Source of the DNA: Tumebacillus sp. BK434
Lineage (GTDB): Bacteria > Bacillota > Bacilli > Tumebacillales > Tumebacillaceae
Assembly (NCBI RefSeq): GCF_004340785.1
Contig: NZ_SLXS01000004.1
Coordinates: forward strand, 186,001 to 250,000
Direction of reading: 5' to 3'
DNA: 64,000 nucleotides
Shown: positions 1-64,000 of the stretch, piece after piece
Numbering within the stretch: position 1 is the first letter of the stretch
Layout: the number at the start of each line of letters is the position of its first letter
Position numbers and translations under genes: made by a program
The notes under the pieces: generated by a model
What the model saw: the letters and a program-made list of their open reading frames with translations, nothing else
Databases searched by the model: none
Told to the model about the DNA's origin: nothing

Positions 1-276
1 GAGCTCGAAGAGATGATCGCGGAGATCCTGCAGGACCTGCTTGGCATCGAGCAGATCGGCATCCACGACAACTTCTTCCAGCTCGGCGGCAACTCGCTGC
101 TCGGCACGCAAGTGGTATCGCGCCTGCGCACCACCTTCCAAGTCGACCTGCCGCTGCGCGTCCTGTTCGAAGCGAACACGGTCGCCGACATGGCGGTCGT
201 CATCGAAGACATCATGATCGCTGAGCTCGAAGCGATGAGCGACGAAGAGATCGCCAGCCTGCAAGAGCAGAACTAA
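1..276 (+). CDS. NRPS, C-terminal fragment (carrier domain)
   Basis: The reading frame is open from base 1, so this is the 3' end of a gene that begins outside the window. What is visible is a peptidyl carrier domain with the phosphopantetheine motif FFQLGGNSLL. The modified Ser is encoded at 94-96. A short acidic tail follows the carrier and there is no thioesterase, so the chain must be passed on in trans. The next gene, a free-standing acyl carrier protein, starts 50 bases downstream on the same strand, and the whole run to 13377 looks like one biosynthetic cluster. The substrate of this module cannot be read because its adenylation domain is not present. Confidence 0.9.
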   Translation, partial: ELEEMIAEILQDLLGIEQIGIHDNFFQLGGNSLLGTQVVSRLRTTFQVDLPLRVLFEANTVADMAVVIEDIMIAELEAMSDEEIASLQEQN

Positions 277-326
277 TCGAACATCGACCTATCCAACTTT
301 CACTATAATCAGGAGGTACTACCCAC

Positions 327-563
327 ATGGAAACCAACAAAGCAAAGATCCGCGAATTTCTGTCCCGCCACTTCAAAAGCCAAGAGCTGAGCGACGATGA
401 CGACATCTTCGCCCTCGGTTTTGTCAACTCGCTGTTTGCGATGCAGATGGTGATGTTCGTCGAAGGCGAATTCGGCATCCGCGTCGAGAACGAAGATCTC
501 GACCTCGACAATTTCCGCACCGTCAATGCAATCGCAGCGCTCGTAGAAAAGAAGGCAGCCTAA
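327..563 (+). CDS. free-standing acyl carrier protein
   Basis: This is a 78-residue discrete carrier protein of normal ACP length. It has an acidic helix-rich composition and a GFVNSLFAMQMV segment in which Ser-Leu is the expected phosphopantetheine attachment site (canonical motif DSL, here NSL). A strong Shine-Dalgarno AGGAGG sits before the ATG. It lies directly upstream of an FkbH-like protein. FkbH-ACP pairs are known to load a three-carbon glyceryl unit from 1,3-bisphosphoglycerate onto the ACP, so this ACP is most likely the acceptor for that unit. The partner pairing is inferred from adjacency and family knowledge. Confidence 0.85.
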   Translation: METNKAKIREFLSRHFKSQELSDDDDIFALGFVNSLFAMQMVMFVEGEFGIRVENEDLDLDNFRTVNAIAALVEKKAA

Positions 564-594
564 ACAGGGCTGTCTTCGCAAAGGAGGAGAACTC

Positions 595-1653
595 ATGGAA
601 GCGACGCAAAAGACAAAAAAGAAGGACGACAAAAAGACGATCAAGTGTGTGGTCTGGGATCTCGACAACACCGTCTGGGACGGCGTTCTGCTCGAAGACG
701 AGCATGTCATTTTGAAAGGTGAAGTGGTCGACATGATCAAGGAGCTCGATGCCCGCGGCATCCTGCAGTCGATCGCCTCGAAGAACAACCATGAGGACGC
801 GATGCGCAAGCTGGAGGAGTTCGGCATCGCCGAATACTTCCTCTATCCGCAGATCAACTGGAACTCGAAAGCGTCGTCGATCGAACAGATCGCCAAGCTG
901 ATCAACATCGGTATCGACACGTTTGCGTTTGTCGACGACCAGCCGTTTGAGCGCGAGGAAGTCGCGTTCAGCCATCCGCAGGTCTTGTGCCTCGATGCGT
1001 TGAGCCTCGACGGTATGCTCGAGCTCGACGTGATGATCCCGCGCTTTATCACCGACGATTCCAAACAGCGCCGCCAGATGTACATGGCGGACATCGCGCG
1101 CAAGAAGGTGGAAGATGACTTTGTCGGCCCGACCGATGAGTTTCTTGCTTCGCTCGACATGTCCTTCACGATCGCTCCGGCGACGGTGGAAGACTTGAAA
1201 CGCGCGGAGGAGCTGACCCAGCGCACCAACCAACTGAACACCACCGGCTACACGTACAACTACGACGAACTTGATGAATTCCGCAAATCTGACAACCACC
1301 TGCTCTTGATCGCCGGTCTGAACGACAAATACGGCACGTATGGCAAAATCGGCCTGGCGCTCGTCGAGACGGGCGAGGAGATCTGGAAGATCAAGCTGCT
1401 CCTGCTCTCTTGCCGCGTCATGTCGCGCGGCGTCGGCTCGATCCTGATCAACCATATCCTGCAATCGGCTAAAGAGGCCGGCAAGCGCCTGCAGGCAGAA
1501 TTTTTGCAGACCGACCGCAACCGGATGATGTACATCACGTACAAGTTTGCCGATTTCAAAGAAGTAGACAAACAGGGGGATCTGATCGTGTTCGAAAACG
1601 ATCTGACCCGCATCCAACCGTTCCCGGAATACGTGAACGTACAGATTGGCTAA
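595..1653 (+). CDS. FkbH-like HAD-family glyceryl-ACP loading protein
   Basis: This 352-residue protein has the HAD phosphatase motif WDLDNT with Asp22 and Asp24 near the N-terminus and a GNAT-like C-terminal half, which is the architecture and length of FkbH proteins. Known family members dephosphorylate 1,3-bisphosphoglycerate and transfer the glyceryl group to a carrier protein. The 78-residue ACP immediately upstream is the expected acceptor. The FkbI, FkbK and FkbG-type enzymes that would convert glyceryl-ACP to methoxymalonyl-ACP are not in view, so the unit may be used as glyceryl or processed by genes upstream of the window. SD AAAGGAGG precedes the start. A strong hairpin follows the stop. 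Confidence 0.85.
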   Translation: MEATQKTKKKDDKKTIKCVVWDLDNTVWDGVLLEDEHVILKGEVVDMIKELDARGILQSIASKNNHEDAMRKLEEFGIAEYFLYPQINWNSKASSIEQIAKLINIGIDTFAFVDDQPFEREEVAFSHPQVLCLDALSLDGMLELDVMIPRFITDDSKQRRQMYMADIARKKVEDDFVGPTDEFLASLDMSFTIAPATVEDLKRAEELTQRTNQLNTTGYTYNYDELDEFRKSDNHLLLIAGLNDKYGTYGKIGLALVETGEEIWKIKLLLLSCRVMSRGVGSILINHILQSAKEAGKRLQAEFLQTDRNRMMYITYKFADFKEVDKQGDLIVFENDLTRIQPFPEYVNVQIG

Positions 1654-1668
1654 ATTGGCGAGGAACGA

Positions 1669-1722
1669 AGAACAGAACTTTCCCCGCAGGCGGACGCTTG
1701 CGGGGGCTTTGTTCTTTTTCCT
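1669..1722 (+). terminator. intra-cluster hairpin with T tract
   Basis: A GC-rich core stem (CCCCGCA/TGCGGGG) is extended by AAGAACA and TGTTCTT arms and followed by a T-rich run. It lies between the FkbH gene and the large NRPS, 19 bases before that start codon. It has the form of an intrinsic terminator or attenuator inside an otherwise co-directional cluster. Confidence 0.7.
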
Positions 1723-1740
1723 TTTCTTGGAGGATGTTGC

Positions 1741-8930
<7,190 letters not shown>

Positions 8931-8931
<1 letters not shown>

Positions 8932-9002
8932 TGCACCACTCGTTGCACGCAGATCATCTCGCGGTTCGCCCGTACAGCCTGAAACTGGGCGGCGCGCGAT
9001 GA
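8931..9002 (+). CDS. possible 23-codon coupling ORF between NRPS and exporter
   Basis: An ATG at 8931 overlaps the NRPS stop (TGATG) and opens a 23-codon frame. Its own stop overlaps the ATG of the MFS gene at 8999 (ATGA). A good SD (AAGGGGG) precedes this small start, while the MFS start itself has no clear SD. The simplest reading is a translational-coupling ORF that carries ribosomes from the NRPS to the exporter. The peptide is basic and His-rich with no known domain. It could be non-functional as a peptide. Confidence 0.4.
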
Positions 9003-10213
9003 ACCGCACCTTTTACCTCTATGTCAACGCGTTTTCCCATCTCGGTACGATGATGGACATGATCGTGGTCAACTCGCTGATGATCTCGCTCACCGGTGGC
9101 AACACGCTGTGGCTGTCGGCGTGCCTCGGGATCCGCGTGTTGGGCGGCCTGCTCGCCTCGCTGTATTCGGGCGTGCTGGCCGACCGCTTTGACCGCAAGA
9201 AGATCATGCTGTTCACCGACTTTGCCCGCGCGGCGCTGCTTTTGCTGATCATCGCTTTTCCCACCCCGGTGATGATCCTCATCATCTCGTTTCTGATCGG
9301 CTTCCTCGCGACGTTCTTCCAAGTCGCGTTCAGCGCCGAAGTCCCGCAGATCTTCGGTGAAGACAAAGTGCTGGAAGTCAACGCCTTGATCATGCGCCTG
9401 AGCTCGATCGCCATGGTCATCGGCTTCTTCTCATCGGGCATCGTCACGGAGAAATTTGGCTTCACGACGGTGCTGGCGGTCGACGCCTTGTCGTTCGTCC
9501 TCTCCGGCGTCGCGCTGCTGCTGATGAAATGGGAGCGCACGAGCCGCCCGCCGCGGCCCGCAGTGCCGGCCAAAGGCAAGCTCGCGTCGATCCTCGAAGA
9601 CTTGCGCGAAGTCAAGCGCTACCTCTGGCTGAAGCCGCTGCTGCTGACCGTTTTTGGCGTCTATCTCGTCCAGACGGCCGGTGCGAGCGGGCACAACGTC
9701 GGCATTCCGCTGTTGGCAGCCGCCCTTGACCCGGCGGCGCAGGCGAAGATCTACGGTTTCATCTGGGGCACGTGGGGGATCGGGAGCGTCGCTGCCACCT
9801 TCTTGATCGTCAAGCTCGAGCTGATTAAAAAGCACCTTTACGGCTTTTACTACGGGACGGCCGTGCTCGCCGGACTCGGCTTTATCACCTTTTTATCCAG
9901 TGAAAATCCGTGGCTGATCTTCCCGGTCGTCTTTCTGGTCGGGGTGAGCGAAGCGGTATGCGGCACGACGTTTAACGTGCTGATGCAGCAGTCTGACAAT
10001 GCGGTGCGGGGGCGCGTGTTTGGCGTCTCCGCACTGCTCAACCGCTTGGGATTTGCCAGCGGCTTCCTGCTGGTGCCCTTGCTGATGAAAGGCCTGACCA
10101 TGCCGCAGACGATCTGGGTCTGCCAGGGCGCCGTCATCGCGGCAGTCCTCTGGGCAGTCTGGAGAACGGCCGCCCACACTTCTAAAAAACCGCCGAATAA
10201 TACGGCCGCGTAA
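8999..10213 (+). CDS. MFS transporter, putative product exporter
   Basis: This 404-residue integral membrane protein has the MFS loop motif LADRFDRKK after the second predicted helix and about twelve hydrophobic segments, as in the MFS_3 (macrolide-efflux-like) group. It lies between two NRPS genes on the same strand, so export of the peptide or self-protection is the likely role, inferred from context. The chosen ATG lacks a clear ribosome-binding site, but the stop of a 23-codon upstream frame overlaps it, which suggests coupled translation. It could also export an unrelated small molecule. Confidence 0.85.
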   Translation: MNRTFYLYVNAFSHLGTMMDMIVVNSLMISLTGGNTLWLSACLGIRVLGGLLASLYSGVLADRFDRKKIMLFTDFARAALLLLIIAFPTPVMILIISFLIGFLATFFQVAFSAEVPQIFGEDKVLEVNALIMRLSSIAMVIGFFSSGIVTEKFGFTTVLAVDALSFVLSGVALLLMKWERTSRPPRPAVPAKGKLASILEDLREVKRYLWLKPLLLTVFGVYLVQTAGASGHNVGIPLLAAALDPAAQAKIYGFIWGTWGIGSVAATFLIVKLELIKKHLYGFYYGTAVLAGLGFITFLSSENPWLIFPVVFLVGVSEAVCGTTFNVLMQQSDNAVRGRVFGVSALLNRLGFASGFLLVPLLMKGLTMPQTIWVCQGAVIAAVLWAVWRTAAHTSKKPPNNTAA

Positions 10214-10227
10214 GGAGACGATGCACG

Positions 10228-13200
10228 ATGACCTCTACGGGCGTTTACCTGTTCCCGCTGTCCTATGCGCAACAGCGAATGTGGTTTCTCGATAAATTTG
10301 TTCAGGACGGCGCCGCCTACAACATCACCGGTGCGGTCCGCATGCGCGGGGCGCTGGATCTGCTGGCGCTCGCCGATGCGTTGGCTGCCGTTGCAAGGCG
10401 CCATGAAACGCTGCACACTTCGTTTCGGGAAGTGGACGGCGAGCTGATGCAGGTGATCGACCCGTCGGCCGAACTGGCTGTCCCGCTGGTCGATGTCAGC
10501 CACCTTCAGGGCGAAGCGCAGGACGCGGAAGTGCAGCGGCTGGCCCTGGCTGAGGCACGCACCCCGTTCGACCTGCAGATCGCGCCGCTTCTGCGCACCA
10601 CGCTGTTGAAGCTGGGCGCCGAGGAGCATGTGCTGCTCGTGACCTTGCACCACATCATCGCCGACGGCTGGTCGATGGGCGTGCTGATCAGGGAGATGGG
10701 GGCCTATTACCGCGCCCTGCTTCACGGCGAGCCCGACCCGCTGCCCGAGCTGCCGATCCAATACGCCGACTATGCGAACTGGCAAAAAGAGTACCTCACA
10801 TCAGGCGTGCTCGACCAGCAGCTCGCTTATTGGCAGGACAAGCTGCAGGGGCCGCTCCCCGTGCTCGATCTGCCGACCGATTTCGCCCGCCCGGCTGTGC
10901 AGACGCTGAAAGGGACATTCCGGGAGTTCTTCTTGGACAAAGAGCTGACCGACCGCTTGAAGGAAGTCTCGCTGCAGGAAGGCGTGTCCTTGTTCATGAC
11001 CTTGCTGGCAGCGTTCAACGTTTTGCTCCATCGCTATACGGGGCAGAATGACCTGATCGTCGGCACTCCGATCGCCGGCCGGACGCGCGAGGAGCTTGAA
11101 GGGCTGATCGGTCTGTTTTTGAACACGCTGGCGATCCGCGCCGACCTGTCGGGCGACCCGACGTTTGTCGACGTGCTGGGCCGGGTGCGCGATTCTGCGT
11201 TCGGAGCGTATGCGCATCAGGACGTGCCGTTTGAGCGGCTTGTCGAAGAAGTGTCGCAGGCGCGCGACTTGAGCCGCACGCCGTTGTTCCAAGTGATGTT
11301 CATCCTGCAAAACGCGCCCAGCGCCGAGGCGGACCTGCCGGGCGTGACGATGGAGACGGTGCAGGTCGACACGGGCACATCCAAATTCGACCTGACGCTG
11401 TACCTGACTGAGAAAGAGAACGGGATTTACGGCACGATCGAATACAGCACCGATCTGTTCCGCACAGAGACGGCTGAGCGGATGATGCGCCATTTCCAAA
11501 ACCTGCTCCGTGCCATCGCGGCCGACCCGGCTGCGAAGATCGGCACCTTGCCGCTGCTCGATGCGGCGGAGCGGACCCAACTGCTCACCGGGTGGAACGA
11601 GACGGCAGCGCCGTATCGCGAAGATGGGCTGATCCACGAGCTGATCGCGGAGCAAGCAGCACGAACGCCCGATGCGACGGCGGTGGAATGTGCCGGTGCA
11701 GCGCTGACCTTCCGCGAACTGAACGCCCGCGCCAACACTATGGCGCATCGCTTGCAGGAGCAGGGCATCGGTGCGGAAGGGATTGTCGGCATCCGCATGG
11801 AGCGGTCCTTGGAAATGATCATCGCCATGCTGGGCGTTCTGAAGGCGGGCGGCGCCTACCTGCCGCTCGACCCGACCTATCCGGCAGAGCGCCTCGCCTT
11901 CATGACGGAAGACGCCGGGGTGCAAGTCGTGCTGACCCGCGAGCGGGTCGCCGAAGCTGCCGCGGTCGGCACCGATATCGCGCCGCACTGTCCGGCCGGC
12001 CCGGACAACACCGCGTACGTCATTTTCACCTCCGGCTCGACCGGCAAGCCCAAAGGCGTGATGGTGCAGCACAGCAACGTCGTCAACTTCTTCGCCGGAA
12101 TGGACGAAACGATCGGCTGCAAAGCGGGGGACAGCATTGCTGCCGTGACGTCGATCGGCTTTGACATCTCCGTGCTGGAGCTGTTCTGGACGCTGGCGAA
12201 CGGCTGTCAAGTCGTTCTGCACACCGAAGCGGATGTGTTGAGCGCCAACTTGCAGCCGGGTGTGACGATGCTGCAGTGCACACCGTCACTGATGGGCATG
12301 ATGCTCGCCAACGCAGCGGCCCGCCCGGGGCTGCAAGGTTTGCAAAAGATCCTGCTCGGCGGTGAAGCGATGCCGGCTGCATTGGCCCAAACGGTCAAAA
12401 GCGAGCTCGGCGCCCGCCTGTTCAACATGTACGGGCCGACCGAAGCGACCGTCTGGGCGACCGTGCACGAAGTGCAGGACGCGACCGTGCCGATCCCGCT
12501 CGGCCGTCCGATCGCCAACACCGGGCTGTACATCCTCGACCAGCAATTGCAGCCGGTGCCGGTCGGCGTGGCCGGTGAGCTGCACATCGGCGGGGCAGGC
12601 GTGTCGCGCGGCTACCTAGGCCGCGAGGAGCTGACCGCCGAGCGTTTCATCCGGAACCCGTTTGGCGAGGGCCGCCTGTATAAGACGGGCGACCTTGCCG
12701 CCTGGAACGCGGATGGCACGGTCAAATACCTCGGCCGCCTCGACCATCAGGTCAAGCTGCGCGGCTTCCGCATCGAGCTTGGCGAGATCGAAACGCGGCT
12801 CGCTCAGCATCCGAACGTGCGGGAAGCGGTCGTCACAGCGCCCGACAATCGCGTGCTGGCCGCCTACATCGTAAGCGATGGTCAGGCGCCGACGAGCGGC
12901 GACCTCAGGCTCTGGCTGCAGGACGGGCTGCCGGAGTACATGGTGCCTGCGCTGTACATCTTCCTCGACCAGCTGCCGTTGACGCCGAACGGCAAAGTCG
13001 ACCGCAACGCCTTGCCGCTCCCGGAAGGCGATCGCCCGGAGCTGAGCACAGCATATGTCGCGCCTTCGACGCCGCTGGAGAAGCAGATCGCCGGCATCTG
13101 GCAGGAGTATCTGAACGTGGAGAAAGTTGGCGTCAACGACAACTTTTTCGAACTGGGCGGCCAGTCGATCCTCGTCGTCCAGATCCACAGCCGTCTGGCC

Positions 13201-13377
13201 GAGCTCGGGCACCAGCTCGCGGTCGTCCAGCTGTTCCAATACCCGACGGTGCGCTCGCTGGCGCAGTTCATCACCGGCTCGAACGAAGAAAACGTCGTCG
13301 ATGCAGGCAAAAACCGCGCCGATACGCGGCAAGCGATGCGCGACCGCAGACAAGCGCGGTCGAATCGGCGAAAATAA
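10228..13377 (+). CDS. single-module NRPS (C-A-PCP), glycine-type A domain
   Basis: This 1049-residue protein has a condensation domain starting almost at residue 1 with HHIIADG (141-147), an adenylation domain with SGSTG (602-606) and A10 Lys923, and a carrier with LGGQS (Ser980). Reading the specificity pocket against GrsA gives D-I-L-Q-L-G-M-V-W, which is very close to the glycine code DILQLGLIW. There is no thioesterase and the C-terminus is a short Arg-rich tail. SD AAGGAG lies 10 bases before the start, 14 bases after the exporter. Because the preceding gene already ends in a thioesterase, this module may act earlier in assembly than its position suggests. A bidirectional terminator follows. 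Confidence 0.95.
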   Translation: MTSTGVYLFPLSYAQQRMWFLDKFVQDGAAYNITGAVRMRGALDLLALADALAAVARRHETLHTSFREVDGELMQVIDPSAELAVPLVDVSHLQGEAQDAEVQRLALAEARTPFDLQIAPLLRTTLLKLGAEEHVLLVTLHHIIADGWSMGVLIREMGAYYRALLHGEPDPLPELPIQYADYANWQKEYLTSGVLDQQLAYWQDKLQGPLPVLDLPTDFARPAVQTLKGTFREFFLDKELTDRLKEVSLQEGVSLFMTLLAAFNVLLHRYTGQNDLIVGTPIAGRTREELEGLIGLFLNTLAIRADLSGDPTFVDVLGRVRDSAFGAYAHQDVPFERLVEEVSQARDLSRTPLFQVMFILQNAPSAEADLPGVTMETVQVDTGTSKFDLTLYLTEKENGIYGTIEYSTDLFRTETAERMMRHFQNLLRAIAADPAAKIGTLPLLDAAERTQLLTGWNETAAPYREDGLIHELIAEQAARTPDATAVECAGAALTFRELNARANTMAHRLQEQGIGAEGIVGIRMERSLEMIIAMLGVLKAGGAYLPLDPTYPAERLAFMTEDAGVQVVLTRERVAEAAAVGTDIAPHCPAGPDNTAYVIFTSGSTGKPKGVMVQHSNVVNFFAGMDETIGCKAGDSIAAVTSIGFDISVLELFWTLANGCQVVLHTEADVLSANLQPGVTMLQCTPSLMGMMLANAAARPGLQGLQKILLGGEAMPAALAQTVKSELGARLFNMYGPTEATVWATVHEVQDATVPIPLGRPIANTGLYILDQQLQPVPVGVAGELHIGGAGVSRGYLGREELTAERFIRNPFGEGRLYKTGDLAAWNADGTVKYLGRLDHQVKLRGFRIELGEIETRLAQHPNVREAVVTAPDNRVLAAYIVSDGQAPTSGDLRLWLQDGLPEYMVPALYIFLDQLPLTPNGKVDRNALPLPEGDRPELSTAYVAPSTPLEKQIAGIWQEYLNVEKVGVNDNFFELGGQSILVVQIHSRLAELGHQLAVVQLFQYPTVRSLAQFITGSNEENVVDAGKNRADTRQAMRDRRQARSNRRK

Positions 13378-13398
13378 AGCGCTGCCTTTCTGCAAGCA

Positions 13399-13430
13399 AA
13401 AGAGCTTCCCGATGCGGGAAGCTCTTTTTT
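13399..13430. terminator. bidirectional terminator
   Basis: A hairpin AAGAGCTTCCC/GGGAAGCTCTT with T tracts on both strands separates the NRPS cluster from the convergent CoA-transferase gene. Confidence 0.85.
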
Positions 13431-14712
13431 AGATCAAATATCCCATTTTGCGGGCCTGAACTTCCAGTTCCTCGCGAAATTTCGGGTGGGCGATGGCGAT
13501 CAAGGCGCGGGTGCGCTCGCGGATCGCTTTGCCTTTCAGCCGGGCGACGCCGTATTCGGTGACGATCATGTCGACATCGTTTTTCGAAGTGGTGACGACC
13601 GAGCCCGGGTGCAGGGCGGGGACGATCTTGGAGATCGTGCCGTTTTTGGCGGTGGAGTGCAGGCAGATGATGCCGCGTCCGTTTGGGGACAAGCGCGCCC
13701 CGCGGGCAAAATCGGCCTGGCCGCCGGTTGACGAATAATACGAGCCGCCGACCGTCTCCGAATTGCATTGGCCGAGGAAGTCGACTTCGACGGTGGAGTT
13801 GATCGAGACGAGGTTGTCGATCTGCGCGAGGACCCGCACGTCGTTCGTCCAGGAGACGGGCAGGAACAACACATCCTGATTGTCATGCAGGAAGTTGTAC
13901 AGCTTGCGGCTGCCGAGCGCAAATGTGGTGGTCATCTGACCGGGGTAGATCTTCTTGCGGCGTCCGGTGATGACGCCCGCTTCATACAGGTCAACCGCTT
14001 TGTCGGGCAGCATTTCGGTGAACACGCCGAGGTCTTTGTGCCCTTGCAGGAAGTTCATCACGGCGTTGGGGATCGCGCCGAAGCCGATCTGCACGGTATC
14101 GCCATCCTCGATGAGGCCGGCGATCAGGCGGCCGATCTCTGCATCATGCTCAGTGATCTCCGGCTCTTGCAGGAGCGGCAGTTCGACGTGGTTCTCGACG
14201 AGGGCGGCGACTTGGGAGATGTGGAGGACGTTTTTGCCGCGGGTGCGCGGCATGTACTCGTTGACTTCGAGCAGAATCAGCTTGGCGTCGGCGATCAGAG
14301 TGCCGATGTAATCACAGTTGGTGCCGATCGAAAAGCAGCCGTCCGCGTCCATCGGCGAGACGGTCGCCATCAGCACACGGTTGCGGGTCATGCCCCGCAG
14401 CAGGTCGGGCAGGTCGGAAAAGTGGTTCGGCAGGAGATCGACCCGCCCTGCGCGAAAACCGGGGCGGTCGCCGGCGCCGAGGAACATCGAGATGAGCCGG
14501 AGGCGTTCCGGCTCGATCTCGAGGGCCGGGCGCATGGAGAGCATCTGGAACAGGCGGTTGCCTTGCAAGCCGCTGTGCGTGGGCAAGGCATCGAGCAGGG
14601 CGGGCGGTTCCCCGGCCGAGAGTGGCACGAGGATGTCGTCGCCCGGTTCGATCAGGCGCACCGCATCTTCCGGGGTGCGGAGTTTGCTTTGATAAGCACT
14701 GGTGAGCGTCAT
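13429..14712 (-). CDS. acetyl-CoA hydrolase/4-hydroxybutyrate CoA-transferase family protein
   Basis: This is a 427-residue protein of the Cat1/AbfT CoA-transferase family. It shows the glycine-rich segment GFGAIPNAV, the TEM segment with the probable catalytic Glu near residue 233, and the C-terminal EYGVARLKGKAIRERT block typical of the family. Such enzymes move CoA between carboxylates or hydrolyse acyl-CoA. The exact substrate cannot be read. I chose the ATG at 14712 because AAGGAG lies 9 bases upstream. A longer frame to 14775 has no such site. It converges on the NRPS cluster and shares its terminator. Confidence 0.85.
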   Translation of the reverse strand: MTLTSAYQSKLRTPEDAVRLIEPGDDILVPLSAGEPPALLDALPTHSGLQGNRLFQMLSMRPALEIEPERLRLISMFLGAGDRPGFRAGRVDLLPNHFSDLPDLLRGMTRNRVLMATVSPMDADGCFSIGTNCDYIGTLIADAKLILLEVNEYMPRTRGKNVLHISQVAALVENHVELPLLQEPEITEHDAEIGRLIAGLIEDGDTVQIGFGAIPNAVMNFLQGHKDLGVFTEMLPDKAVDLYEAGVITGRRKKIYPGQMTTTFALGSRKLYNFLHDNQDVLFLPVSWTNDVRVLAQIDNLVSINSTVEVDFLGQCNSETVGGSYYSSTGGQADFARGARLSPNGRGIICLHSTAKNGTISKIVPALHPGSVVTTSKNDVDMIVTEYGVARLKGKAIRERTRALIAIAHPKFREELEVQARKMGYLI

Positions 14713-14761
14713 GGCAGAAGTCTCCTTATCGGGGTCGCTGGTGGTAGTTTTACACGAAAAA

Positions 14762-14788
14762 AGAGCCTGATACATCGATCAGGCTCTC
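14762..14788 (-). terminator. terminator of the dat-dmpA unit
   Basis: Stem GAGCCTGAT/ATCAGGCTC is followed by a T run on the - strand. The stop codon of the DmpA-type peptidase lies inside the hairpin. Confidence 0.8.
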
Positions 14789-15843
14789 GTTCGTGATTTT
14801 GTCAGCACCGCATCCAAGTAGTCGGCCAGCCCCTTGCGGTCATGGCCATCGCGCCCGACGGTCGTCTTCGCGGCGGTCATCGAGTTCAAAATCGCCTCTT
14901 CCGCCGCTTCTGCCGCCGCGCGAAAGGCGGCGTCGATCTCATTTTCATTCAGCATCTGCAAGCTGACGACCGCATTCGGTTCGTCATGCTGCACCCGGTT
15001 TCCCGTCGTAAACCCGATCACCACATCGCCGCTGCCATTCCCGATGAACGACCCGGTGCGGGTCAAGCCCACCGCACAGCGCTTGCTGACCCGTTTTAAC
15101 TGCCGCTCTGAAAGCGGCAGGTCGGTCGCCAGAATAAAGATGATCGAGCCTTTTTCCGGCGCTTCTGGTGAGCGTTCCAATTCGGCGATCCACGCCCCGG
15201 CGGGCATCCCGTGCAGCATGAAATCTTGCTGCCTGCCGAAGTTCGAGAGCACGAGCACGCCGAGCGTATATTCCGTGCTGCCAAGCTCGATCACCCGCGA
15301 CGCGGAGCCGATGCCGCCTTTCAGCCCGTAGCAGCTCATGCCGGTACCTGCGCCGACGGCGCCTTCCGCAAAGTCGGCAGCGGCGGAGGACAGCGCGACT
15401 CGCACATGTTCTTTTTGCACGTGCAAGCCGCGTATATCATTCAGGTACCCGTCATTGCACTCGCCGACCACCGGATTTACCGTCCCGGTGGTCACCCCGA
15501 TCTCCGGATTCTGCTCCAGCATCACTTCCACCAGCGCATCGCTCACCCGACCGACCGACAGCGTGTTCGTCAGCAGGATCGGCGTCTCGATCGTCCCGAG
15601 CTCCTCGATCTGAATCGTGCCCGCCGTCTTGCCGAAGCCGTTGATCACATGCGCGACGGCCAGCACCTTGTCCCGAAACAGATTGCCCCCGTGCGGCAAT
15701 ACCGCCGTTACCCCCGTCTTCACCGGGCCGTCATCGAGCGTGCAATGCCCGACCGTCACGCCCGGCACGTCGGTGATCCGATTGCCGGGACCGGGGCGCA
15801 GCGACCCGATCACCACGCCATACTCGCGAATCCGCCCCTTCAC
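14779..15843 (-). CDS. P1/S58 family peptidase (DmpA-like L-aminopeptidase/D-esterase)
   Basis: This 354-residue protein has the family hallmarks NDGYLNDIRG, KGGIGSASR and GNGSGD. DmpA-type enzymes are N-terminal-nucleophile hydrolases that self-cleave at a Gly-Ser bond. Here Gly232-Ser233 in the segment EKGSIIFILATD fits that site. They release N-terminal L-residues or cleave D-amino-acid esters and amides. The GTG start lies 3 bases after the stop of the upstream D-amino-acid aminotransferase with GGAG in front, so the two are probably translated together. The pairing suggests D-amino-acid or peptide turnover. A link with the nearby NRPS is only a possibility. Confidence 0.88.
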   Translation of the reverse strand: MKGRIREYGVVIGSLRPGPGNRITDVPGVTVGHCTLDDGPVKTGVTAVLPHGGNLFRDKVLAVAHVINGFGKTAGTIQIEELGTIETPILLTNTLSVGRVSDALVEVMLEQNPEIGVTTGTVNPVVGECNDGYLNDIRGLHVQKEHVRVALSSAAADFAEGAVGAGTGMSCYGLKGGIGSASRVIELGSTEYTLGVLVLSNFGRQQDFMLHGMPAGAWIAELERSPEAPEKGSIIFILATDLPLSERQLKRVSKRCAVGLTRTGSFIGNGSGDVVIGFTTGNRVQHDEPNAVVSLQMLNENEIDAAFRAAAEAAEEAILNSMTAAKTTVGRDGHDRKGLADYLDAVLTKSRTRA

Positions 15844-15846
15844 CGC

Positions 15847-16695
15847 TTACACTCCGATCTGCTGGTATTTCGCGCGGTAGTTCCGATGCAGCTTGCGCGC
15901 AATCTCGCCCGGCTGGCCGCTGCCGATCTGCCGGCCGTCGATCTTCACCACCGGCATCACTTCCATCGACGTCGACGTCAAAAACGCTTCATCTGCCGCC
16001 AGCAGCAAGTCCGGACCAAATTCCTTCTCCTCGACCGGCACCCCGAGCTCCTTCGCGATGTCAAGCAATGTCGCCCGCGTGATGCCGTGCAGGATAAAGC
16101 GGTTCGCCGGCGGCGTGATCAGCACGCCGTCCTTGACGAGGAACAGGTTGCAGCTCGACCCTTCCAGCACCACGCCGTCGCGCACAAACACCGCTTCATA
16201 GAAGCCGGCATCGGTCGCCTTTTGTTTGGCGATCACGTTCGGCAGCAGGTTGAGCGACTTGATGAAGCAGTTCTTCCAGCGCTCATCGTCGACCAGCGTC
16301 ACATGGACGCCTTGCTCGCGGATCTTGTCGGAGATGTCGGCAGCCGGACGGATCGTCATCGTCGTCGAAGCCGGCACATCCGGGAACAGGTGCACGCGCT
16401 TGGCAATGCCGCGGGTGACCTGCAGATAGACCGCCGCTTCCTGCAAGCCGGTCTTCTCCAGACCTTCCGCGATCAGCGCTTCCAGCTCCGGGATCGAATA
16501 GTTCATCGTCAGCAGGATCGCTTCCGCACTCTGCTCCAATCGCACCAGATGTTCACGCATCTTAAACGGCACGCCTTGGTACACGCGAATCACTTCGTAC
16601 ACGCCGTCGCCAAAATTATGACCGCGCTCGTCAATCGGCAGCACCGTTTGATCGACCGGGATCCACTCTCCATTGATAAACCCAATCGCCATCAT
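15847..16695 (-). CDS. dat: D-amino-acid aminotransferase
   Basis: This 282-residue class IV PLP aminotransferase matches Bacillus D-AAT through the N-terminal DERGHNFGDGVYE block, the SLNLLPNV segment with the Schiff-base Lys at 146 (145 if the second Met is used), and the LEGSSCNLF and ILHGITR motifs. It interconverts D-alanine and D-glutamate with their keto acids and supplies D-Glu for peptidoglycan. AGGAGG lies 6 bases before the start. It is the first gene of a two-gene unit with the DmpA-like peptidase. A branched-chain aminotransferase is a less likely alternative, given the D-AAT-like Lys context. Confidence 0.9.
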   Translation of the reverse strand: MMAIGFINGEWIPVDQTVLPIDERGHNFGDGVYEVIRVYQGVPFKMREHLVRLEQSAEAILLTMNYSIPELEALIAEGLEKTGLQEAAVYLQVTRGIAKRVHLFPDVPASTTMTIRPAADISDKIREQGVHVTLVDDERWKNCFIKSLNLLPNVIAKQKATDAGFYEAVFVRDGVVLEGSSCNLFLVKDGVLITPPANRFILHGITRATLLDIAKELGVPVEEKEFGPDLLLAADEAFLTSTSMEVMPVVKIDGRQIGSGQPGEIARKLHRNYRAKYQQIGV

Positions 16696-16783
16696 TCATA
16701 ACCTCCTCAACCTGCTTCAACTATACAAAAACACACTTCGTGGCGCTTTTCTGAACTCCTGCATCTTCCAGCGAAAAAAACGC

Positions 16784-16812
16784 TTGCCCACTCCGGTACA
16801 GGTATGTATACT
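16784..16812 (+). promoter_or_regulatory. putative sigma-A promoter of the M14 peptidase gene
   Basis: TTGCCC, a 17-base spacer and TATACT lie about 70 bases upstream of the carboxypeptidase start. The match is good at -10 and moderate at -35. Confidence 0.5.
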
Positions 16813-16884
16813 TATCAAAGTTATTGAATATCTATTCGCTTATATGAATCACTTGGCATCCAGAAAAAGGGAGGACCTCACAGC

Positions 16885-19254
16885 ATGAAGAAACAAGCAC
16901 TCGCAGGCGCACTCAGCCTGACCCTGATCACCATGACCCCGTATGCAGTTTTTGCCGACAATCCTGCAGCCGCGTGGACGAATGTGAATGCATACGAAAC
17001 GCAAGAGACGAACGGCAGCCTGTTCAACCAGCAAAACTACGATTTTGTCAAATACAGCGCCCTCGCGCAAAAGCTCCAAACCCTCGCCAAACAGAGCAAC
17101 CGCGTCACCGTCAACGTGAGCGGCCAGTCTTCGCAAGGCCGCGACCTGTATACGGTCACCATCTCCGACCCGCAGGCGAAAGGCAAATATGGCTACTACC
17201 AGGCGCTGCGCAAACAGATGTTCAAGAACCCGGAGAAAGCGCAGTCGTGGGTGGAAAAGCATGAAGATTTCAAAGTGCCGGTCATGATCAACGGCTCGAT
17301 TCACGGCACCGAATTTGTCGGCACCGATGCTGTGCTGCAGCTGATCGAGCGGTTCGCGCTGCAAAATGACGCGACCACCAAGGAGATCCTGGCCAACAAC
17401 ATCCTGATTTTCAACGTCGTCGCCAACCCGGACGGCCGCTATGACGGCACCCGCTTCAACGGCAACGGCATCGACCTCAACCGCGACTTCATCACCCAGT
17501 CCCAGCCGGAGACCAAACAGACGGTCGATCTGATCACCGAATGGAACCCGATGGTGTTTCTCGATCTGCACGGCTATGTGAAAAACTCGTCCAGCCAGCT
17601 CGGCTTGATCGAACCGTGCACGCCTCCGCACAACCCGAACTACGAATATGACCTGTTCTCCAAATGGTCGGTCGCGCAAGCGGAAGCGATGGAAGCGGAG
17701 ATCCTTTCCAACAAAAAACAGTACAGCGCGAACTACCAAGACCTCGCCAGCGTCTACATTCCGCAGCGCGACGATTCCTTCGGCTGGGACGATTATCCGC
17801 CGATCTTCACGCCGATGTACGCGCTGTACCACGGCTCCTACGGCTACACGCTGGAAGCGCCGACCAACGATTGGGACGGTGTGCGCTGGCAATATGATGC
17901 GGTGATCGGCGCGCTGAAATACGCCACCCAAAACAAAAAAGCGATGCTGACCGACCAGATCGAAGTGTTTAAGCGCGGGATCAACTTCGACCACCCGTTT
18001 CATCAGCAAGGCTTTTTCCCGAACGCTTACCTGCTCCCGGTCAACGCGGCCGACCCGACGGTGACCGAAAAAGCGGTCAACCACCTGCTGCAAAACGACA
18101 TCACCGTCGAGCAGGCGAAAAAAGCGTTCACCGCAAACGGCAAACAATACCCGGCCGGCACCTACATCGTGCCGATGGATCAGGCGAAAGCGGGTCTCGC
18201 CAACACCATGCTCTGGGATGGCGAAGACATCTCGGCCGATACCCCGGCGATGTACGACATCTCCGCCTGGAGCCTGCCGGAATTGTGGGGTTTCGCAGCC
18301 GATCCGGTACAGGCGCCGTTTAACGTCCAGACCGCAACAGTCAAATCTGTGCATACACAAGGCGCCCTGATCGGCAAAGGACCGTACCAGATCCCCAATT
18401 CCTCTGTGCAAGCGGTGCACCTCGCCAACGAATTGCTGCAGCAAGGCGTGGAAGTCAAACGCGATCAGGCTGGCAATTTCTATGTGCCGAACAGCTCGGT
18501 GCTCCTGTCGCAGGTCAAAGCGTCCGGTCTCACCCTGCAGACGGCAGCCGTTCCATCCGATGCCAAACTGCTCGACGCTGTGCAGGTCGCCATCGTCAAA
18601 GACGGCGGGATGAACAAAGGCCAGTCCCACTCCGGCACCAAGCTCGCGTTGCAGCGCCTCGGCTTCGCCGTGACCGAACTGCATCCGCGCACGGTGGCTG
18701 CCCAAGGCTTGAACGGCTTCGACGCGCTGATCTACAGCGGCACCGAGCGGCTGATCGCGACGACAAACAGCGTCGCCAACGCCGAATTCGGCCTGCAGTC
18801 GGCCGAGGAGCTGGCAAAGTTTAAAGCGAACGTCAACGCGTTCGTAGACGGCGGCGGCAAATACATCGCTGTCGGCGCTGGCGGTTCGCTGGCGGCGAAG
18901 ACGCTCGGCTTGACTTCGGTCGGCGTGAACGTCGGCTCCTCCAACGCAAACGGCATCGTCAAGATCAACTACAGCGATTCGCCGCTGACCGCAGGCTACG
19001 GGTCGAACGACATCGGGTTCGTCTATCGCCCGGTCTGGTACACCAATACGGCAGGCTATGCGGTGGATGCGTCCTATGCGAACGAGGGCGGGTTCTTCCT
19101 CGCCGGGCATTGGATCAACAGCAAGAGCGCCCAAGGCAAGCCGGTCATCGTGCACGACCCGTCGAAAGAGGTGACCTTGATCGGCCTCGAAGCCGGTTTC
19201 CGCGACCATACCGACTACCTGTTCCGACTGTTAGCGAATGCGATTTATGAGTAA
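16885..19254 (+). CDS. secreted M14 family zinc carboxypeptidase
   Basis: This 789-residue protein starts with a Sec signal peptide (basic MKKQ, hydrophobic core, cleavage near VFA-D). The M14 domain follows: His140 and Glu143 (GSIHGTE), the NPDGR-NGIDLNRDF block, His229 (DLHGY) as zinc ligands, and catalytic Glu324 in TLEAP. The C-terminal half is long and has a Rossmann-like ThuA/GATase-type appearance, which I did not assign further. SD GGGAGG precedes the ATG and a strong terminator follows, so it is probably monocistronic. It is likely an extracellular scavenging peptidase. Confidence 0.9.
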   Translation: MKKQALAGALSLTLITMTPYAVFADNPAAAWTNVNAYETQETNGSLFNQQNYDFVKYSALAQKLQTLAKQSNRVTVNVSGQSSQGRDLYTVTISDPQAKGKYGYYQALRKQMFKNPEKAQSWVEKHEDFKVPVMINGSIHGTEFVGTDAVLQLIERFALQNDATTKEILANNILIFNVVANPDGRYDGTRFNGNGIDLNRDFITQSQPETKQTVDLITEWNPMVFLDLHGYVKNSSSQLGLIEPCTPPHNPNYEYDLFSKWSVAQAEAMEAEILSNKKQYSANYQDLASVYIPQRDDSFGWDDYPPIFTPMYALYHGSYGYTLEAPTNDWDGVRWQYDAVIGALKYATQNKKAMLTDQIEVFKRGINFDHPFHQQGFFPNAYLLPVNAADPTVTEKAVNHLLQNDITVEQAKKAFTANGKQYPAGTYIVPMDQAKAGLANTMLWDGEDISADTPAMYDISAWSLPELWGFAADPVQAPFNVQTATVKSVHTQGALIGKGPYQIPNSSVQAVHLANELLQQGVEVKRDQAGNFYVPNSSVLLSQVKASGLTLQTAAVPSDAKLLDAVQVAIVKDGGMNKGQSHSGTKLALQRLGFAVTELHPRTVAAQGLNGFDALIYSGTERLIATTNSVANAEFGLQSAEELAKFKANVNAFVDGGGKYIAVGAGGSLAAKTLGLTSVGVNVGSSNANGIVKINYSDSPLTAGYGSNDIGFVYRPVWYTNTAGYAVDASYANEGGFFLAGHWINSKSAQGKPVIVHDPSKEVTLIGLEAGFRDHTDYLFRLLANAIYE

Positions 19255-19260
19255 ACAAAC

Positions 19261-19294
19261 AACCCCGGGAATTGCCCGGGGTTATTTTGTTTTG
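19261..19294 (+). terminator. terminator of the M14 peptidase gene
   Basis: Stem AACCCCGGG/CCCGGGGTT with a 5-base loop is followed by ATTTTGTTTTG. Confidence 0.85.
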
Positions 19295-19386
19295 TAAGAG
19301 GAATTTTGATGATAAGGAGGTCTTGGTATCTTTTTTGTAGAATATGGGAGAGTGTTCCGGATCCTGATTCGTGTGGGGGTAGCTGA

Positions 19387-21210
19387 ATGGTTGAGGCGTT
19401 TGACATGGACAATTTTCCTTTGGCGACGCTGACCGTTCTGATCGCGCTGATCGCCGCGTATGCGGTGAATGATATCAGCGAGCGGGTCGCCGTCTGTCGC
19501 GGCACACAGCGCCGGGCCTGGCTGATGGCAGGCGCGGTGGCGATGGGGTTTGGCGTCTGGACGATGCATTTGATCGGCATGCGGGCCTGCCAGGTGCCGA
19601 TGTCCGCTTCCTATGATTTTTGGCTGCTCGGGCTGTCGATGCTCGTGTCGGTGCTCAGCTCCTACCTCGTGCTGGTGAAAGTCAAGCGCCGCCGCGGCTT
19701 GACGAAGAGCCGGATCTTGCTCGGCGCACTGCTGATGGGGGCAGGCATCGTAGCCGTCTATGTCTTGAACCTGCGCGGCGTGCAGGTCGGTTTTACGATC
19801 GAATACGATCTGCCGGCTGCGGCGCTATCGCTTTTGTTTGCCTGGCCGGTCTTGTATCTGGTCTTATCTTTCACGTTCTTATACCCTGAACGCAAACGCC
19901 TCGGCAGGCGTCCGCACAAGGTCATCTCGGCTGTGCTGATGGGCCTGTCGTTTGCTTCGATCCATTATGTGACGATGCAGAGCACCGCGGTGCGCCCGGT
20001 CGCTGAGCCGGTGACCGAGGCGATTCATACGGCAGACGCCACGCTGTTGTCCTTTTCGCTTGGCATCGCGGCACTGCTGATTCAAGTACTCGTTCTGCTC
20101 GGCGCGCTGTTCGACCGTCGACTGGCGCTGCGAAGCGCCAGTCTGTCCGAGCAGCGGCTGCGCTCCTTGTTTGCACACAACCCGTTTGCCGTCTTCATGA
20201 TCGATATCGACGGCAACGTCACCGACGTCAACGGCGCGGCCGAGCTGATGCTCGGTTACGGCCGGGCAGAGCTGCTCGGCAAATCGTTCAAGACGATCAT
20301 CGAGCCGGAGACGGTGCAGCTGATGATCGACCGCTTTCGCAAATCGCTGGCAGGAGAAACTCCCAACTACGATGTCAACGTGCAGCACAAAAGCGGCGTC
20401 CGCCTCGACCTGCGCGTGACCAACGTGCCTTTGATCATCGACGCCCGCATCCTCGGCGCCTACGTGATCGCCGAGGACATCACCGAGCAGAAGCGGGCGC
20501 AGGAGCTCTTGCACCGCTCCGACAAGCTGACCGCCGTCGGGCAGCTGGCCGCGGGAATCGCCCACGAGATCCGCAATCCGCTCACGGCGATCAAAGGCTT
20601 CACTCAACTGCTCAAAGAAAAGGCAGAGCATAGCAGCGAGTATTACGACGTCATCCTCTCCGAGCTCGACCGGGCCAATCTGATCGTCAGCGAGTTCCTG
20701 CTGCTTGCCAAGCCGCAGTCCTCCAAGTTTCGCCCGGCCAGCCTGGATCACCTCTTGCTTCTGATCGTCACCTTGCTCGAACCGCAGGCGATCTTAAACG
20801 ATGTGCGCATCGTCACCCGCTTTCAGTCGGTGCCCGAGGTGCACATCGAAGAAAATCAGATCAAGCAGGTGCTGCTCAACTTGCTGAAGAACGCGATCGA
20901 GGCGATGCCGGACGGGGGCGAGCTGCTAATCGAGCTGGGACCGTGCGGAGCGGAACAGGTGTGCATCCGCCTGACCGACCAAGGGATCGGCATCCCGGAA
21001 GAGCAGCTGCAGAAGCTCGGCGATCCGTTTTTTTCCACGAAAGAAGAAGGCACCGGGCTGGGCCTGATGGTCTCCTTCAAGATCATCGAGGACCACGGCG
21101 GCAGGCTGGAGATCCAGAGCGAGGTCGGCGTCGGCACGACGATCGATGTCCTGCTCCCGGTGACGCCACTGTCTGACATCGAGATCGAAATGCAACCGCT
21201 GGTCTTCTGA
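19387..21210 (+). CDS. MHYT-PAS sensor histidine kinase (orphan)
   Basis: This is a 607-residue membrane kinase. The N-terminal ~230 residues carry about seven hydrophobic segments with MHYT-type motifs (WTMHLIGM, SIHYVTMQ). A PAS domain follows (~250-360), then HisKA with His393 in IAHEIRNP, then HATPase_c with N (NLLKNAIEA), G1 (DQGIGIP) and G2 (GTGLGL) boxes. MHYT motifs are thought to bind metal and sense a diatomic gas or redox change. No response regulator is adjacent, as with the KinA-KinE sporulation kinases that feed Spo0F, so a phosphorelay role is plausible. The start is uncertain: an ATG 21 bases downstream has the better SD (TTGAGG). Confidence 0.85.
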   Translation: MVEAFDMDNFPLATLTVLIALIAAYAVNDISERVAVCRGTQRRAWLMAGAVAMGFGVWTMHLIGMRACQVPMSASYDFWLLGLSMLVSVLSSYLVLVKVKRRRGLTKSRILLGALLMGAGIVAVYVLNLRGVQVGFTIEYDLPAAALSLLFAWPVLYLVLSFTFLYPERKRLGRRPHKVISAVLMGLSFASIHYVTMQSTAVRPVAEPVTEAIHTADATLLSFSLGIAALLIQVLVLLGALFDRRLALRSASLSEQRLRSLFAHNPFAVFMIDIDGNVTDVNGAAELMLGYGRAELLGKSFKTIIEPETVQLMIDRFRKSLAGETPNYDVNVQHKSGVRLDLRVTNVPLIIDARILGAYVIAEDITEQKRAQELLHRSDKLTAVGQLAAGIAHEIRNPLTAIKGFTQLLKEKAEHSSEYYDVILSELDRANLIVSEFLLLAKPQSSKFRPASLDHLLLLIVTLLEPQAILNDVRIVTRFQSVPEVHIEENQIKQVLLNLLKNAIEAMPDGGELLIELGPCGAEQVCIRLTDQGIGIPEEQLQKLGDPFFSTKEEGTGLGLMVSFKIIEDHGGRLEIQSEVGVGTTIDVLLPVTPLSDIEIEMQPLVF

Positions 21211-21244
21211 CCGGCGGTTTTTCACATCTGTGAGAAATTAGCTC

Positions 21245-21274
21245 TTGACTAGATTGAAAGTCGATCCGTATACT
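21245..21274 (+). promoter_or_regulatory. putative sigma-A promoter of the lysine-riboswitch leader
   Basis: TTGACT, an 18-base spacer and TATACT are placed so that transcription would begin near 21281, just ahead of the L-box. Confidence 0.6.
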
Positions 21275-21324
21275 AAGTCTCGTTGTGTAAACTTCATTGT
21301 CAAAACTTCATACACCCTCATCTA

Positions 21325-21515
21325 CAAGGTGGGGTAGAGGTTGCGGTGCTGATCAGTACGCGGCGGGAGGTGCAAGGACACCTGTGAACGCCCTGGAAAG
21401 GCAGCATTGCCGAAGTTTGCGGCCGTCTTTGCGGTCAGCAGGCTGGGGCCGGGCTCGAACAGGGCCGGAACTGTCACGGGAATGCTGCCAACTTCCCGTG
21501 GAGAGCTATTTCCAA
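21325..21515 (+). promoter_or_regulatory. lysine riboswitch (L-box)
   Basis: The leader contains the conserved L-box blocks in order: GTAGAGGTTGCGGTGC, TGATCAGTA, GGGAGGTGCAAGGACACC, TTGCCGAAG, GGCTGGGGCC, CTGTCACGGGAATGCTGCC and GGAGAGCTAT. A P1 helix can form between GGGGTAG and CTATTTC with wobble pairs. A terminator follows at 21547. The gene controlled encodes an amino-acid permease, as expected for lysine-repressed uptake or exchange. Confidence 0.93.
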
Positions 21516-21546
21516 CAAAGGCGATAGGTGCGGGTCATGGAAACAT

Positions 21547-21569
21547 ACACCGTCTGGCGGTGTTTTTTT
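21547..21569 (+). terminator. riboswitch-linked terminator
   Basis: ACACCG/CGGTGT hairpin followed by six or more T, between the L-box and the permease. It is probably the OFF-state terminator. Confidence 0.8.
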
Positions 21570-21612
21570 ATGCCCACCTTCCTTTGTTAAGCCAAAGGAG
21601 GAACGAAACGAA

Positions 21613-23013
21613 ATGTCCCAAAAAAACCTCGGATTTTGGGTGCTGACCGCGCTGGTCATCGGCAATATGGTCGGCTCCGGGATCTTTATGTTACCGCATA
21701 ATCTGGCGCTGGAAGCGTCTCCGGCGGCCGTGCTGTCCGCTTGGGTGATCACCGGCGCCGGCGTGCTGCTGACGGCGCTGGTATTCGGCAACCTGTCACT
21801 GCGCAAACCGGAATTGAACGGCGGACCGCAGATGTACGCGCGCGCGATGTTCCGCGCCGGAACCGGCCGCTCGCGCTTGTCCGGATACATCGTCGCCTGG
21901 GGCTATTGGCTGGCCAACGCGACGGGGAACGTGGCAATCATCACCACCTTTGCTTCGTACCTGTCGACGTTCTTCCCGGTGATGACTTCGCAGGCCGAGC
22001 TGTTCCAGATCGGCTCCTACGCGGTCAAGGCGGGCAACCTGATCACCTTCCTCGTCTGCACGGCGATGCTCTGGCTGATCCATACGCTGGTGCTGCGCGG
22101 GGTGGAAGGGGCAGGCAAAGTCAATTTCGTCGCCACTGCCGCCAAAGTGCTCGGCTTCCTGTTCTTCATCATCGCCGCGCTGTTCGCTTTCCAAAAGGCG
22201 AACATCCTGCCGCTCGTGCAGCCGCGCATCGACGAAGGCACCCAGCAGGCGGTCTCCTTGTTCGGCCAGATCAATGGCGCGGCGATCTCCACCCTGTGGG
22301 CGTTTGTCGGCGTCGAATCGGCGGTCGTCTTCTCGTCCCGCGCCCGCAAGCAGTCGGACGTGAAAAAAGCGACGATCACCGGTCTCGTCATCGCCTTGGT
22401 CATCTACATGGGCATCACCGTGCTCACGATGGGCGCACTGACGCAAGACCGGCTGACGGCAACCGAAAAGCCGCTCGTCGACGCGCTGGTGTCGGTGGTC
22501 GGCACGCCGGGGTCTTCATTGATGGCGATCCTCGGCCTGATCTCACTCTCCGGCTCGATGATCGGCTGGATCATGCTGTCGTCCGAAGTGCCGTTCCAAG
22601 CGGCCAAGCAAGGCCTGTTCCCGCGTTTCTTCCTGAAAGAGAACCAAAAAGGCGCGCCGGTCAACGCACTGATCGTCTCCAACCTGTTGTCGCAAGTGTT
22701 CATTTTCTCGACGATCTCCGAAAGCGTCGCCGGAGCGTTTGGCTTTGTGATCACCGTCGCGACCCTGTCCTACCTTGTGCCGTATATGATCGCTTCCTTA
22801 TACCAATTGAAGCTGACCCTGACCGGTGAATCGTATGAAGGAGCGTCGCAGAGCCGCACCGCCGATTTCCTGATCGCCTTTTTCGCCACCGTCTACTCGG
22901 CGTGGGTGATCTACGCCGGCACGTCCGATATGAAAACGTTCCTGCTCGGTGTCGGCATGCTCCTCACCGGTCTGATCTTTTACCCGTTTGTCAAAAAAAG
23001 CACGTCCCGCTAA
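21613..23013 (+). CDS. APC-family basic amino acid permease/antiporter
   Basis: This 466-residue polytopic protein has the APC signature GNMVGSGIFMLP in its first helix and about twelve membrane segments, as in the LysP/ArcD/YvsH group of basic amino acid or polyamine transporters. The lysine riboswitch in its leader argues that lysine is the relevant substrate. The substrate is inferred from the riboswitch, not from the protein. SD AAAGGAGG precedes the start. Its stop codon overlaps the stop of the convergent membrane-protein gene inside a shared terminator. Confidence 0.9.
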   Translation: MSQKNLGFWVLTALVIGNMVGSGIFMLPHNLALEASPAAVLSAWVITGAGVLLTALVFGNLSLRKPELNGGPQMYARAMFRAGTGRSRLSGYIVAWGYWLANATGNVAIITTFASYLSTFFPVMTSQAELFQIGSYAVKAGNLITFLVCTAMLWLIHTLVLRGVEGAGKVNFVATAAKVLGFLFFIIAALFAFQKANILPLVQPRIDEGTQQAVSLFGQINGAAISTLWAFVGVESAVVFSSRARKQSDVKKATITGLVIALVIYMGITVLTMGALTQDRLTATEKPLVDALVSVVGTPGSSLMAILGLISLSGSMIGWIMLSSEVPFQAAKQGLFPRFFLKENQKGAPVNALIVSNLLSQVFIFSTISESVAGAFGFVITVATLSYLVPYMIASLYQLKLTLTGESYEGASQSRTADFLIAFFATVYSAWVIYAGTSDMKTFLLGVGMLLTGLIFYPFVKKSTSR

Positions 23014-23034
23014 GGCGGGGCGTGCTTTTTTTGT
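22999..23034. terminator. bidirectional terminator containing both stop codons
   Basis: Stem AAAAGCACGTCCCGC/GCGGGGCGTGCTTTT with T runs on both sides. The stops of both convergent genes (TAA at 23011, TAG complement at 23010-23012) lie in the loop. Confidence 0.85.
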
Positions 23035-23567
23035 GTCTCGACGAGCAGATCGACCGCCTTTTTCAAGAGGGCTGCGATCGCGATATAGATCGGAAAGGAG
23101 TAGTAGTATTCCCAGTGATGCAGCCGGTACATCCCGCGCCAGGCCAAAAACGGTTCTAAGACAAACGAGAAGATGCCCGAAACGATGGTGGCGGCGATCA
23201 GATAGCGTGCCCACGGCCCGTACTTCTGATACACCCAGAGCAGCACCACCGGCAGCGTGACAAAGTCGAAGATAAAAAAGGGCGGAATCAGCGGTACCAG
23301 ACGGTCGGGATAGCCCCACAAGGCCAGCGAAGTCCCCAGCACGTCCAGAAAAGAGGAGCACAGCGCAACAAACGCCCCGTACAGCAGGACTGGCACAACC
23401 CGTTTGCGGTCGACGATCTTCCAGCAGATCGTCCAGGCGGTCAGCATGACGATCAGCAGCATCCACCAGTTCAGAGAAAACAGATCGTCCTGTTTCCATT
23501 GTGCAAGATCGATCTCTTTCAACTGCACTTGTTTCTGGTACAGATCCTCATAAGAAGGCTTAGACAT
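23010..23567 (-). CDS. CBO0543-like membrane protein
   Basis: This 185-residue protein has four or five predicted membrane helices separated by short polar loops rich in Trp and Tyr. It resembles the Firmicute CBO0543 family of unknown function, which I recall as common in spore formers. The start at 23567 has GGAGG 8 bases upstream. It overlaps the stop of the preceding paralogue by 8 bases, so the two are co-translated. Two relatives lie next to it, one on the same strand and one divergent. No catalytic residues are recognisable. Confidence 0.75.
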   Translation of the reverse strand: MSKPSYEDLYQKQVQLKEIDLAQWKQDDLFSLNWWMLLIVMLTAWTICWKIVDRKRVVPVLLYGAFVALCSSFLDVLGTSLALWGYPDRLVPLIPPFFIFDFVTLPVVLLWVYQKYGPWARYLIAATIVSGIFSFVLEPFLAWRGMYRLHHWEYYYSFPIYIAIAALLKKAVDLLVETQKKHAPP

Positions 23568-24045
23568 GCGAAGCACCTCCCCGCACCGGCTGGGTCAGCC
23601 AACGGTAGATCACGTAGATGAGCAAAAAATACACATATTGATTCAAGGCCGAATGCCAGAGCGTCCAGCTGTCACGCATCGAAAGCACCTGAAAATAGAG
23701 CAGCGCCCGCATATAGCCGCACATCACCAGCACAAACAGCGCGGTATAGAGAGACAGGAGCACGAAGTGTTTCCCTTTTGGATGGTAGGGTCGGGGGAGG
23801 AATTGGATATAAAAATAAGCTGCGGTCGACCAGATCGTCAGGTTGGCGAGCATCGGGATCCAGATCGTGCGCCAACCTTCACCGTGCATCACCCACAATT
23901 TAAACCAGTCAATCAGGACGTAATGATCCAGAAACCGCAGGAAAACTGCGGTGATCAGGATGGGAAACATCGCGCGAAACTTCGTTTTATCGGCAAAGCC
24001 CCAAAAGGCAAGTATGGCGATACTTACAAACAGGAATACTGCCAT
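23560..24045 (-). CDS. CBO0543-like membrane protein
   Basis: This 161-residue protein has about five hydrophobic helices and many aromatic residues, and is related in layout to the two neighbours (FLDHYVL..W near the first loop, YRW near the end). I chose the ATG at 24045 because AGGAGG lies 9 bases before it. A longer frame upstream has no such site. It is the first gene of a two-gene - strand unit. Function is unknown. Confidence 0.75.
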   Translation of the reverse strand: MAVFLFVSIAILAFWGFADKTKFRAMFPILITAVFLRFLDHYVLIDWFKLWVMHGEGWRTIWIPMLANLTIWSTAAYFYIQFLPRPYHPKGKHFVLLSLYTALFVLVMCGYMRALLYFQVLSMRDSWTLWHSALNQYVYFLLIYVIYRWLTQPVRGGASHV

Positions 24046-24117
24046 TGAACAAAACCTCCTGCTGCTACTATTCCCCGTTGGAAGGAAACCATTAGCACGT
24101 ATCAAGGAGGAATCAAC

Positions 24118-24588
24118 TTGTATTTTGTGCTGGTCTTTGTCTTCTGCTGGCTCTGGTTTTGGGTGAAAGCGGACAAGTCCCGCCTGCGCGAACTGTTTCC
24201 GATCTGCGCTTACACCAGTTTTTTAGGACTGATCACCGACTTGTTGATGGTGCATTACCAGCTGTGGTCGTACAAGGGCCTGCCGCATCCTTTGTTTACG
24301 ATCCCGCTGACGCTCGATTTTGGCATCTATCCGGTCGTGGCCTATTTCTATTGTCAAAATCTGCCCGAGCAGTGGAAGCAGATCATCAAGCGTGCCGTGC
24401 TTTGGATGATCCCGGCGATCCTCTTTGAGTGGGTGACAGTCCGAACAGGCAACATGCAGCATCACATGTGGTGGTCGATGTGGCTGTCGCTGATCGCCGA
24501 CATCATCATCTACCTGTCGATCGCTTGCGTCTACCGCTATTACCGCTCTGCGTATGACCAGGGCAGGCTGAAAGGAGAATGGGCATGA
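24118..24588 (+). CDS. CBO0543-like membrane protein, TTG start
   Basis: This 156-residue membrane protein is transcribed divergently from the two similar genes. It starts at TTG with a strong AAGGAGG 7 bases upstream. Helices and loops alternate as in its neighbours (TDLLMVHYQLW, PLTLDFGIYPVVAYFYCQ). Its stop overlaps the start of the zinc alcohol dehydrogenase (ATGA), so the two are translationally coupled. Function is unknown. The coupling may only reflect gene packing. Confidence 0.75.
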   Translation: MYFVLVFVFCWLWFWVKADKSRLRELFPICAYTSFLGLITDLLMVHYQLWSYKGLPHPLFTIPLTLDFGIYPVVAYFYCQNLPEQWKQIIKRAVLWMIPAILFEWVTVRTGNMQHHMWWSMWLSLIADIIIYLSIACVYRYYRSAYDQGRLKGEWA

Positions 24589-25721
24589 AAGCTGTGACCT
24601 ATCAAGGGATCAAAGATGTGAAAGTGACCGATGTACCGGAACCGAAGATCATCGAACGCGAAGACATCGTCGTCCGCATCACCACCACCGCCATCTGCGG
24701 GTCGGACTTGCATCTGATTCATGGCTTTGTCCCCAATCTGCACAAAGGCTACATTATCGGCCATGAGCCGATGGGGATCGTTGAAGAAGTCGGGCCTGAC
24801 GTGACGCGGGTGAAAAAAGGCGACCGGGTCATCGTCCCGTTTAATGTGGCCTGCGGACACTGTTTTTTCTGCGAGAGCCATCTGGAGAGCCAATGTGACA
24901 ATGCGAATCCGCACGGCGATGCGGGCGGCTATTTCGGCTATTCGGAGACGTTCGGCGGGTATGCGGGCGGCCAGGCCGAATTTTTGCGGGTGCCGTACGG
25001 GAACTTCACGCCGTTTAAAGTGCCGGAGAACTGCGAGCTGGAGGATGAGAAGATCGTCTTCCTGTCGGACATCGTCCCGACCGCTTACTGGGGCGTGGAC
25101 AATGCCGGAGTCAAGCCGGGCGATACGGTGATCGTGCTCGGCTGCGGCCCCGTCGGGCTGCTCGCGCAAAAATTTGCCTGGCTGAAAGGCGCGAAGCGTG
25201 TGATCGCCGTCGATTACATCGGATACCGGCTGGAACATGCCAAGCGGGTGAACCGCGTGGAGATCGTCGATTTCACCAAGCATGATCATCCCGGCGAGCA
25301 TCTGAAAGAGATCACCAAAGGCGGCGCCGATGTGGTGATCGACTGTGTCGGCATGGACGGCAAGATGACGATCATCGAGATGATGGAGAGCGCCCTGAAG
25401 CTGCAGGGCGGCGCGATGGGCGCGATCGTCATCGCCGCGCAGTGTGTGAGAAAAGGCGGGACGATCCAATTGATCGGCGTGTACGGGGCGCGCTATAACG
25501 CCTTCCCGCTCGGCGACCTGTTCGCCCGCAACATTACGCTGAAGATGGGGCAGGCGCCGGTGATCCACTACATGCCGGAGCTGTACCGGATGATCGAAGC
25601 GAACAAGTTCGATCCGACCGATGTGATCACGCACCGCCTGCCGCTGTCCGAAGCGGAGCGCGCGTATGAGCTTTTTGATGAAAAGCTCGACGGGTGCATC
25701 AAAGTCGTTTTAAAGCCGTAA
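24585..25721 (+). CDS. zinc-dependent alcohol dehydrogenase
   Basis: This is a 378-residue medium-chain dehydrogenase. Catalytic zinc ligands appear as Cys in ICGSD and HE in IGHEPMG. Four Cys in the segment CGHCFFCESHLESQC fit the structural zinc site. The Rossmann motif GCGPVG follows and predicts NAD(P) binding. It belongs to the formaldehyde-dehydrogenase-like/threonine-dehydrogenase-like branch and the substrate is unknown. The ATG at 24585 was chosen because AAAGGAG lies 7 bases upstream. An ATG at 24579 is too close to it. The start overlaps the upstream stop. Confidence 0.88.
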   Translation: MKAVTYQGIKDVKVTDVPEPKIIEREDIVVRITTTAICGSDLHLIHGFVPNLHKGYIIGHEPMGIVEEVGPDVTRVKKGDRVIVPFNVACGHCFFCESHLESQCDNANPHGDAGGYFGYSETFGGYAGGQAEFLRVPYGNFTPFKVPENCELEDEKIVFLSDIVPTAYWGVDNAGVKPGDTVIVLGCGPVGLLAQKFAWLKGAKRVIAVDYIGYRLEHAKRVNRVEIVDFTKHDHPGEHLKEITKGGADVVIDCVGMDGKMTIIEMMESALKLQGGAMGAIVIAAQCVRKGGTIQLIGVYGARYNAFPLGDLFARNITLKMGQAPVIHYMPELYRMIEANKFDPTDVITHRLPLSEAERAYELFDEKLDGCIKVVLKP

Positions 25722-25730
25722 GCCCAGCCG

Positions 25731-25753
25731 AAGCCGCTGCTGCGGCTTTTTTT
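25731..25753 (+). terminator. terminator after the dehydrogenase
   Basis: AAGCCGC/GCGGCTT hairpin with a TGCT loop and a T run. Confidence 0.85.
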
Positions 25754-25829
25754 GCGGAACAGGAAGTTATTTGAAAAGTGTGTTATGATGAAAGCAGAGA
25801 TGGAATACATAGCGAAGTGGGGGATTTTC

Positions 25830-27629
25830 ATGAAACAATTAAGCCAAACGTGGAACTTGGAGCCGTTTTTTGCTGGCGGTTCGGAGTCTCCGGAGTTTGC
25901 TCATTATCTGGAACAGCTCGAAACGAGCATCGAAGGGCTGTCCGGCACGATCTCGTCCCTGGCCTCGACGACCAGCGTAGACGCCTGGGTTTCGGTTCTG
26001 CACACCGTGCAAGAGGTGTTTGCGAACCTGCGCTATGCGATGAGCTTCACCTCCTGCCTGCTCGCCCAAAACGTCAAAGACCAGCATGCGAAGATCGTGC
26101 ACGGCACGATCACCAAGTTGTCCGCACAGCATGGCGCGGCGATGACCGTGCTCGACAAGCAGATCCTCGCCGCCGATGAAAGCACCTGGGCGGCCGTGCT
26201 GCAAGATGAGCGCGTCCAACCGATCGCGTTCTATCTGGATGAGCGCCGTCAGCGCGCCAACGAGAAACTGGCGCCGGAGATGGAAGCGCTGGCCGGCGAC
26301 CTCGCCGTCGACGGCTACCATGCCTGGGGCTCGCTGTACAACACGCTGATCGGCCGCATGGCGATCAAGGTGGAGAAAGACGGCGAAGTGAAAGAGCTGT
26401 CGGTGGGCCAGGCGCAGAACATGTATTCCGGCACCCCGGACCGCAGCGTGCGCGAAGCTGCTTTTACAGCGTGGGAAGAGGCGTTCGCGCAGAACGAAGA
26501 GCTGTTCGCAGCCAACCTCAACCATCTCGGCGGCTTCCGCTGGGCGCATTACAAGGCCCGCGGCTGGGATTCGATCCTCAAAGAGCCGTGCGACATCAAC
26601 CGCATGTCCCGCGCCACGCTCGACGTGATGTGGGATGTGATCGACAAGAACAAAGACGTGTTCGTGAAATTCTTGAACCGCAAGGCGGAGCTGATCGGCA
26701 CCGACAAACTGAGCTACTACGACCTGTATGCGCCGACTTCGACGGTGGAGACGTCGTATACGTACGATGAAGGAGCGAACTTTATCGTCGAGCAGTTCAA
26801 AGAGTTCTCGGCCGATTTTGCCGACTTTGCGACGATGGCGTTCGAGAAGAGCTGGATCGAGGCGGAAGACCGCCCGGGCAAGCGTCCCGGCGGGTTCTGC
26901 ACCGGCTTCCCGGGCAAAAACGAAACGCGCATCTTCATGACATACGACAACTCGATGGGCGCGGTGTCGACGCTTGCGCATGAGCTGGGCCATGCCTACC
27001 ATGCACACGTGATGGGCGACATGCCGTTCTTCTCCCGCCTCTACGCGATGAACGTGGCAGAGACCGCTTCGACGTTTGCCGAGACGCTCGTCACTTCGGC
27101 GGCGGTGCGGGCGGCGAAATCGGATGACGAGAAGATCGCGCTCTTGGAAGAAAAAGTGTCCGGCTCGATCGCGATGTACATGGACATCCACGCCCGCTTC
27201 ATCTTCGAAAACAACTTCTACGATGAGCGTCAAAAAGGCCTGGTCAGCGCAGAGCGCTTGAACGAGCTGATGGTCGAAGCGCAGAAGAAATCGTACCGCG
27301 ATTCTCTGGAGCTGTACCACCCGCGCTTCTGGGCGTCGAAGCTGCACTTCTATTCGACATCCGTGCCGTTCTACAACTTCCCGTACACCTTCGGCTACCT
27401 GTTCTCGACCGGCGTTTACGCGCTGGCGCTGCAGGAAGGCGCGTCGTTTGCCGACAAATATGTGGCGCTGCTGCGCGACACGGCGAGCATGACGGTCGAA
27501 GAGCTGGCCCAAAAACACCTCGGCGTCGATCTGACCCAGCCGGAATTCTGGCAAAACGCGGTCGACATCACCGTGAAAGATGCGGAAGAATTCCTGCGTC
27601 TGACCGCTGACAAAGTCGCTGCGCAGTAA
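25830..27629 (+). CDS. M3 family oligoendopeptidase (PepF-like)
   Basis: This is a 599-residue metallopeptidase. The zinc motif HELGH (His384, Glu385, His388) with a downstream Glu in the NVAETASTF segment is that of family M3. Length and the N-terminal helical domain fit oligoendopeptidase F. These enzymes degrade short peptides in the cytoplasm. The ATG at 25830 follows GTGGGGG. Longer in-frame starts to 25752 overlap the previous terminator and were rejected. It is probably monocistronic. Confidence 0.9.
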   Translation: MKQLSQTWNLEPFFAGGSESPEFAHYLEQLETSIEGLSGTISSLASTTSVDAWVSVLHTVQEVFANLRYAMSFTSCLLAQNVKDQHAKIVHGTITKLSAQHGAAMTVLDKQILAADESTWAAVLQDERVQPIAFYLDERRQRANEKLAPEMEALAGDLAVDGYHAWGSLYNTLIGRMAIKVEKDGEVKELSVGQAQNMYSGTPDRSVREAAFTAWEEAFAQNEELFAANLNHLGGFRWAHYKARGWDSILKEPCDINRMSRATLDVMWDVIDKNKDVFVKFLNRKAELIGTDKLSYYDLYAPTSTVETSYTYDEGANFIVEQFKEFSADFADFATMAFEKSWIEAEDRPGKRPGGFCTGFPGKNETRIFMTYDNSMGAVSTLAHELGHAYHAHVMGDMPFFSRLYAMNVAETASTFAETLVTSAAVRAAKSDDEKIALLEEKVSGSIAMYMDIHARFIFENNFYDERQKGLVSAERLNELMVEAQKKSYRDSLELYHPRFWASKLHFYSTSVPFYNFPYTFGYLFSTGVYALALQEGASFADKYVALLRDTASMTVEELAQKHLGVDLTQPEFWQNAVDITVKDAEEFLRLTADKVAAQ

Positions 27630-27706
27630 CAGTCCGGCCGCATAAAGCTGCTTTGGGAACGGCATTCTAGTAAAGGTTTGAAACCCGTCTGGAGGTGCTT
27701 TACAGA

Positions 27707-28369
27707 ATGAACCGTTCTCAACAGCAGCAGGGACAACAGCAAGGGATGCGCTTTGGGGCGCATGAGTTTTTGGCGACGCAAGAATCGCTCCGCTCGAAAG
27801 GCGCAGACATCGAGCTGTACGGTGTGCTGATCAGCCAGTGCCAAGATGCGCACCTGCGTGACATTCTGACCAACCAGCAGCGTCGCATGGTGCAAGGCTA
27901 CCAGCAATGCCTGGCCGTATTGAGCAACCAGGGCTTCGCGCCGCAAGTGCCGCACACGCCGCAGACGAACGTGTACGAGAGTATCAACATCGGCCTGAAC
28001 AATCCGCAGATGCCGATGCCGAACCCGCAGGTCAACCGCCTGTCCGATCGGTCGATCGCGACGATCGCGCTCAACCTGCACAAGTTCGGGGCGATCTGCT
28101 GCATGAACTCTGCGCTGGAATGTGCGAACCCGGTGCTGCGCCAGTTCCATGCGACCTCTGCCAACACCTGTCAGGAGATGGCGTACGAACTGTTCCAATT
28201 CGCCAACTACCAAGGCATGTACCAAGTGCCACAGCTGGCAGACCACACCATGCAAACGATGGTCCAAGCGTTTTCCGCTCCGGGCTACGGCGGCCAAGGT
28301 GCCAGAATGCAGCCGCACCTGCAAGGCCAAGGGTACAACTCCCCGATGGCGCTGAACCGCAATTTCTAA
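27707..28369 (+). CDS. CotF-like spore coat protein
   Basis: This 220-residue protein starts with a Gln-rich stretch, followed by two ferritin-like helical hairpin segments (GADIELYGVLISQC...LRDIL and ALNLHKFGAICCMNSALEC...CQEMAYELF) of the coat F type. It ends in a Gly/Gln/Asn-rich tail. Coat F proteins are assembled on the developing spore. SD GGAGG lies 10 bases before the chosen ATG. A terminator follows. The internal Cys residues could support cross-linking. Confidence 0.85.
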   Translation: MNRSQQQQGQQQGMRFGAHEFLATQESLRSKGADIELYGVLISQCQDAHLRDILTNQQRRMVQGYQQCLAVLSNQGFAPQVPHTPQTNVYESINIGLNNPQMPMPNPQVNRLSDRSIATIALNLHKFGAICCMNSALECANPVLRQFHATSANTCQEMAYELFQFANYQGMYQVPQLADHTMQTMVQAFSAPGYGGQGARMQPHLQGQGYNSPMALNRNF

Positions 28370-28383
28370 TTATGAGTGAAAGC

Positions 28384-28419
28384 AAAGGCGATCCGTTTGA
28401 CTGCGGATCGCCTTTTATT
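28384..28419 (+). terminator. terminator after the coat protein gene
   Basis: AAAGGCGATCCG/CGGATCGCCTTTT hairpin. Confidence 0.85.
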
Positions 28420-28452
28420 GATTGTTTTCCAGGTGTTTTGCGAAACGGGGCT

Positions 28453-28989
28453 TTAGGCGTGATCGGCGTGGAACTCTTCCAGTGTTTTTTCGTCGGTTTG
28501 GGTGACCGTCCAGGCGCCGTTTTGTTGGCGGAGAGTCAGGGTGAGGTGGAATTCGCCGACGCTGTGTGTCTCGTCAGGGTACAGGTAACTGGCCTGGCCG
28601 TGTATGACAACGATTGCCGTTTGTCCGTCCTTGTGGGCTCGGATCGGTTCGTAGTAGTCGAGGTCGAGTGTTTCATCCAGCATCTTGAGGGAACGGGATT
28701 GCTCGATCATGAAGGCCTCCGTATTGATGCCAGCCTTGAGGTCTGTTCCTTGGGCCAACTCGGGGTACCGCTTGTGCAGCACGGTCACATCGCCAGAGAG
28801 AAGGGCCTGCTTGCGGACTTCAAAATACTCATCGACCACAGGCATGAACGGCGCGGCATCTGCTGCCGATAAGGATTCTGCCGGACGGCATGCACAGCTG
28901 GTATCGGACGGATTGAAGAGTAAGATTCCTGCCGTGACCACGGCAAGAAAAGCCCCGACCCAGGCGATCGATTTTAGTGGTTGTATCAA
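28453..28989 (-). CDS. membrane-anchored or secreted protein of unknown function
   Basis: This 178-residue protein starts with a hydrophobic segment (residues ~8-25) that could be a signal peptide or anchor, followed by a Cys-x-Cys pair (SCACRP) and an alpha/beta domain that has an NTF2-like look. I do not recognise it. The TTG start has a strong AAAGGAGG upstream. No terminator of its own is visible at the 3' end other than the convergent one near 28384-28419. Confidence 0.65.
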   Translation of the reverse strand: MIQPLKSIAWVGAFLAVVTAGILLFNPSDTSCACRPAESLSAADAAPFMPVVDEYFEVRKQALLSGDVTVLHKRYPELAQGTDLKAGINTEAFMIEQSRSLKMLDETLDLDYYEPIRAHKDGQTAIVVIHGQASYLYPDETHSVGEFHLTLTLRQQNGAWTVTQTDEKTLEEFHADHA

Positions 28990-29062
28990 CGAACTTCCTC
29001 CTTTGATTGAGTTGCTGTTGATTAGACGAATTCATTTTGAAGAAGGTTACATTCCCGTCTCA

Positions 29063-29104
29063 TGAAAAAAGAACCTGTTTGGCGCCGCCAAACAGGTTCT
29101 TTTT
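29063..29104 (-). terminator. terminator of metH
   Basis: A near-perfect palindrome, AAAAAGAACCTGTTTGGCG paired with its complement, ends in a T run on the - strand, just past the metH stop. Confidence 0.85.
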
Positions 29105-29109
29105 GTGAG

Positions 29110-32541
<3,432 letters not shown>

Positions 32542-32573
32542 TGGAATTGACAGCCTCCTTGTGGTCTGCATAC

Positions 32574-32609
32574 AAAAAACCCTCTTCTCGGGCGGTCCAA
32601 GAAGAGGGT
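32574..32609 (-). terminator. S-box-linked terminator
   Basis: ACCCTCTTCT/AGAAGAGGGT stem followed by TTTTTT on the - strand, between the SAM riboswitch and metH. Confidence 0.85.
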
Positions 32610-32634
32610 GAGCGTTCACGTGAATACGGTTCCT

Positions 32635-32733
32635 CTCTTATCTGCCAAAGCGTATTGCTTTGCTGGAATTAGCACCTGTACACGGTTGCCGAGGCTTCGC
32701 AGGGCCAGTTCCCTCCGCCTCTCTGGATAAGAG
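32635..32733 (-). promoter_or_regulatory. SAM-I riboswitch (S-box)
   Basis: On the - strand the conserved S-box blocks run in order: CTTATCCAGAGAGGCGGAGG, ACTGGCCCTGCGAAGCCTC, GGCAACC, GTGCTAATTCCAGCA and GGCAGATAAGAG. The P1 helix is CTCTTATC/GATAAGAG. It sits upstream of a terminator and metH, a classic S-box target. Confidence 0.96.
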
Positions 32734-32758
32734 TTCAAGTCATTCTGTTGTTGGACTG

Positions 32759-32788
32759 ATACTATCACCTTTGAAACGTATGTGTCAA
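32759..32788 (-). promoter_or_regulatory. sigma-A promoter of the metH leader
   Basis: On the - strand TTGACA, an 18-base spacer and TAGTAT lie about 25 bases before the S-box P1 helix. Confidence 0.65.
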
Positions 32789-32844
32789 TGGATTGTTTGA
32801 TGTTCGTCCGCATAGAGATGAGAACAGGGAAAGGAGGAAGCTGG

Positions 32845-33624
32845 ATGGCGATGAAGATACGCGGCGCGAAGAAGCCGGTCAATTGGCGCTTGATCTTCTT
32901 TGCCTTGCTCGTCCTGTTCGTGTTTGCCATCGCCCAGTCGGTGTATTATGTGGAGAGCAGTCTGCGCCCGACGTTTATCAAAGTGGCGGAGGAGAAGACG
33001 CGGCACATCGCGACCGAAGCGATCAACGGTTCGATTGCGGAGCGGATCTCGAGTGAGGCGGACTACAGCAAACTGATCGATCTGAAAACGAGTTCTGCCG
33101 GAAAGGTGACGGCCGGCTATTTTAACATGGTCGAAGCGGCCCGCATACAAAATGATGTGACGAAAAGCATCGAAGGCGTTTTACAAAGCCTGCAGGAGAA
33201 AAAGATGTACATCCCGCTCGGGCAGGCGGCCGGTTCATCCCTGTTGTCCCAGCTCGGCCCGGACATCCCGGTCGAGATCCAGCCGGTCGGGAACGTGATG
33301 TCTGACATCGGCTGGGAATCGCAGGAGCGGGGCATCAACCAGGTGATCCACACGCTGTACCTCGAGATCACGGTGCACACCTCGGTCATCGTGCCGTTCA
33401 CGACCAAGCCGTCCGAAGTGAAGACGAAAGTGCCGATCGCCTACGTCTTCCTCGTCGGCGACGTGCCGCAGATGGTGTTTAACGCCAAAGGCGAGACGGT
33501 CGGACAGACGACATCGAGCAGCCAGATCCCGATGCCGTCGATCCAGTTGCCCAATCTCAATGACAACAAGGATGAAAAAAGCGACGCCGCTTCTGAATCG
33601 TCCGCTGCCGGAGCGGAGGAATAG
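32845..33624 (+). CDS. yunB: sporulation protein YunB
   Basis: This 259-residue protein has one N-terminal membrane helix (residues ~14-32) followed by an extracytoplasmic domain with the YunB pattern: EKTRHIATEAINGSI, then PLGQAAGSSLLSQLGP, then HTLYLEI. YunB is a forespore/mother-cell-stage protein of unknown biochemical role in Bacillus. SD AGGAGG lies 7 bases before the chosen ATG. The C-terminus is Ser/Ala/Glu-rich and probably disordered. Confidence 0.88.
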   Translation: MAMKIRGAKKPVNWRLIFFALLVLFVFAIAQSVYYVESSLRPTFIKVAEEKTRHIATEAINGSIAERISSEADYSKLIDLKTSSAGKVTAGYFNMVEAARIQNDVTKSIEGVLQSLQEKKMYIPLGQAAGSSLLSQLGPDIPVEIQPVGNVMSDIGWESQERGINQVIHTLYLEITVHTSVIVPFTTKPSEVKTKVPIAYVFLVGDVPQMVFNAKGETVGQTTSSSQIPMPSIQLPNLNDNKDEKSDAASESSAAGAEE

Positions 33625-33758
33625 CAGAGCCCGACCAGCGCTGCCAAACGAAAGACGCTGCGAGACATGTAAGGCGCGGAAGAAGATGGTAAGATAGTGG
33701 GAGAGGCAGGGACGGATCGTTTCGTGGCTGACCCTTTGAGAAGCAGGAGGACAGAGCA

Positions 33759-34406
33759 ATGGATCAGGCTAACATCATCGCAGCAGCTGAGCAATTTGTG
33801 AAGGACGAACTGGGCGGGGACAGCTCGGGGCATGATTACTGGCACATCTACCGCGTGTGGCAGACGGCGAAGAAAATCGGGGTGGAAGAAGGCGCAGACC
33901 TGCTGGTCGTCGAGCTGGCGGCGTTGCTGCATGACATCGCCGACGAGAAGCTCGTCGCAAGCGAAGCGGAAGGACTGGCGAAAGTGCGCAGCTGGCTGGT
34001 GGAACAGGGCGTGGCAGAAGCCACGGTCGAGCACGTGATGGAGATCATCTCGACGATGTCGTTCAAAGGCGGCGGCAAGACCGGCATGCGCACGCTGGAA
34101 GGCGCCGTCGTGCAGGACGCCGACCGCCTCGATGCGATCGGCGCGGTCGGGATCGCCCGCGTGTTCGCCTATTCGGGAGCAAAAGGGCAGCTGTCGCACG
34201 ACCCGCACCTTCCGCCGCGCACCGACATGACGGCCGAGGAGTATCGCAAAGGCAAGTCGACGGCGATCAACCATTTCTATGAAAAGCTGCTCAAGCTGAA
34301 AGACTTGATGAACACCGCGTACGGCAAGCAGATGGCGGAAGGGCGCCATGCTGTGATGGAAGCGTTTTTGGAACAATTTTACGCGGAGTGGGAAGGCAAA
34401 AAGTGA
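33759..34406 (+). CDS. HD-domain phosphohydrolase (YedJ-like)
   Basis: This 215-residue protein has the HD metal motif set: HDYWHIYRVW near the N-terminus, LLHDIADE with the His-Asp pair, and VVQDADRLDAIG with the distal Asp. It matches the YedJ/YpgQ-like soluble phosphohydrolases thought to act on nucleotides. The natural substrate is not evident. AGGAGG precedes the start. It stands alone between yunB and nfu. Confidence 0.85.
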   Translation: MDQANIIAAAEQFVKDELGGDSSGHDYWHIYRVWQTAKKIGVEEGADLLVVELAALLHDIADEKLVASEAEGLAKVRSWLVEQGVAEATVEHVMEIISTMSFKGGGKTGMRTLEGAVVQDADRLDAIGAVGIARVFAYSGAKGQLSHDPHLPPRTDMTAEEYRKGKSTAINHFYEKLLKLKDLMNTAYGKQMAEGRHAVMEAFLEQFYAEWEGKK

Positions 34407-34600
34407 GCAAGGACGCGCACTCTGAATAGTGTAGGAGTGAGAGATGTAACAGAGGTCACAGATATACCTTCCCACCTCCCCTATACTAAGGGTAAAATAA
34501 TAACAATGTGCAGCGCATCGCATGAGCGGAAAATCTTCCGCCTATACTAGATGCGTATGCACTCAACTCAATTTGGAAGAACGAATGGAGGCTACTCACA

Positions 34601-34834
34601 ATGGAAGATCTTCGCGCACGCGTTCAAGAAGCACTTGACAAAATTCGCCCGGGCCTGCAAGCTGACGGCGGCGACGCAGAACTGGTAGAAGTAGACGGCG
34701 ATACTGGCATCGCACAAATCCGCATGACCGGCGCTTGCGGCGGCTGCCCGATGTCCACGATGACCCTGAAAATGGGTATCGAGCGCACCATCCGCGCATC
34801 CGTTCCGGAAATTCGCGAAGTTGTAGCAGTTTAA
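34601..34834 (+). CDS. NifU-like iron-sulfur cluster carrier (Nfu type)
   Basis: This 77-residue protein consists only of the Nfu C-terminal domain, with the cluster-binding CGGC (Cys46, Cys49). It corresponds to the B. subtilis YutI class that delivers 4Fe-4S clusters. SD TGGAGG is well placed. The 194-base upstream gap has a small GCGGAA/TTCCGC hairpin and TATACT-like boxes but no clear full promoter. Thioredoxin follows 26 bases downstream on the same strand, so the two may be co-transcribed. Confidence 0.9.
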   Translation: MEDLRARVQEALDKIRPGLQADGGDAELVEVDGDTGIAQIRMTGACGGCPMSTMTLKMGIERTIRASVPEIREVVAV

Positions 34835-34860
34835 TTTTCTAACGTACGGAGGTACTAACC

Positions 34861-35190
34861 ATGGCAACTGACGCAATCTTGACCATTACCGACGCGAACT
34901 TTGACGATGCCGTCAAAAACTCCGAAACCCCGATCCTGGTTGACTTCTGGGCGACCTGGTGCGGCCCGTGCCGCATGCTCGCTCCGGTCCTCGAAGATGT
35001 GGCGGGCGAAACGGCCGGCAAGCTGACCATCGGCAAGCTGAACATCGACGAAAACCAAGCGACCACGCAAAAATTCGGCGTGATGTCCATCCCGACCATG
35101 CTCGTCTTCAAAGGCGGCGAGGTCGTGAAGACTGTCGTGGGCTACAAGTCCAAGAAAGACCTGATGGACGAACTGGCTGGCGTACTGTAA
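34861..35190 (+). CDS. trxA: thioredoxin
   Basis: This 109-residue thioredoxin has the active site WCGPC (Cys34, Cys37), the cis-Pro segment SIPTML and normal family length. It is a cytoplasmic disulfide reductant. SD CGGAGG precedes the ATG. A terminator follows. Pairing with the Nfu gene groups two redox/Fe-S functions. Confidence 0.93.
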   Translation: MATDAILTITDANFDDAVKNSETPILVDFWATWCGPCRMLAPVLEDVAGETAGKLTIGKLNIDENQATTQKFGVMSIPTMLVFKGGEVVKTVVGYKSKKDLMDELAGVL

Positions 35191-35203
35191 GTCGAACCTG
35201 CAG

Positions 35204-35232
35204 AAAGGCACCGCGATGGCGGTGCCTTTTTT
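35204..35232 (+). terminator. terminator of trxA
   Basis: AAAGGCACCGC/GCGGTGCCTTT hairpin with six T. Confidence 0.88.
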
Positions 35233-35238
35233 GCGCAA

Positions 35239-35270
35239 AGAAAAGCACTGCCGGATGCGGCAGTGCTTTT
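35239..35270 (-). terminator. terminator of hemL
   Basis: AAAAGCACTGCCG/CGGCAGTGCTTTT hairpin immediately after the hemL stop. On the - strand TTTTCTTT follows. Confidence 0.8.
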
Positions 35271-35274
35271 GTTG

Positions 35275-36570
35275 TTACAGCTTGGAAAACGCGCGGTCTG
35301 CAGCGAGCAGCGTAAAGGCGATGTCTTCCGGGGTGTGCGCCGTGGAGACGAACCACGCTTCGTATTTGGACGGCGCGAGCAGGATGCCTTCTTCGAGCAG
35401 CAGGTGGAAGAAGCGGGCAAACTTTTCGCCGTCGGCCGACTTGGCGTCTTCGTAGTTTTTCACTTGGCGGTCGGTGAAGTACATCGCAAACGCGCCGCCG
35501 ACGCGGTTCAAGGTGACCTTGTGGCCGTATTTGCGCGCCGACTGAAGCAGTCCTTCGGCCAGCAGTCGCCCAAGGTCGCTCATGCGCTCGTACGTGCCCG
35601 GCTTCTGCAGCTCTTCCAGGCAGGCGATGCCGGCCGAGATCGACGCCGGGTTGCCCGCCATCGTGCCCGCCTGATACGCCGGGCCGAGCGGTGCGACTTG
35701 CTCCATGATGTCGATGCGGCCGCCGTAAGCGCCGATCGGCAGGCCGCCGCCGATGATCTTGCCAAGCGCGGTCATGTCGGGCGTGACCCCGAGCAGATTT
35801 TGCGCGCCGCCGTAGAGGAAGCGGAACGCGGTGATCACTTCGTCGTAGATGACCAGCGCACCGTGTTTGTGCGTCAGTTCGTTGACGCCTTGCAGGAATC
35901 CGGACTCCGGCGCGACGATGCCGAAGTTGCCGACGATCGGCTCGACCAGCACGGCTGCGACCTGATCGCCCCACTTGTTCAAAGCGTCTTCATACGCCTG
36001 CAGGTCGTTGAACGGCACGGTGATCACATCTTCGGCGATCGACTGCGGAATCCCCGCCGAATCGGGAATGCCGAGCGTCGACGGGCCGGAGCCTGCCGCG
36101 ACCAGCACGAGGTCGGAGTGGCCGTGGTAGCAGCCGGCGAACTTCATGATCTTCGTGCGCCCGGTATAGGCGCGGGCAACGCGGATGCAGGTCATCACCG
36201 CTTCGGTTCCGGAGTTGACGAAGCGGACTTTTTCGAGGGACGGGATCGCTTCCTGCAGCATCTGCGCAAAATCGATCTCCAGCTTCGTCGGCGCCCCGTA
36301 GAGCAGCCCGTCATGCGCCGCGCGGGTGATCGCTTCCGCCACGTGTTTGTTGCCGTGACCGTGGATCAGCGGGCCGTATGCGGCGAGATAGTCGACGTAC
36401 CGGTTGCCGTCCACGTCATACAGGTACGCCCCGTCGCCTTTTTCGATAAAGACGGGCGCGCCGCCGCCGACCGCCTTGAACGAGCGGGACGGAGAGTTGA
36501 CGCCGCCGACGATGACTTCCTGTGCGTCTTCATAATAACGTTCCGAGCGGGAACGGTTGAGGGTTGCCAT
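35275..36570 (-). CDS. hemL: glutamate-1-semialdehyde 2,1-aminomutase
   Basis: This 431-residue class III PLP enzyme has the GSA-aminomutase signature GVNSPSRSF near the N-terminus, YDEVITAFR, and the Schiff-base Lys at about 271 in [13 protein letters not shown]. It makes 5-aminolevulinate for heme and, in organisms with B12, corrinoids. It is not in a hem operon here, so it could be a second copy of the GsaB type. It converges on trxA. Confidence 0.92.
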
Positions 36571-36689
36571 GAGGAATCTCCACCTTTCTTGTCTATCTCT
36601 TATCGTACCAAAAAATCACACGACCGACATTCCAATTTTCCCCGCTCCGAAGACTGTAACAAGCAGTCTACATGAACGGAGGAACCTCG

Positions 36690-37472
36690 ATGAACCCCAA
36701 GTGGAAAAAAATCACCCTGATCACCGCCCCGATCCTGATTGCCGGATCGGTCTATGCGTTTACCAACGCGTCGGCGTCTAATGAGGACAACGGCATCACC
36801 GGGACGCTCGTCTCGTCGGAGAAGCTGACCCCGGAGGAGATCGCCGCCCTGGAGTCGGCCAAACCGGCCCCAGCACCTGCGACAGGCACGGACACAACTC
36901 CGGAGGTAGACATGAGCGCAATCAACCCGTTCACCGTCTACACGCCGCCGGCAGCACCCGCTGCGACGACGCCTGCAGCAGCACCGGCTGTGGAAACGTC
37001 CCAGCAGCCCTTCTCGCTGGACAATGTCAAGAAGCTGGAATTAAAATCACAGACCACGCTTGGCGAGTTGAAGCTGGAGTTTAAGTCGGACAAAGGCGAA
37101 CTCCAGTTGAAAGGCGAGATCGCCGACCGCAAGATCGAAGTCAAAGGCGAGCAGGCGCTGGACGTGCTCGGCAAGCTGCTGGCCAGCTTCGGCCTGCAAG
37201 ACTCGATGACCGCGCTGCTCCAAGGCGAGGATGTCAAGCTCGACGCAGCGCTGGCCGGCGCCTTGAAGGGGCTGGAGATCGAGCTGAACGACGGCCGCAA
37301 GATCGAAACGAAAGCGCCCGGCAAGAACCCGAAAGCCCAAGGCAAACACGACAACGGCAACCACTACGGCTGGGACAAAGCAAAGAAAGAAAAAGAGAAC
37401 AAGGGCAAAGGCAACGAAAAGGCCAAAGGCAAAGACAAGCATGACAATGATGACCAAGGTGAAGACAACTAA
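36690..37472 (+). CDS. secreted protein with Pro/Ala linker and Lys-rich tail
   Basis: This 260-residue protein starts with a Sec signal-like segment (KKITLITAPILIAGSVYA). An Ala/Pro/Thr-rich linker spans ~55-100, and a beta-rich segment of charged repeats spans ~115-200 (LELKS, LKLEFKS, LQLKGEI, IEVKGE). The final ~45 residues are dominated by Lys, Gly, Asn and Asp. The beta-rich part resembles small YusW-like domains but I cannot confirm this. SD CGGAGG precedes the chosen ATG. A cell-wall-associated role is an inference from the basic tail. Confidence 0.7.
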   Translation: MNPKWKKITLITAPILIAGSVYAFTNASASNEDNGITGTLVSSEKLTPEEIAALESAKPAPAPATGTDTTPEVDMSAINPFTVYTPPAAPAATTPAAAPAVETSQQPFSLDNVKKLELKSQTTLGELKLEFKSDKGELQLKGEIADRKIEVKGEQALDVLGKLLASFGLQDSMTALLQGEDVKLDAALAGALKGLEIELNDGRKIETKAPGKNPKAQGKHDNGNHYGWDKAKKEKENKGKGNEKAKGKDKHDNDDQGEDN

Positions 37473-37667
37473 AACATTCGGAAACATGAGCAGTGACCGA
37501 GTGAATCGAGTCGTGCCGCTCAGAGACTCAGTTGTCAGTTACATGTAACACGGCCGTCAGAGATTCGGCTGTCAGACCAGAGCGCCGGCTTGAAGAAGCA
37601 CAGATCCGTCTGAAGTCTGACACGTGAAACACAATCTGCACCACGAACCGCTCGTTGCACAATCGAG

Positions 37668-37699
37668 AACTGCCGTCTGTAAGCGGGACGGCAGTTTTT
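37668..37699 (+). terminator. terminator upstream of selA
   Basis: AACTGCCGTC/GACGGCAGTT hairpin with five T. It ends transcription from the 36690-37472 gene or from a short leader. Confidence 0.75.
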
Positions 37700-37715
37700 G
37701 CGTTTTAAAACGCAA
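37698..37715. repeat. perfect 18-base palindrome
   Basis: TTGCGTTTTAAAACGCAA is a perfect inverted repeat with no spacer, about 55 bases before the selA start and just after a terminator. It could be an operator. A TAGAAT box lies 20 bases downstream. Confidence 0.5.
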
Positions 37716-37769
37716 GAAAGTCAGCTAGAATGGGAAGATGGAGTACCTCATGAAGAGGATGTGATCGTT

Positions 37770-39179
37770 TTGGAAAAACGCGGGACCGAACTGCTGCGCA
37801 GCCTGCCTGCTGTGCACCGGCTGCTTGACCATCCGCAGTGCCGTGATTTGGCGGCCGCGCACGGGCACAAGCTCGTCTCCACCGCTGCCGGCGACGTGAT
37901 CGGCGAGGTGCGCGCCAGCATCCTGCAAGGGGATGCGGAGGCGGAGACCGACCTCGACGTGCTCGCCGACCGGGTGGCGGAGCGGGTGCAAAAGCAGTTT
38001 CACCTGAACTACCGCGCCGTGATCAACGCGACCGGCGTCGTCCTGCACACCAATCTGGGGCGCGCCCCGCTGGCCGATGCGGCAATCGATGCGATCGAAC
38101 GCACGGCAAGAGGGTATACCAATCTTGAGCTCAACTTGGCGACCGGTGAACGCGGCTCCCGCTATGCGCACGTCGAAGAGCTGATCTGCGAGCTGACCGG
38201 CGCGGAAGCAGCGCTTGTCGTCAATAACAACGCCGCCGCCGTCCTGCTCGTTCTGACCGAGATGGCGAAAGGGAAAAGCGTGATCATCTCCCGCGGCCAG
38301 CTCGTCGAGATCGGCGGCTCGTTCCGCGTGTCGGAAGTGATGAAGGCGAGCGGCGCCCAGCTCATCGAAGTCGGCACCACCAACAAGACGCACGAGTACG
38401 ACTACGAACGCGCGATCGACGACGACACCGCCCTGATCCTGCGCGTGCACACCAGCAACTTCCGCGTCGTCGGCTTCACCCACCAGCCGGAATTGTCCGA
38501 TCTGGTCGCCCTGGCTCACGCGCGCAATGTGCCGGTCTATGAAGACTTGGGCTCCGGCTCGCTGTTCGACCTGCGCGCCCACGGCATCGGTGATGAACCG
38601 ACTGTGCGCGAGACGGTCAGAGCGGGCGTGGATCTCTGCTCGTTCTCCGGGGACAAGCTGCTCGGCGCCACGCAGGCGGGATTTATTGTCGGCAAGCAGG
38701 AATACATAAAACGGATCAAGAAAAACCAATTGACCCGCGCACTGCGCGTGGACAAGCTGACTCTGGCCGCGCTGGAAGCGACCTTGCGCCTGTATCTCGA
38801 TGAAGATCTCGCCAAGCGCGACAACCCGACGCTCTGGATGCTCCTGCGCACGCCCGATTCGATGGGCGCAGAGGCAGAACGGCTGCAGGCCGGGCTGGCT
38901 GCCGTGTTTGGCGAAGCGGCAGACGTGCAGGTGGAGCCGGGCTTTTCCCAAGTCGGGGGCGGATCGCTGCCGACGGAGGAATTGCCGAGCTGGCATGTGA
39001 CGGTCAGATCCCGTCAGTTTTCGCTGAATGCGTTAGAACGAGCGCTTCGTCACGTCGCCTTGCCGGTGATGACGACGATGCGAAAGGAGGCGATACATTT
39101 CGATGTCAGAACGATCTTCCCAAGAGAGATCCCAGCAGTTGTCGACAGCGTCCGTGACGCCTTCGCAAGGCTCGGGTGA
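37770..39179 (+). CDS. selA: L-seryl-tRNA(Sec) selenium transferase
   Basis: This 469-residue PLP enzyme converts Ser-tRNA(Sec) to Sec-tRNA(Sec) using selenophosphate. It shows NATGVVLHTNLGRAPL, the NNNAAAVLL block and the Schiff-base Lys296 in FSGDKLLGATQAG. Length agrees with E. coli SelA (463). The TTG at 37770 was chosen because AAGAGG lies 11 bases upstream and homologues begin close to LLRSLPAVHRLL. A GTG at 37761 is too close to that site. Its 3' end overlaps selD by 77 bases, so expression is coupled. selB and tRNA(Sec) are not in the window. Confidence 0.93.
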   Translation: MEKRGTELLRSLPAVHRLLDHPQCRDLAAAHGHKLVSTAAGDVIGEVRASILQGDAEAETDLDVLADRVAERVQKQFHLNYRAVINATGVVLHTNLGRAPLADAAIDAIERTARGYTNLELNLATGERGSRYAHVEELICELTGAEAALVVNNNAAAVLLVLTEMAKGKSVIISRGQLVEIGGSFRVSEVMKASGAQLIEVGTTNKTHEYDYERAIDDDTALILRVHTSNFRVVGFTHQPELSDLVALAHARNVPVYEDLGSGSLFDLRAHGIGDEPTVRETVRAGVDLCSFSGDKLLGATQAGFIVGKQEYIKRIKKNQLTRALRVDKLTLAALEATLRLYLDEDLAKRDNPTLWMLLRTPDSMGAEAERLQAGLAAVFGEAADVQVEPGFSQVGGGSLPTEELPSWHVTVRSRQFSLNALERALRHVALPVMTTMRKEAIHFDVRTIFPREIPAVVDSVRDAFARLG

Positions 39180-40236
39180 CGCTGTGTTGCCCAGCGAACA
39201 GGTGCGCTTGACCCTGCTGACCGAAAAAGCCGGCTGAGGCTGCAAAATCGGCCCGGCCGACCTGGCGCAAGTTTTGCGCCATCTTCCGAAAAATGTTCCT
39301 GATGCGAACCTGATCGTCGGTATCGACACGTCTGACGATGCGGGTGTGTACAAACTGAATGACGAGACGGCGCTCGTGCAGACGGTCGACTATTTCACGC
39401 CGGTCGTCGATGACCCGTACATGTTTGGCGCGATCGCCGCTGCCAACGCCTTGTCTGACGTCTATGCGATGGGCGGGACGCCGCTGACGGTGCTGAACAT
39501 CGTCGGCTTCCCGATCTCCAAGCTGGACAAAAAAATCCTCGCTGAGATCCTGCGCGGCGGCGCCGACAAAGTCCGCGAGTCGGGCGCGGTGATCGCCGGC
39601 GGGCACTCGATCGACGACACCGACCCGAAATTCGGCATGGCGGTGACCGGGATCGTCCACCCGGAGAAAGTCTGGACGAACGCCGGGGCGCGCCCCGGCG
39701 ACAAGCTGATCCTGACCAAGCCGATCGGCGTGGGCATCGTGACCACGGCGATCAAGCGGGGGAAAGCATCGCCGGAGCTGATCCAACTGGTCGAAGTGAC
39801 GATGGCTGCGCTGAACAAGGTGCCGGCGGAGACGGCGAAAGAGTTTACCGTCCACGGCTGCACCGACGTGACCGGCTTCGGTCTGGCCGGTCATGCGCTG
39901 GAGATGGCGCGCGGGGCGAACGCCGGCGTGGTGCTCTATGCGTCGCAAGTGCCGCTGCTGCCGGACACCGTCTCCCTTGTCGAGCAAAAGGTGTATCCGG
40001 GCGGCACCGTGCGCAACATCGACTGGGTGAAGGACGATGTGACCTACGAAGGCGTCGATGAGACCACCAAGATCATCCTCTGTGACGCCGTCACCTCGGG
40101 CGGCCTGCTGCTCGCCGTGCCGGCCGACGAAGCGGACTCGCTCGTCGCCAAGCTCCGCGACCGCGGCATCGCCGCCGCCTCGATCGTCGGTGAAGTGGTG
40201 GCCGATCATCCGGGCAAGCTGACCGTTCGTCCGTAA
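39103..40236 (+). CDS. selD: selenophosphate synthetase, selenocysteine-containing
   Basis: The frame from ATG 39103 to 40236 is interrupted only by TGA at 39235-39237, in the context KAG-U-GCKIGPADL, where SelD enzymes carry Cys or Sec. Read through, it gives 377 residues with Sec at 45, followed by DTSDDAGVY, the GG-x-x-D ATP-binding segments and GGHSIDD, all typical of SelD. It makes monoselenophosphate from selenide and ATP. SD AAAGGAGG lies 12 bases before the ATG, inside the selA 3' end. A GTG at 39202 would give a shorter form with Sec at 12 but has no clear SD. A SECIS-like hairpin follows the TGA. Confidence 0.93.
39263..39281 (+). promoter_or_regulatory. candidate bacterial SECIS hairpin in selD
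   Basis: TGGCGCAA and TTGCGCCA form an 8-bp stem with a GTT loop, starting 26 bases after the UGA and lying inside the coding sequence. Position and a G at the start of the loop fit the bacterial SECIS consensus recognised by SelB. Confidence 0.65.
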
Positions 40237-40240
40237 CACC

Positions 40241-40276
40241 AAAAGGGACTCCGTCTACACGCGGAGTCCCTTTTTC
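40241..40276. terminator. bidirectional terminator selD / CPBP gene
   Basis: AAAAGGGACTCCG/CGGAGTCCCTTTTT hairpin. The stop of the - strand CPBP gene lies in the loop. Confidence 0.85.
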
Positions 40277-41691
40277 TTGTAGGCAAATACAAGCAGGGGC
40301 AACAACAGCCACAACAAGCCCCGGTAATCCCCATACATCCCGCCCATGGTAACGCTCGCCAGAAAGCTGTCGTACAGAAAATGTCCGGTGATGACCGCAC
40401 CAAGCCCATAGCGCCGGTAGAGCCAGAAGAAGAGCGGCCCGATCACCAAGCCCAGCTCGAGAATGCGGTAATACCATGGGGAGACATCGTACGACAGATG
40501 GGTGAGCGACCAGAGCAGGGAAGAGGCTAAGGCCGCGACGAGCGCCGGCTGCAGCCAGCGGCCGAACAACCGGCGGAAGATCAGCTCTTCGCTCAAGGCC
40601 GCCATGACGGCAGCGACCCCGGTCAGCAGCAAGGGCCAGGGGGACAGCGCCAGCGTCTCCTGCTGCTGCAGGTCGGACGCCCAAAACCCAAATGCCGAAG
40701 CCAGCCAGCTCAGCAGCGTGCTGACGCCTGCCAATATGCCGAACACGCCGTACCCTGCCGTGACCTGCCTGTGGAGCCAATCCGGATCTTTGACCCGCTG
40801 GAGCAGCGTCGGGCCGGACGGTGCCGTGATTACAAAGAGGCTGAACAGGATGCCCGCATAGGCAACGCCTTTGAGCAGACCGGCCAGCGACGGTTCGATC
40901 AGCCAGCAGAGGGCCGGCATGCTCGCGCTCACCAGCGCCTCGCCCGTGAGCCGCCGTCCGCCCAAGCCCCGTTTCCAAACGGTATAAAAGGCGCTGACGA
41001 CAATCCCGATGATCACGAGCAGAAACAGCAAGCCGGAAGCAAACAGCGCGATCTTTTTTACCACGGAAGCTTCGGCGGTCTCTAGGTCTTTCGCCTCAGA
41101 CGCTGCCACCACTTCCAAGCGATGCTCAAACGCACCCCATCGATCGCCCGCCAGCTCGGCAAGAAACATTTCGCGGAGGCCTTCGTATTGATAACCAGTC
41201 TCAAAGCTTAGCAATAGATGCTCCGCACCCGTATTATTAATGGAAGAAACAGATAGCGTTTGCACGCCAAACCGTTTCATCAGCGCTTGGCGCACCTGTT
41301 CAACCTGCTCGTCTTGCGAACCGGGGAATAGTGCCAAAGTCATACCCCGAATCCCTTCCACACGGCCGTTCTGGCGATTGACCAGCACCTCTGCCGCTCC
41401 CGATTTCACCTTCCACATCACCAGCGGTTTGTTCGCATCGTCAGCCTCTTGACGAAAGGCATCGGTCATCTTGCGCTCCTGCAGATGACGAGACACAGCT
41501 GCAGATTCTAACTGCTCCACCGTCAACTCGCCGTCGCCCAGCCACGCAGCGGCCGTCGCTTTGGCCTGCTCGGGGGTGACCGTCAGCGGCAACGGCGTGT
41601 GCTGCATGCCATGCACCCACAAGAGCTCGCCGATCAGCAGAGCCAATCCGAACAGCCCGAGCAGCAGCAAACCCCGCATTTTTCGCACCAT
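40255..41691 (-). CDS. CPBP family membrane metalloprotease
   Basis: This 478-residue protein begins with a membrane helix, followed by an extracytoplasmic domain of ~200 residues (TPEQAKATAAAWL onward). The C-terminal half is multi-spanning. The CAAX-protease/bacteriocin-processing signature is present: EELIFRR (Glu368, Glu369, Arg373), a later His in SLTHLSYD, and HFLYDS. Family members act in prenyl-protein processing, bacteriocin immunity or signalling. The substrate here is unknown. ATG at 41691 has GAGGAGGAG in front. The large N-terminal extension is unusual for a plain CPBP protein. Confidence 0.85.
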   Translation of the reverse strand: MVRKMRGLLLLGLFGLALLIGELLWVHGMQHTPLPLTVTPEQAKATAAAWLGDGELTVEQLESAAVSRHLQERKMTDAFRQEADDANKPLVMWKVKSGAAEVLVNRQNGRVEGIRGMTLALFPGSQDEQVEQVRQALMKRFGVQTLSVSSINNTGAEHLLLSFETGYQYEGLREMFLAELAGDRWGAFEHRLEVVAASEAKDLETAEASVVKKIALFASGLLFLLVIIGIVVSAFYTVWKRGLGGRRLTGEALVSASMPALCWLIEPSLAGLLKGVAYAGILFSLFVITAPSGPTLLQRVKDPDWLHRQVTAGYGVFGILAGVSTLLSWLASAFGFWASDLQQQETLALSPWPLLLTGVAAVMAALSEELIFRRLFGRWLQPALVAALASSLLWSLTHLSYDVSPWYYRILELGLVIGPLFFWLYRRYGLGAVITGHFLYDSFLASVTMGGMYGDYRGLLWLLLPLLVFAYKKKGLRV

Positions 41692-41748
41692 AAACGCTCC
41701 TCCTCGAACCCAGTCCCACCAAGTGTAACACAAAAAAGAAAATAAGTG

Positions 41749-41777
41749 TTGACATGCCAGATGTTTGCCAATATAAT
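41749..41777 (+). promoter_or_regulatory. perfect consensus sigma-A promoter
   Basis: TTGACA, a 17-base spacer and TATAAT match the sigma-A consensus at every position. Transcription would start at about 41785. No protein gene begins within the next 400 bases, and a terminator stands 60 bases downstream. Confidence 0.85.
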
Positions 41778-41784
41778 ATTCGTT

Positions 41785-41860
41785 GCTATGAACCATACAT
41801 AGTCCATGAGGAAATTCCTCATCCTTTAAAAAAGCGATGATCGAGCATCATCGTTTTTTT
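41785..41860 (+). ncRNA. candidate small structured RNA (~75 nt)
   Basis: From the start predicted by the perfect promoter, the transcript would hold three stem-loops. The first is CTATG/CATAG (41786-41802). The second is ATGAGGA/TCCTCAT (41806-41822). The third is an intrinsic terminator, CGATGAT/ATCATCG (41835-41853), followed by seven T. There is no meaningful open frame (Met-Asn-His-Thr-stop only). It is either a free small RNA or an attenuated leader of codY, whose start is 330 bases further on. I do not recognise it as a known RNA family. Confidence 0.55.
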
Positions 41861-42189
41861 CATGGATTTTTTACGAAAAACGACATTGCAAAATGTTTCA
41901 ATCCTTGATATATTTAATCAGGATTCGAGAATTATCAGAATTGTTCCCGGTTACTTTACTCTCTTTCCTCAGTCGGTGGGAGAACATGTATGATCTTTCT
42001 CAAATTGGGCAATGTTGAAGAATGAGGGCTGAATTGTTACAGTTCTATGATATTTTCGTAGTTTTCCGGTTGTATGCTTGAAAATGCGCATCATTTCGAC
42101 TACTGTATAGTTGTTGCGCAGTTAAGAATCAATCAAAATCACAAAGTGTAAGCGAAATAACTAAGAAAAAATAGATAGCAGGTGAACCC
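41861..42189. other. AT-rich gap before codY
   Basis: This 329-base stretch is much richer in A+T than its surroundings and has no credible gene. It holds an imperfect inverted repeat (AATCCTTGAT ... ATCAGGATT, 41900-41926) and a sequence at 41930-41944 that matches the CodY box AATTTTCWGAAAATT at 11 of 15 positions. A codY promoter must lie here if the upstream terminator is efficient, but I see no strong one. Confidence 0.5.
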
Positions 42190-42969
42190 ATGGTTTTGTT
42201 GGAAAAAATACAACGCTTTAACCGTCTGCTGCAAAAATCGGCTGCAAACGGCGTCGACTTCATGGAGCTGGCGAAACTGCTCAGTGACATGGTAGACTCT
42301 AACGTCTACGTGGTTTCGAAAACGGGTAAGATTTTGGGCTTTGGCCTCGCCGAGTACGAGCTGACTTTGGAATGGAATCAGATCATGACCGTCGATCAGC
42401 GCTTCCCGGGCAACTTTAACGAGTCGCTGATCAAGATCACCGAAACGCAGAAGAACATCGAGAACAAAGAGCCGTTCTACGTGTTCTCCGCAGAAGAGAA
42501 CGAAGTGTTCAAGAAGAAGAACCTGACGATCGTTCCGATCGTCGGCGGCGGCACGCGCCTCGGCACCTTGGTGCTGGCGCGCCTGAACAACAAGTTCACC
42601 GATGAAGATCTCATCCTCTCCGAATACGGCGCAACTGTGGTTGGCATGGAGATCATCCGTGCCGAGCAGGAAGAAATTCATGAAAAAGCCCGCCAGCGCG
42701 CGATGGTGATGATGGCGCTCGAATCCCTGTCCTTCTCGGAACAGGAAGCGATCCAGCACATCTTTAAAGAGCTGGAAGGCTCCGAAGGTCTGCTCGTCGC
42801 CTCGAAGATCGCAGACCGCGTCGGCATCACCCGCTCGGTCATCGTCAACGCGATCCGCAAGCTGGAATCGGCCGGCGTCATCGAATCCCGCTCGCTGGGT
42901 ATGAAAGGCACGTACATCAAGGTGCTCAACCCGCTGTTCCTTGAGCAGCTCGAAGCGCTCGACAAGTAA
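42190..42969 (+). CDS. codY: GTP- and branched-chain-amino-acid-sensing global repressor CodY
   Basis: This 259-residue protein is the normal length for CodY. It has the N-terminal GAF-like effector domain (LSDMVDSNVYVVSKTGKILG) and a C-terminal winged helix with the conserved recognition segment IADRVGITRSVIVNAIRKLESAGVIESR. CodY represses stationary-phase, amino-acid and often secondary-metabolite genes when GTP and branched-chain amino acids are abundant. Here it is not in the usual codV-clpQ-clpY-codY operon. It stands alone behind a long AT-rich leader. The SD GCAGGTG is moderate. Confidence 0.97.
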   Translation: MVLLEKIQRFNRLLQKSAANGVDFMELAKLLSDMVDSNVYVVSKTGKILGFGLAEYELTLEWNQIMTVDQRFPGNFNESLIKITETQKNIENKEPFYVFSAEENEVFKKKNLTIVPIVGGGTRLGTLVLARLNNKFTDEDLILSEYGATVVGMEIIRAEQEEIHEKARQRAMVMMALESLSFSEQEAIQHIFKELEGSEGLLVASKIADRVGITRSVIVNAIRKLESAGVIESRSLGMKGTYIKVLNPLFLEQLEALDK

Positions 42970-42977
42970 AACAGAAT

Positions 42978-43013
42978 CGTCCTGCCCGCATCGCGCGGTC
43001 AGGACGTTTTTTA
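42978..43013. terminator. terminator between codY and the amidase gene
   Basis: CGTCCTG...CAGGACG stem with an inner CCGC/GCGG pairing and six T on the + strand. Convergent genes share it. Confidence 0.82.
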
Positions 43014-44543
43014 TTGCTCCTGCAGATATCCCACGATCGCTTGAAACAGCCCCTCGGCCGCTTTTTCCCCATGTCCCGGCTCCTGCGTGTTCAGCTCATC
43101 CTGCGCATTGGTCAAGAATGCCGTCTCGACCAGAATCGCCGTCACCCGATTCTCCCGCAACACATAGTAGTCTCCGTAGCGCGCCCCGAGGTCGGGCAGC
43201 CCCAGCGTCTTGACCAGCGCTTGCTGCGCGCGTCTGGCCAGCGCATGGTCTGCGCCGTCTTCGCTGTAGTAAAAGGTCATCGACCCGGACAGCGCCGCAT
43301 CGTCGTGGGTGTTGTAGTGCAGCGAGACGAACAGGTCGGCCTGCTCCTGCTCGGCGATCTGCACCCGTTCGCTCAAGGTCACAAAGCGGTCGTCGTCGCG
43401 CGTCAGCACCACGCGGGCGCCGGTCGTGACCAATTTGTTGTACAGGCTGCGCGTCAGGTTCAAGTTGAGGTCTTTCTCATAGACGCCCGTCTGCCGCCCG
43501 ACCGCTCCGACGTCAAAACCGCCGTGCCCGGCGTCGAGCACGATCGTTTTGCCGCGCAGTCGGTTGTCGAGCGTGGCCTGCTCTTCCGGCACTTGTCCGA
43601 GGTCGCCCGTCACGTCGGTAAGCCAGGCGGCGACCCATGCTTTTGTCTCCGGGTCGATCTGCAGCTGCAGCCAGGCGCCCGACTTGGCGGTCACGGCAAA
43701 CTGGCTGCCGGCGCGCCCGGCGGTCAGCACCGGGAAGTTGGTGCCAGGCCCGGTGCGCAGGTTGGCGTGCTCGTTCAGCTTGACCTGCACCGCATTGCTG
43801 TCGCTGGGACGGGACTCCGCTTGCGGCAAGGCATGTCCGGGCAGGCGCAGATACTCGGTGGCGACATACCCTGTGCCGCCCGCATAAGAGATCTCCGTCC
43901 AGCCGCCCGCTTTTTCGCCGTGCACCGGCACGATCTCATTTTGCTGCAAGGTGCCGAGCACCTTAGCTTCCAGCGACGGAGCGGCGCGCACGTTGAGCTG
44001 CTGTGCGATCACCGTCGCCTGATGCTGCTGCGTTTTCGCGGCCGATTTGGCTTTGTCCTCCGACGGGGTGACCAGCCAGCTCGCCACCCAGCCGGTGCGC
44101 TCGTCCGGCAGGCGGATCTGCATCCAGTCGCCGCTCTGCTGCAGGAGCGGATACAAGGTGCCGGGGGAGATCGTCGTCACGATCTCGTAGGACGTGGACG
44201 CCCCGCCGCGCACGTTGACAGATGCTTCCTTCGCCTCGACGACCTGGATCGTCGGGTTCGAAGAGGCGAAGCGCGCCCCTTCCTTGACGAGCGAGGCGTG
44301 TATCCATCCTGAGCGCCCTTTGTCCAGCCGCACCTGGTACCAGTCGTTGCTTGCGCTGATCACTTCGTAGGACTCGCCAAAATCGGCCGTGCCGACTACG
44401 GCCGTCTCAGTGCCGGCGCCGCTGCGGATGTTCACATCATAAGCGGTGACTTTGACGAAACGACCCTCTTCCGCAAAGGCGGCCAAGGAAAAAATCAGAC
44501 TAAACAAAAGCACCAAAACGATCAGCCGATTTCGCTTGTTCAC
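43011..44543 (-). CDS. N-acetylmuramoyl-L-alanine amidase with four SH3b domains
   Basis: This is a 510-residue secreted cell-wall hydrolase. After a signal peptide (LIVLVLLFSLIFSLAAFA-E) come four bacterial SH3 repeats, each with the NIRSG/NVRGG/NVRAA/NLRTG motif followed by W and GW(I/V)A. The C-terminal amidase_3 domain has zinc ligands in LDAGHGG, a downstream Glu near YEKDLNL and His in SLHYN, plus the catalytic Glu in ILVETAFLTN. The GTG at 44543 follows AAGGA. A longer frame to 44621 lacks a site. A role in wall turnover or spore/mother-cell lysis is likely. Confidence 0.9.
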   Translation of the reverse strand: MNKRNRLIVLVLLFSLIFSLAAFAEEGRFVKVTAYDVNIRSGAGTETAVVGTADFGESYEVISASNDWYQVRLDKGRSGWIHASLVKEGARFASSNPTIQVVEAKEASVNVRGGASTSYEIVTTISPGTLYPLLQQSGDWMQIRLPDERTGWVASWLVTPSEDKAKSAAKTQQHQATVIAQQLNVRAAPSLEAKVLGTLQQNEIVPVHGEKAGGWTEISYAGGTGYVATEYLRLPGHALPQAESRPSDSNAVQVKLNEHANLRTGPGTNFPVLTAGRAGSQFAVTAKSGAWLQLQIDPETKAWVAAWLTDVTGDLGQVPEEQATLDNRLRGKTIVLDAGHGGFDVGAVGRQTGVYEKDLNLNLTRSLYNKLVTTGARVVLTRDDDRFVTLSERVQIAEQEQADLFVSLHYNTHDDAALSGSMTFYYSEDGADHALARRAQQALVKTLGLPDLGARYGDYYVLRENRVTAILVETAFLTNAQDELNTQEPGHGEKAAEGLFQAIVGYLQEQ

Positions 44544-44690
44544 AGTTTCCTTGACCCCCTTTTTCACGTTGTCTGAGCGTTCATTTCGCGACCATTTTTG
44601 TAAAATCCTGCCCCTCGACACCGTTAGATTCGCATCCGACAGGGAAGACTAAAGAGAGTCAAAATGCGACATTCGAGGAGGGCTTTTCCT

Positions 44691-44864
44691 ATGCGCAAAA
44701 CGATTCATCAACAAGTGGCAACCTTCACGAACCGACGGCTGTTAAACGTCGATTTTCACGATTTTCTGCAAAAGTCGCAGTACATGGAAGACGTCGAACT
44801 GGCCTGCGAATTTTCGCTCAGCTCCCGCGAAGTGCAGCACATGCGCGCCAAGATGCAAAAATAG
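44691..44864 (+). CDS. small protein with HTH-like C-terminus
   Basis: This 57-residue protein has a strong GAGGAGG 9 bases before its ATG. The C-terminal half (EDVELACEFSLSSREVQHMRAKMQK) looks like a short helix-turn-helix of sigma region-4 type, and the N-terminal half is polar. It stands alone 50 bases before hemZ. I recall similar small proteins in related Firmicutes but know no function. The SD and the HTH-like pattern support a real gene. Confidence 0.65.
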   Translation: MRKTIHQQVATFTNRRLLNVDFHDFLQKSQYMEDVELACEFSLSSREVQHMRAKMQK

Positions 44865-44914
44865 TGGACGCACCTCCCGCAGATGGGTACACTGGTATCT
44901 GGAGGTGACGGTCT

Positions 44915-46429
44915 GTGCGCATCAGCATCGATCTTGGCAACCTGAATTACCAGCGAGAAACAAGCCGGCTGACCCGCCTGTTTTATGAAGAGGACGAAGT
45001 GGTCTTCGATCAGCAGGAGGCGGCCGCGATCTATATAACGCTTCGGCTGACCGGGCAAGGAGAAAACAGCGTCTGTGCCCGCGCCGAACTGTATGACAAG
45101 CAGAGCGGCGCGCGCTACGTGAGCGAACACCGTCGCAGCGTCACGCCGCCGGGCGAGACGGCGCTGAAAAAGCGCAGCAAGCAGGCGGTGCTGTGGGTGC
45201 TGCACGACGTGTTGGAGCAATTGAGCGGTGAGCACCAGCCGTGGGGTATCCTGACCGGGGTGCGCCCGATGAAGGTCGTGCACAACATGATCGAAGCAGG
45301 GAAGAGCGCCGCGCATATTCGCAGCGAACTGCAGGAGCAGTACCTGATCTCGCCGGAGCGCATCGATCTGCTGCTAGAGATCGCCGACGTGCAGCTTTTG
45401 ACGATGCCCGACCTGTATCAGATCGACAAGCAGGTCTCCTTGTACATCGGCATCCCGTTTTGCCCGACACACTGCGCGTACTGCACGTTCCCGGCCTATT
45501 CGATGGAGGACAAGGCGACCTATGCGCCGTCGTTCCTCGACGCTTTGGAGCGCGAATTTGCCCGGGTCGGGGCCTTTTTGCACGAATACTCGATCCCGGT
45601 GACCAGCGTCTACCTCGGAGGCGGCACGCCGACCTCCCTGCAGGCGCCGGAGCTGACCCGCGTCTTTGAAGCGCTCTACCGCCACATTCCCGACGCGGAC
45701 AAGTGGCGCGAGTTCAGCGTGGAAGCGGGCCGCCCGGACACGATCACGCCGGAGCGCGTGGAAGTGATGCGCAAGTACGGCGTGAACCGCATCTCGGTCA
45801 ATCCGCAGACGTTTAAAGCGGAGACGTTGAAAACGATCGGGCGGGGACACACGCCGAACATCGTCGACAAGCGGTTCCATCTGGTCAAAGCGGCCGGGTT
45901 TGAAAACATCAACATGGACATGATCCTCGGGCTCCCCGGCGAATCGGTGGCAGATGTGCGCCACACGCGCGACCGGATCGAAGCTCTGATGCCCGATTCG
46001 GTCACCGTGCATACGATGTCGTTCAAGCGCACATCAGACGTGACGAAGGAAAAGGATGCCTACGACATCCCGCACACGCAGGCCGTCCGGCAGATGATGC
46101 AGGAGACGTCCGCCTGGGCACGGGGCTTAGGGTATCACCCGTACTATGTGTACCGGCAAAAAGACATCTTGGGCAACCTCGAAAATGTCGGCTACGCGCA
46201 GCGCGGCAAAGACTCGATCTACAACATCGCGATCATGGAAGAGCGCCAGACGATCATCGGGCTTGGCGGCGGCGCGTCGACCAAGCTGTACAAAAAGGGC
46301 GAATTCTTAGGTCACATCTACAATGCCAAAGAACCGAAAGCATACGTGGATTCGGTGGATCATACGACCGACAAAAAGCTGAACAAACTCCGCGAACTGT
46401 TTACGGAGACCGCGATGCCCCGTTCGTAG
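44915..46429 (+). CDS. hemZ: coproporphyrinogen dehydrogenase-like radical SAM protein HemZ
   Basis: This 504-residue protein has an N-terminal extension of ~160 residues, then the radical SAM motif CPTHCAYC (Cys183, Cys187, Cys190) and the HemN-like GGGTPTSL block. This matches HemZ of Bacillus, which carries out oxygen-independent oxidative decarboxylation of coproporphyrinogen III or a related step. The GTG start has GGAGGTG upstream. The stop lies inside the terminator that follows. Confidence 0.9.
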   Translation: MRISIDLGNLNYQRETSRLTRLFYEEDEVVFDQQEAAAIYITLRLTGQGENSVCARAELYDKQSGARYVSEHRRSVTPPGETALKKRSKQAVLWVLHDVLEQLSGEHQPWGILTGVRPMKVVHNMIEAGKSAAHIRSELQEQYLISPERIDLLLEIADVQLLTMPDLYQIDKQVSLYIGIPFCPTHCAYCTFPAYSMEDKATYAPSFLDALEREFARVGAFLHEYSIPVTSVYLGGGTPTSLQAPELTRVFEALYRHIPDADKWREFSVEAGRPDTITPERVEVMRKYGVNRISVNPQTFKAETLKTIGRGHTPNIVDKRFHLVKAAGFENINMDMILGLPGESVADVRHTRDRIEALMPDSVTVHTMSFKRTSDVTKEKDAYDIPHTQAVRQMMQETSAWARGLGYHPYYVYRQKDILGNLENVGYAQRGKDSIYNIAIMEERQTIIGLGGGASTKLYKKGEFLGHIYNAKEPKAYVDSVDHTTDKKLNKLRELFTETAMPRS

Positions 46430-46447
46430 TGGAACGGGGTTTTCTTT
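46418..46447 (+). terminator. terminator of hemZ
   Basis: CCCCGTTC/GAACGGGG hairpin around the stop codon, then TTTTCTTTT. Confidence 0.8.
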
Positions 46448-46511
46448 TGTGAAATCTGCTTTTATGTTAGACTGGAAGTTAGCAAATACTGGCGAAGTAG
46501 GGGAACGTGTT

Positions 46512-48089
46512 ATGTCTGCAAAAAAGGGATTGGCAGCCGGCGCACTTTCATTGGCTGCAGCGGGTCTGATTTCGAAGATTCTTGGGGTTGTCTATATCGT
46601 ACCGTTTCAGAATATGGCGAAGGATTATGCGATGGGCCTGTACCAGAACGCCTATGCGATCTATGTGGTGATGCTGACGTTGGCGACCGCCGGCGTGCCG
46701 CTGGCGATCTCGAAATTGGTCTCGGAAAAAAACGCCTTGCGCGACTATGCGGGGGCGGATCAAATCTACCGCGTGGGGGCGCGGTTTTTGGCGTTGGCCG
46801 GGGTGATCGTCTTCGCTGTGCTGATGCTGCTCGGCGGCTGGATCGGCATCTGGATGGGGAACTATCACAGCTCGACGGCGATCCGGGCACTGGCATTTGC
46901 GCTGCTCGTCGTGCCGCTGCTGGCGGCGATGCGCGGCTACATTCAAGGGCATCAGGAGATGGCCGTCTCCGGCAACTCGCAGGTGGTCGAGCAGCTGATC
47001 CGGGTGACGGTGATCCTGCTCGGTGTGTTTATCGCCGTCCGCCTGGGCGCTGAAGCGCGCGTGACGGCTGCGGTGGCGACGTTCGCTTCGGTGCTCGGGG
47101 CGTTCGTTTCGCTGCTCTATCTCGGCAAGCATGTGGTCAGGCAAAGGCGCGAGAATCGGAAAAAGTACCTGCGCGCCTCCTCGGAGCCGAACAAGGTCGT
47201 GTTGCGTCGCCTGCTGAAAGTGGCGATCCCGATCTCTTTGTCCTCGATGGTGCTGCCGCTGTCGCAGATGCTCGACGCTTTTACGATCACCAACCTGCTG
47301 ATGTTCGGCTTCGACTGGACCAAGGAGCTGGCGACGTCCGAGTTTGGCGTGTATACGGCGCGCGCCTTGCGCCTGATCGCCTTGCCGCTGTCGCTGGCCG
47401 TGGCGATCGGATTGTCGCTGATGCCGGCGATCTCGGAAGCGATCGCCCAGAAGAACCTCAAGCTGCGCAACGACCGCGTGGTGATGGCGTTTCGCCTGAC
47501 CTCCTTTTTCGCCTTCCCGACAGCTGTGGGGCTGTACGTGCTGGCAGGTCCGATCGACATCGCCCTGTTCACCGACCTGAAAGGGGCCGATACGATCGCC
47601 GCGATCTCGTGGATGGCGATCTTCTCGTCTTATGAGCTGGTCTGCGCCTATATCCTGCAGGCGATGGGCTATATGTACATGCCGATCCGCAACATGTTTG
47701 CCGGTCTCGGTTTGAAATTGATCCTGCTGATCTTCCTCGTGCCGAAGTTCGGAATCTTGGGTGCCGGCTTGGCTGCGGTGATCGGGTATGTGCTGTCTTC
47801 CGGCCTGAACTTTGCGGCGGTGAAGCGTTTGGCGGAGATCCCGCTGTCGTACTACTCGCTGTTCGGCAAGCCGCTGCTCTCGTCGGTCGTGATGGGCGTC
47901 GTCGTCTGGATGCTGACCCGGATTCCGCTCGATGTGATCATTCCCTGGCCGCGCATCGCGAGCCTCGTGCTCGTCATGCTCGGCGGCGCGGTCGGCGCGG
48001 CGGTGTTTGGCGTGCTGATGTTCGTGCAAAAAGGCATCACCAAGGAAGAGCTGCGCCGGATGCCGGGAGTGAAGCGCTTTGTCCGCTAG
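46512..48089 (+). CDS. SpoVB/MurJ-like polysaccharide flippase
   Basis: This 525-residue MOP-superfamily membrane protein has about 14 predicted helices. It opens with GAAGLISKILGVVYIVPF, a layout typical of the SpoVB/YtgP/MurJ group that moves lipid-linked wall or polysaccharide precursors across the membrane. SpoVB acts in spore cortex synthesis, but assignment to SpoVB rather than YtgP needs a tree. ATG at 46512 has AGGGG 8 bases before it. It overlaps the following MFS gene by 11 bases. Confidence 0.85.
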   Translation: MSAKKGLAAGALSLAAAGLISKILGVVYIVPFQNMAKDYAMGLYQNAYAIYVVMLTLATAGVPLAISKLVSEKNALRDYAGADQIYRVGARFLALAGVIVFAVLMLLGGWIGIWMGNYHSSTAIRALAFALLVVPLLAAMRGYIQGHQEMAVSGNSQVVEQLIRVTVILLGVFIAVRLGAEARVTAAVATFASVLGAFVSLLYLGKHVVRQRRENRKKYLRASSEPNKVVLRRLLKVAIPISLSSMVLPLSQMLDAFTITNLLMFGFDWTKELATSEFGVYTARALRLIALPLSLAVAIGLSLMPAISEAIAQKNLKLRNDRVVMAFRLTSFFAFPTAVGLYVLAGPIDIALFTDLKGADTIAAISWMAIFSSYELVCAYILQAMGYMYMPIRNMFAGLGLKLILLIFLVPKFGILGAGLAAVIGYVLSSGLNFAAVKRLAEIPLSYYSLFGKPLLSSVVMGVVVWMLTRIPLDVIIPWPRIASLVLVMLGGAVGAAVFGVLMFVQKGITKEELRRMPGVKRFVR

Positions 48090-49323
48090 CTATGCCGATC
48101 TGCTAAAAGTGCGCAACTACCGCCTGCTCTTCTCCGGGCAGGTGCTCTCCCAGCTTGGCGATGCGATCTACGAGGTCGGCATCGTCTGGCTGGTCTATCA
48201 GATGACGAGCTCGGCCGCCGCCTTGAGCTGGCTCGTGCTCTGCCAGACGCTGCCATTTCTCGTGCTCGGGCTGCTCGCAGGCGCTTATGTCGACCGCTGG
48301 GACCGCAAGCGGACGATGATCGTCACCGATGCCTTGCGCGCGGTGGCGGTGCTCTATCTGGCGGTCCGCTACGGGCTCGGGAACCTTGCAGTGTGGGAAG
48401 TGTGCATCGTCGCAGCGCTGCTCACCTCGGCCCGGGCCTTTTTTCATCCCTCGCTGCGGGCGATTCTGCCGCAGATGCTGCCGCGCGAAGATCTGCTGCT
48501 CGCCAACGCGCTGTCAGAAAGCGCCAAGCGTATTTGCAAAGTCGGCGGCATGCTGCTCGGCGGCGTCTTGATGGCGTGGGGGCGGGCGGACGTGATGCTG
48601 TGGCTGAACGTGGCGAGCTTCCTGCTGTCGCTGTGGACAGTCTGGCTGATCCTGCTGCCAAAAGCGGAGCGCGAGACTTCGGGGCGGTCGGCCGGCACGA
48701 TCTTTCAAGACATTCGCTCGGCCGGGAGGGAAATTTCCCGGGAAAAGTCGGTTTTGGCGGCGATCCTGTTGTCTTCGTGCGGCCTGATCGCGTCGGCCGG
48801 GATGATCAAGATCGGCCTGCCCTTGTTGGCGGGGGAAGGGCTCGGCGGCGAAGGGGATGCGTACGGACTGCTGATGGCCTGCTTCTCGGTCGGCATGTTT
48901 CTGTCGGCCGCACTGATGAAGCAGCTGTCCCGCCTAAAGCTGCTCACCCTCGTTGCGCTGGGCTGGCTCATGTACGGCGCAGCGTTTGGCGGTTTGGCAC
49001 TGACCCCGCCGCTCTTGCTTTGCTGCCTGCTGGTCGGGCTGACCGGCTTTGCCCATTTTCTGACCGACATTCCGGTGACGACGATCATCCAGCAGCAGAT
49101 GCCTCTGACGCGCATGTCGGCCTGCCAGAGCATCTGGGCGACTGCGTCGTTCGGCTCAGAGTCGCTCGGCGTGGCGGTGGCCGGACCGCTGCTCGGGCTG
49201 TTGACGGTGACGGCCGGGTTTACGGCGGCCGGCGGAATTTTATTTGTGCTGGGACTTCTGCCGCTGATAAAACTTCGCAACGATGGGCAAAATAAGCTTG
49301 ACAGACGATCCTTGGCTGAGTAA
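48079..49323 (+). CDS. MFS transporter
   Basis: This 414-residue protein has twelve likely helices and the MFS loop motif GAYVDRWDRKR after helix 2. It is of the same MFS_3-like class as the NRPS-linked exporter near 9000. TTG start with GGGAG upstream, overlapping the flippase 3' end by 11 bases. Its substrate is unknown. The promoter of the hisS leader lies inside its last codons. Confidence 0.85.
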   Translation: MSASYADLLKVRNYRLLFSGQVLSQLGDAIYEVGIVWLVYQMTSSAAALSWLVLCQTLPFLVLGLLAGAYVDRWDRKRTMIVTDALRAVAVLYLAVRYGLGNLAVWEVCIVAALLTSARAFFHPSLRAILPQMLPREDLLLANALSESAKRICKVGGMLLGGVLMAWGRADVMLWLNVASFLLSLWTVWLILLPKAERETSGRSAGTIFQDIRSAGREISREKSVLAAILLSSCGLIASAGMIKIGLPLLAGEGLGGEGDAYGLLMACFSVGMFLSAALMKQLSRLKLLTLVALGWLMYGAAFGGLALTPPLLLCCLLVGLTGFAHFLTDIPVTTIIQQQMPLTRMSACQSIWATASFGSESLGVAVAGPLLGLLTVTAGFTAAGGILFVLGLLPLIKLRNDGQNKLDRRSLAE

Positions 49324-49326
49324 GAT
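49298..49326 (+). promoter_or_regulatory. sigma-A promoter of the hisS-aspS T-box leader
   Basis: TTGACA, a 17-base spacer and TAAGAT. The -10 box overlaps the stop codon of the MFS gene (TAA at 49321-49323). Confidence 0.75.
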
Positions 49327-49332
49327 TACTCT

Positions 49333-49619
49333 TAATTCAATCCCACGAGATCCAGCGAAAGGGCCCAGTAGTTGAGGACCCGCCTAGTCAGAGAGGAGAC
49401 ACCGCGGCTGAAAGTGTCTCTCTAGCGCAGCCTTGATGAATGACCCCCTGGAGGACCCCCTGCGAAACTTTTGCCGGCAAGAGCGGTAGCAGGGCGGCGT
49501 GACCGGACGTTACCCGGCGAGTGGAAGCTGGCTTTTTGGCAGCTTCAAATAGGGTGGTACCACGGGAAGTCACAGCTCTCGTCCCTAAGCGATATGCGCT
49601 TAGGGACGGGAGCTTTTTT
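49333..49619 (+). promoter_or_regulatory. T-box leader of hisS-aspS
   Basis: The leader has stem I features (CAGTAG near 49366, CAGAGAG near 49389), a likely specifier region around GAATGACCCC (49438-49447), and the 14-base T-box AGGGTGGTACCACG at 49551-49564. A terminator hairpin follows at 49574-49619. The most natural specifier is GAC (Asp), fitting an operon that contains aspS. The discriminator-binding UGGU would pair with G73 of tRNA(Asp) only by wobble, so the codon call is tentative. Confidence 0.92.
49574..49619 (+). terminator. T-box terminator
   Basis: An 18-bp stem beginning AGCTCTCGTCCCTAAGCG is followed by TTTTTT. The 5' arm is near the T-box sequence, as needed for the antiterminator switch. 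Confidence 0.9.
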
Positions 49620-49671
49620 CTTTTCTCGATTTCGCAAGCTGTTCAAGTACGTATGAGGAGGCACGTCCCCT

Positions 49672-50922
<1,251 letters not shown>

Positions 50923-50951
50923 CCTGAACGGCTAAACAGGGGGAACCAACC

Positions 50952-52787
50952 ATGACTGAACAGCAAACACTGTATCGCACGCACCGCGCGGGCGAACTTC
51001 GCAAAGAACACGTCGGCCAGACGGTCGTCCTGACCGGCTGGGTGCAGCGCCGCCGCGACCTCGGCAACCTGATCTTCATCGACCTGCGCGACCGATCCGG
51101 GTATGCCCAAGCGGTGTTCGAGCCGACGGAGAGCCCGGCGAGCCAAACGCTGATGGCGCAAGGTGACAAACTGCGCAGCGAATATGTAGTCGCGGTCGAA
51201 GGCGTGGTGGCGGAGCGCGGGGAAGGCGCGGTCAACACGAAGATCCCGACCGGCGAGATCGAAGTCAAAGTCACGAAAGTCGAGATCCTGAACGCGGCGA
51301 AAAACACGCCGTTCTACATTCAGGACGGCATCGATGTCGATGAGAATCTGCGTCTGAAATACCGCTACCTCGACCTGCGCCGCGCGGAGATGCAGAAGAT
51401 CTTCCTGCTCCGCTCGAAAGTGTCGACCTACCTGCGCAACTTCATGGACCAGAACTCCTTCATCGAAGTGGAGACCCCGATTCTGACCAAATCGACGCCG
51501 GAAGGGGCGCGCGACTACCTGGTGCCGTCCCGCGTACACCCGGGCGAATTCTACGCCCTGCCGCAGTCGCCGCAGCTGTTCAAGCAGCTCTTGATGGTCT
51601 CCGGCTTCGAGCGTTACTACCAGATCGCGCGCTGCTTCCGCGATGAAGACCTGCGTGCAGACCGCCAGCCGGAATTCACCCAGCTCGACATCGAGCAGTC
51701 CTTCCTGTCGATGGAGCAGTTCCAAGAGATGATCGAAGAGATGATGACCGGCGTGTTCCAAGCGACGATGAACGTGGAAATCCCGCGTCCGTTCCCACGC
51801 ATCACCTACCGGGAAGCGATGGCGCGCTACGGTTCCGACAAGCCGGACATCCGCTTCGGACTCGAATTGCAAGACCTGACTAAGCAGGTGCGCGGCTCCG
51901 GCTTCAAAGTGTTTAACATGGCGATCGAGAACGGCGGCGAAGTGAAATGCATCGTGGCGCCGGGCTGCGCGGGCTACTCCCGCAAGCAGATCGACGAGTT
52001 GGAAGCGTTCGTCAAGCGCTACGGAGCGAAAGGCATGGCCTGGATCGCCGTGCAGGAAGAAGGCGTGAAATCGCCGATCGCCAAGTTCTTCTCCGAAGAG
52101 GAAATGGCGGCGATCATCACCAAGGCGGGCGCGCAAAAAGGCGACCTGCTGCTCTTCGCAGCCGACAGCAAGAAAGTGGTCGCCGACTCGCTGGGCGCAC
52201 TGCGCTCCAAGCTCGCCCGCGAGCTCGGCCTGATCGACGACAGCGTGTTTAAGTTCATCTGGGTCACCGAGTTCCCGCTGCTTGAGCATGACGAAGAAGC
52301 GAACCGATACGTCGCAGCGCACCATCCGTTCACCATGCCGATGGAAGAAGACCTGCACCTGCTGGAAACCGACCCGGCCAACGTCCGCGCCAAAGCGTAC
52401 GACCTCGCCTTGAACGGCTTTGAGATCGGAGGCGGCTCGATGCGGATCTTCCGCCGTGAGATCCAGGAGCGCATGTTCCAGGCGCTGGGCTTCTCGACGG
52501 AAGAAGCGTGGGAGCAGTTCGGCTTCCTGCTCGAAGCGTTCGAATACGGCACCCCGCCGCACGGCGGCATCGCGTTTGGCCTCGACCGCCTGATCATGAT
52601 CATGGCCGGCCGCCAGTCCCTGCGCGACACCATCGCCTTCCCGAAAACGTCGTCCGCGTCCGACCTGATGACCCAGGCGCCGTCGCCGGTCGTCACCGAG
52701 CAGCTCGACACCCTGCACATCGCCTTGGGCGGGAAAGCACTGTCCGGCGTAGAAACGCAAGAGACTGCAGACACAGAAACAAAATAG
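50952..52787 (+). CDS. aspS: aspartyl-tRNA synthetase
   Basis: This 611-residue bacterial-type AspRS has an N-terminal OB-fold anticodon-binding domain ([22 protein letters not shown]), catalytic motifs 1-3 (motif 2 with [18 protein letters not shown], motif 3 with [10 protein letters not shown]) and the bacterial insertion domain between them. Length is normal. SD GGGGGA precedes the start. Second gene of the T-box operon. Confidence 0.96.
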
Positions 52788-52811
52788 TTCCTGGGAACTA
52801 AGTGAATTTTC

Positions 52812-52841
52812 TTGCAACTCCTTAAATGGATGTGCTACTAT
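52812..52841 (+). promoter_or_regulatory. promoter of 6S RNA
   Basis: TTGCAA, an 18-base spacer and TACTAT, about 7 bases before the predicted 6S 5' end. Confidence 0.6.
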
Positions 52842-52847
52842 CAAGTC

Positions 52848-53068
52848 AGAAGAATTGAAGTTGTTCATCCAAAGAACCCTCCAATGTTGGTGATTGTCTT
52901 TCGTTTTGATCCAACATTACCTACAAGGGATGCACGAGAGTCGCTGATGGGTGTGCGAGCCGCCGACATCATGTCGAGGCGGATTACCGATATCAGAACT
53001 GGCAACCCACCTGCGCGAGCGGGTTCAAAACAATGGTAACACGGCTGCGAGGGGTTCTTTGACTTCAT
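52848..53068 (+). ncRNA. ssrS: 6S RNA
   Basis: This non-coding stretch after aspS folds as a long rod. The closing stem pairs GAAGT and AAAGAACCCT (52857-52880) with AGGGGTTCTTT and ACTTC (53050-53066). Inside are an AATGTTGG/CCAACATT helix and a CCGCCGACA hairpin around a large central bubble. A promoter precedes it and a terminator follows. 6S RNA binds sigma-A RNA polymerase in stationary phase. Its place after aspS matches that of B. subtilis bsrA, as I recall. Confidence 0.85.
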
Positions 53069-53075
53069 GATCGAC

Positions 53076-53107
53076 AAACCCGGCTCTTTTTCAGAGTCGG
53101 GTTTTTC
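53076..53107 (+). terminator. terminator of 6S RNA
   Basis: AAACCCG/CGGGTTT stem with an inner CTCT/AGAG pairing, then five T. Confidence 0.8.
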
Positions 53108-53168
53108 TGCGTCTTGGCATATGATATAGTAACGGATAGAAAATCTATACAGTGGGAAGTGTTTTGAA

Positions 53169-53918
53169 GTGATCGAATTGAAAAGTCAAGCTGAGATTGC
53201 AGTGATCCGCGAGGCCGGCCGCATTATTGCAGAGTGCCACCGCGAGATCAAAAAGCTGATTCGCCCCGGCATCACCACGATGGAGATCAATGATTTTGTC
53301 GACGCCTACATGCGCAGCAAAAACGCAGTCCCGGCCCAGATCGGCTACAACGGCTACCAGTATGCGACCTGCGCGTCGGTCAACGACGTGGTCTGCCACG
53401 GGTTCCCTACTAAATACACGCTGCAAGACGGCGACATCGTCACCATCGACATGGTGGCGCTGCTCGACGGACTGCATGCCGACTCGGCGTGGAGCTATGC
53501 GGTCGGCAACGTGTCGGATGAGGCGCAGAAACTGCTCGATGTCACGCATGACTGCCTGTTCAAAGGGATCGAGCAGTCGGTCGTCGGCAACCGCATCGGC
53601 GACATCTCGAACGCGATTCAAGTCTATGCCGAAGGGCTCGGCTATTCGGTCGTGCGCGAATACATCGGCCACGGCATCGGGCGCAAGATGCACGAGGAAC
53701 CGCAGGTGCCGCACTACGGCCCGGCCGGACGCGGCCCGCGCCTGCGTGAAGGCATGGTCTTCACCATCGAGCCGATGATCAACATCGGCAAGCATCACGT
53801 CACGCTTGATGAAAAAGACGGCTGGACGGTGCGCACCGCCGACGGCTCCTTGACCACGCAATATGAACATACGATCGCAATTACCGCCGACGGTCCGCAG
53901 ATCATGACCGTGCTGTAA
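53169..53918 (+). CDS. map: type I methionine aminopeptidase
   Basis: This 249-residue enzyme has the M24 metal ligands in order: Asp in TIDMVALLDG, Asp in HADSAWSY, His in GHGIGR, Glu in FTIEPM and Glu in QYEHTI. It removes the initiator Met. It is not next to ribosomal-protein or secY genes, where the main copy usually lies, so this may be a second copy. GTG start. SD-like GGGAAG is upstream. A strong terminator follows. Confidence 0.92.
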   Translation: MIELKSQAEIAVIREAGRIIAECHREIKKLIRPGITTMEINDFVDAYMRSKNAVPAQIGYNGYQYATCASVNDVVCHGFPTKYTLQDGDIVTIDMVALLDGLHADSAWSYAVGNVSDEAQKLLDVTHDCLFKGIEQSVVGNRIGDISNAIQVYAEGLGYSVVREYIGHGIGRKMHEEPQVPHYGPAGRGPRLREGMVFTIEPMINIGKHHVTLDEKDGWTVRTADGSLTTQYEHTIAITADGPQIMTVL

Positions 53919-53927
53919 TGATAATTT

Positions 53928-53957
53928 GAGTGATGGTAAATACCATCACTCATTTTT
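53928..53957 (+). terminator. terminator of map
   Basis: Near-perfect GAGTGATGGTA/TACCATCACTC hairpin followed by ATTTTT. Confidence 0.85.
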
Positions 53958-54046
53958 CATTTCACTATATGTTTTTAACTCCTTTTCCGATATAATAGTT
54001 TTAACTAGAATAGAGTAAATTTTCGGGCAAAGGAGTTTGTGAGAAG

Positions 54047-55096
54047 ATGAGAATCGATATGCGCAGTGATACGATGACCCAGCCGACGGAAGCGATGCGA
54101 AAGGCGATGTATGAGGCGGAAGTGGGGGACGTGAACGCGTTCGAAGACCCGACCGTGCTGAAGCTGGAGGAGATGGCAGCGGAACGTCTGGGCAAAGAAG
54201 CGGCGCTGCTCGTCACCTCCGGGACGCAGGGCAATCAGGTGGCGATCCTCTCTCAGACGCAGCGCGGCGATGAGATCATCGTCGAGGCGTCGTCGCACAT
54301 CGTCATGCTCGAAGGCGCGGCCCAATGCGTGCTCGCAGGCGTCCAGCCCCGTCAGATACCGGGTGTGCGCGGCGTGATGAACCCGGCGGATGTCAAAGCG
54401 GCGATCCGTCCGTTCCTCGATCCGCACTATCCGAAGTCGGCGATGATCTGCGTGGAGAACACGCACAACTTCCACGGCGGCGCGATCGTGCCCAATGAGA
54501 ACCTCGCCGCGCTGCAGGAGATCGCTAAGGAGCACAGCCTGCGCATGCACATGGACGGGGCGCGCGTGTTTAACGCAGCGGTCGCGCAGGGCATTCCGGT
54601 CAGCGAGATCACTCAATACGTCGATACGGTCCAAGTCTGCTTCACCAAGGGGCTGAGCGCTCCGATCGGCTCGATCCTCGCCGGCGACAAAGAGACGATC
54701 AACACGGCCCGCCACTGGCGCAAGCGCCTCGGCGGCACGCTCCGTCAAGCGGGTGTCGTGGCCGCTCCGATGATCGTTTCGCTGACCGAGATGGTCGACC
54801 GCCTGGCGGAAGACCATGCCAATGCGAGACTGCTCGCCGAAGGGCTCGCCAACATCGAAGGCGTGGAGATCGATGTGGATGACATCGACACGAACATGGT
54901 CTACTTCTCGATGAAGGAAGACAGCCCGATCACGATGCGCGACCTCGTGATCGGCTGCTATCACGAAGGGGTGCTCGGCGGGATGATGACCCCGACGCAG
55001 ATCCGTTTCGTCACGCACAAAGACATCACGACCGCCGACATTCACAAGGCGCTGGAAGTGATCAACCGCGTTGCCAAAAGCAAAGTGACCGCCTAA
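54047..55096 (+). CDS. low-specificity L-threonine aldolase-like protein (copy 1)
   Basis: This is a 349-residue fold-type I PLP enzyme with the threonine-aldolase pattern DMRSDTMTQPT at the N-terminus, HMDGARVFNAA and the Schiff-base Lys201 in QVCFTKGLSAPIGS. It splits L-threonine/allo-threonine to glycine and acetaldehyde, or runs in reverse to make beta-hydroxy amino acids. It is followed by a close paralogue with its own leader, which suggests a tandem duplication. An A-rich site (AAAGGAG) precedes the ATG. Confidence 0.9.
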   Translation: MRIDMRSDTMTQPTEAMRKAMYEAEVGDVNAFEDPTVLKLEEMAAERLGKEAALLVTSGTQGNQVAILSQTQRGDEIIVEASSHIVMLEGAAQCVLAGVQPRQIPGVRGVMNPADVKAAIRPFLDPHYPKSAMICVENTHNFHGGAIVPNENLAALQEIAKEHSLRMHMDGARVFNAAVAQGIPVSEITQYVDTVQVCFTKGLSAPIGSILAGDKETINTARHWRKRLGGTLRQAGVVAAPMIVSLTEMVDRLAEDHANARLLAEGLANIEGVEIDVDDIDTNMVYFSMKEDSPITMRDLVIGCYHEGVLGGMMTPTQIRFVTHKDITTADIHKALEVINRVAKSKVTA

Positions 55097-55108
55097 GCAG
55101 ATTCGCGA

Positions 55109-55135
55109 AGCCATCCTGACGGGATGGCTTTTTTC
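55109..55135 (+). terminator. terminator between the two aldolase genes
   Basis: AGCCATCC/GGATGGCT stem with a TGAC loop and six T. Confidence 0.85.
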
Positions 55136-55217
55136 GCGTGTAAAAATAGGTAGCTTTTTCGGGGTATTGCACTATAATAAAAGCAAGTAATCTTCTCGGA
55201 AATGGAGCGTGCACAGC

Positions 55218-56255
55218 ATGTATATAGATTTGCGGAGCGATACGGTCACCAAGCCGACCGCAGAGATGCGCAAAGCGATGTTTGAGGCGGAAGTCGGCGA
55301 CGACGTGATGCGCGACGACCCGACGGTGATCCGGCTGGAGGAGACGGCGGCGGAGATCCTCGGCAAAGAGGCGGCGCTGTACGTCTCGTCCGGCACGCTC
55401 GGCAACCAGATCGCCATCCAGACCCTGACCCGCCCTGGCGATGAGATCATTCTGGAGCAGGAGTCGCACATCTATTTGTACGAAGGCGCCGGCCACGCCG
55501 TCTATGCGGGCGTCAACACGAAGACCCTGCCCGGCGTGCGCGGGGCGATGAACCCGGAGGATGTGCAGAGCGCGATTCGCACCGCAAACATCCACCATCC
55601 GCGCACCGGCCTGATCTGCGTGGAGAACACGCACAACAAAGCGGGCGGCACGATCCTGCCCCTGGAGCATCTGGCCGCCGTGTCGCAGATCGCCAAAGAC
55701 CACGGCATCCCTGTCCACATGGACGGCGCACGGCTGTTTAACGCTGTGGTCGGCTCCGGGCACAAGGCATCGGCGTTCACGCAATATGTGGACACGGTGC
55801 AGGTCTGTTTCTCCAAAGGCCTCGGCGCGCCGGTCGGCTCCGTGCTCGCCGGGAGCCGCGAGACGATCGAACAAGCCCGCTATATCCGCAAGCGCATGGG
55901 CGGCGGGATGCGCCAGGCCGGCGTGATCGCAGCCCCGGCGCTGATCGCGTTGACCAAGATGGTCGACCGCCTCGCGGAAGACCATGCCAACGCCAAGCTG
56001 CTGGCAAACGGGCTGGCGGAGATCAAAGGCTTGCAGATGGATGTCTCTTCGGTCGACACGAACATCGTCATCGTCAACGTGGCGAACTCCGGGCTCAGCG
56101 AGCTGGAAGTTGTGTCCCGCCTGAAGGACGCAGGCGTGCTCTGCGGCGACTTCGGCCCGGAACTGGTGCGTTTTGTCACGCACAAAGACGTGACGACCGA
56201 GCAGATTCATGAGGCGCTGGTCAAGATCCGGCGCGTTGTGCAGGGAGCGGCTTAA
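55218..56255 (+). CDS. low-specificity L-threonine aldolase-like protein (copy 2)
   Basis: This 345-residue protein is closely similar to the preceding gene across its length (DLRSDTVTKPT, HMDGARLFNAV, Schiff-base Lys200 in QVCFSKGLGAPVGS). The active-site loop NAFEDPT of copy 1 is DVMRDDPT here, closer to the usual family form. ATG at 55218 was chosen over a GTG at 55209 because GGAG is 10 bases upstream. rarA follows after 2 bases, so they share a transcript. Different regulation of the two copies is implied by the terminator between them. Confidence 0.92.
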   Translation: MYIDLRSDTVTKPTAEMRKAMFEAEVGDDVMRDDPTVIRLEETAAEILGKEAALYVSSGTLGNQIAIQTLTRPGDEIILEQESHIYLYEGAGHAVYAGVNTKTLPGVRGAMNPEDVQSAIRTANIHHPRTGLICVENTHNKAGGTILPLEHLAAVSQIAKDHGIPVHMDGARLFNAVVGSGHKASAFTQYVDTVQVCFSKGLGAPVGSVLAGSRETIEQARYIRKRMGGGMRQAGVIAAPALIALTKMVDRLAEDHANAKLLANGLAEIKGLQMDVSSVDTNIVIVNVANSGLSELEVVSRLKDAGVLCGDFGPELVRFVTHKDVTTEQIHEALVKIRRVVQGAA

Positions 56256-56257
56256 CG

Positions 56258-57589
56258 TTGGATCTGTTCGGCTATCAGGCACAGGAAGAACAGAAGCAGA
56301 ACGCGCCGCTCGCCGCCAGAATGCGCCCGCAGAACCTCGACGAGCTGATCGGTCAGGAAGCGATCATCGGCCAAGGGAAGCTCTTGCGCCGCGCCATCGA
56401 GACTGACAAGCTCACCTCGCTGATCTTCTTCGGCCCGCCCGGAACGGGAAAGACGACGATCGCCAAAATCATCGCCGGGCACACCAAGTCGATGTTTCGC
56501 TCGCTCAACGCCGTGACGGCCGGCATCGCCGACATTCGCAAGGTGGTCGAAGAAGCGAAAGACGCCTTGTCGATGTACAGCCAGCGCACCGTGCTGTTCG
56601 TCGACGAGATCCACCGCTTTAACAAAGCGCAGCAAGACGCTTTGCTGCCGCATGTGGAAGAAGGGCTGGTCATCCTGATCGGCGCGACGACGGAGAACCC
56701 GTTTTTCGAAGTCAATGCCGCGCTGTTGTCCCGCTCGCAGATCTTCCGCCTGCAGTCGCACAGCGAAGCAGACCTGATCCAGATGGCACGGCGTGCTCTC
56801 TCCACGCCGCAGCGGGGGCTCGGGCACCTCAATGTCATGATGGACGATGAGGCGCTCCAGCACATCGCACGCTATGCGGACGGGGATGCGCGGCGGATGT
56901 ATAACGCGCTGGAACTGGCCGTGCTGTCCACACCGCCCGCTGCAGACGGCGTGGTTCACGTCACGGTTGAGGAAGCGGCGGAGTCGATTCAGCGCCGCGT
57001 CGTCCGCTATGACAAAAATGCGGATGCGCACTATGACACCGTCTCCGCGTTTATCAAATCGATCCGCGGCTCCGATCCGGACGGCGCGCTGTACTGGCTG
57101 GCGAAGATGATCGACGCAGGCGAAGATACGAAGTTTATCGCCCGCCGCATCATCATCTCGGCGTCTGAAGACATCGGCAATGCCGACCCGCGCGCGCTGC
57201 AGGTCGCCGTGTCGGCATTGCAGGCGCTGGAGATGATCGGGATGCCGGAAGGGCGGATCATCCTCGCCCAAGCGGTGACCTATCTGGCGACCGCGCCGAA
57301 GTCGAACGCCGCCTACATGGGCATCAACCACGCCTTGCAGACGATCCGCGACGGGAGTTCGGTCGATGTGCCGATGCATCTGCGCGACGCCCATTACAAA
57401 GGGGCGGCCAAGCTCGGGCATGGCAAAGGGTATCTCTACCCGCACGATTTCCCGGGGAATTTTGTCGAGCAAAGCTATCTGCCGCAAGAGCTTGCCGGGC
57501 GCACGTTCTATGCGCCGACTCGCAACGGCTATGAACAGATCATCTCAGACCGACTACAGCATTGGCGAGGCAAGCGAAACGGGGGATAA
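56258..57589 (+). CDS. rarA: replication-associated recombination protein A (MgsA/RarA AAA+ ATPase)
   Basis: This 443-residue AAA+ protein is of the MgsA/WRNIP1 family. It has RMRPQNLDELIGQE, Walker A GPPGTGKTT (Lys65), Walker B VDEIHRF, sensor motif TTENP and the C-terminal helical tetramerisation part (AYMGINHAL, YPHDFPGNFVEQ). It acts at stalled replication forks. The TTG start lies 2 bases after the aldolase stop, with GGGAG upstream. The order rarA, then cymR and a desulfurase is conserved in Bacillus. Confidence 0.93.
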   Translation: MDLFGYQAQEEQKQNAPLAARMRPQNLDELIGQEAIIGQGKLLRRAIETDKLTSLIFFGPPGTGKTTIAKIIAGHTKSMFRSLNAVTAGIADIRKVVEEAKDALSMYSQRTVLFVDEIHRFNKAQQDALLPHVEEGLVILIGATTENPFFEVNAALLSRSQIFRLQSHSEADLIQMARRALSTPQRGLGHLNVMMDDEALQHIARYADGDARRMYNALELAVLSTPPAADGVVHVTVEEAAESIQRRVVRYDKNADAHYDTVSAFIKSIRGSDPDGALYWLAKMIDAGEDTKFIARRIIISASEDIGNADPRALQVAVSALQALEMIGMPEGRIILAQAVTYLATAPKSNAAYMGINHALQTIRDGSSVDVPMHLRDAHYKGAAKLGHGKGYLYPHDFPGNFVEQSYLPQELAGRTFYAPTRNGYEQIISDRLQHWRGKRNGG

Positions 57590-57591
57590 CC

Positions 57592-58272
57592 TTGCAACTG
57601 GAAACGAAAACGAACGGGTCTGTCTTGTATGAAGCTTCCTGGAAGTTTCAACTGCGCCGCATGATCATGCTGAACATCGGCTTTCTGGTGATGTGCGTCG
57701 GCTTTGTCAGCATCGTGCGCGCCGGGCTCGGCACCTCGCCATGGGATGTGTTTCACATGGCGCTGACCCTGCATAGCCCGCTGACGTTCGGCACGGCGCA
57801 GCAGGTGTCGGGGATTTTTCTGCTCGTGCTGGCCTGCTGGCTGGCGCGAAGCCGCCCGACGCTCGGCTGTCTGTTAAACATCGCACTGGTCGGCTTGTAT
57901 TGCGACCTGATCTTTAACTTGATTCCGGAGCCGGACGTCTGGTGGCAGCAGTGGCCGCAGTTTGGAATCGGGTTGCTCTGTACCGGATATGGCGTGGGCA
58001 TCTATATCGCCTGCAAATTGGGAGCCGGTCCCCGCGACTGGCTGATGCTGACGCTGCATCAGCGAACCGGCCTCGCGATCCGCTGGGTGCGGACGATGAT
58101 CGAAGTGGCGGTCGTGCTCGTCGGGATCTTGCTCGGCGGACCGTTCGGCATTGGCACCATTTTGTTCTCCCTGCTGATCGGGCATCCGACCGAGTGGGGC
58201 ATCAAATGGGCGGAGCGCGTGGTTGGACCGTTTGTTGAGAGGAGAGAGGTCAAGCATGAAGTTATCCACTAA
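57592..58272 (+). CDS. YczE-like integral membrane protein
   Basis: This 226-residue membrane protein has about five helices. It shares the pattern of the YczE/YyaS/YitT group: GLGTSPWDVFHMAL near the N-terminus and GAGPRDWLMLTL in the middle. Function in the family is unclear. YczE of B. subtilis affects bacillomycin production. The TTG start has GGGGGAT upstream, 2 bases after rarA. It overlaps cymR by 17 bases. Confidence 0.82.
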   Translation: MQLETKTNGSVLYEASWKFQLRRMIMLNIGFLVMCVGFVSIVRAGLGTSPWDVFHMALTLHSPLTFGTAQQVSGIFLLVLACWLARSRPTLGCLLNIALVGLYCDLIFNLIPEPDVWWQQWPQFGIGLLCTGYGVGIYIACKLGAGPRDWLMLTLHQRTGLAIRWVRTMIEVAVVLVGILLGGPFGIGTILFSLLIGHPTEWGIKWAERVVGPFVERREVKHEVIH

Positions 58273-58663
58273 GGGACGTTACGGCATCACCTTGATGATC
58301 GATTTAGGCATGTATTTCGGGGAAGGCCCCGTGTCTTTGAAATCGGTGGCGGAGCGCCAGTCGCTGTCCGAGCATTATCTGGAGCAGCTGATCGCGCCTT
58401 TGCGCAACGCCGGACTGGTGCGGTCGATTCGCGGTGCGTACGGCGGGTACGTGCTGGCGAAAGCGCCGCATGAGATCACCGTCGGCGACATCATCCGCGT
58501 GCTGGAAGGGCCGATCACGATCGTCGATGATCCGGAGGAAGAACTGGCTGAGCTGTGGGAGAAAGTGCGCAGCTCGATCAACGAAGTGCTGGACGGCACC
58601 ACCTTGCAGGATCTGATCGACAAGAAGCGCTTTGGCAAAGACACGATCATGTTCTACATCTAA
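58256..58663 (+). CDS. cymR: Rrf2-family cysteine metabolism repressor CymR
   Basis: This 135-residue winged-helix protein is of the Rrf2 family (KLSTKGRYGITLMIDLG start, YLEQLIAPLRNAGLVRSIRGAYGGY recognition region). Unlike IscR, it has no cluster-binding Cys, and it precedes a cysteine desulfurase gene, both as in Bacillus CymR, the repressor that works with CysK. Its ATG overlaps the upstream stop and has AGGAGAGAGG close by. A hairpin separates it from the desulfurase. Confidence 0.9.
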   Translation: MKLSTKGRYGITLMIDLGMYFGEGPVSLKSVAERQSLSEHYLEQLIAPLRNAGLVRSIRGAYGGYVLAKAPHEITVGDIIRVLEGPITIVDDPEEELAELWEKVRSSINEVLDGTTLQDLIDKKRFGKDTIMFYI

Positions 58664-58680
58664 ATCGATTTTTCTCACTT

Positions 58681-58708
58681 GGGTATGTGGAAAACACATA
58701 CCCTTTTG
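58681..58708 (+). terminator. hairpin between cymR and the desulfurase
   Basis: GGGTATGTG/CACATACCC stem followed by TTTTG. It may attenuate transcription rather than end it. Confidence 0.65.
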
Positions 58709-58737
58709 TCATACTAGCAGTAAGGAGGAGGATCACT

Positions 58738-59871
58738 GTGATCTATCTGGACAATGCGGCGACGACGCCGGTATCCCAAGAAGTGCTGGACGCGATGCAG
58801 CCGTACTTCCGCGACATCTATGGCAACCCGTCGAGCGTACACGCTTCCGGACGGCAGGCGAAAGGCGCCGTCGAACGCGCCCGGGAGCAGGTGGCGCGGG
58901 CGATCAACGCCAAGCCGAACGAAATCGTCTTCACCAGCGGCGGCACCGAAGCGGACAACTCCGCCATCATCGGCACGGCGATCGGCTACAAAGACAAGGG
59001 CAAACATATCGTCACGACGACGATCGAGCATCATGCGGTGCTGCATACTTATGAATTCCTGCAGGAGATGGGCTATGAAGTGACGTTTGTCGCACCGGGC
59101 GCAGACGGCATCGTGCGCGTCGCGGATATTGCGGCGGCCCTGCGTGAAGACACGACGCTGGTCTCGGTGATGGCGGTGAACAACGAGACGGGAGCGGTGC
59201 AGCCGATCGGTGAGATCGGCGGACTGACCCGCGAGCGCGGCATCATCTTTCACACCGACGCAGTACAGGCGATGGGACTGCTGCAGCTGGATGTGGAAGC
59301 GCTCGGCATCGACCTGCTCTCGATCTCCGGGCACAAGCTGCACGGTCCGAAAGGGGTCGGCGCGCTGTACGTGCGCCGCGGGCTGTATTGGAAGCCGACA
59401 CAGCACGGCGGGTCGCAGGAGTACAAGCGCCGCGCCGGGACGGAGAACCTGCCGGGCATCGTCGGCCTGGGCGTAGCGGTGGAGCGGGCGGCAGAGCAGC
59501 GTGATGCGCGCTATGCGCACATCGCGAAGCTGCGCGAGACGATGCTGTCTGTGCTGCAAGAAGGCGTGGAGCAGTTGCAGGTCAACACGCCGGAGCAGGC
59601 CGTGCCGTCGATCCTGAACGTGACGTTCCCGGGGGCGCCGGCGGAGCGGATCTTGATGAACCTCGACATGGCAGGAATCATGGCGTCGAGCGGTTCGGCC
59701 TGCACGTCAGGATCGCTGCAGCCGTCGCACGTGCTGGTCGCGATGGGGCTCGGGGAGGAATGTGTCAAGGCGGCGATACGATTCTCGTTTTCGGGACAGA
59801 ATACGGAAGAAGAGGTGCGGGCGGCGGCTGCAAAAACGGTGGAGGTCGTGTTGCGCCTGCAGCGCCGATAA
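58738..59871 (+). CDS. iscS: cysteine desulfurase (IscS/NifS family)
   Basis: This 377-residue PLP enzyme removes sulfur from cysteine for Fe-S clusters and tRNA thiolation. It has YLDNAATTPVS at the N-terminus, the Schiff-base Lys200 in SGHKLHGPKG and the persulfide Cys322 in SSGSACTSGS. The GTG start has AAGGAGGAGG in front. In Bacillus the equivalent gene pairs with trmU. No trmU is visible downstream here. A PRC-barrel gene follows within 20 bases. Confidence 0.93.
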   Translation: MIYLDNAATTPVSQEVLDAMQPYFRDIYGNPSSVHASGRQAKGAVERAREQVARAINAKPNEIVFTSGGTEADNSAIIGTAIGYKDKGKHIVTTTIEHHAVLHTYEFLQEMGYEVTFVAPGADGIVRVADIAAALREDTTLVSVMAVNNETGAVQPIGEIGGLTRERGIIFHTDAVQAMGLLQLDVEALGIDLLSISGHKLHGPKGVGALYVRRGLYWKPTQHGGSQEYKRRAGTENLPGIVGLGVAVERAAEQRDARYAHIAKLRETMLSVLQEGVEQLQVNTPEQAVPSILNVTFPGAPAERILMNLDMAGIMASSGSACTSGSLQPSHVLVAMGLGEECVKAAIRFSFSGQNTEEEVRAAAAKTVEVVLRLQRR

Positions 59872-59890
59872 TGCGGGAAGGGGGCTTCGT

Positions 59891-60391
59891 ATGAGGAAAG
59901 CGAGAGAGCTGGTCGGGCTGCCGGTGGTGGAGCTGGCGCGGGGCGAGCATGTCGGGGAAGTGCGCGATGTGCTTTTTTCGGCGGAAGGAACCTTGCATTC
60001 GCTCTTGCTGACCAAAGCGACGGTGCTGACCGCGAGCAAAATTTTGCCGAAAGCGAAGCTGCATGCGCTCGGGCAGGATGCGATCACGATCCGGCAGGAC
60101 AACGAGATCGAAGAATTTCGCGATGAGACCGGACTGATCCGCAGCCTCGTGCAAGGCGATGTGCAGTTTGTCGGCAAAGAGGTGCTGACCCAGGACGGCA
60201 CGTATCTGGGAACGGTGGAAGATGTTTACTTGGATGAAAATCTGAACACAATAGTGGGGTACGAGGTATCGGAAGGCTTTCTGGTCGACCTGAAAGAAGG
60301 ACGGAAAGTGCTGCACGCCCACCCGGAGATCATGGTGGGACAAGATACCTTGCTGGTGCCGGCCGACACGGAGCTGGCGGAGGAATTCTAA
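59891..60391 (+). CDS. PRC-barrel domain protein (YrrD-like)
   Basis: This 166-residue protein appears to hold two PRC-barrel-like halves, each with a strand pattern of G..V(G/E)...V.......L......, for example GEHVGEVRDVLF and GTYLGTVEDVYL. PRC barrels bind RNA-processing factors or act as small adaptors. The role in YrrD is not known. ATG has AAGGGGG upstream. It lies in the iscS transcript. Confidence 0.78.
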   Translation: MRKARELVGLPVVELARGEHVGEVRDVLFSAEGTLHSLLLTKATVLTASKILPKAKLHALGQDAITIRQDNEIEEFRDETGLIRSLVQGDVQFVGKEVLTQDGTYLGTVEDVYLDENLNTIVGYEVSEGFLVDLKEGRKVLHAHPEIMVGQDTLLVPADTELAEEF

Positions 60392-60405
60392 GGAGGTACC
60401 CACCC

Positions 60406-60615
60406 ATGTCCCGTTGCCCTCATTGTAATTGCCGCGATATTGGAAAGATCGGCACGCACCAGTTTTATTGCTGGGGCTGCTTTATGGAGTTCAGCATCTC
60501 CGGAGAAGAAGTGAAGCTGTTTCAAGTGGAGGAGGACGGCTCGTTGATCGCCTATGAAGACCGTCCACAGCCGTCATTGGATCTCGATCTGCCCGATCTT
60601 CAGTTGGGCATGTGA
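60406..60615 (+). CDS. small zinc-ribbon protein
   Basis: This 69-residue protein has paired CPHC and CWGC motifs that fit a zinc ribbon, followed by an acidic tail ending DLDLPDLQLGM. SD AAGGAGG precedes the ATG, 14 bases after the PRC gene, so it belongs to the same transcript. I do not recognise its function. Confidence 0.75.
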   Translation: MSRCPHCNCRDIGKIGTHQFYCWGCFMEFSISGEEVKLFQVEEDGSLIAYEDRPQPSLDLDLPDLQLGM

Positions 60616-60616
60616 G

Positions 60617-60648
60617 CAAAAGAGCGCCCGCAGGCGCTCTTTTTTATT
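60617..60648 (+). terminator. terminator after the zinc-ribbon gene
   Basis: AAAAGAGCGCC/GGCGCTCTTTT stem with a CGCA loop and T run, probably usable from both sides. Confidence 0.85.
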
Positions 60649-60865
60649 GCTTTTTGACTGGCAGATCGTTCTGGTCGACCCAGTTCAGGAAGTCGCGCCC
60701 TTTTACGTGGCGGGCATCGTCGCTTGGGAGGATGCCGTTGTCGAGCAGGCTTTTCATGCGGTCGATGCCAAGGCCGGAGAGACCGCAGAGCTCGAGCGGC
60801 TCGTAGACCGCTTCGTTGTCGATCTCCTTGAGCGTCAGTTCATAGCCCAGTTCGCGGGAGTTCAC
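60644..60865 (-). CDS. 73-residue protein of unknown function
   Basis: This small polar protein starts at GTG. Its start overlaps the TGA of the upstream DUF1540 gene (GTGA), and AGGGGGG lies 8 bases before it, so it is translationally coupled. The sequence is mixed helical and charged with a single Cys and no known motif (MNSRELGYEL... to ...WVDQNDLPVKKQ). The coupled position supports a real gene. Confidence 0.6.
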   Translation of the reverse strand: MNSRELGYELTLKEIDNEAVYEPLELCGLSGLGIDRMKSLLDNGILPSDDARHVKGRDFLNWVDQNDLPVKKQ

Positions 60866-61257
60866 CGTCCAATCCCCCCTTCGCGGCGCTCAAAGGTCCG
60901 GCAGTTGGTGTCCTGGCACTCGTTGGCCTGGCTGCCGGTCACTTCGATCGCTGTGGCGATGCAGCGGCGGCCTTCGTCCCAGTAGACGCAGGAAGCGACT
61001 GTGCAGTCGATCGTCGGGTCGAGGTGATGGCCGGGCAGGGTCAACTCCATCAAGGTGCCGGTGATGTTGATGTTGTCGGCCGAGCCGAGGTAGGACGTGA
61101 TGCCAGTTGCCTCGTGGAACGTCTTGCACATCGTCTGGTCGGCGATCGCCGACATCCGGCCTTCTTCCTCATGCATGATGTCGATGTTGCGGGCGCCGCA
61201 CAGATCGCCCGCCATGTAGTGCGTGCAGGTGTTGACGTAACAGATGACACGTGTCAA
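60862..61257 (-). CDS. DUF1540 protein with two Cys-rich repeats
   Basis: This 131-residue protein has two DUF1540-like units, each with Cys-x4-Cys, then Cys, then Cys-(K/R)TF: CYVNTC...LCGA...CKTF and CTVASC...RCIA...CRTF. The spacing suggests metal binding, which is not proven for the family. The TTG start overlaps the TGA of the DUF2512-like gene upstream, with AGAGGGGG in front. The three genes form one coupled unit. Confidence 0.8.
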   Translation of the reverse strand: MTRVICYVNTCTHYMAGDLCGARNIDIMHEEEGRMSAIADQTMCKTFHEATGITSYLGSADNINITGTLMELTLPGHHLDPTIDCTVASCVYWDEGRRCIATAIEVTGSQANECQDTNCRTFERREGGIGR

Positions 61258-61622
61258 TGCACCAGGCCCCCTCTCGGTTCTTCGTGAGCGTCGCGGTCAT
61301 AGATCCATTCGTGGAACAAGCCTTCAAAACCGCCGAGCGCAGCGGAGACCAGCCCGATGTACGGCAACGTCACCCGGCTGTCGCGGCCGGACACGGCTTG
61401 CGAAGCGCCAAACAGCATGAGGCCGCACAAGAGCGCATCGCCGATGATCGCGGTGGCCCGGCCCATCTTCGGCAGCAACAGGCGGTCGCCTGCGATGCCG
61501 AACAGCCCGATCAGCGCCGTGGCGAGAAACGTGAACGCCGGATTGACGCGGACGCTTTTCATGATGCCTGCCAGCGCGTAGATCGTCGCGAAGATCACCA
61601 TCAATTTGACCAGCAGTTTCAC
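61254..61622 (-). CDS. DUF2512-like (YndM) membrane protein
   Basis: This 122-residue protein has about four predicted membrane helices and a short polar tail (FHEWIYDRDAHEE). It resembles the DUF2512 family typical of spore formers. GTG start with GGAGG 7 bases upstream. First gene of the three-gene coupled - strand unit. Function is unknown. Confidence 0.75.
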   Translation of the reverse strand: MKLLVKLMVIFATIYALAGIMKSVRVNPAFTFLATALIGLFGIAGDRLLLPKMGRATAIIGDALLCGLMLFGASQAVSGRDSRVTLPYIGLVSAALGGFEGLFHEWIYDRDAHEEPRGGLVH

Positions 61623-61714
61623 GCAAATCCCTCCTGTTCGAGAATAGTTTGCCTAGCGGGCAGGGAATTCATAACAGGGGCGAGTAATCAGGCTCACAAA
61701 TTAGCCGTAAGTTC

Positions 61715-61743
61715 TTGCTAAAATTCGTTCGTATGTCTACAAT
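61715..61743 (+). promoter_or_regulatory. sigma-A promoter of the peroxiredoxin gene
   Basis: TTGCTA, a 17-base spacer and TACAAT, 38 bases before the start codon. I saw no clear PerR box. Confidence 0.65.
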
Positions 61744-61781
61744 TATGAAGGTAGCATACATACCCAGAGGAGGTAACATTT

Positions 61782-62315
61782 ATGCCGTTGGTTGGATCCG
61801 CAGCACCGAATTTTAACATGTTGTCCACGAAAAACCTGGAGACCCTTGATGTCTCGGTAACTCTCGAAGATTACCGTGGCAAATGGCTGGTGCTCTTCTT
61901 CTATCCGCTCGACTTCACTTTCGTTTGCCCGACTGAGATCACCGCAATGAGCGACCGCGCTCAAGAATTCGCCGATCTCGACGCTGAAATCCTCGGCGTT
62001 TCCGTTGACTCCATCCACTCTCACCGTGCATGGATCAACACGCCGCGCGAACAAAACGGCCTGGGCCAGCTGAACTACCCGCTCGGCGCAGACATCACCA
62101 AAGAATGCGCTCGCGCTTACGGCGTTCTGCTCGAAGACAAAGGCATCGCACTGCGCGGCCTGTTCATCATCGATCCGGAAGGCGTCGTACAGCACGCGAC
62201 CATCAACAACCTGAACGTGGGCCGTTCCGTTGACGAGACCCTGCGCGTTCTGGAAGCGCTGCAAACCGGCGGCCTGTGCCCGGCGAACTGGAAACCGGGT
62301 CAAAACACCCTGTAA
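61782..62315 (+). CDS. 2-Cys peroxiredoxin (AhpC/Prx1 type)
   Basis: This 177-residue protein has peroxidatic Cys49 in [10 protein letters not shown] and resolving Cys166 in GGLCPANW, the normal arrangement of typical 2-Cys peroxiredoxins. It reduces hydrogen peroxide and organic peroxides. No AhpF is adjacent, so its reductant may be thioredoxin or the CxxC protein downstream. SD AGAGGAGG and a good promoter precede it. Confidence 0.92.
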
Positions 62316-62345
62316 GCACCAGATTCGGAAAGAGGGTAGTCACCA

Positions 62346-62801
62346 ATGCCGATGCGCTTAGGCTCTGAGCGTCCGGAACTGACCGGAGCCACCGAGTGGT
62401 TCCATCAGGATCTGCTTCCGGCCGATCTCACAGGCAAGTATGTGCTCGTCCACTTCTGGGCGGTCTCGTGCCACATCTGCCACGAGACGATGAACGACCT
62501 GATCTCCTACCGTGACAAGTACAAAGAGCACGGTCTGCAGATGGTCGGCGTTCATTTCCCGCGCTATGAAGCGGACACCGACATCGAGAAGGTGAAGGAA
62601 GACATCGCCAAGTACGGGATCACGCATCCGGTCGCGATCGACAACCTGCACAAGATGGCCGAAGCATTCCAAAACGAGTATGTTCCGGCATTCTTCCTGT
62701 TCGACAAGGAAGGCAAGCTGTTCTTCCGCACGGCGGGCGACCGCGGTTTTGAGAAGCTGCAGCCGAAGATCGAACAGGTTCTCGGCCTGTCGCAAGCATA
62801 G
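62346..62801 (+). CDS. thioredoxin-like redoxin
   Basis: This 151-residue AhpC-TSA/TlpA-like fold has the active site SCHIC (Cys42, Cys45) and a cis-Pro segment VPAFFL. It has no signal peptide, so it is probably cytoplasmic. It lies 30 bases after the peroxiredoxin on the same strand and may be its electron donor. That role is inferred. A terminator follows. Confidence 0.82.
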   Translation: MPMRLGSERPELTGATEWFHQDLLPADLTGKYVLVHFWAVSCHICHETMNDLISYRDKYKEHGLQMVGVHFPRYEADTDIEKVKEDIAKYGITHPVAIDNLHKMAEAFQNEYVPAFFLFDKEGKLFFRTAGDRGFEKLQPKIEQVLGLSQA

Positions 62802-62803
62802 TC

Positions 62804-62843
62804 AAAAGCTCTGCCTCTCCACTGGAGAAGCAGAGCTTTTTGT
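62804..62843 (+). terminator. terminator of the peroxiredoxin unit
   Basis: AAAAGCTCTGC/GCAGAGCTTTT stem with an inner TCTCC/GGAGA pairing and five T. The convergent LysM-GH18 gene ends beside it. Confidence 0.85.
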
Positions 62844-62847
62844 TTGT

Positions 62848-64000
62848 CTATTCGTTCAGCGTCTCATACTCTTCACAGAGATAGCGCCAAGCTTCCGGAA
62901 AATAAGCGCCGACTTCCCAGAGCGCAAGACCTTGCAGTTTCAAGTGTTCCAGGATATCCAGCTTGCTGACAAAACTCTTCATATCTTCAAGCCACACAGA
63001 GTGTCCCCCCTCTCGGTTCGGACAGCGAAACCACGCCAGATCGCTGGCTGAATCCCTGTGCAGCGGTGAACCGTGCACATAGGCGAGCTGCATCGCCCGG
63101 TGCGGAGTCAACGCCTGAACGGCACGCCTCTGCTCAGCGTAGACGGCGGCGGGCCGCAGCACGAGCCAGAGCTTCTCGGGCGGGAGGAACTCGAGCGCTT
63201 TTTGCAAGGCGAGGCGGGTGTCTTCTGTCCCGACTAGCGGCGGGGGAGGAGCGGCGAGGCGGCCGCCGGGGACCGCTTCGAAAAACAGATGGTCGATCCC
63301 TTTGCAGACTTCGGTCAGCAAGGAGGCGCGTTTGCCAAGAGGTGAAGCGGAGCTCAAGTACAGGCCGATGCGCAAGCCCATTGGCCGCAGCCGCCGGCCC
63401 GCTTCTTTTACGAGCTGCAGATAGGAAGCTTCATCTTCCCGGCGCATCGCCGGCCAGTCGAAGATCACGCCGTCCGCATCGGCCGGGACGAGCGCTTGGG
63501 CGAGCTGGTCGAGGATGCGCAGTTTAGCATCGCCGCTGCGGAGCAGCGCTTTGGCGACGTCAGGCAGGATCTGCGGCGCCCCGTCCAGCGTGCACACCAG
63601 CAGCTGCCGGGTGCCGGGTGTGGCCTCGGCTACTGCGGAGGGCAGACGCACGTTGCCGGCCGCGTCGATCCGCAACTCCCGCCGGCCGCGATAGGTCAGC
63701 GGGCAGGGGCTGCCGTCGGGCAGTAGCAGCGGCGAGAAGCTGAGCAGCCCGAGCGGCTTTTTCGGCACGGGGCTGCGGGCGGAGGTGTCGGGGATGAGCA
63801 GGATGTCCCCGGTGCCGACCCGCTCTTCGCTCAGCACGTTGCACATCGCGATCAAGGTCAGCGGCACACCGGTGCGCTTGCTGATCGAGCGCAAGGTGTC
63901 GCCGGGTCCGACTCGGCAGGTATGATAACCTTCAGCGCCTGGCAGGGCGAGCTCTGAAGGAATGATGAGCGTATGCCCGGGCAGCAGGAACGGCGAGCGG
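62848..64000 (-). CDS. LysM-GH18 protein, 5' end outside the window, catalytic motif altered
   Basis: This gene enters the window from the right edge on the - strand. The visible 384 residues begin in one LysM (ends LLPGHTLIIPS), then a complete LysM (HTCRVGPGDTLRSI...VGTGDILLIP), then a GH18-like barrel of the YaaH/SleL type. Those enzymes cut spore cortex or wall N-acetylglucosamine linkages. The GH18 active motif DxxDxDxE appears here as DGVIFDWPA, so the catalytic Glu is replaced by Pro. It may be a binding pseudoenzyme. The convergent peroxiredoxin unit ends next to its stop. Confidence 0.8.
   Translation of the reverse strand, partial: RSPFLLPGHTLIIPSELALPGAEGYHTCRVGPGDTLRSISKRTGVPLTLIAMCNVLSEERVGTGDILLIPDTSARSPVPKKPLGLLSFSPLLLPDGSPCPLTYRGRRELRIDAAGNVRLPSAVAEATPGTRQLLVCTLDGAPQILPDVAKALLRSGDAKLRILDQLAQALVPADADGVIFDWPAMRREDEASYLQLVKEAGRRLRPMGLRIGLYLSSASPLGKRASLLTEVCKGIDHLFFEAVPGGRLAAPPPPLVGTEDTRLALQKALEFLPPEKLWLVLRPAAVYAEQRRAVQALTPHRAMQLAYVHGSPLHRDSASDLAWFRCPNREGGHSVWLEDMKSFVSKLDILEHLKLQGLALWEVGAYFPEAWRYLCEEYETLNE

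Follow-up and report, generated by a model that had tools for sequence, protein, structure and literature searches.

A conserved three-hairpin RNA unit upstream of codY in Tumebacillus and its relatives is probably a new small RNA

Results

An exact sigma-A consensus promoter precedes a short terminated unit upstream of codY

We analysed a 64,000-nt stretch of the Tumebacillus sp. BK434 genome (contig NZ_SLXS01000004.1, positions 186,001 to 250,000; hereafter the window, with coordinates counted from its first letter), for which an initial annotation had proposed a strong promoter and a structured RNA of about 75 nt ahead of codY. The locus comprises the following features:

40255 to 41691, minus strand: divergent CPBP/Rce1-like membrane protease gene (PF02517; start codon picked by its ribosome-binding site)
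41749 to 41777, plus strand: P1, sigma-A promoter TTGACA-17-TATAAT of the predicted RNA (motif match and conservation)
41785 to 41860, plus strand: predicted small RNA of 76 nt (folds and models R1 and R2; start placed 8 nt past the -10 by inference)
41785 to 41803, plus strand: hairpin 1, GCUAUG-7 nt-CAUAGU, at the RNA 5' end (arms invariant in 7/7 family genomes, loop of 5 or 7 nt)
41806 to 41822, plus strand: hairpin 2, a 7-bp stem whose arms covary and whose loop varies (alignment and consensus fold)
41828 to 41860, plus strand: hairpin 3, the intrinsic terminator and its seven-T run (terminator-like on the minus strand too)
41861 to 41865, plus strand: CATGG directly 3' of the T-run (identical in 7/7 family genomes)
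41886 to 41914, plus strand: P2, probable own promoter of codY, TTGCAA-17-TATATT (TG before the -10 in the window genome)
41930 to 41945, plus strand: CodY-like box AATTATCAGAATTGTT, just 3' of P2 (all 16 nt identical in 7/7 family genomes)
42190 to 42969, plus strand: codY (PF06018 and PF08222), the downstream neighbour

The initial annotation had described P1 as an exact sigma-A consensus and the only one of its kind in the window, and a motif scan allowing spacers of 16-18 nt bore this out: the match on the plus strand at 41749-41777 is the sole TTGACA-N-TATAAT, and 0 of 100 shuffles gave one. Across the 4,645,837-base genome the exact TTGACA-N17-TATAAT form occurs five times, as compared with zero for the reversed control. 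The other four copies precede apparent protein ORFs, which by eye we take to encode a Fur-like regulator, a short lanthipeptide-like product, an FAD-oxidase-like protein and a DUF177-like protein, and P1 is thus alone among the five in preceding a short terminated unit devoid of an ORF. Of these four, the exact-consensus promoter at locus L165 (G000, contig C2, near position 346783) is followed by an ORF of 41 codons that ends in a Thr/Cys-rich stretch and, by eye, resembles a lanthipeptide precursor.

Folding of positions 41784-41862 (79 nt) yields three hairpins at -25.3 kcal/mol with a z-score of -6.0, a value that none of 200 shuffles reached, and the pre-terminator part of this RNA, taken alone, also folds more stably than its shuffles (z -4.1; 0 of 300 as low). 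The three stem-loops and seven-T terminator of the initial annotation are therefore recovered, and its estimate of RNA length agrees with the 76 nt that separate the predicted start at 41785 from the end of the T-run at 41860. A linker of five nt lies between hairpin 2 and the terminator, whose stem contains 14 pairs of which just three are G-C, while hairpin 1 is weak, at -3.7 to -4.7 kcal/mol in the individual folds of seven orthologues. The RNA contains three AUGs, two of which start ORFs of 4 and 7 codons and the third of which opens a frame that exits beyond the terminator, in keeping with the earlier statement that the unit holds no useful ORF.

The unit is conserved in seven genomes of the family

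We next consider a family sample of seven genomes from two genera, the first represented by G000, G001 and G002 and the second by G003, G004, G005 and G006. Each of the seven contains one clear copy of the RNA (one match each at E 0.01), situated between the divergent CPBP-like gene and codY, and all seven keep P1, the three-hairpin layout and the terminator. Conservation of the stems and promoter in relatives, whose absence had been named beforehand as one of two results that would refute the proposal, is thus found throughout the family sample. The same seven genomes share a neighbourhood of approximately 10 kb in the order selA-selD-CPBP-like(-)-RNA-codY-amidase(-)-hemZ-murJ, with the match to the CPBP-like protein being partial in the second genus (102 to 175 residues). 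With conservation extending over the entire neighbourhood, the proximity of the RNA to codY says little about a functional connection between them.

At P1, the -35 TTGACA and the 17-nt spacing are kept in all seven genomes and the -10 reads TATACT in five and TATAAT in two; on alignment A1, inter-genus identity is 100% at the -35 and 89% at the -10, with only 48% in the spacer. Within the RNA, identity on the same alignment is 0.84 for hairpin 1, 0.73 for the terminator and 0.45 for the hairpin 2 region, the last being an underestimate because A1 is misaligned there, and no part of the RNA varies less within the family than the two arms of hairpin 1. Further downstream, identity falls to 0.02 in the gap-rich stretch 3' of CATGG and rises to 0.99 in the CodY-like box and 0.88 at the ribosome-binding site of codY, with four pieces of the 5' region before that site ranging from 0.21 to 0.60. 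The segment from CATGG to P2 differs in length between genomes and consists mainly of gaps in the alignment. Further invariant islands in the codY 5' region are TGTTACA at 42035-42041 and ATAGATAGCAGGTG at 42171-42184.

The same comparison speaks to the possibility that the locus encodes a tiny peptide or leader peptide beginning at the AUG of either hairpin 1 or hairpin 2, which we regard as very improbable. The AUG within GCUAUGAA is invariant, but its frame runs for 4 codons in G000, G001, G002 and G005 and for 8 different codons in G003, G004 and G006, where the hairpin 1 loop is 2 nt shorter and the reading frame differs as a result. Since just 3 nt precede this AUG in the predicted RNA, a ribosome-binding site for it is implausible, and the AUG of hairpin 2 opens a 7-codon frame in the first genus but one that overruns the RNA in the second.

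Base pairing in hairpin 2 is maintained despite sequence change

When folded singly, each of the seven RNAs adopts the same three-hairpin layout, with z-scores of -4.8 to -7.4 for the whole RNA and -2.5 to -4.1 once the terminator is removed; in G003, G004 and G006 the two-hairpin part only modestly beats its shuffles, 3 to 6 of 300 being as low. These z-score folds used T letters and omitted some loop bonuses, such that G003 is scored at -27.5 versus -29.3 with U. On alignment A5, which was fitted to a model built from three first-genus sequences, 98.4% of 189 cells are paired and RNAalifold returns the same 27 pairs. The initial annotation had suggested a check for conserved pairing in relatives, and this check uncovered two-sided, pair-preserving changes in 7 of the 27 pairs, a number matched by 9 of 500 shuffles. 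They are concentrated in hairpin 2 (5 of 7 pairs), with two among the 14 pairs of hairpin 3 and none in hairpin 1, which yields no covariation evidence because it is invariant in all seven genomes. The covariation score of 16 two-sided cells compares with a shuffle mean of 6.4 (sd 1.7) and was equalled by 0 of 500 shuffles, whereas the count of further pair types on A5 is no higher than in shuffles (494 of 500 as high). Two column pairs of hairpin 2, 29-42 and 31-40, differ as A-U versus G-C between G005 and G003/G004/G006 in a manner independent of the alignment; the inter-genus signal in hairpin 2 can in part be read as whole pairs gained or lost, and the independent events are few because the sample consists of seven genomes from two genera. 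Collectively, the pair-preserving changes and the fact that all seven genomes keep the promoter, the hairpins and the terminator support the existence of a real RNA unit at the level of sequence.

These observations also bear on whether what counts is transcription as such, or the DNA itself, with P1 and its terminator insulating or tuning P2 or the protease promoter, or with hairpin 1 being an operator located where transcription starts. The location of the unit between two promoters (that of the protease being putative) would suit such a role, as would the inverted repeat with invariant arms that hairpin 1 forms in the DNA from +1 to +19. However, the spacing of the half-sites shifts from 7 to 5 nt among genomes, which is better suited to a loop than to an operator, and pairing in hairpin 2 is kept despite sequence change, which nothing at the DNA level would need. 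In addition, short CTATGA...CATAG repeats are not enriched, numbering 30 in the seven family genomes with the RNA locus counted versus 35 for the reversed control. We therefore judge a DNA-level role to be quite unlikely. Since the short pattern is no commoner than its control, we also rejected the idea that hairpin 1 is a signal repeated elsewhere. In a class sample of 398 genomes, made up of the seven family genomes and 391 others (seven of them from the same order), a longer hairpin 1 pattern occurs in 7/7 family genomes and in 2 of the 391 others, with a control count of 5. Of the seven family genomes, three contain a single copy of the palindrome CTATGATTGTCATAG (L147, L151 and L152).

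codY has a probable promoter of its own beyond the terminator

The initial annotation had left a choice between a small RNA and a strongly attenuated leader, and the arrangement of the region 3' of the terminator helps to decide between them. In all seven genomes a probable promoter of the form TTGCAA-17-TATA[GT]T (P2) lies 3' of the terminator and is followed by the CodY-like box. This box matches the CodY consensus at 11 of 15 positions, a score that single-genome shuffles reach in 20 to 34% of cases, and the case for it consequently rests on its invariance. Its placement after P2 suggests that CodY may repress its own gene. No CodY box was found at a constant place near P1 in the seven genomes, where the scores are 12/15 at -53 in G004, 11/15 at -42 in G005 and at most 9 in the others, and we accordingly rejected CodY control of P1. 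A second CodY, 45-48% identical, is present in 7/7 family genomes; the copy at L169 (G000:C1:7500-14500, positions 3765-4529) is 46% identical to the CodY of the window and sits in what is presumably the order xerC-hslV-hslU-codY-flgB-flgC, apparently a Bacillus-type arrangement.

If the unit were an attenuated codY leader, most P1 transcripts would end at 41860, with conditional read-through into codY. The RNA is indeed in tandem with codY in all seven genomes, and the CATGG that follows the T-run is invariant although an ordinary terminator would work without it. Moreover, when the 3' arm of the terminator is removed, the GCGAUG of its 5' arm pairs with upstream sequence at a mean probability of 0.33 in G000, 0.82 in G001 and 0.48 in G002, and in G001 this competing fold is the best fold. 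In the second genus, by contrast, the same pairing has a probability of only 0.01 to 0.05 in all four genomes, which means that there is no switch common to the family and that one is conceivable in the first genus only. In the complete RNA this pairing drops to 0.0 and the terminator wins in 7/7 genomes. The leader reading must further contend with P2 and the invariant box beyond the terminator, with the variable, gap-rich stretch between CATGG and P2, and with the 330 nt that separate the terminator from codY in the window; taken together, we consider it unlikely. Within the window, a UCAUCCUUU-AAA-AAAGCGAUGA hairpin at 41818-41840 can compete with hairpin 2 and the incomplete terminator, and it is predicted in 3/3 genomes of the first genus and not in the second.

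Given the seven-T terminator and the conserved P2 that codY has to itself, the most probable reading is that the locus is a free-standing gene for a regulatory RNA of 76-80 nt that would act in trans, and of the two options in the initial annotation it is the small RNA that is favoured. The comparison of genomes establishes the promoter, the layout, the terminator, the position and the single clear copy in each genome; transcription, the exact ends and action in trans are inferences.

The unit is confined to the family among the genomes searched

At E 0.01, the R2 model matches 30 of the 398 genomes in the class sample, with scores of 90.0 to 97.3 bits in the seven family genomes and of at most 41.8 bits in the other 23. 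The best match outside the family, at 41.8 bits, is an element without the hairpin 1 sequence. Four of the best five non-family matches (G117, G137, G196 and G223, at L130-L133) come from genomes with one genus label, each with a three-hairpin element, and were rejected as members because their stem sequences and gene setting are different; six further sampled genomes with this genus label gave no R2 match at E 0.01. The element in these four genomes, whose shared genus belongs to another family, is terminated and contains a UUGGGUGCCAAACCCA core (positions 1501-1591 of L130-L133). It lies beside what we take to be a transporter-like gene, to which three of the genomes add a UmuC/DinB-like gene, and it may be another small RNA.

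Among the seven non-family genomes of the order, the best scores were 30.8 bits with R2 (G008, E 0.005) and at most 26.9 bits with R1, and inspection by eye of 620 nt upstream of eight codY genes in these genomes revealed no similar unit. In G010, a TTGACATGCC stretch lies approximately 450 nt upstream of codY with the -10 missing from its expected place. Extra sequence-search matches in G009 and G034 cover the terminator only and were set aside. Second matches within the family genomes (E up to 1) do not exceed 31 bits, and several simply read the terminator of this unit on its opposite strand. Such a distribution suggests that the RNA arose, or first became recognisable, at the origin of the family.

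The Rfam search that the initial annotation had proposed returned no known family: with Rfam 15, nothing over the window RNA reached the gathering threshold, the best sub-threshold match having a chance-level E of 0.88, and the other six family loci gave no match over the RNA at E up to 1. Among the entries listed, our literature search of titles and abstracts returned no report of a small RNA ahead of codY or of one in Tumebacillus; one match, a preprint on the S. aureus small RNA Teg16, mentions the codY mRNA once. The RNA is thus probably a new small RNA family, judged from sequence, and one that is ordinary in kind. It would add a small RNA family, absent from the libraries searched, to a part of the Bacilli that seems to have received little study, and its predicted ends, structure and orthologues are now given for direct testing.

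A proposed trans-acting role for the RNA and its constant 5' hairpin

As a free-standing RNA, the unit would operate as follows. Sigma-A RNA polymerase would initiate at P1, approximately 8 nt past the -10, and the 5' end of the transcript would fold immediately into hairpin 1, with hairpin 2 and the terminator forming next. Hairpin 3 would then terminate transcription and the short RNA would be released ahead of P2, the probable promoter of codY itself. Action in trans would proceed through the 5'-terminal element, the arms of which are the constant part of the family, whereas hairpin 2 would serve as a structural spacer. Because hairpin 1 is weak and has invariant arms with a variable loop, it fits either opening to pair or being read as a helix. 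Within the free-standing reading, the likeliest single mode, though short of even odds, is that hairpin 1 opens to pair with mRNAs; that it is instead a protein-binding site is possible but somewhat more tentative, and modes other than these two make up the rest.

No conserved unpaired stretch that would be an obvious seed was found in the seven RNAs, the invariant arms of hairpin 1 being paired. Predicted duplexes between the RNA and the codY 5' region are inconsistent, scoring approximately 3.5 sd better than shuffles in G002, 0.8 in G000 and 1.5 in G005 and being no better in the other four genomes, a negative result for the codY 5' region as a target. The 9-mer complement of the 5' arm occurs at 10 sites in G000 and 9 in G003, with no homologous place in common except the RNA locus. 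A more speculative proposal, to which we give little credence, is that this family-specific RNA helps to run a two-CodY network, either by tuning one CodY or by carrying a nutrient signal to targets outside CodY control, with the 5' hairpin being read by a dedicated protein. If the RNA does act on or with CodY, an RNA layer would be added to a central nutrient regulator.

RoxS/RsaE, FsrA and SR1 are short intergenic trans-acting small RNAs of Bacillota with their own promoter and an intrinsic terminator, and the RNA described here resembles them in size class, sigma-A promoter, hairpins, intrinsic terminator and conservation only among relatives. What sets it apart from all three is that constancy resides in a 5' hairpin, where the bases are paired, and not in an open seed. 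Unpaired C-rich motifs are a feature of RoxS/RsaE, whereas no CCC occurs at unpaired positions in the seven folds, and the Rfam searches gave no match at threshold. With terminator-type leaders such as riboswitches, T-boxes and attenuators, the unit shares a promoter, a structured RNA and a terminator placed ahead of a same-strand gene, and a competing fold that is possible in one genus; it departs from them in that codY has a probable promoter of its own past the terminator, in the absence of the competing fold from the second genus, and in the lack of any Rfam leader family at threshold over the RNA. 6S RNA, which forms one long hairpin with a central bubble, is likewise free-standing and non-coding, but its model spans 187 positions as compared with the 76 nt and three hairpins found here. 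Elsewhere in the window, Rfam places a 6S RNA at 52873-53059 on the plus strand (59.3 bits), together with a Lysine riboswitch at 21327-21516 (plus strand) and a SAM riboswitch at 32635-32733 (minus strand).
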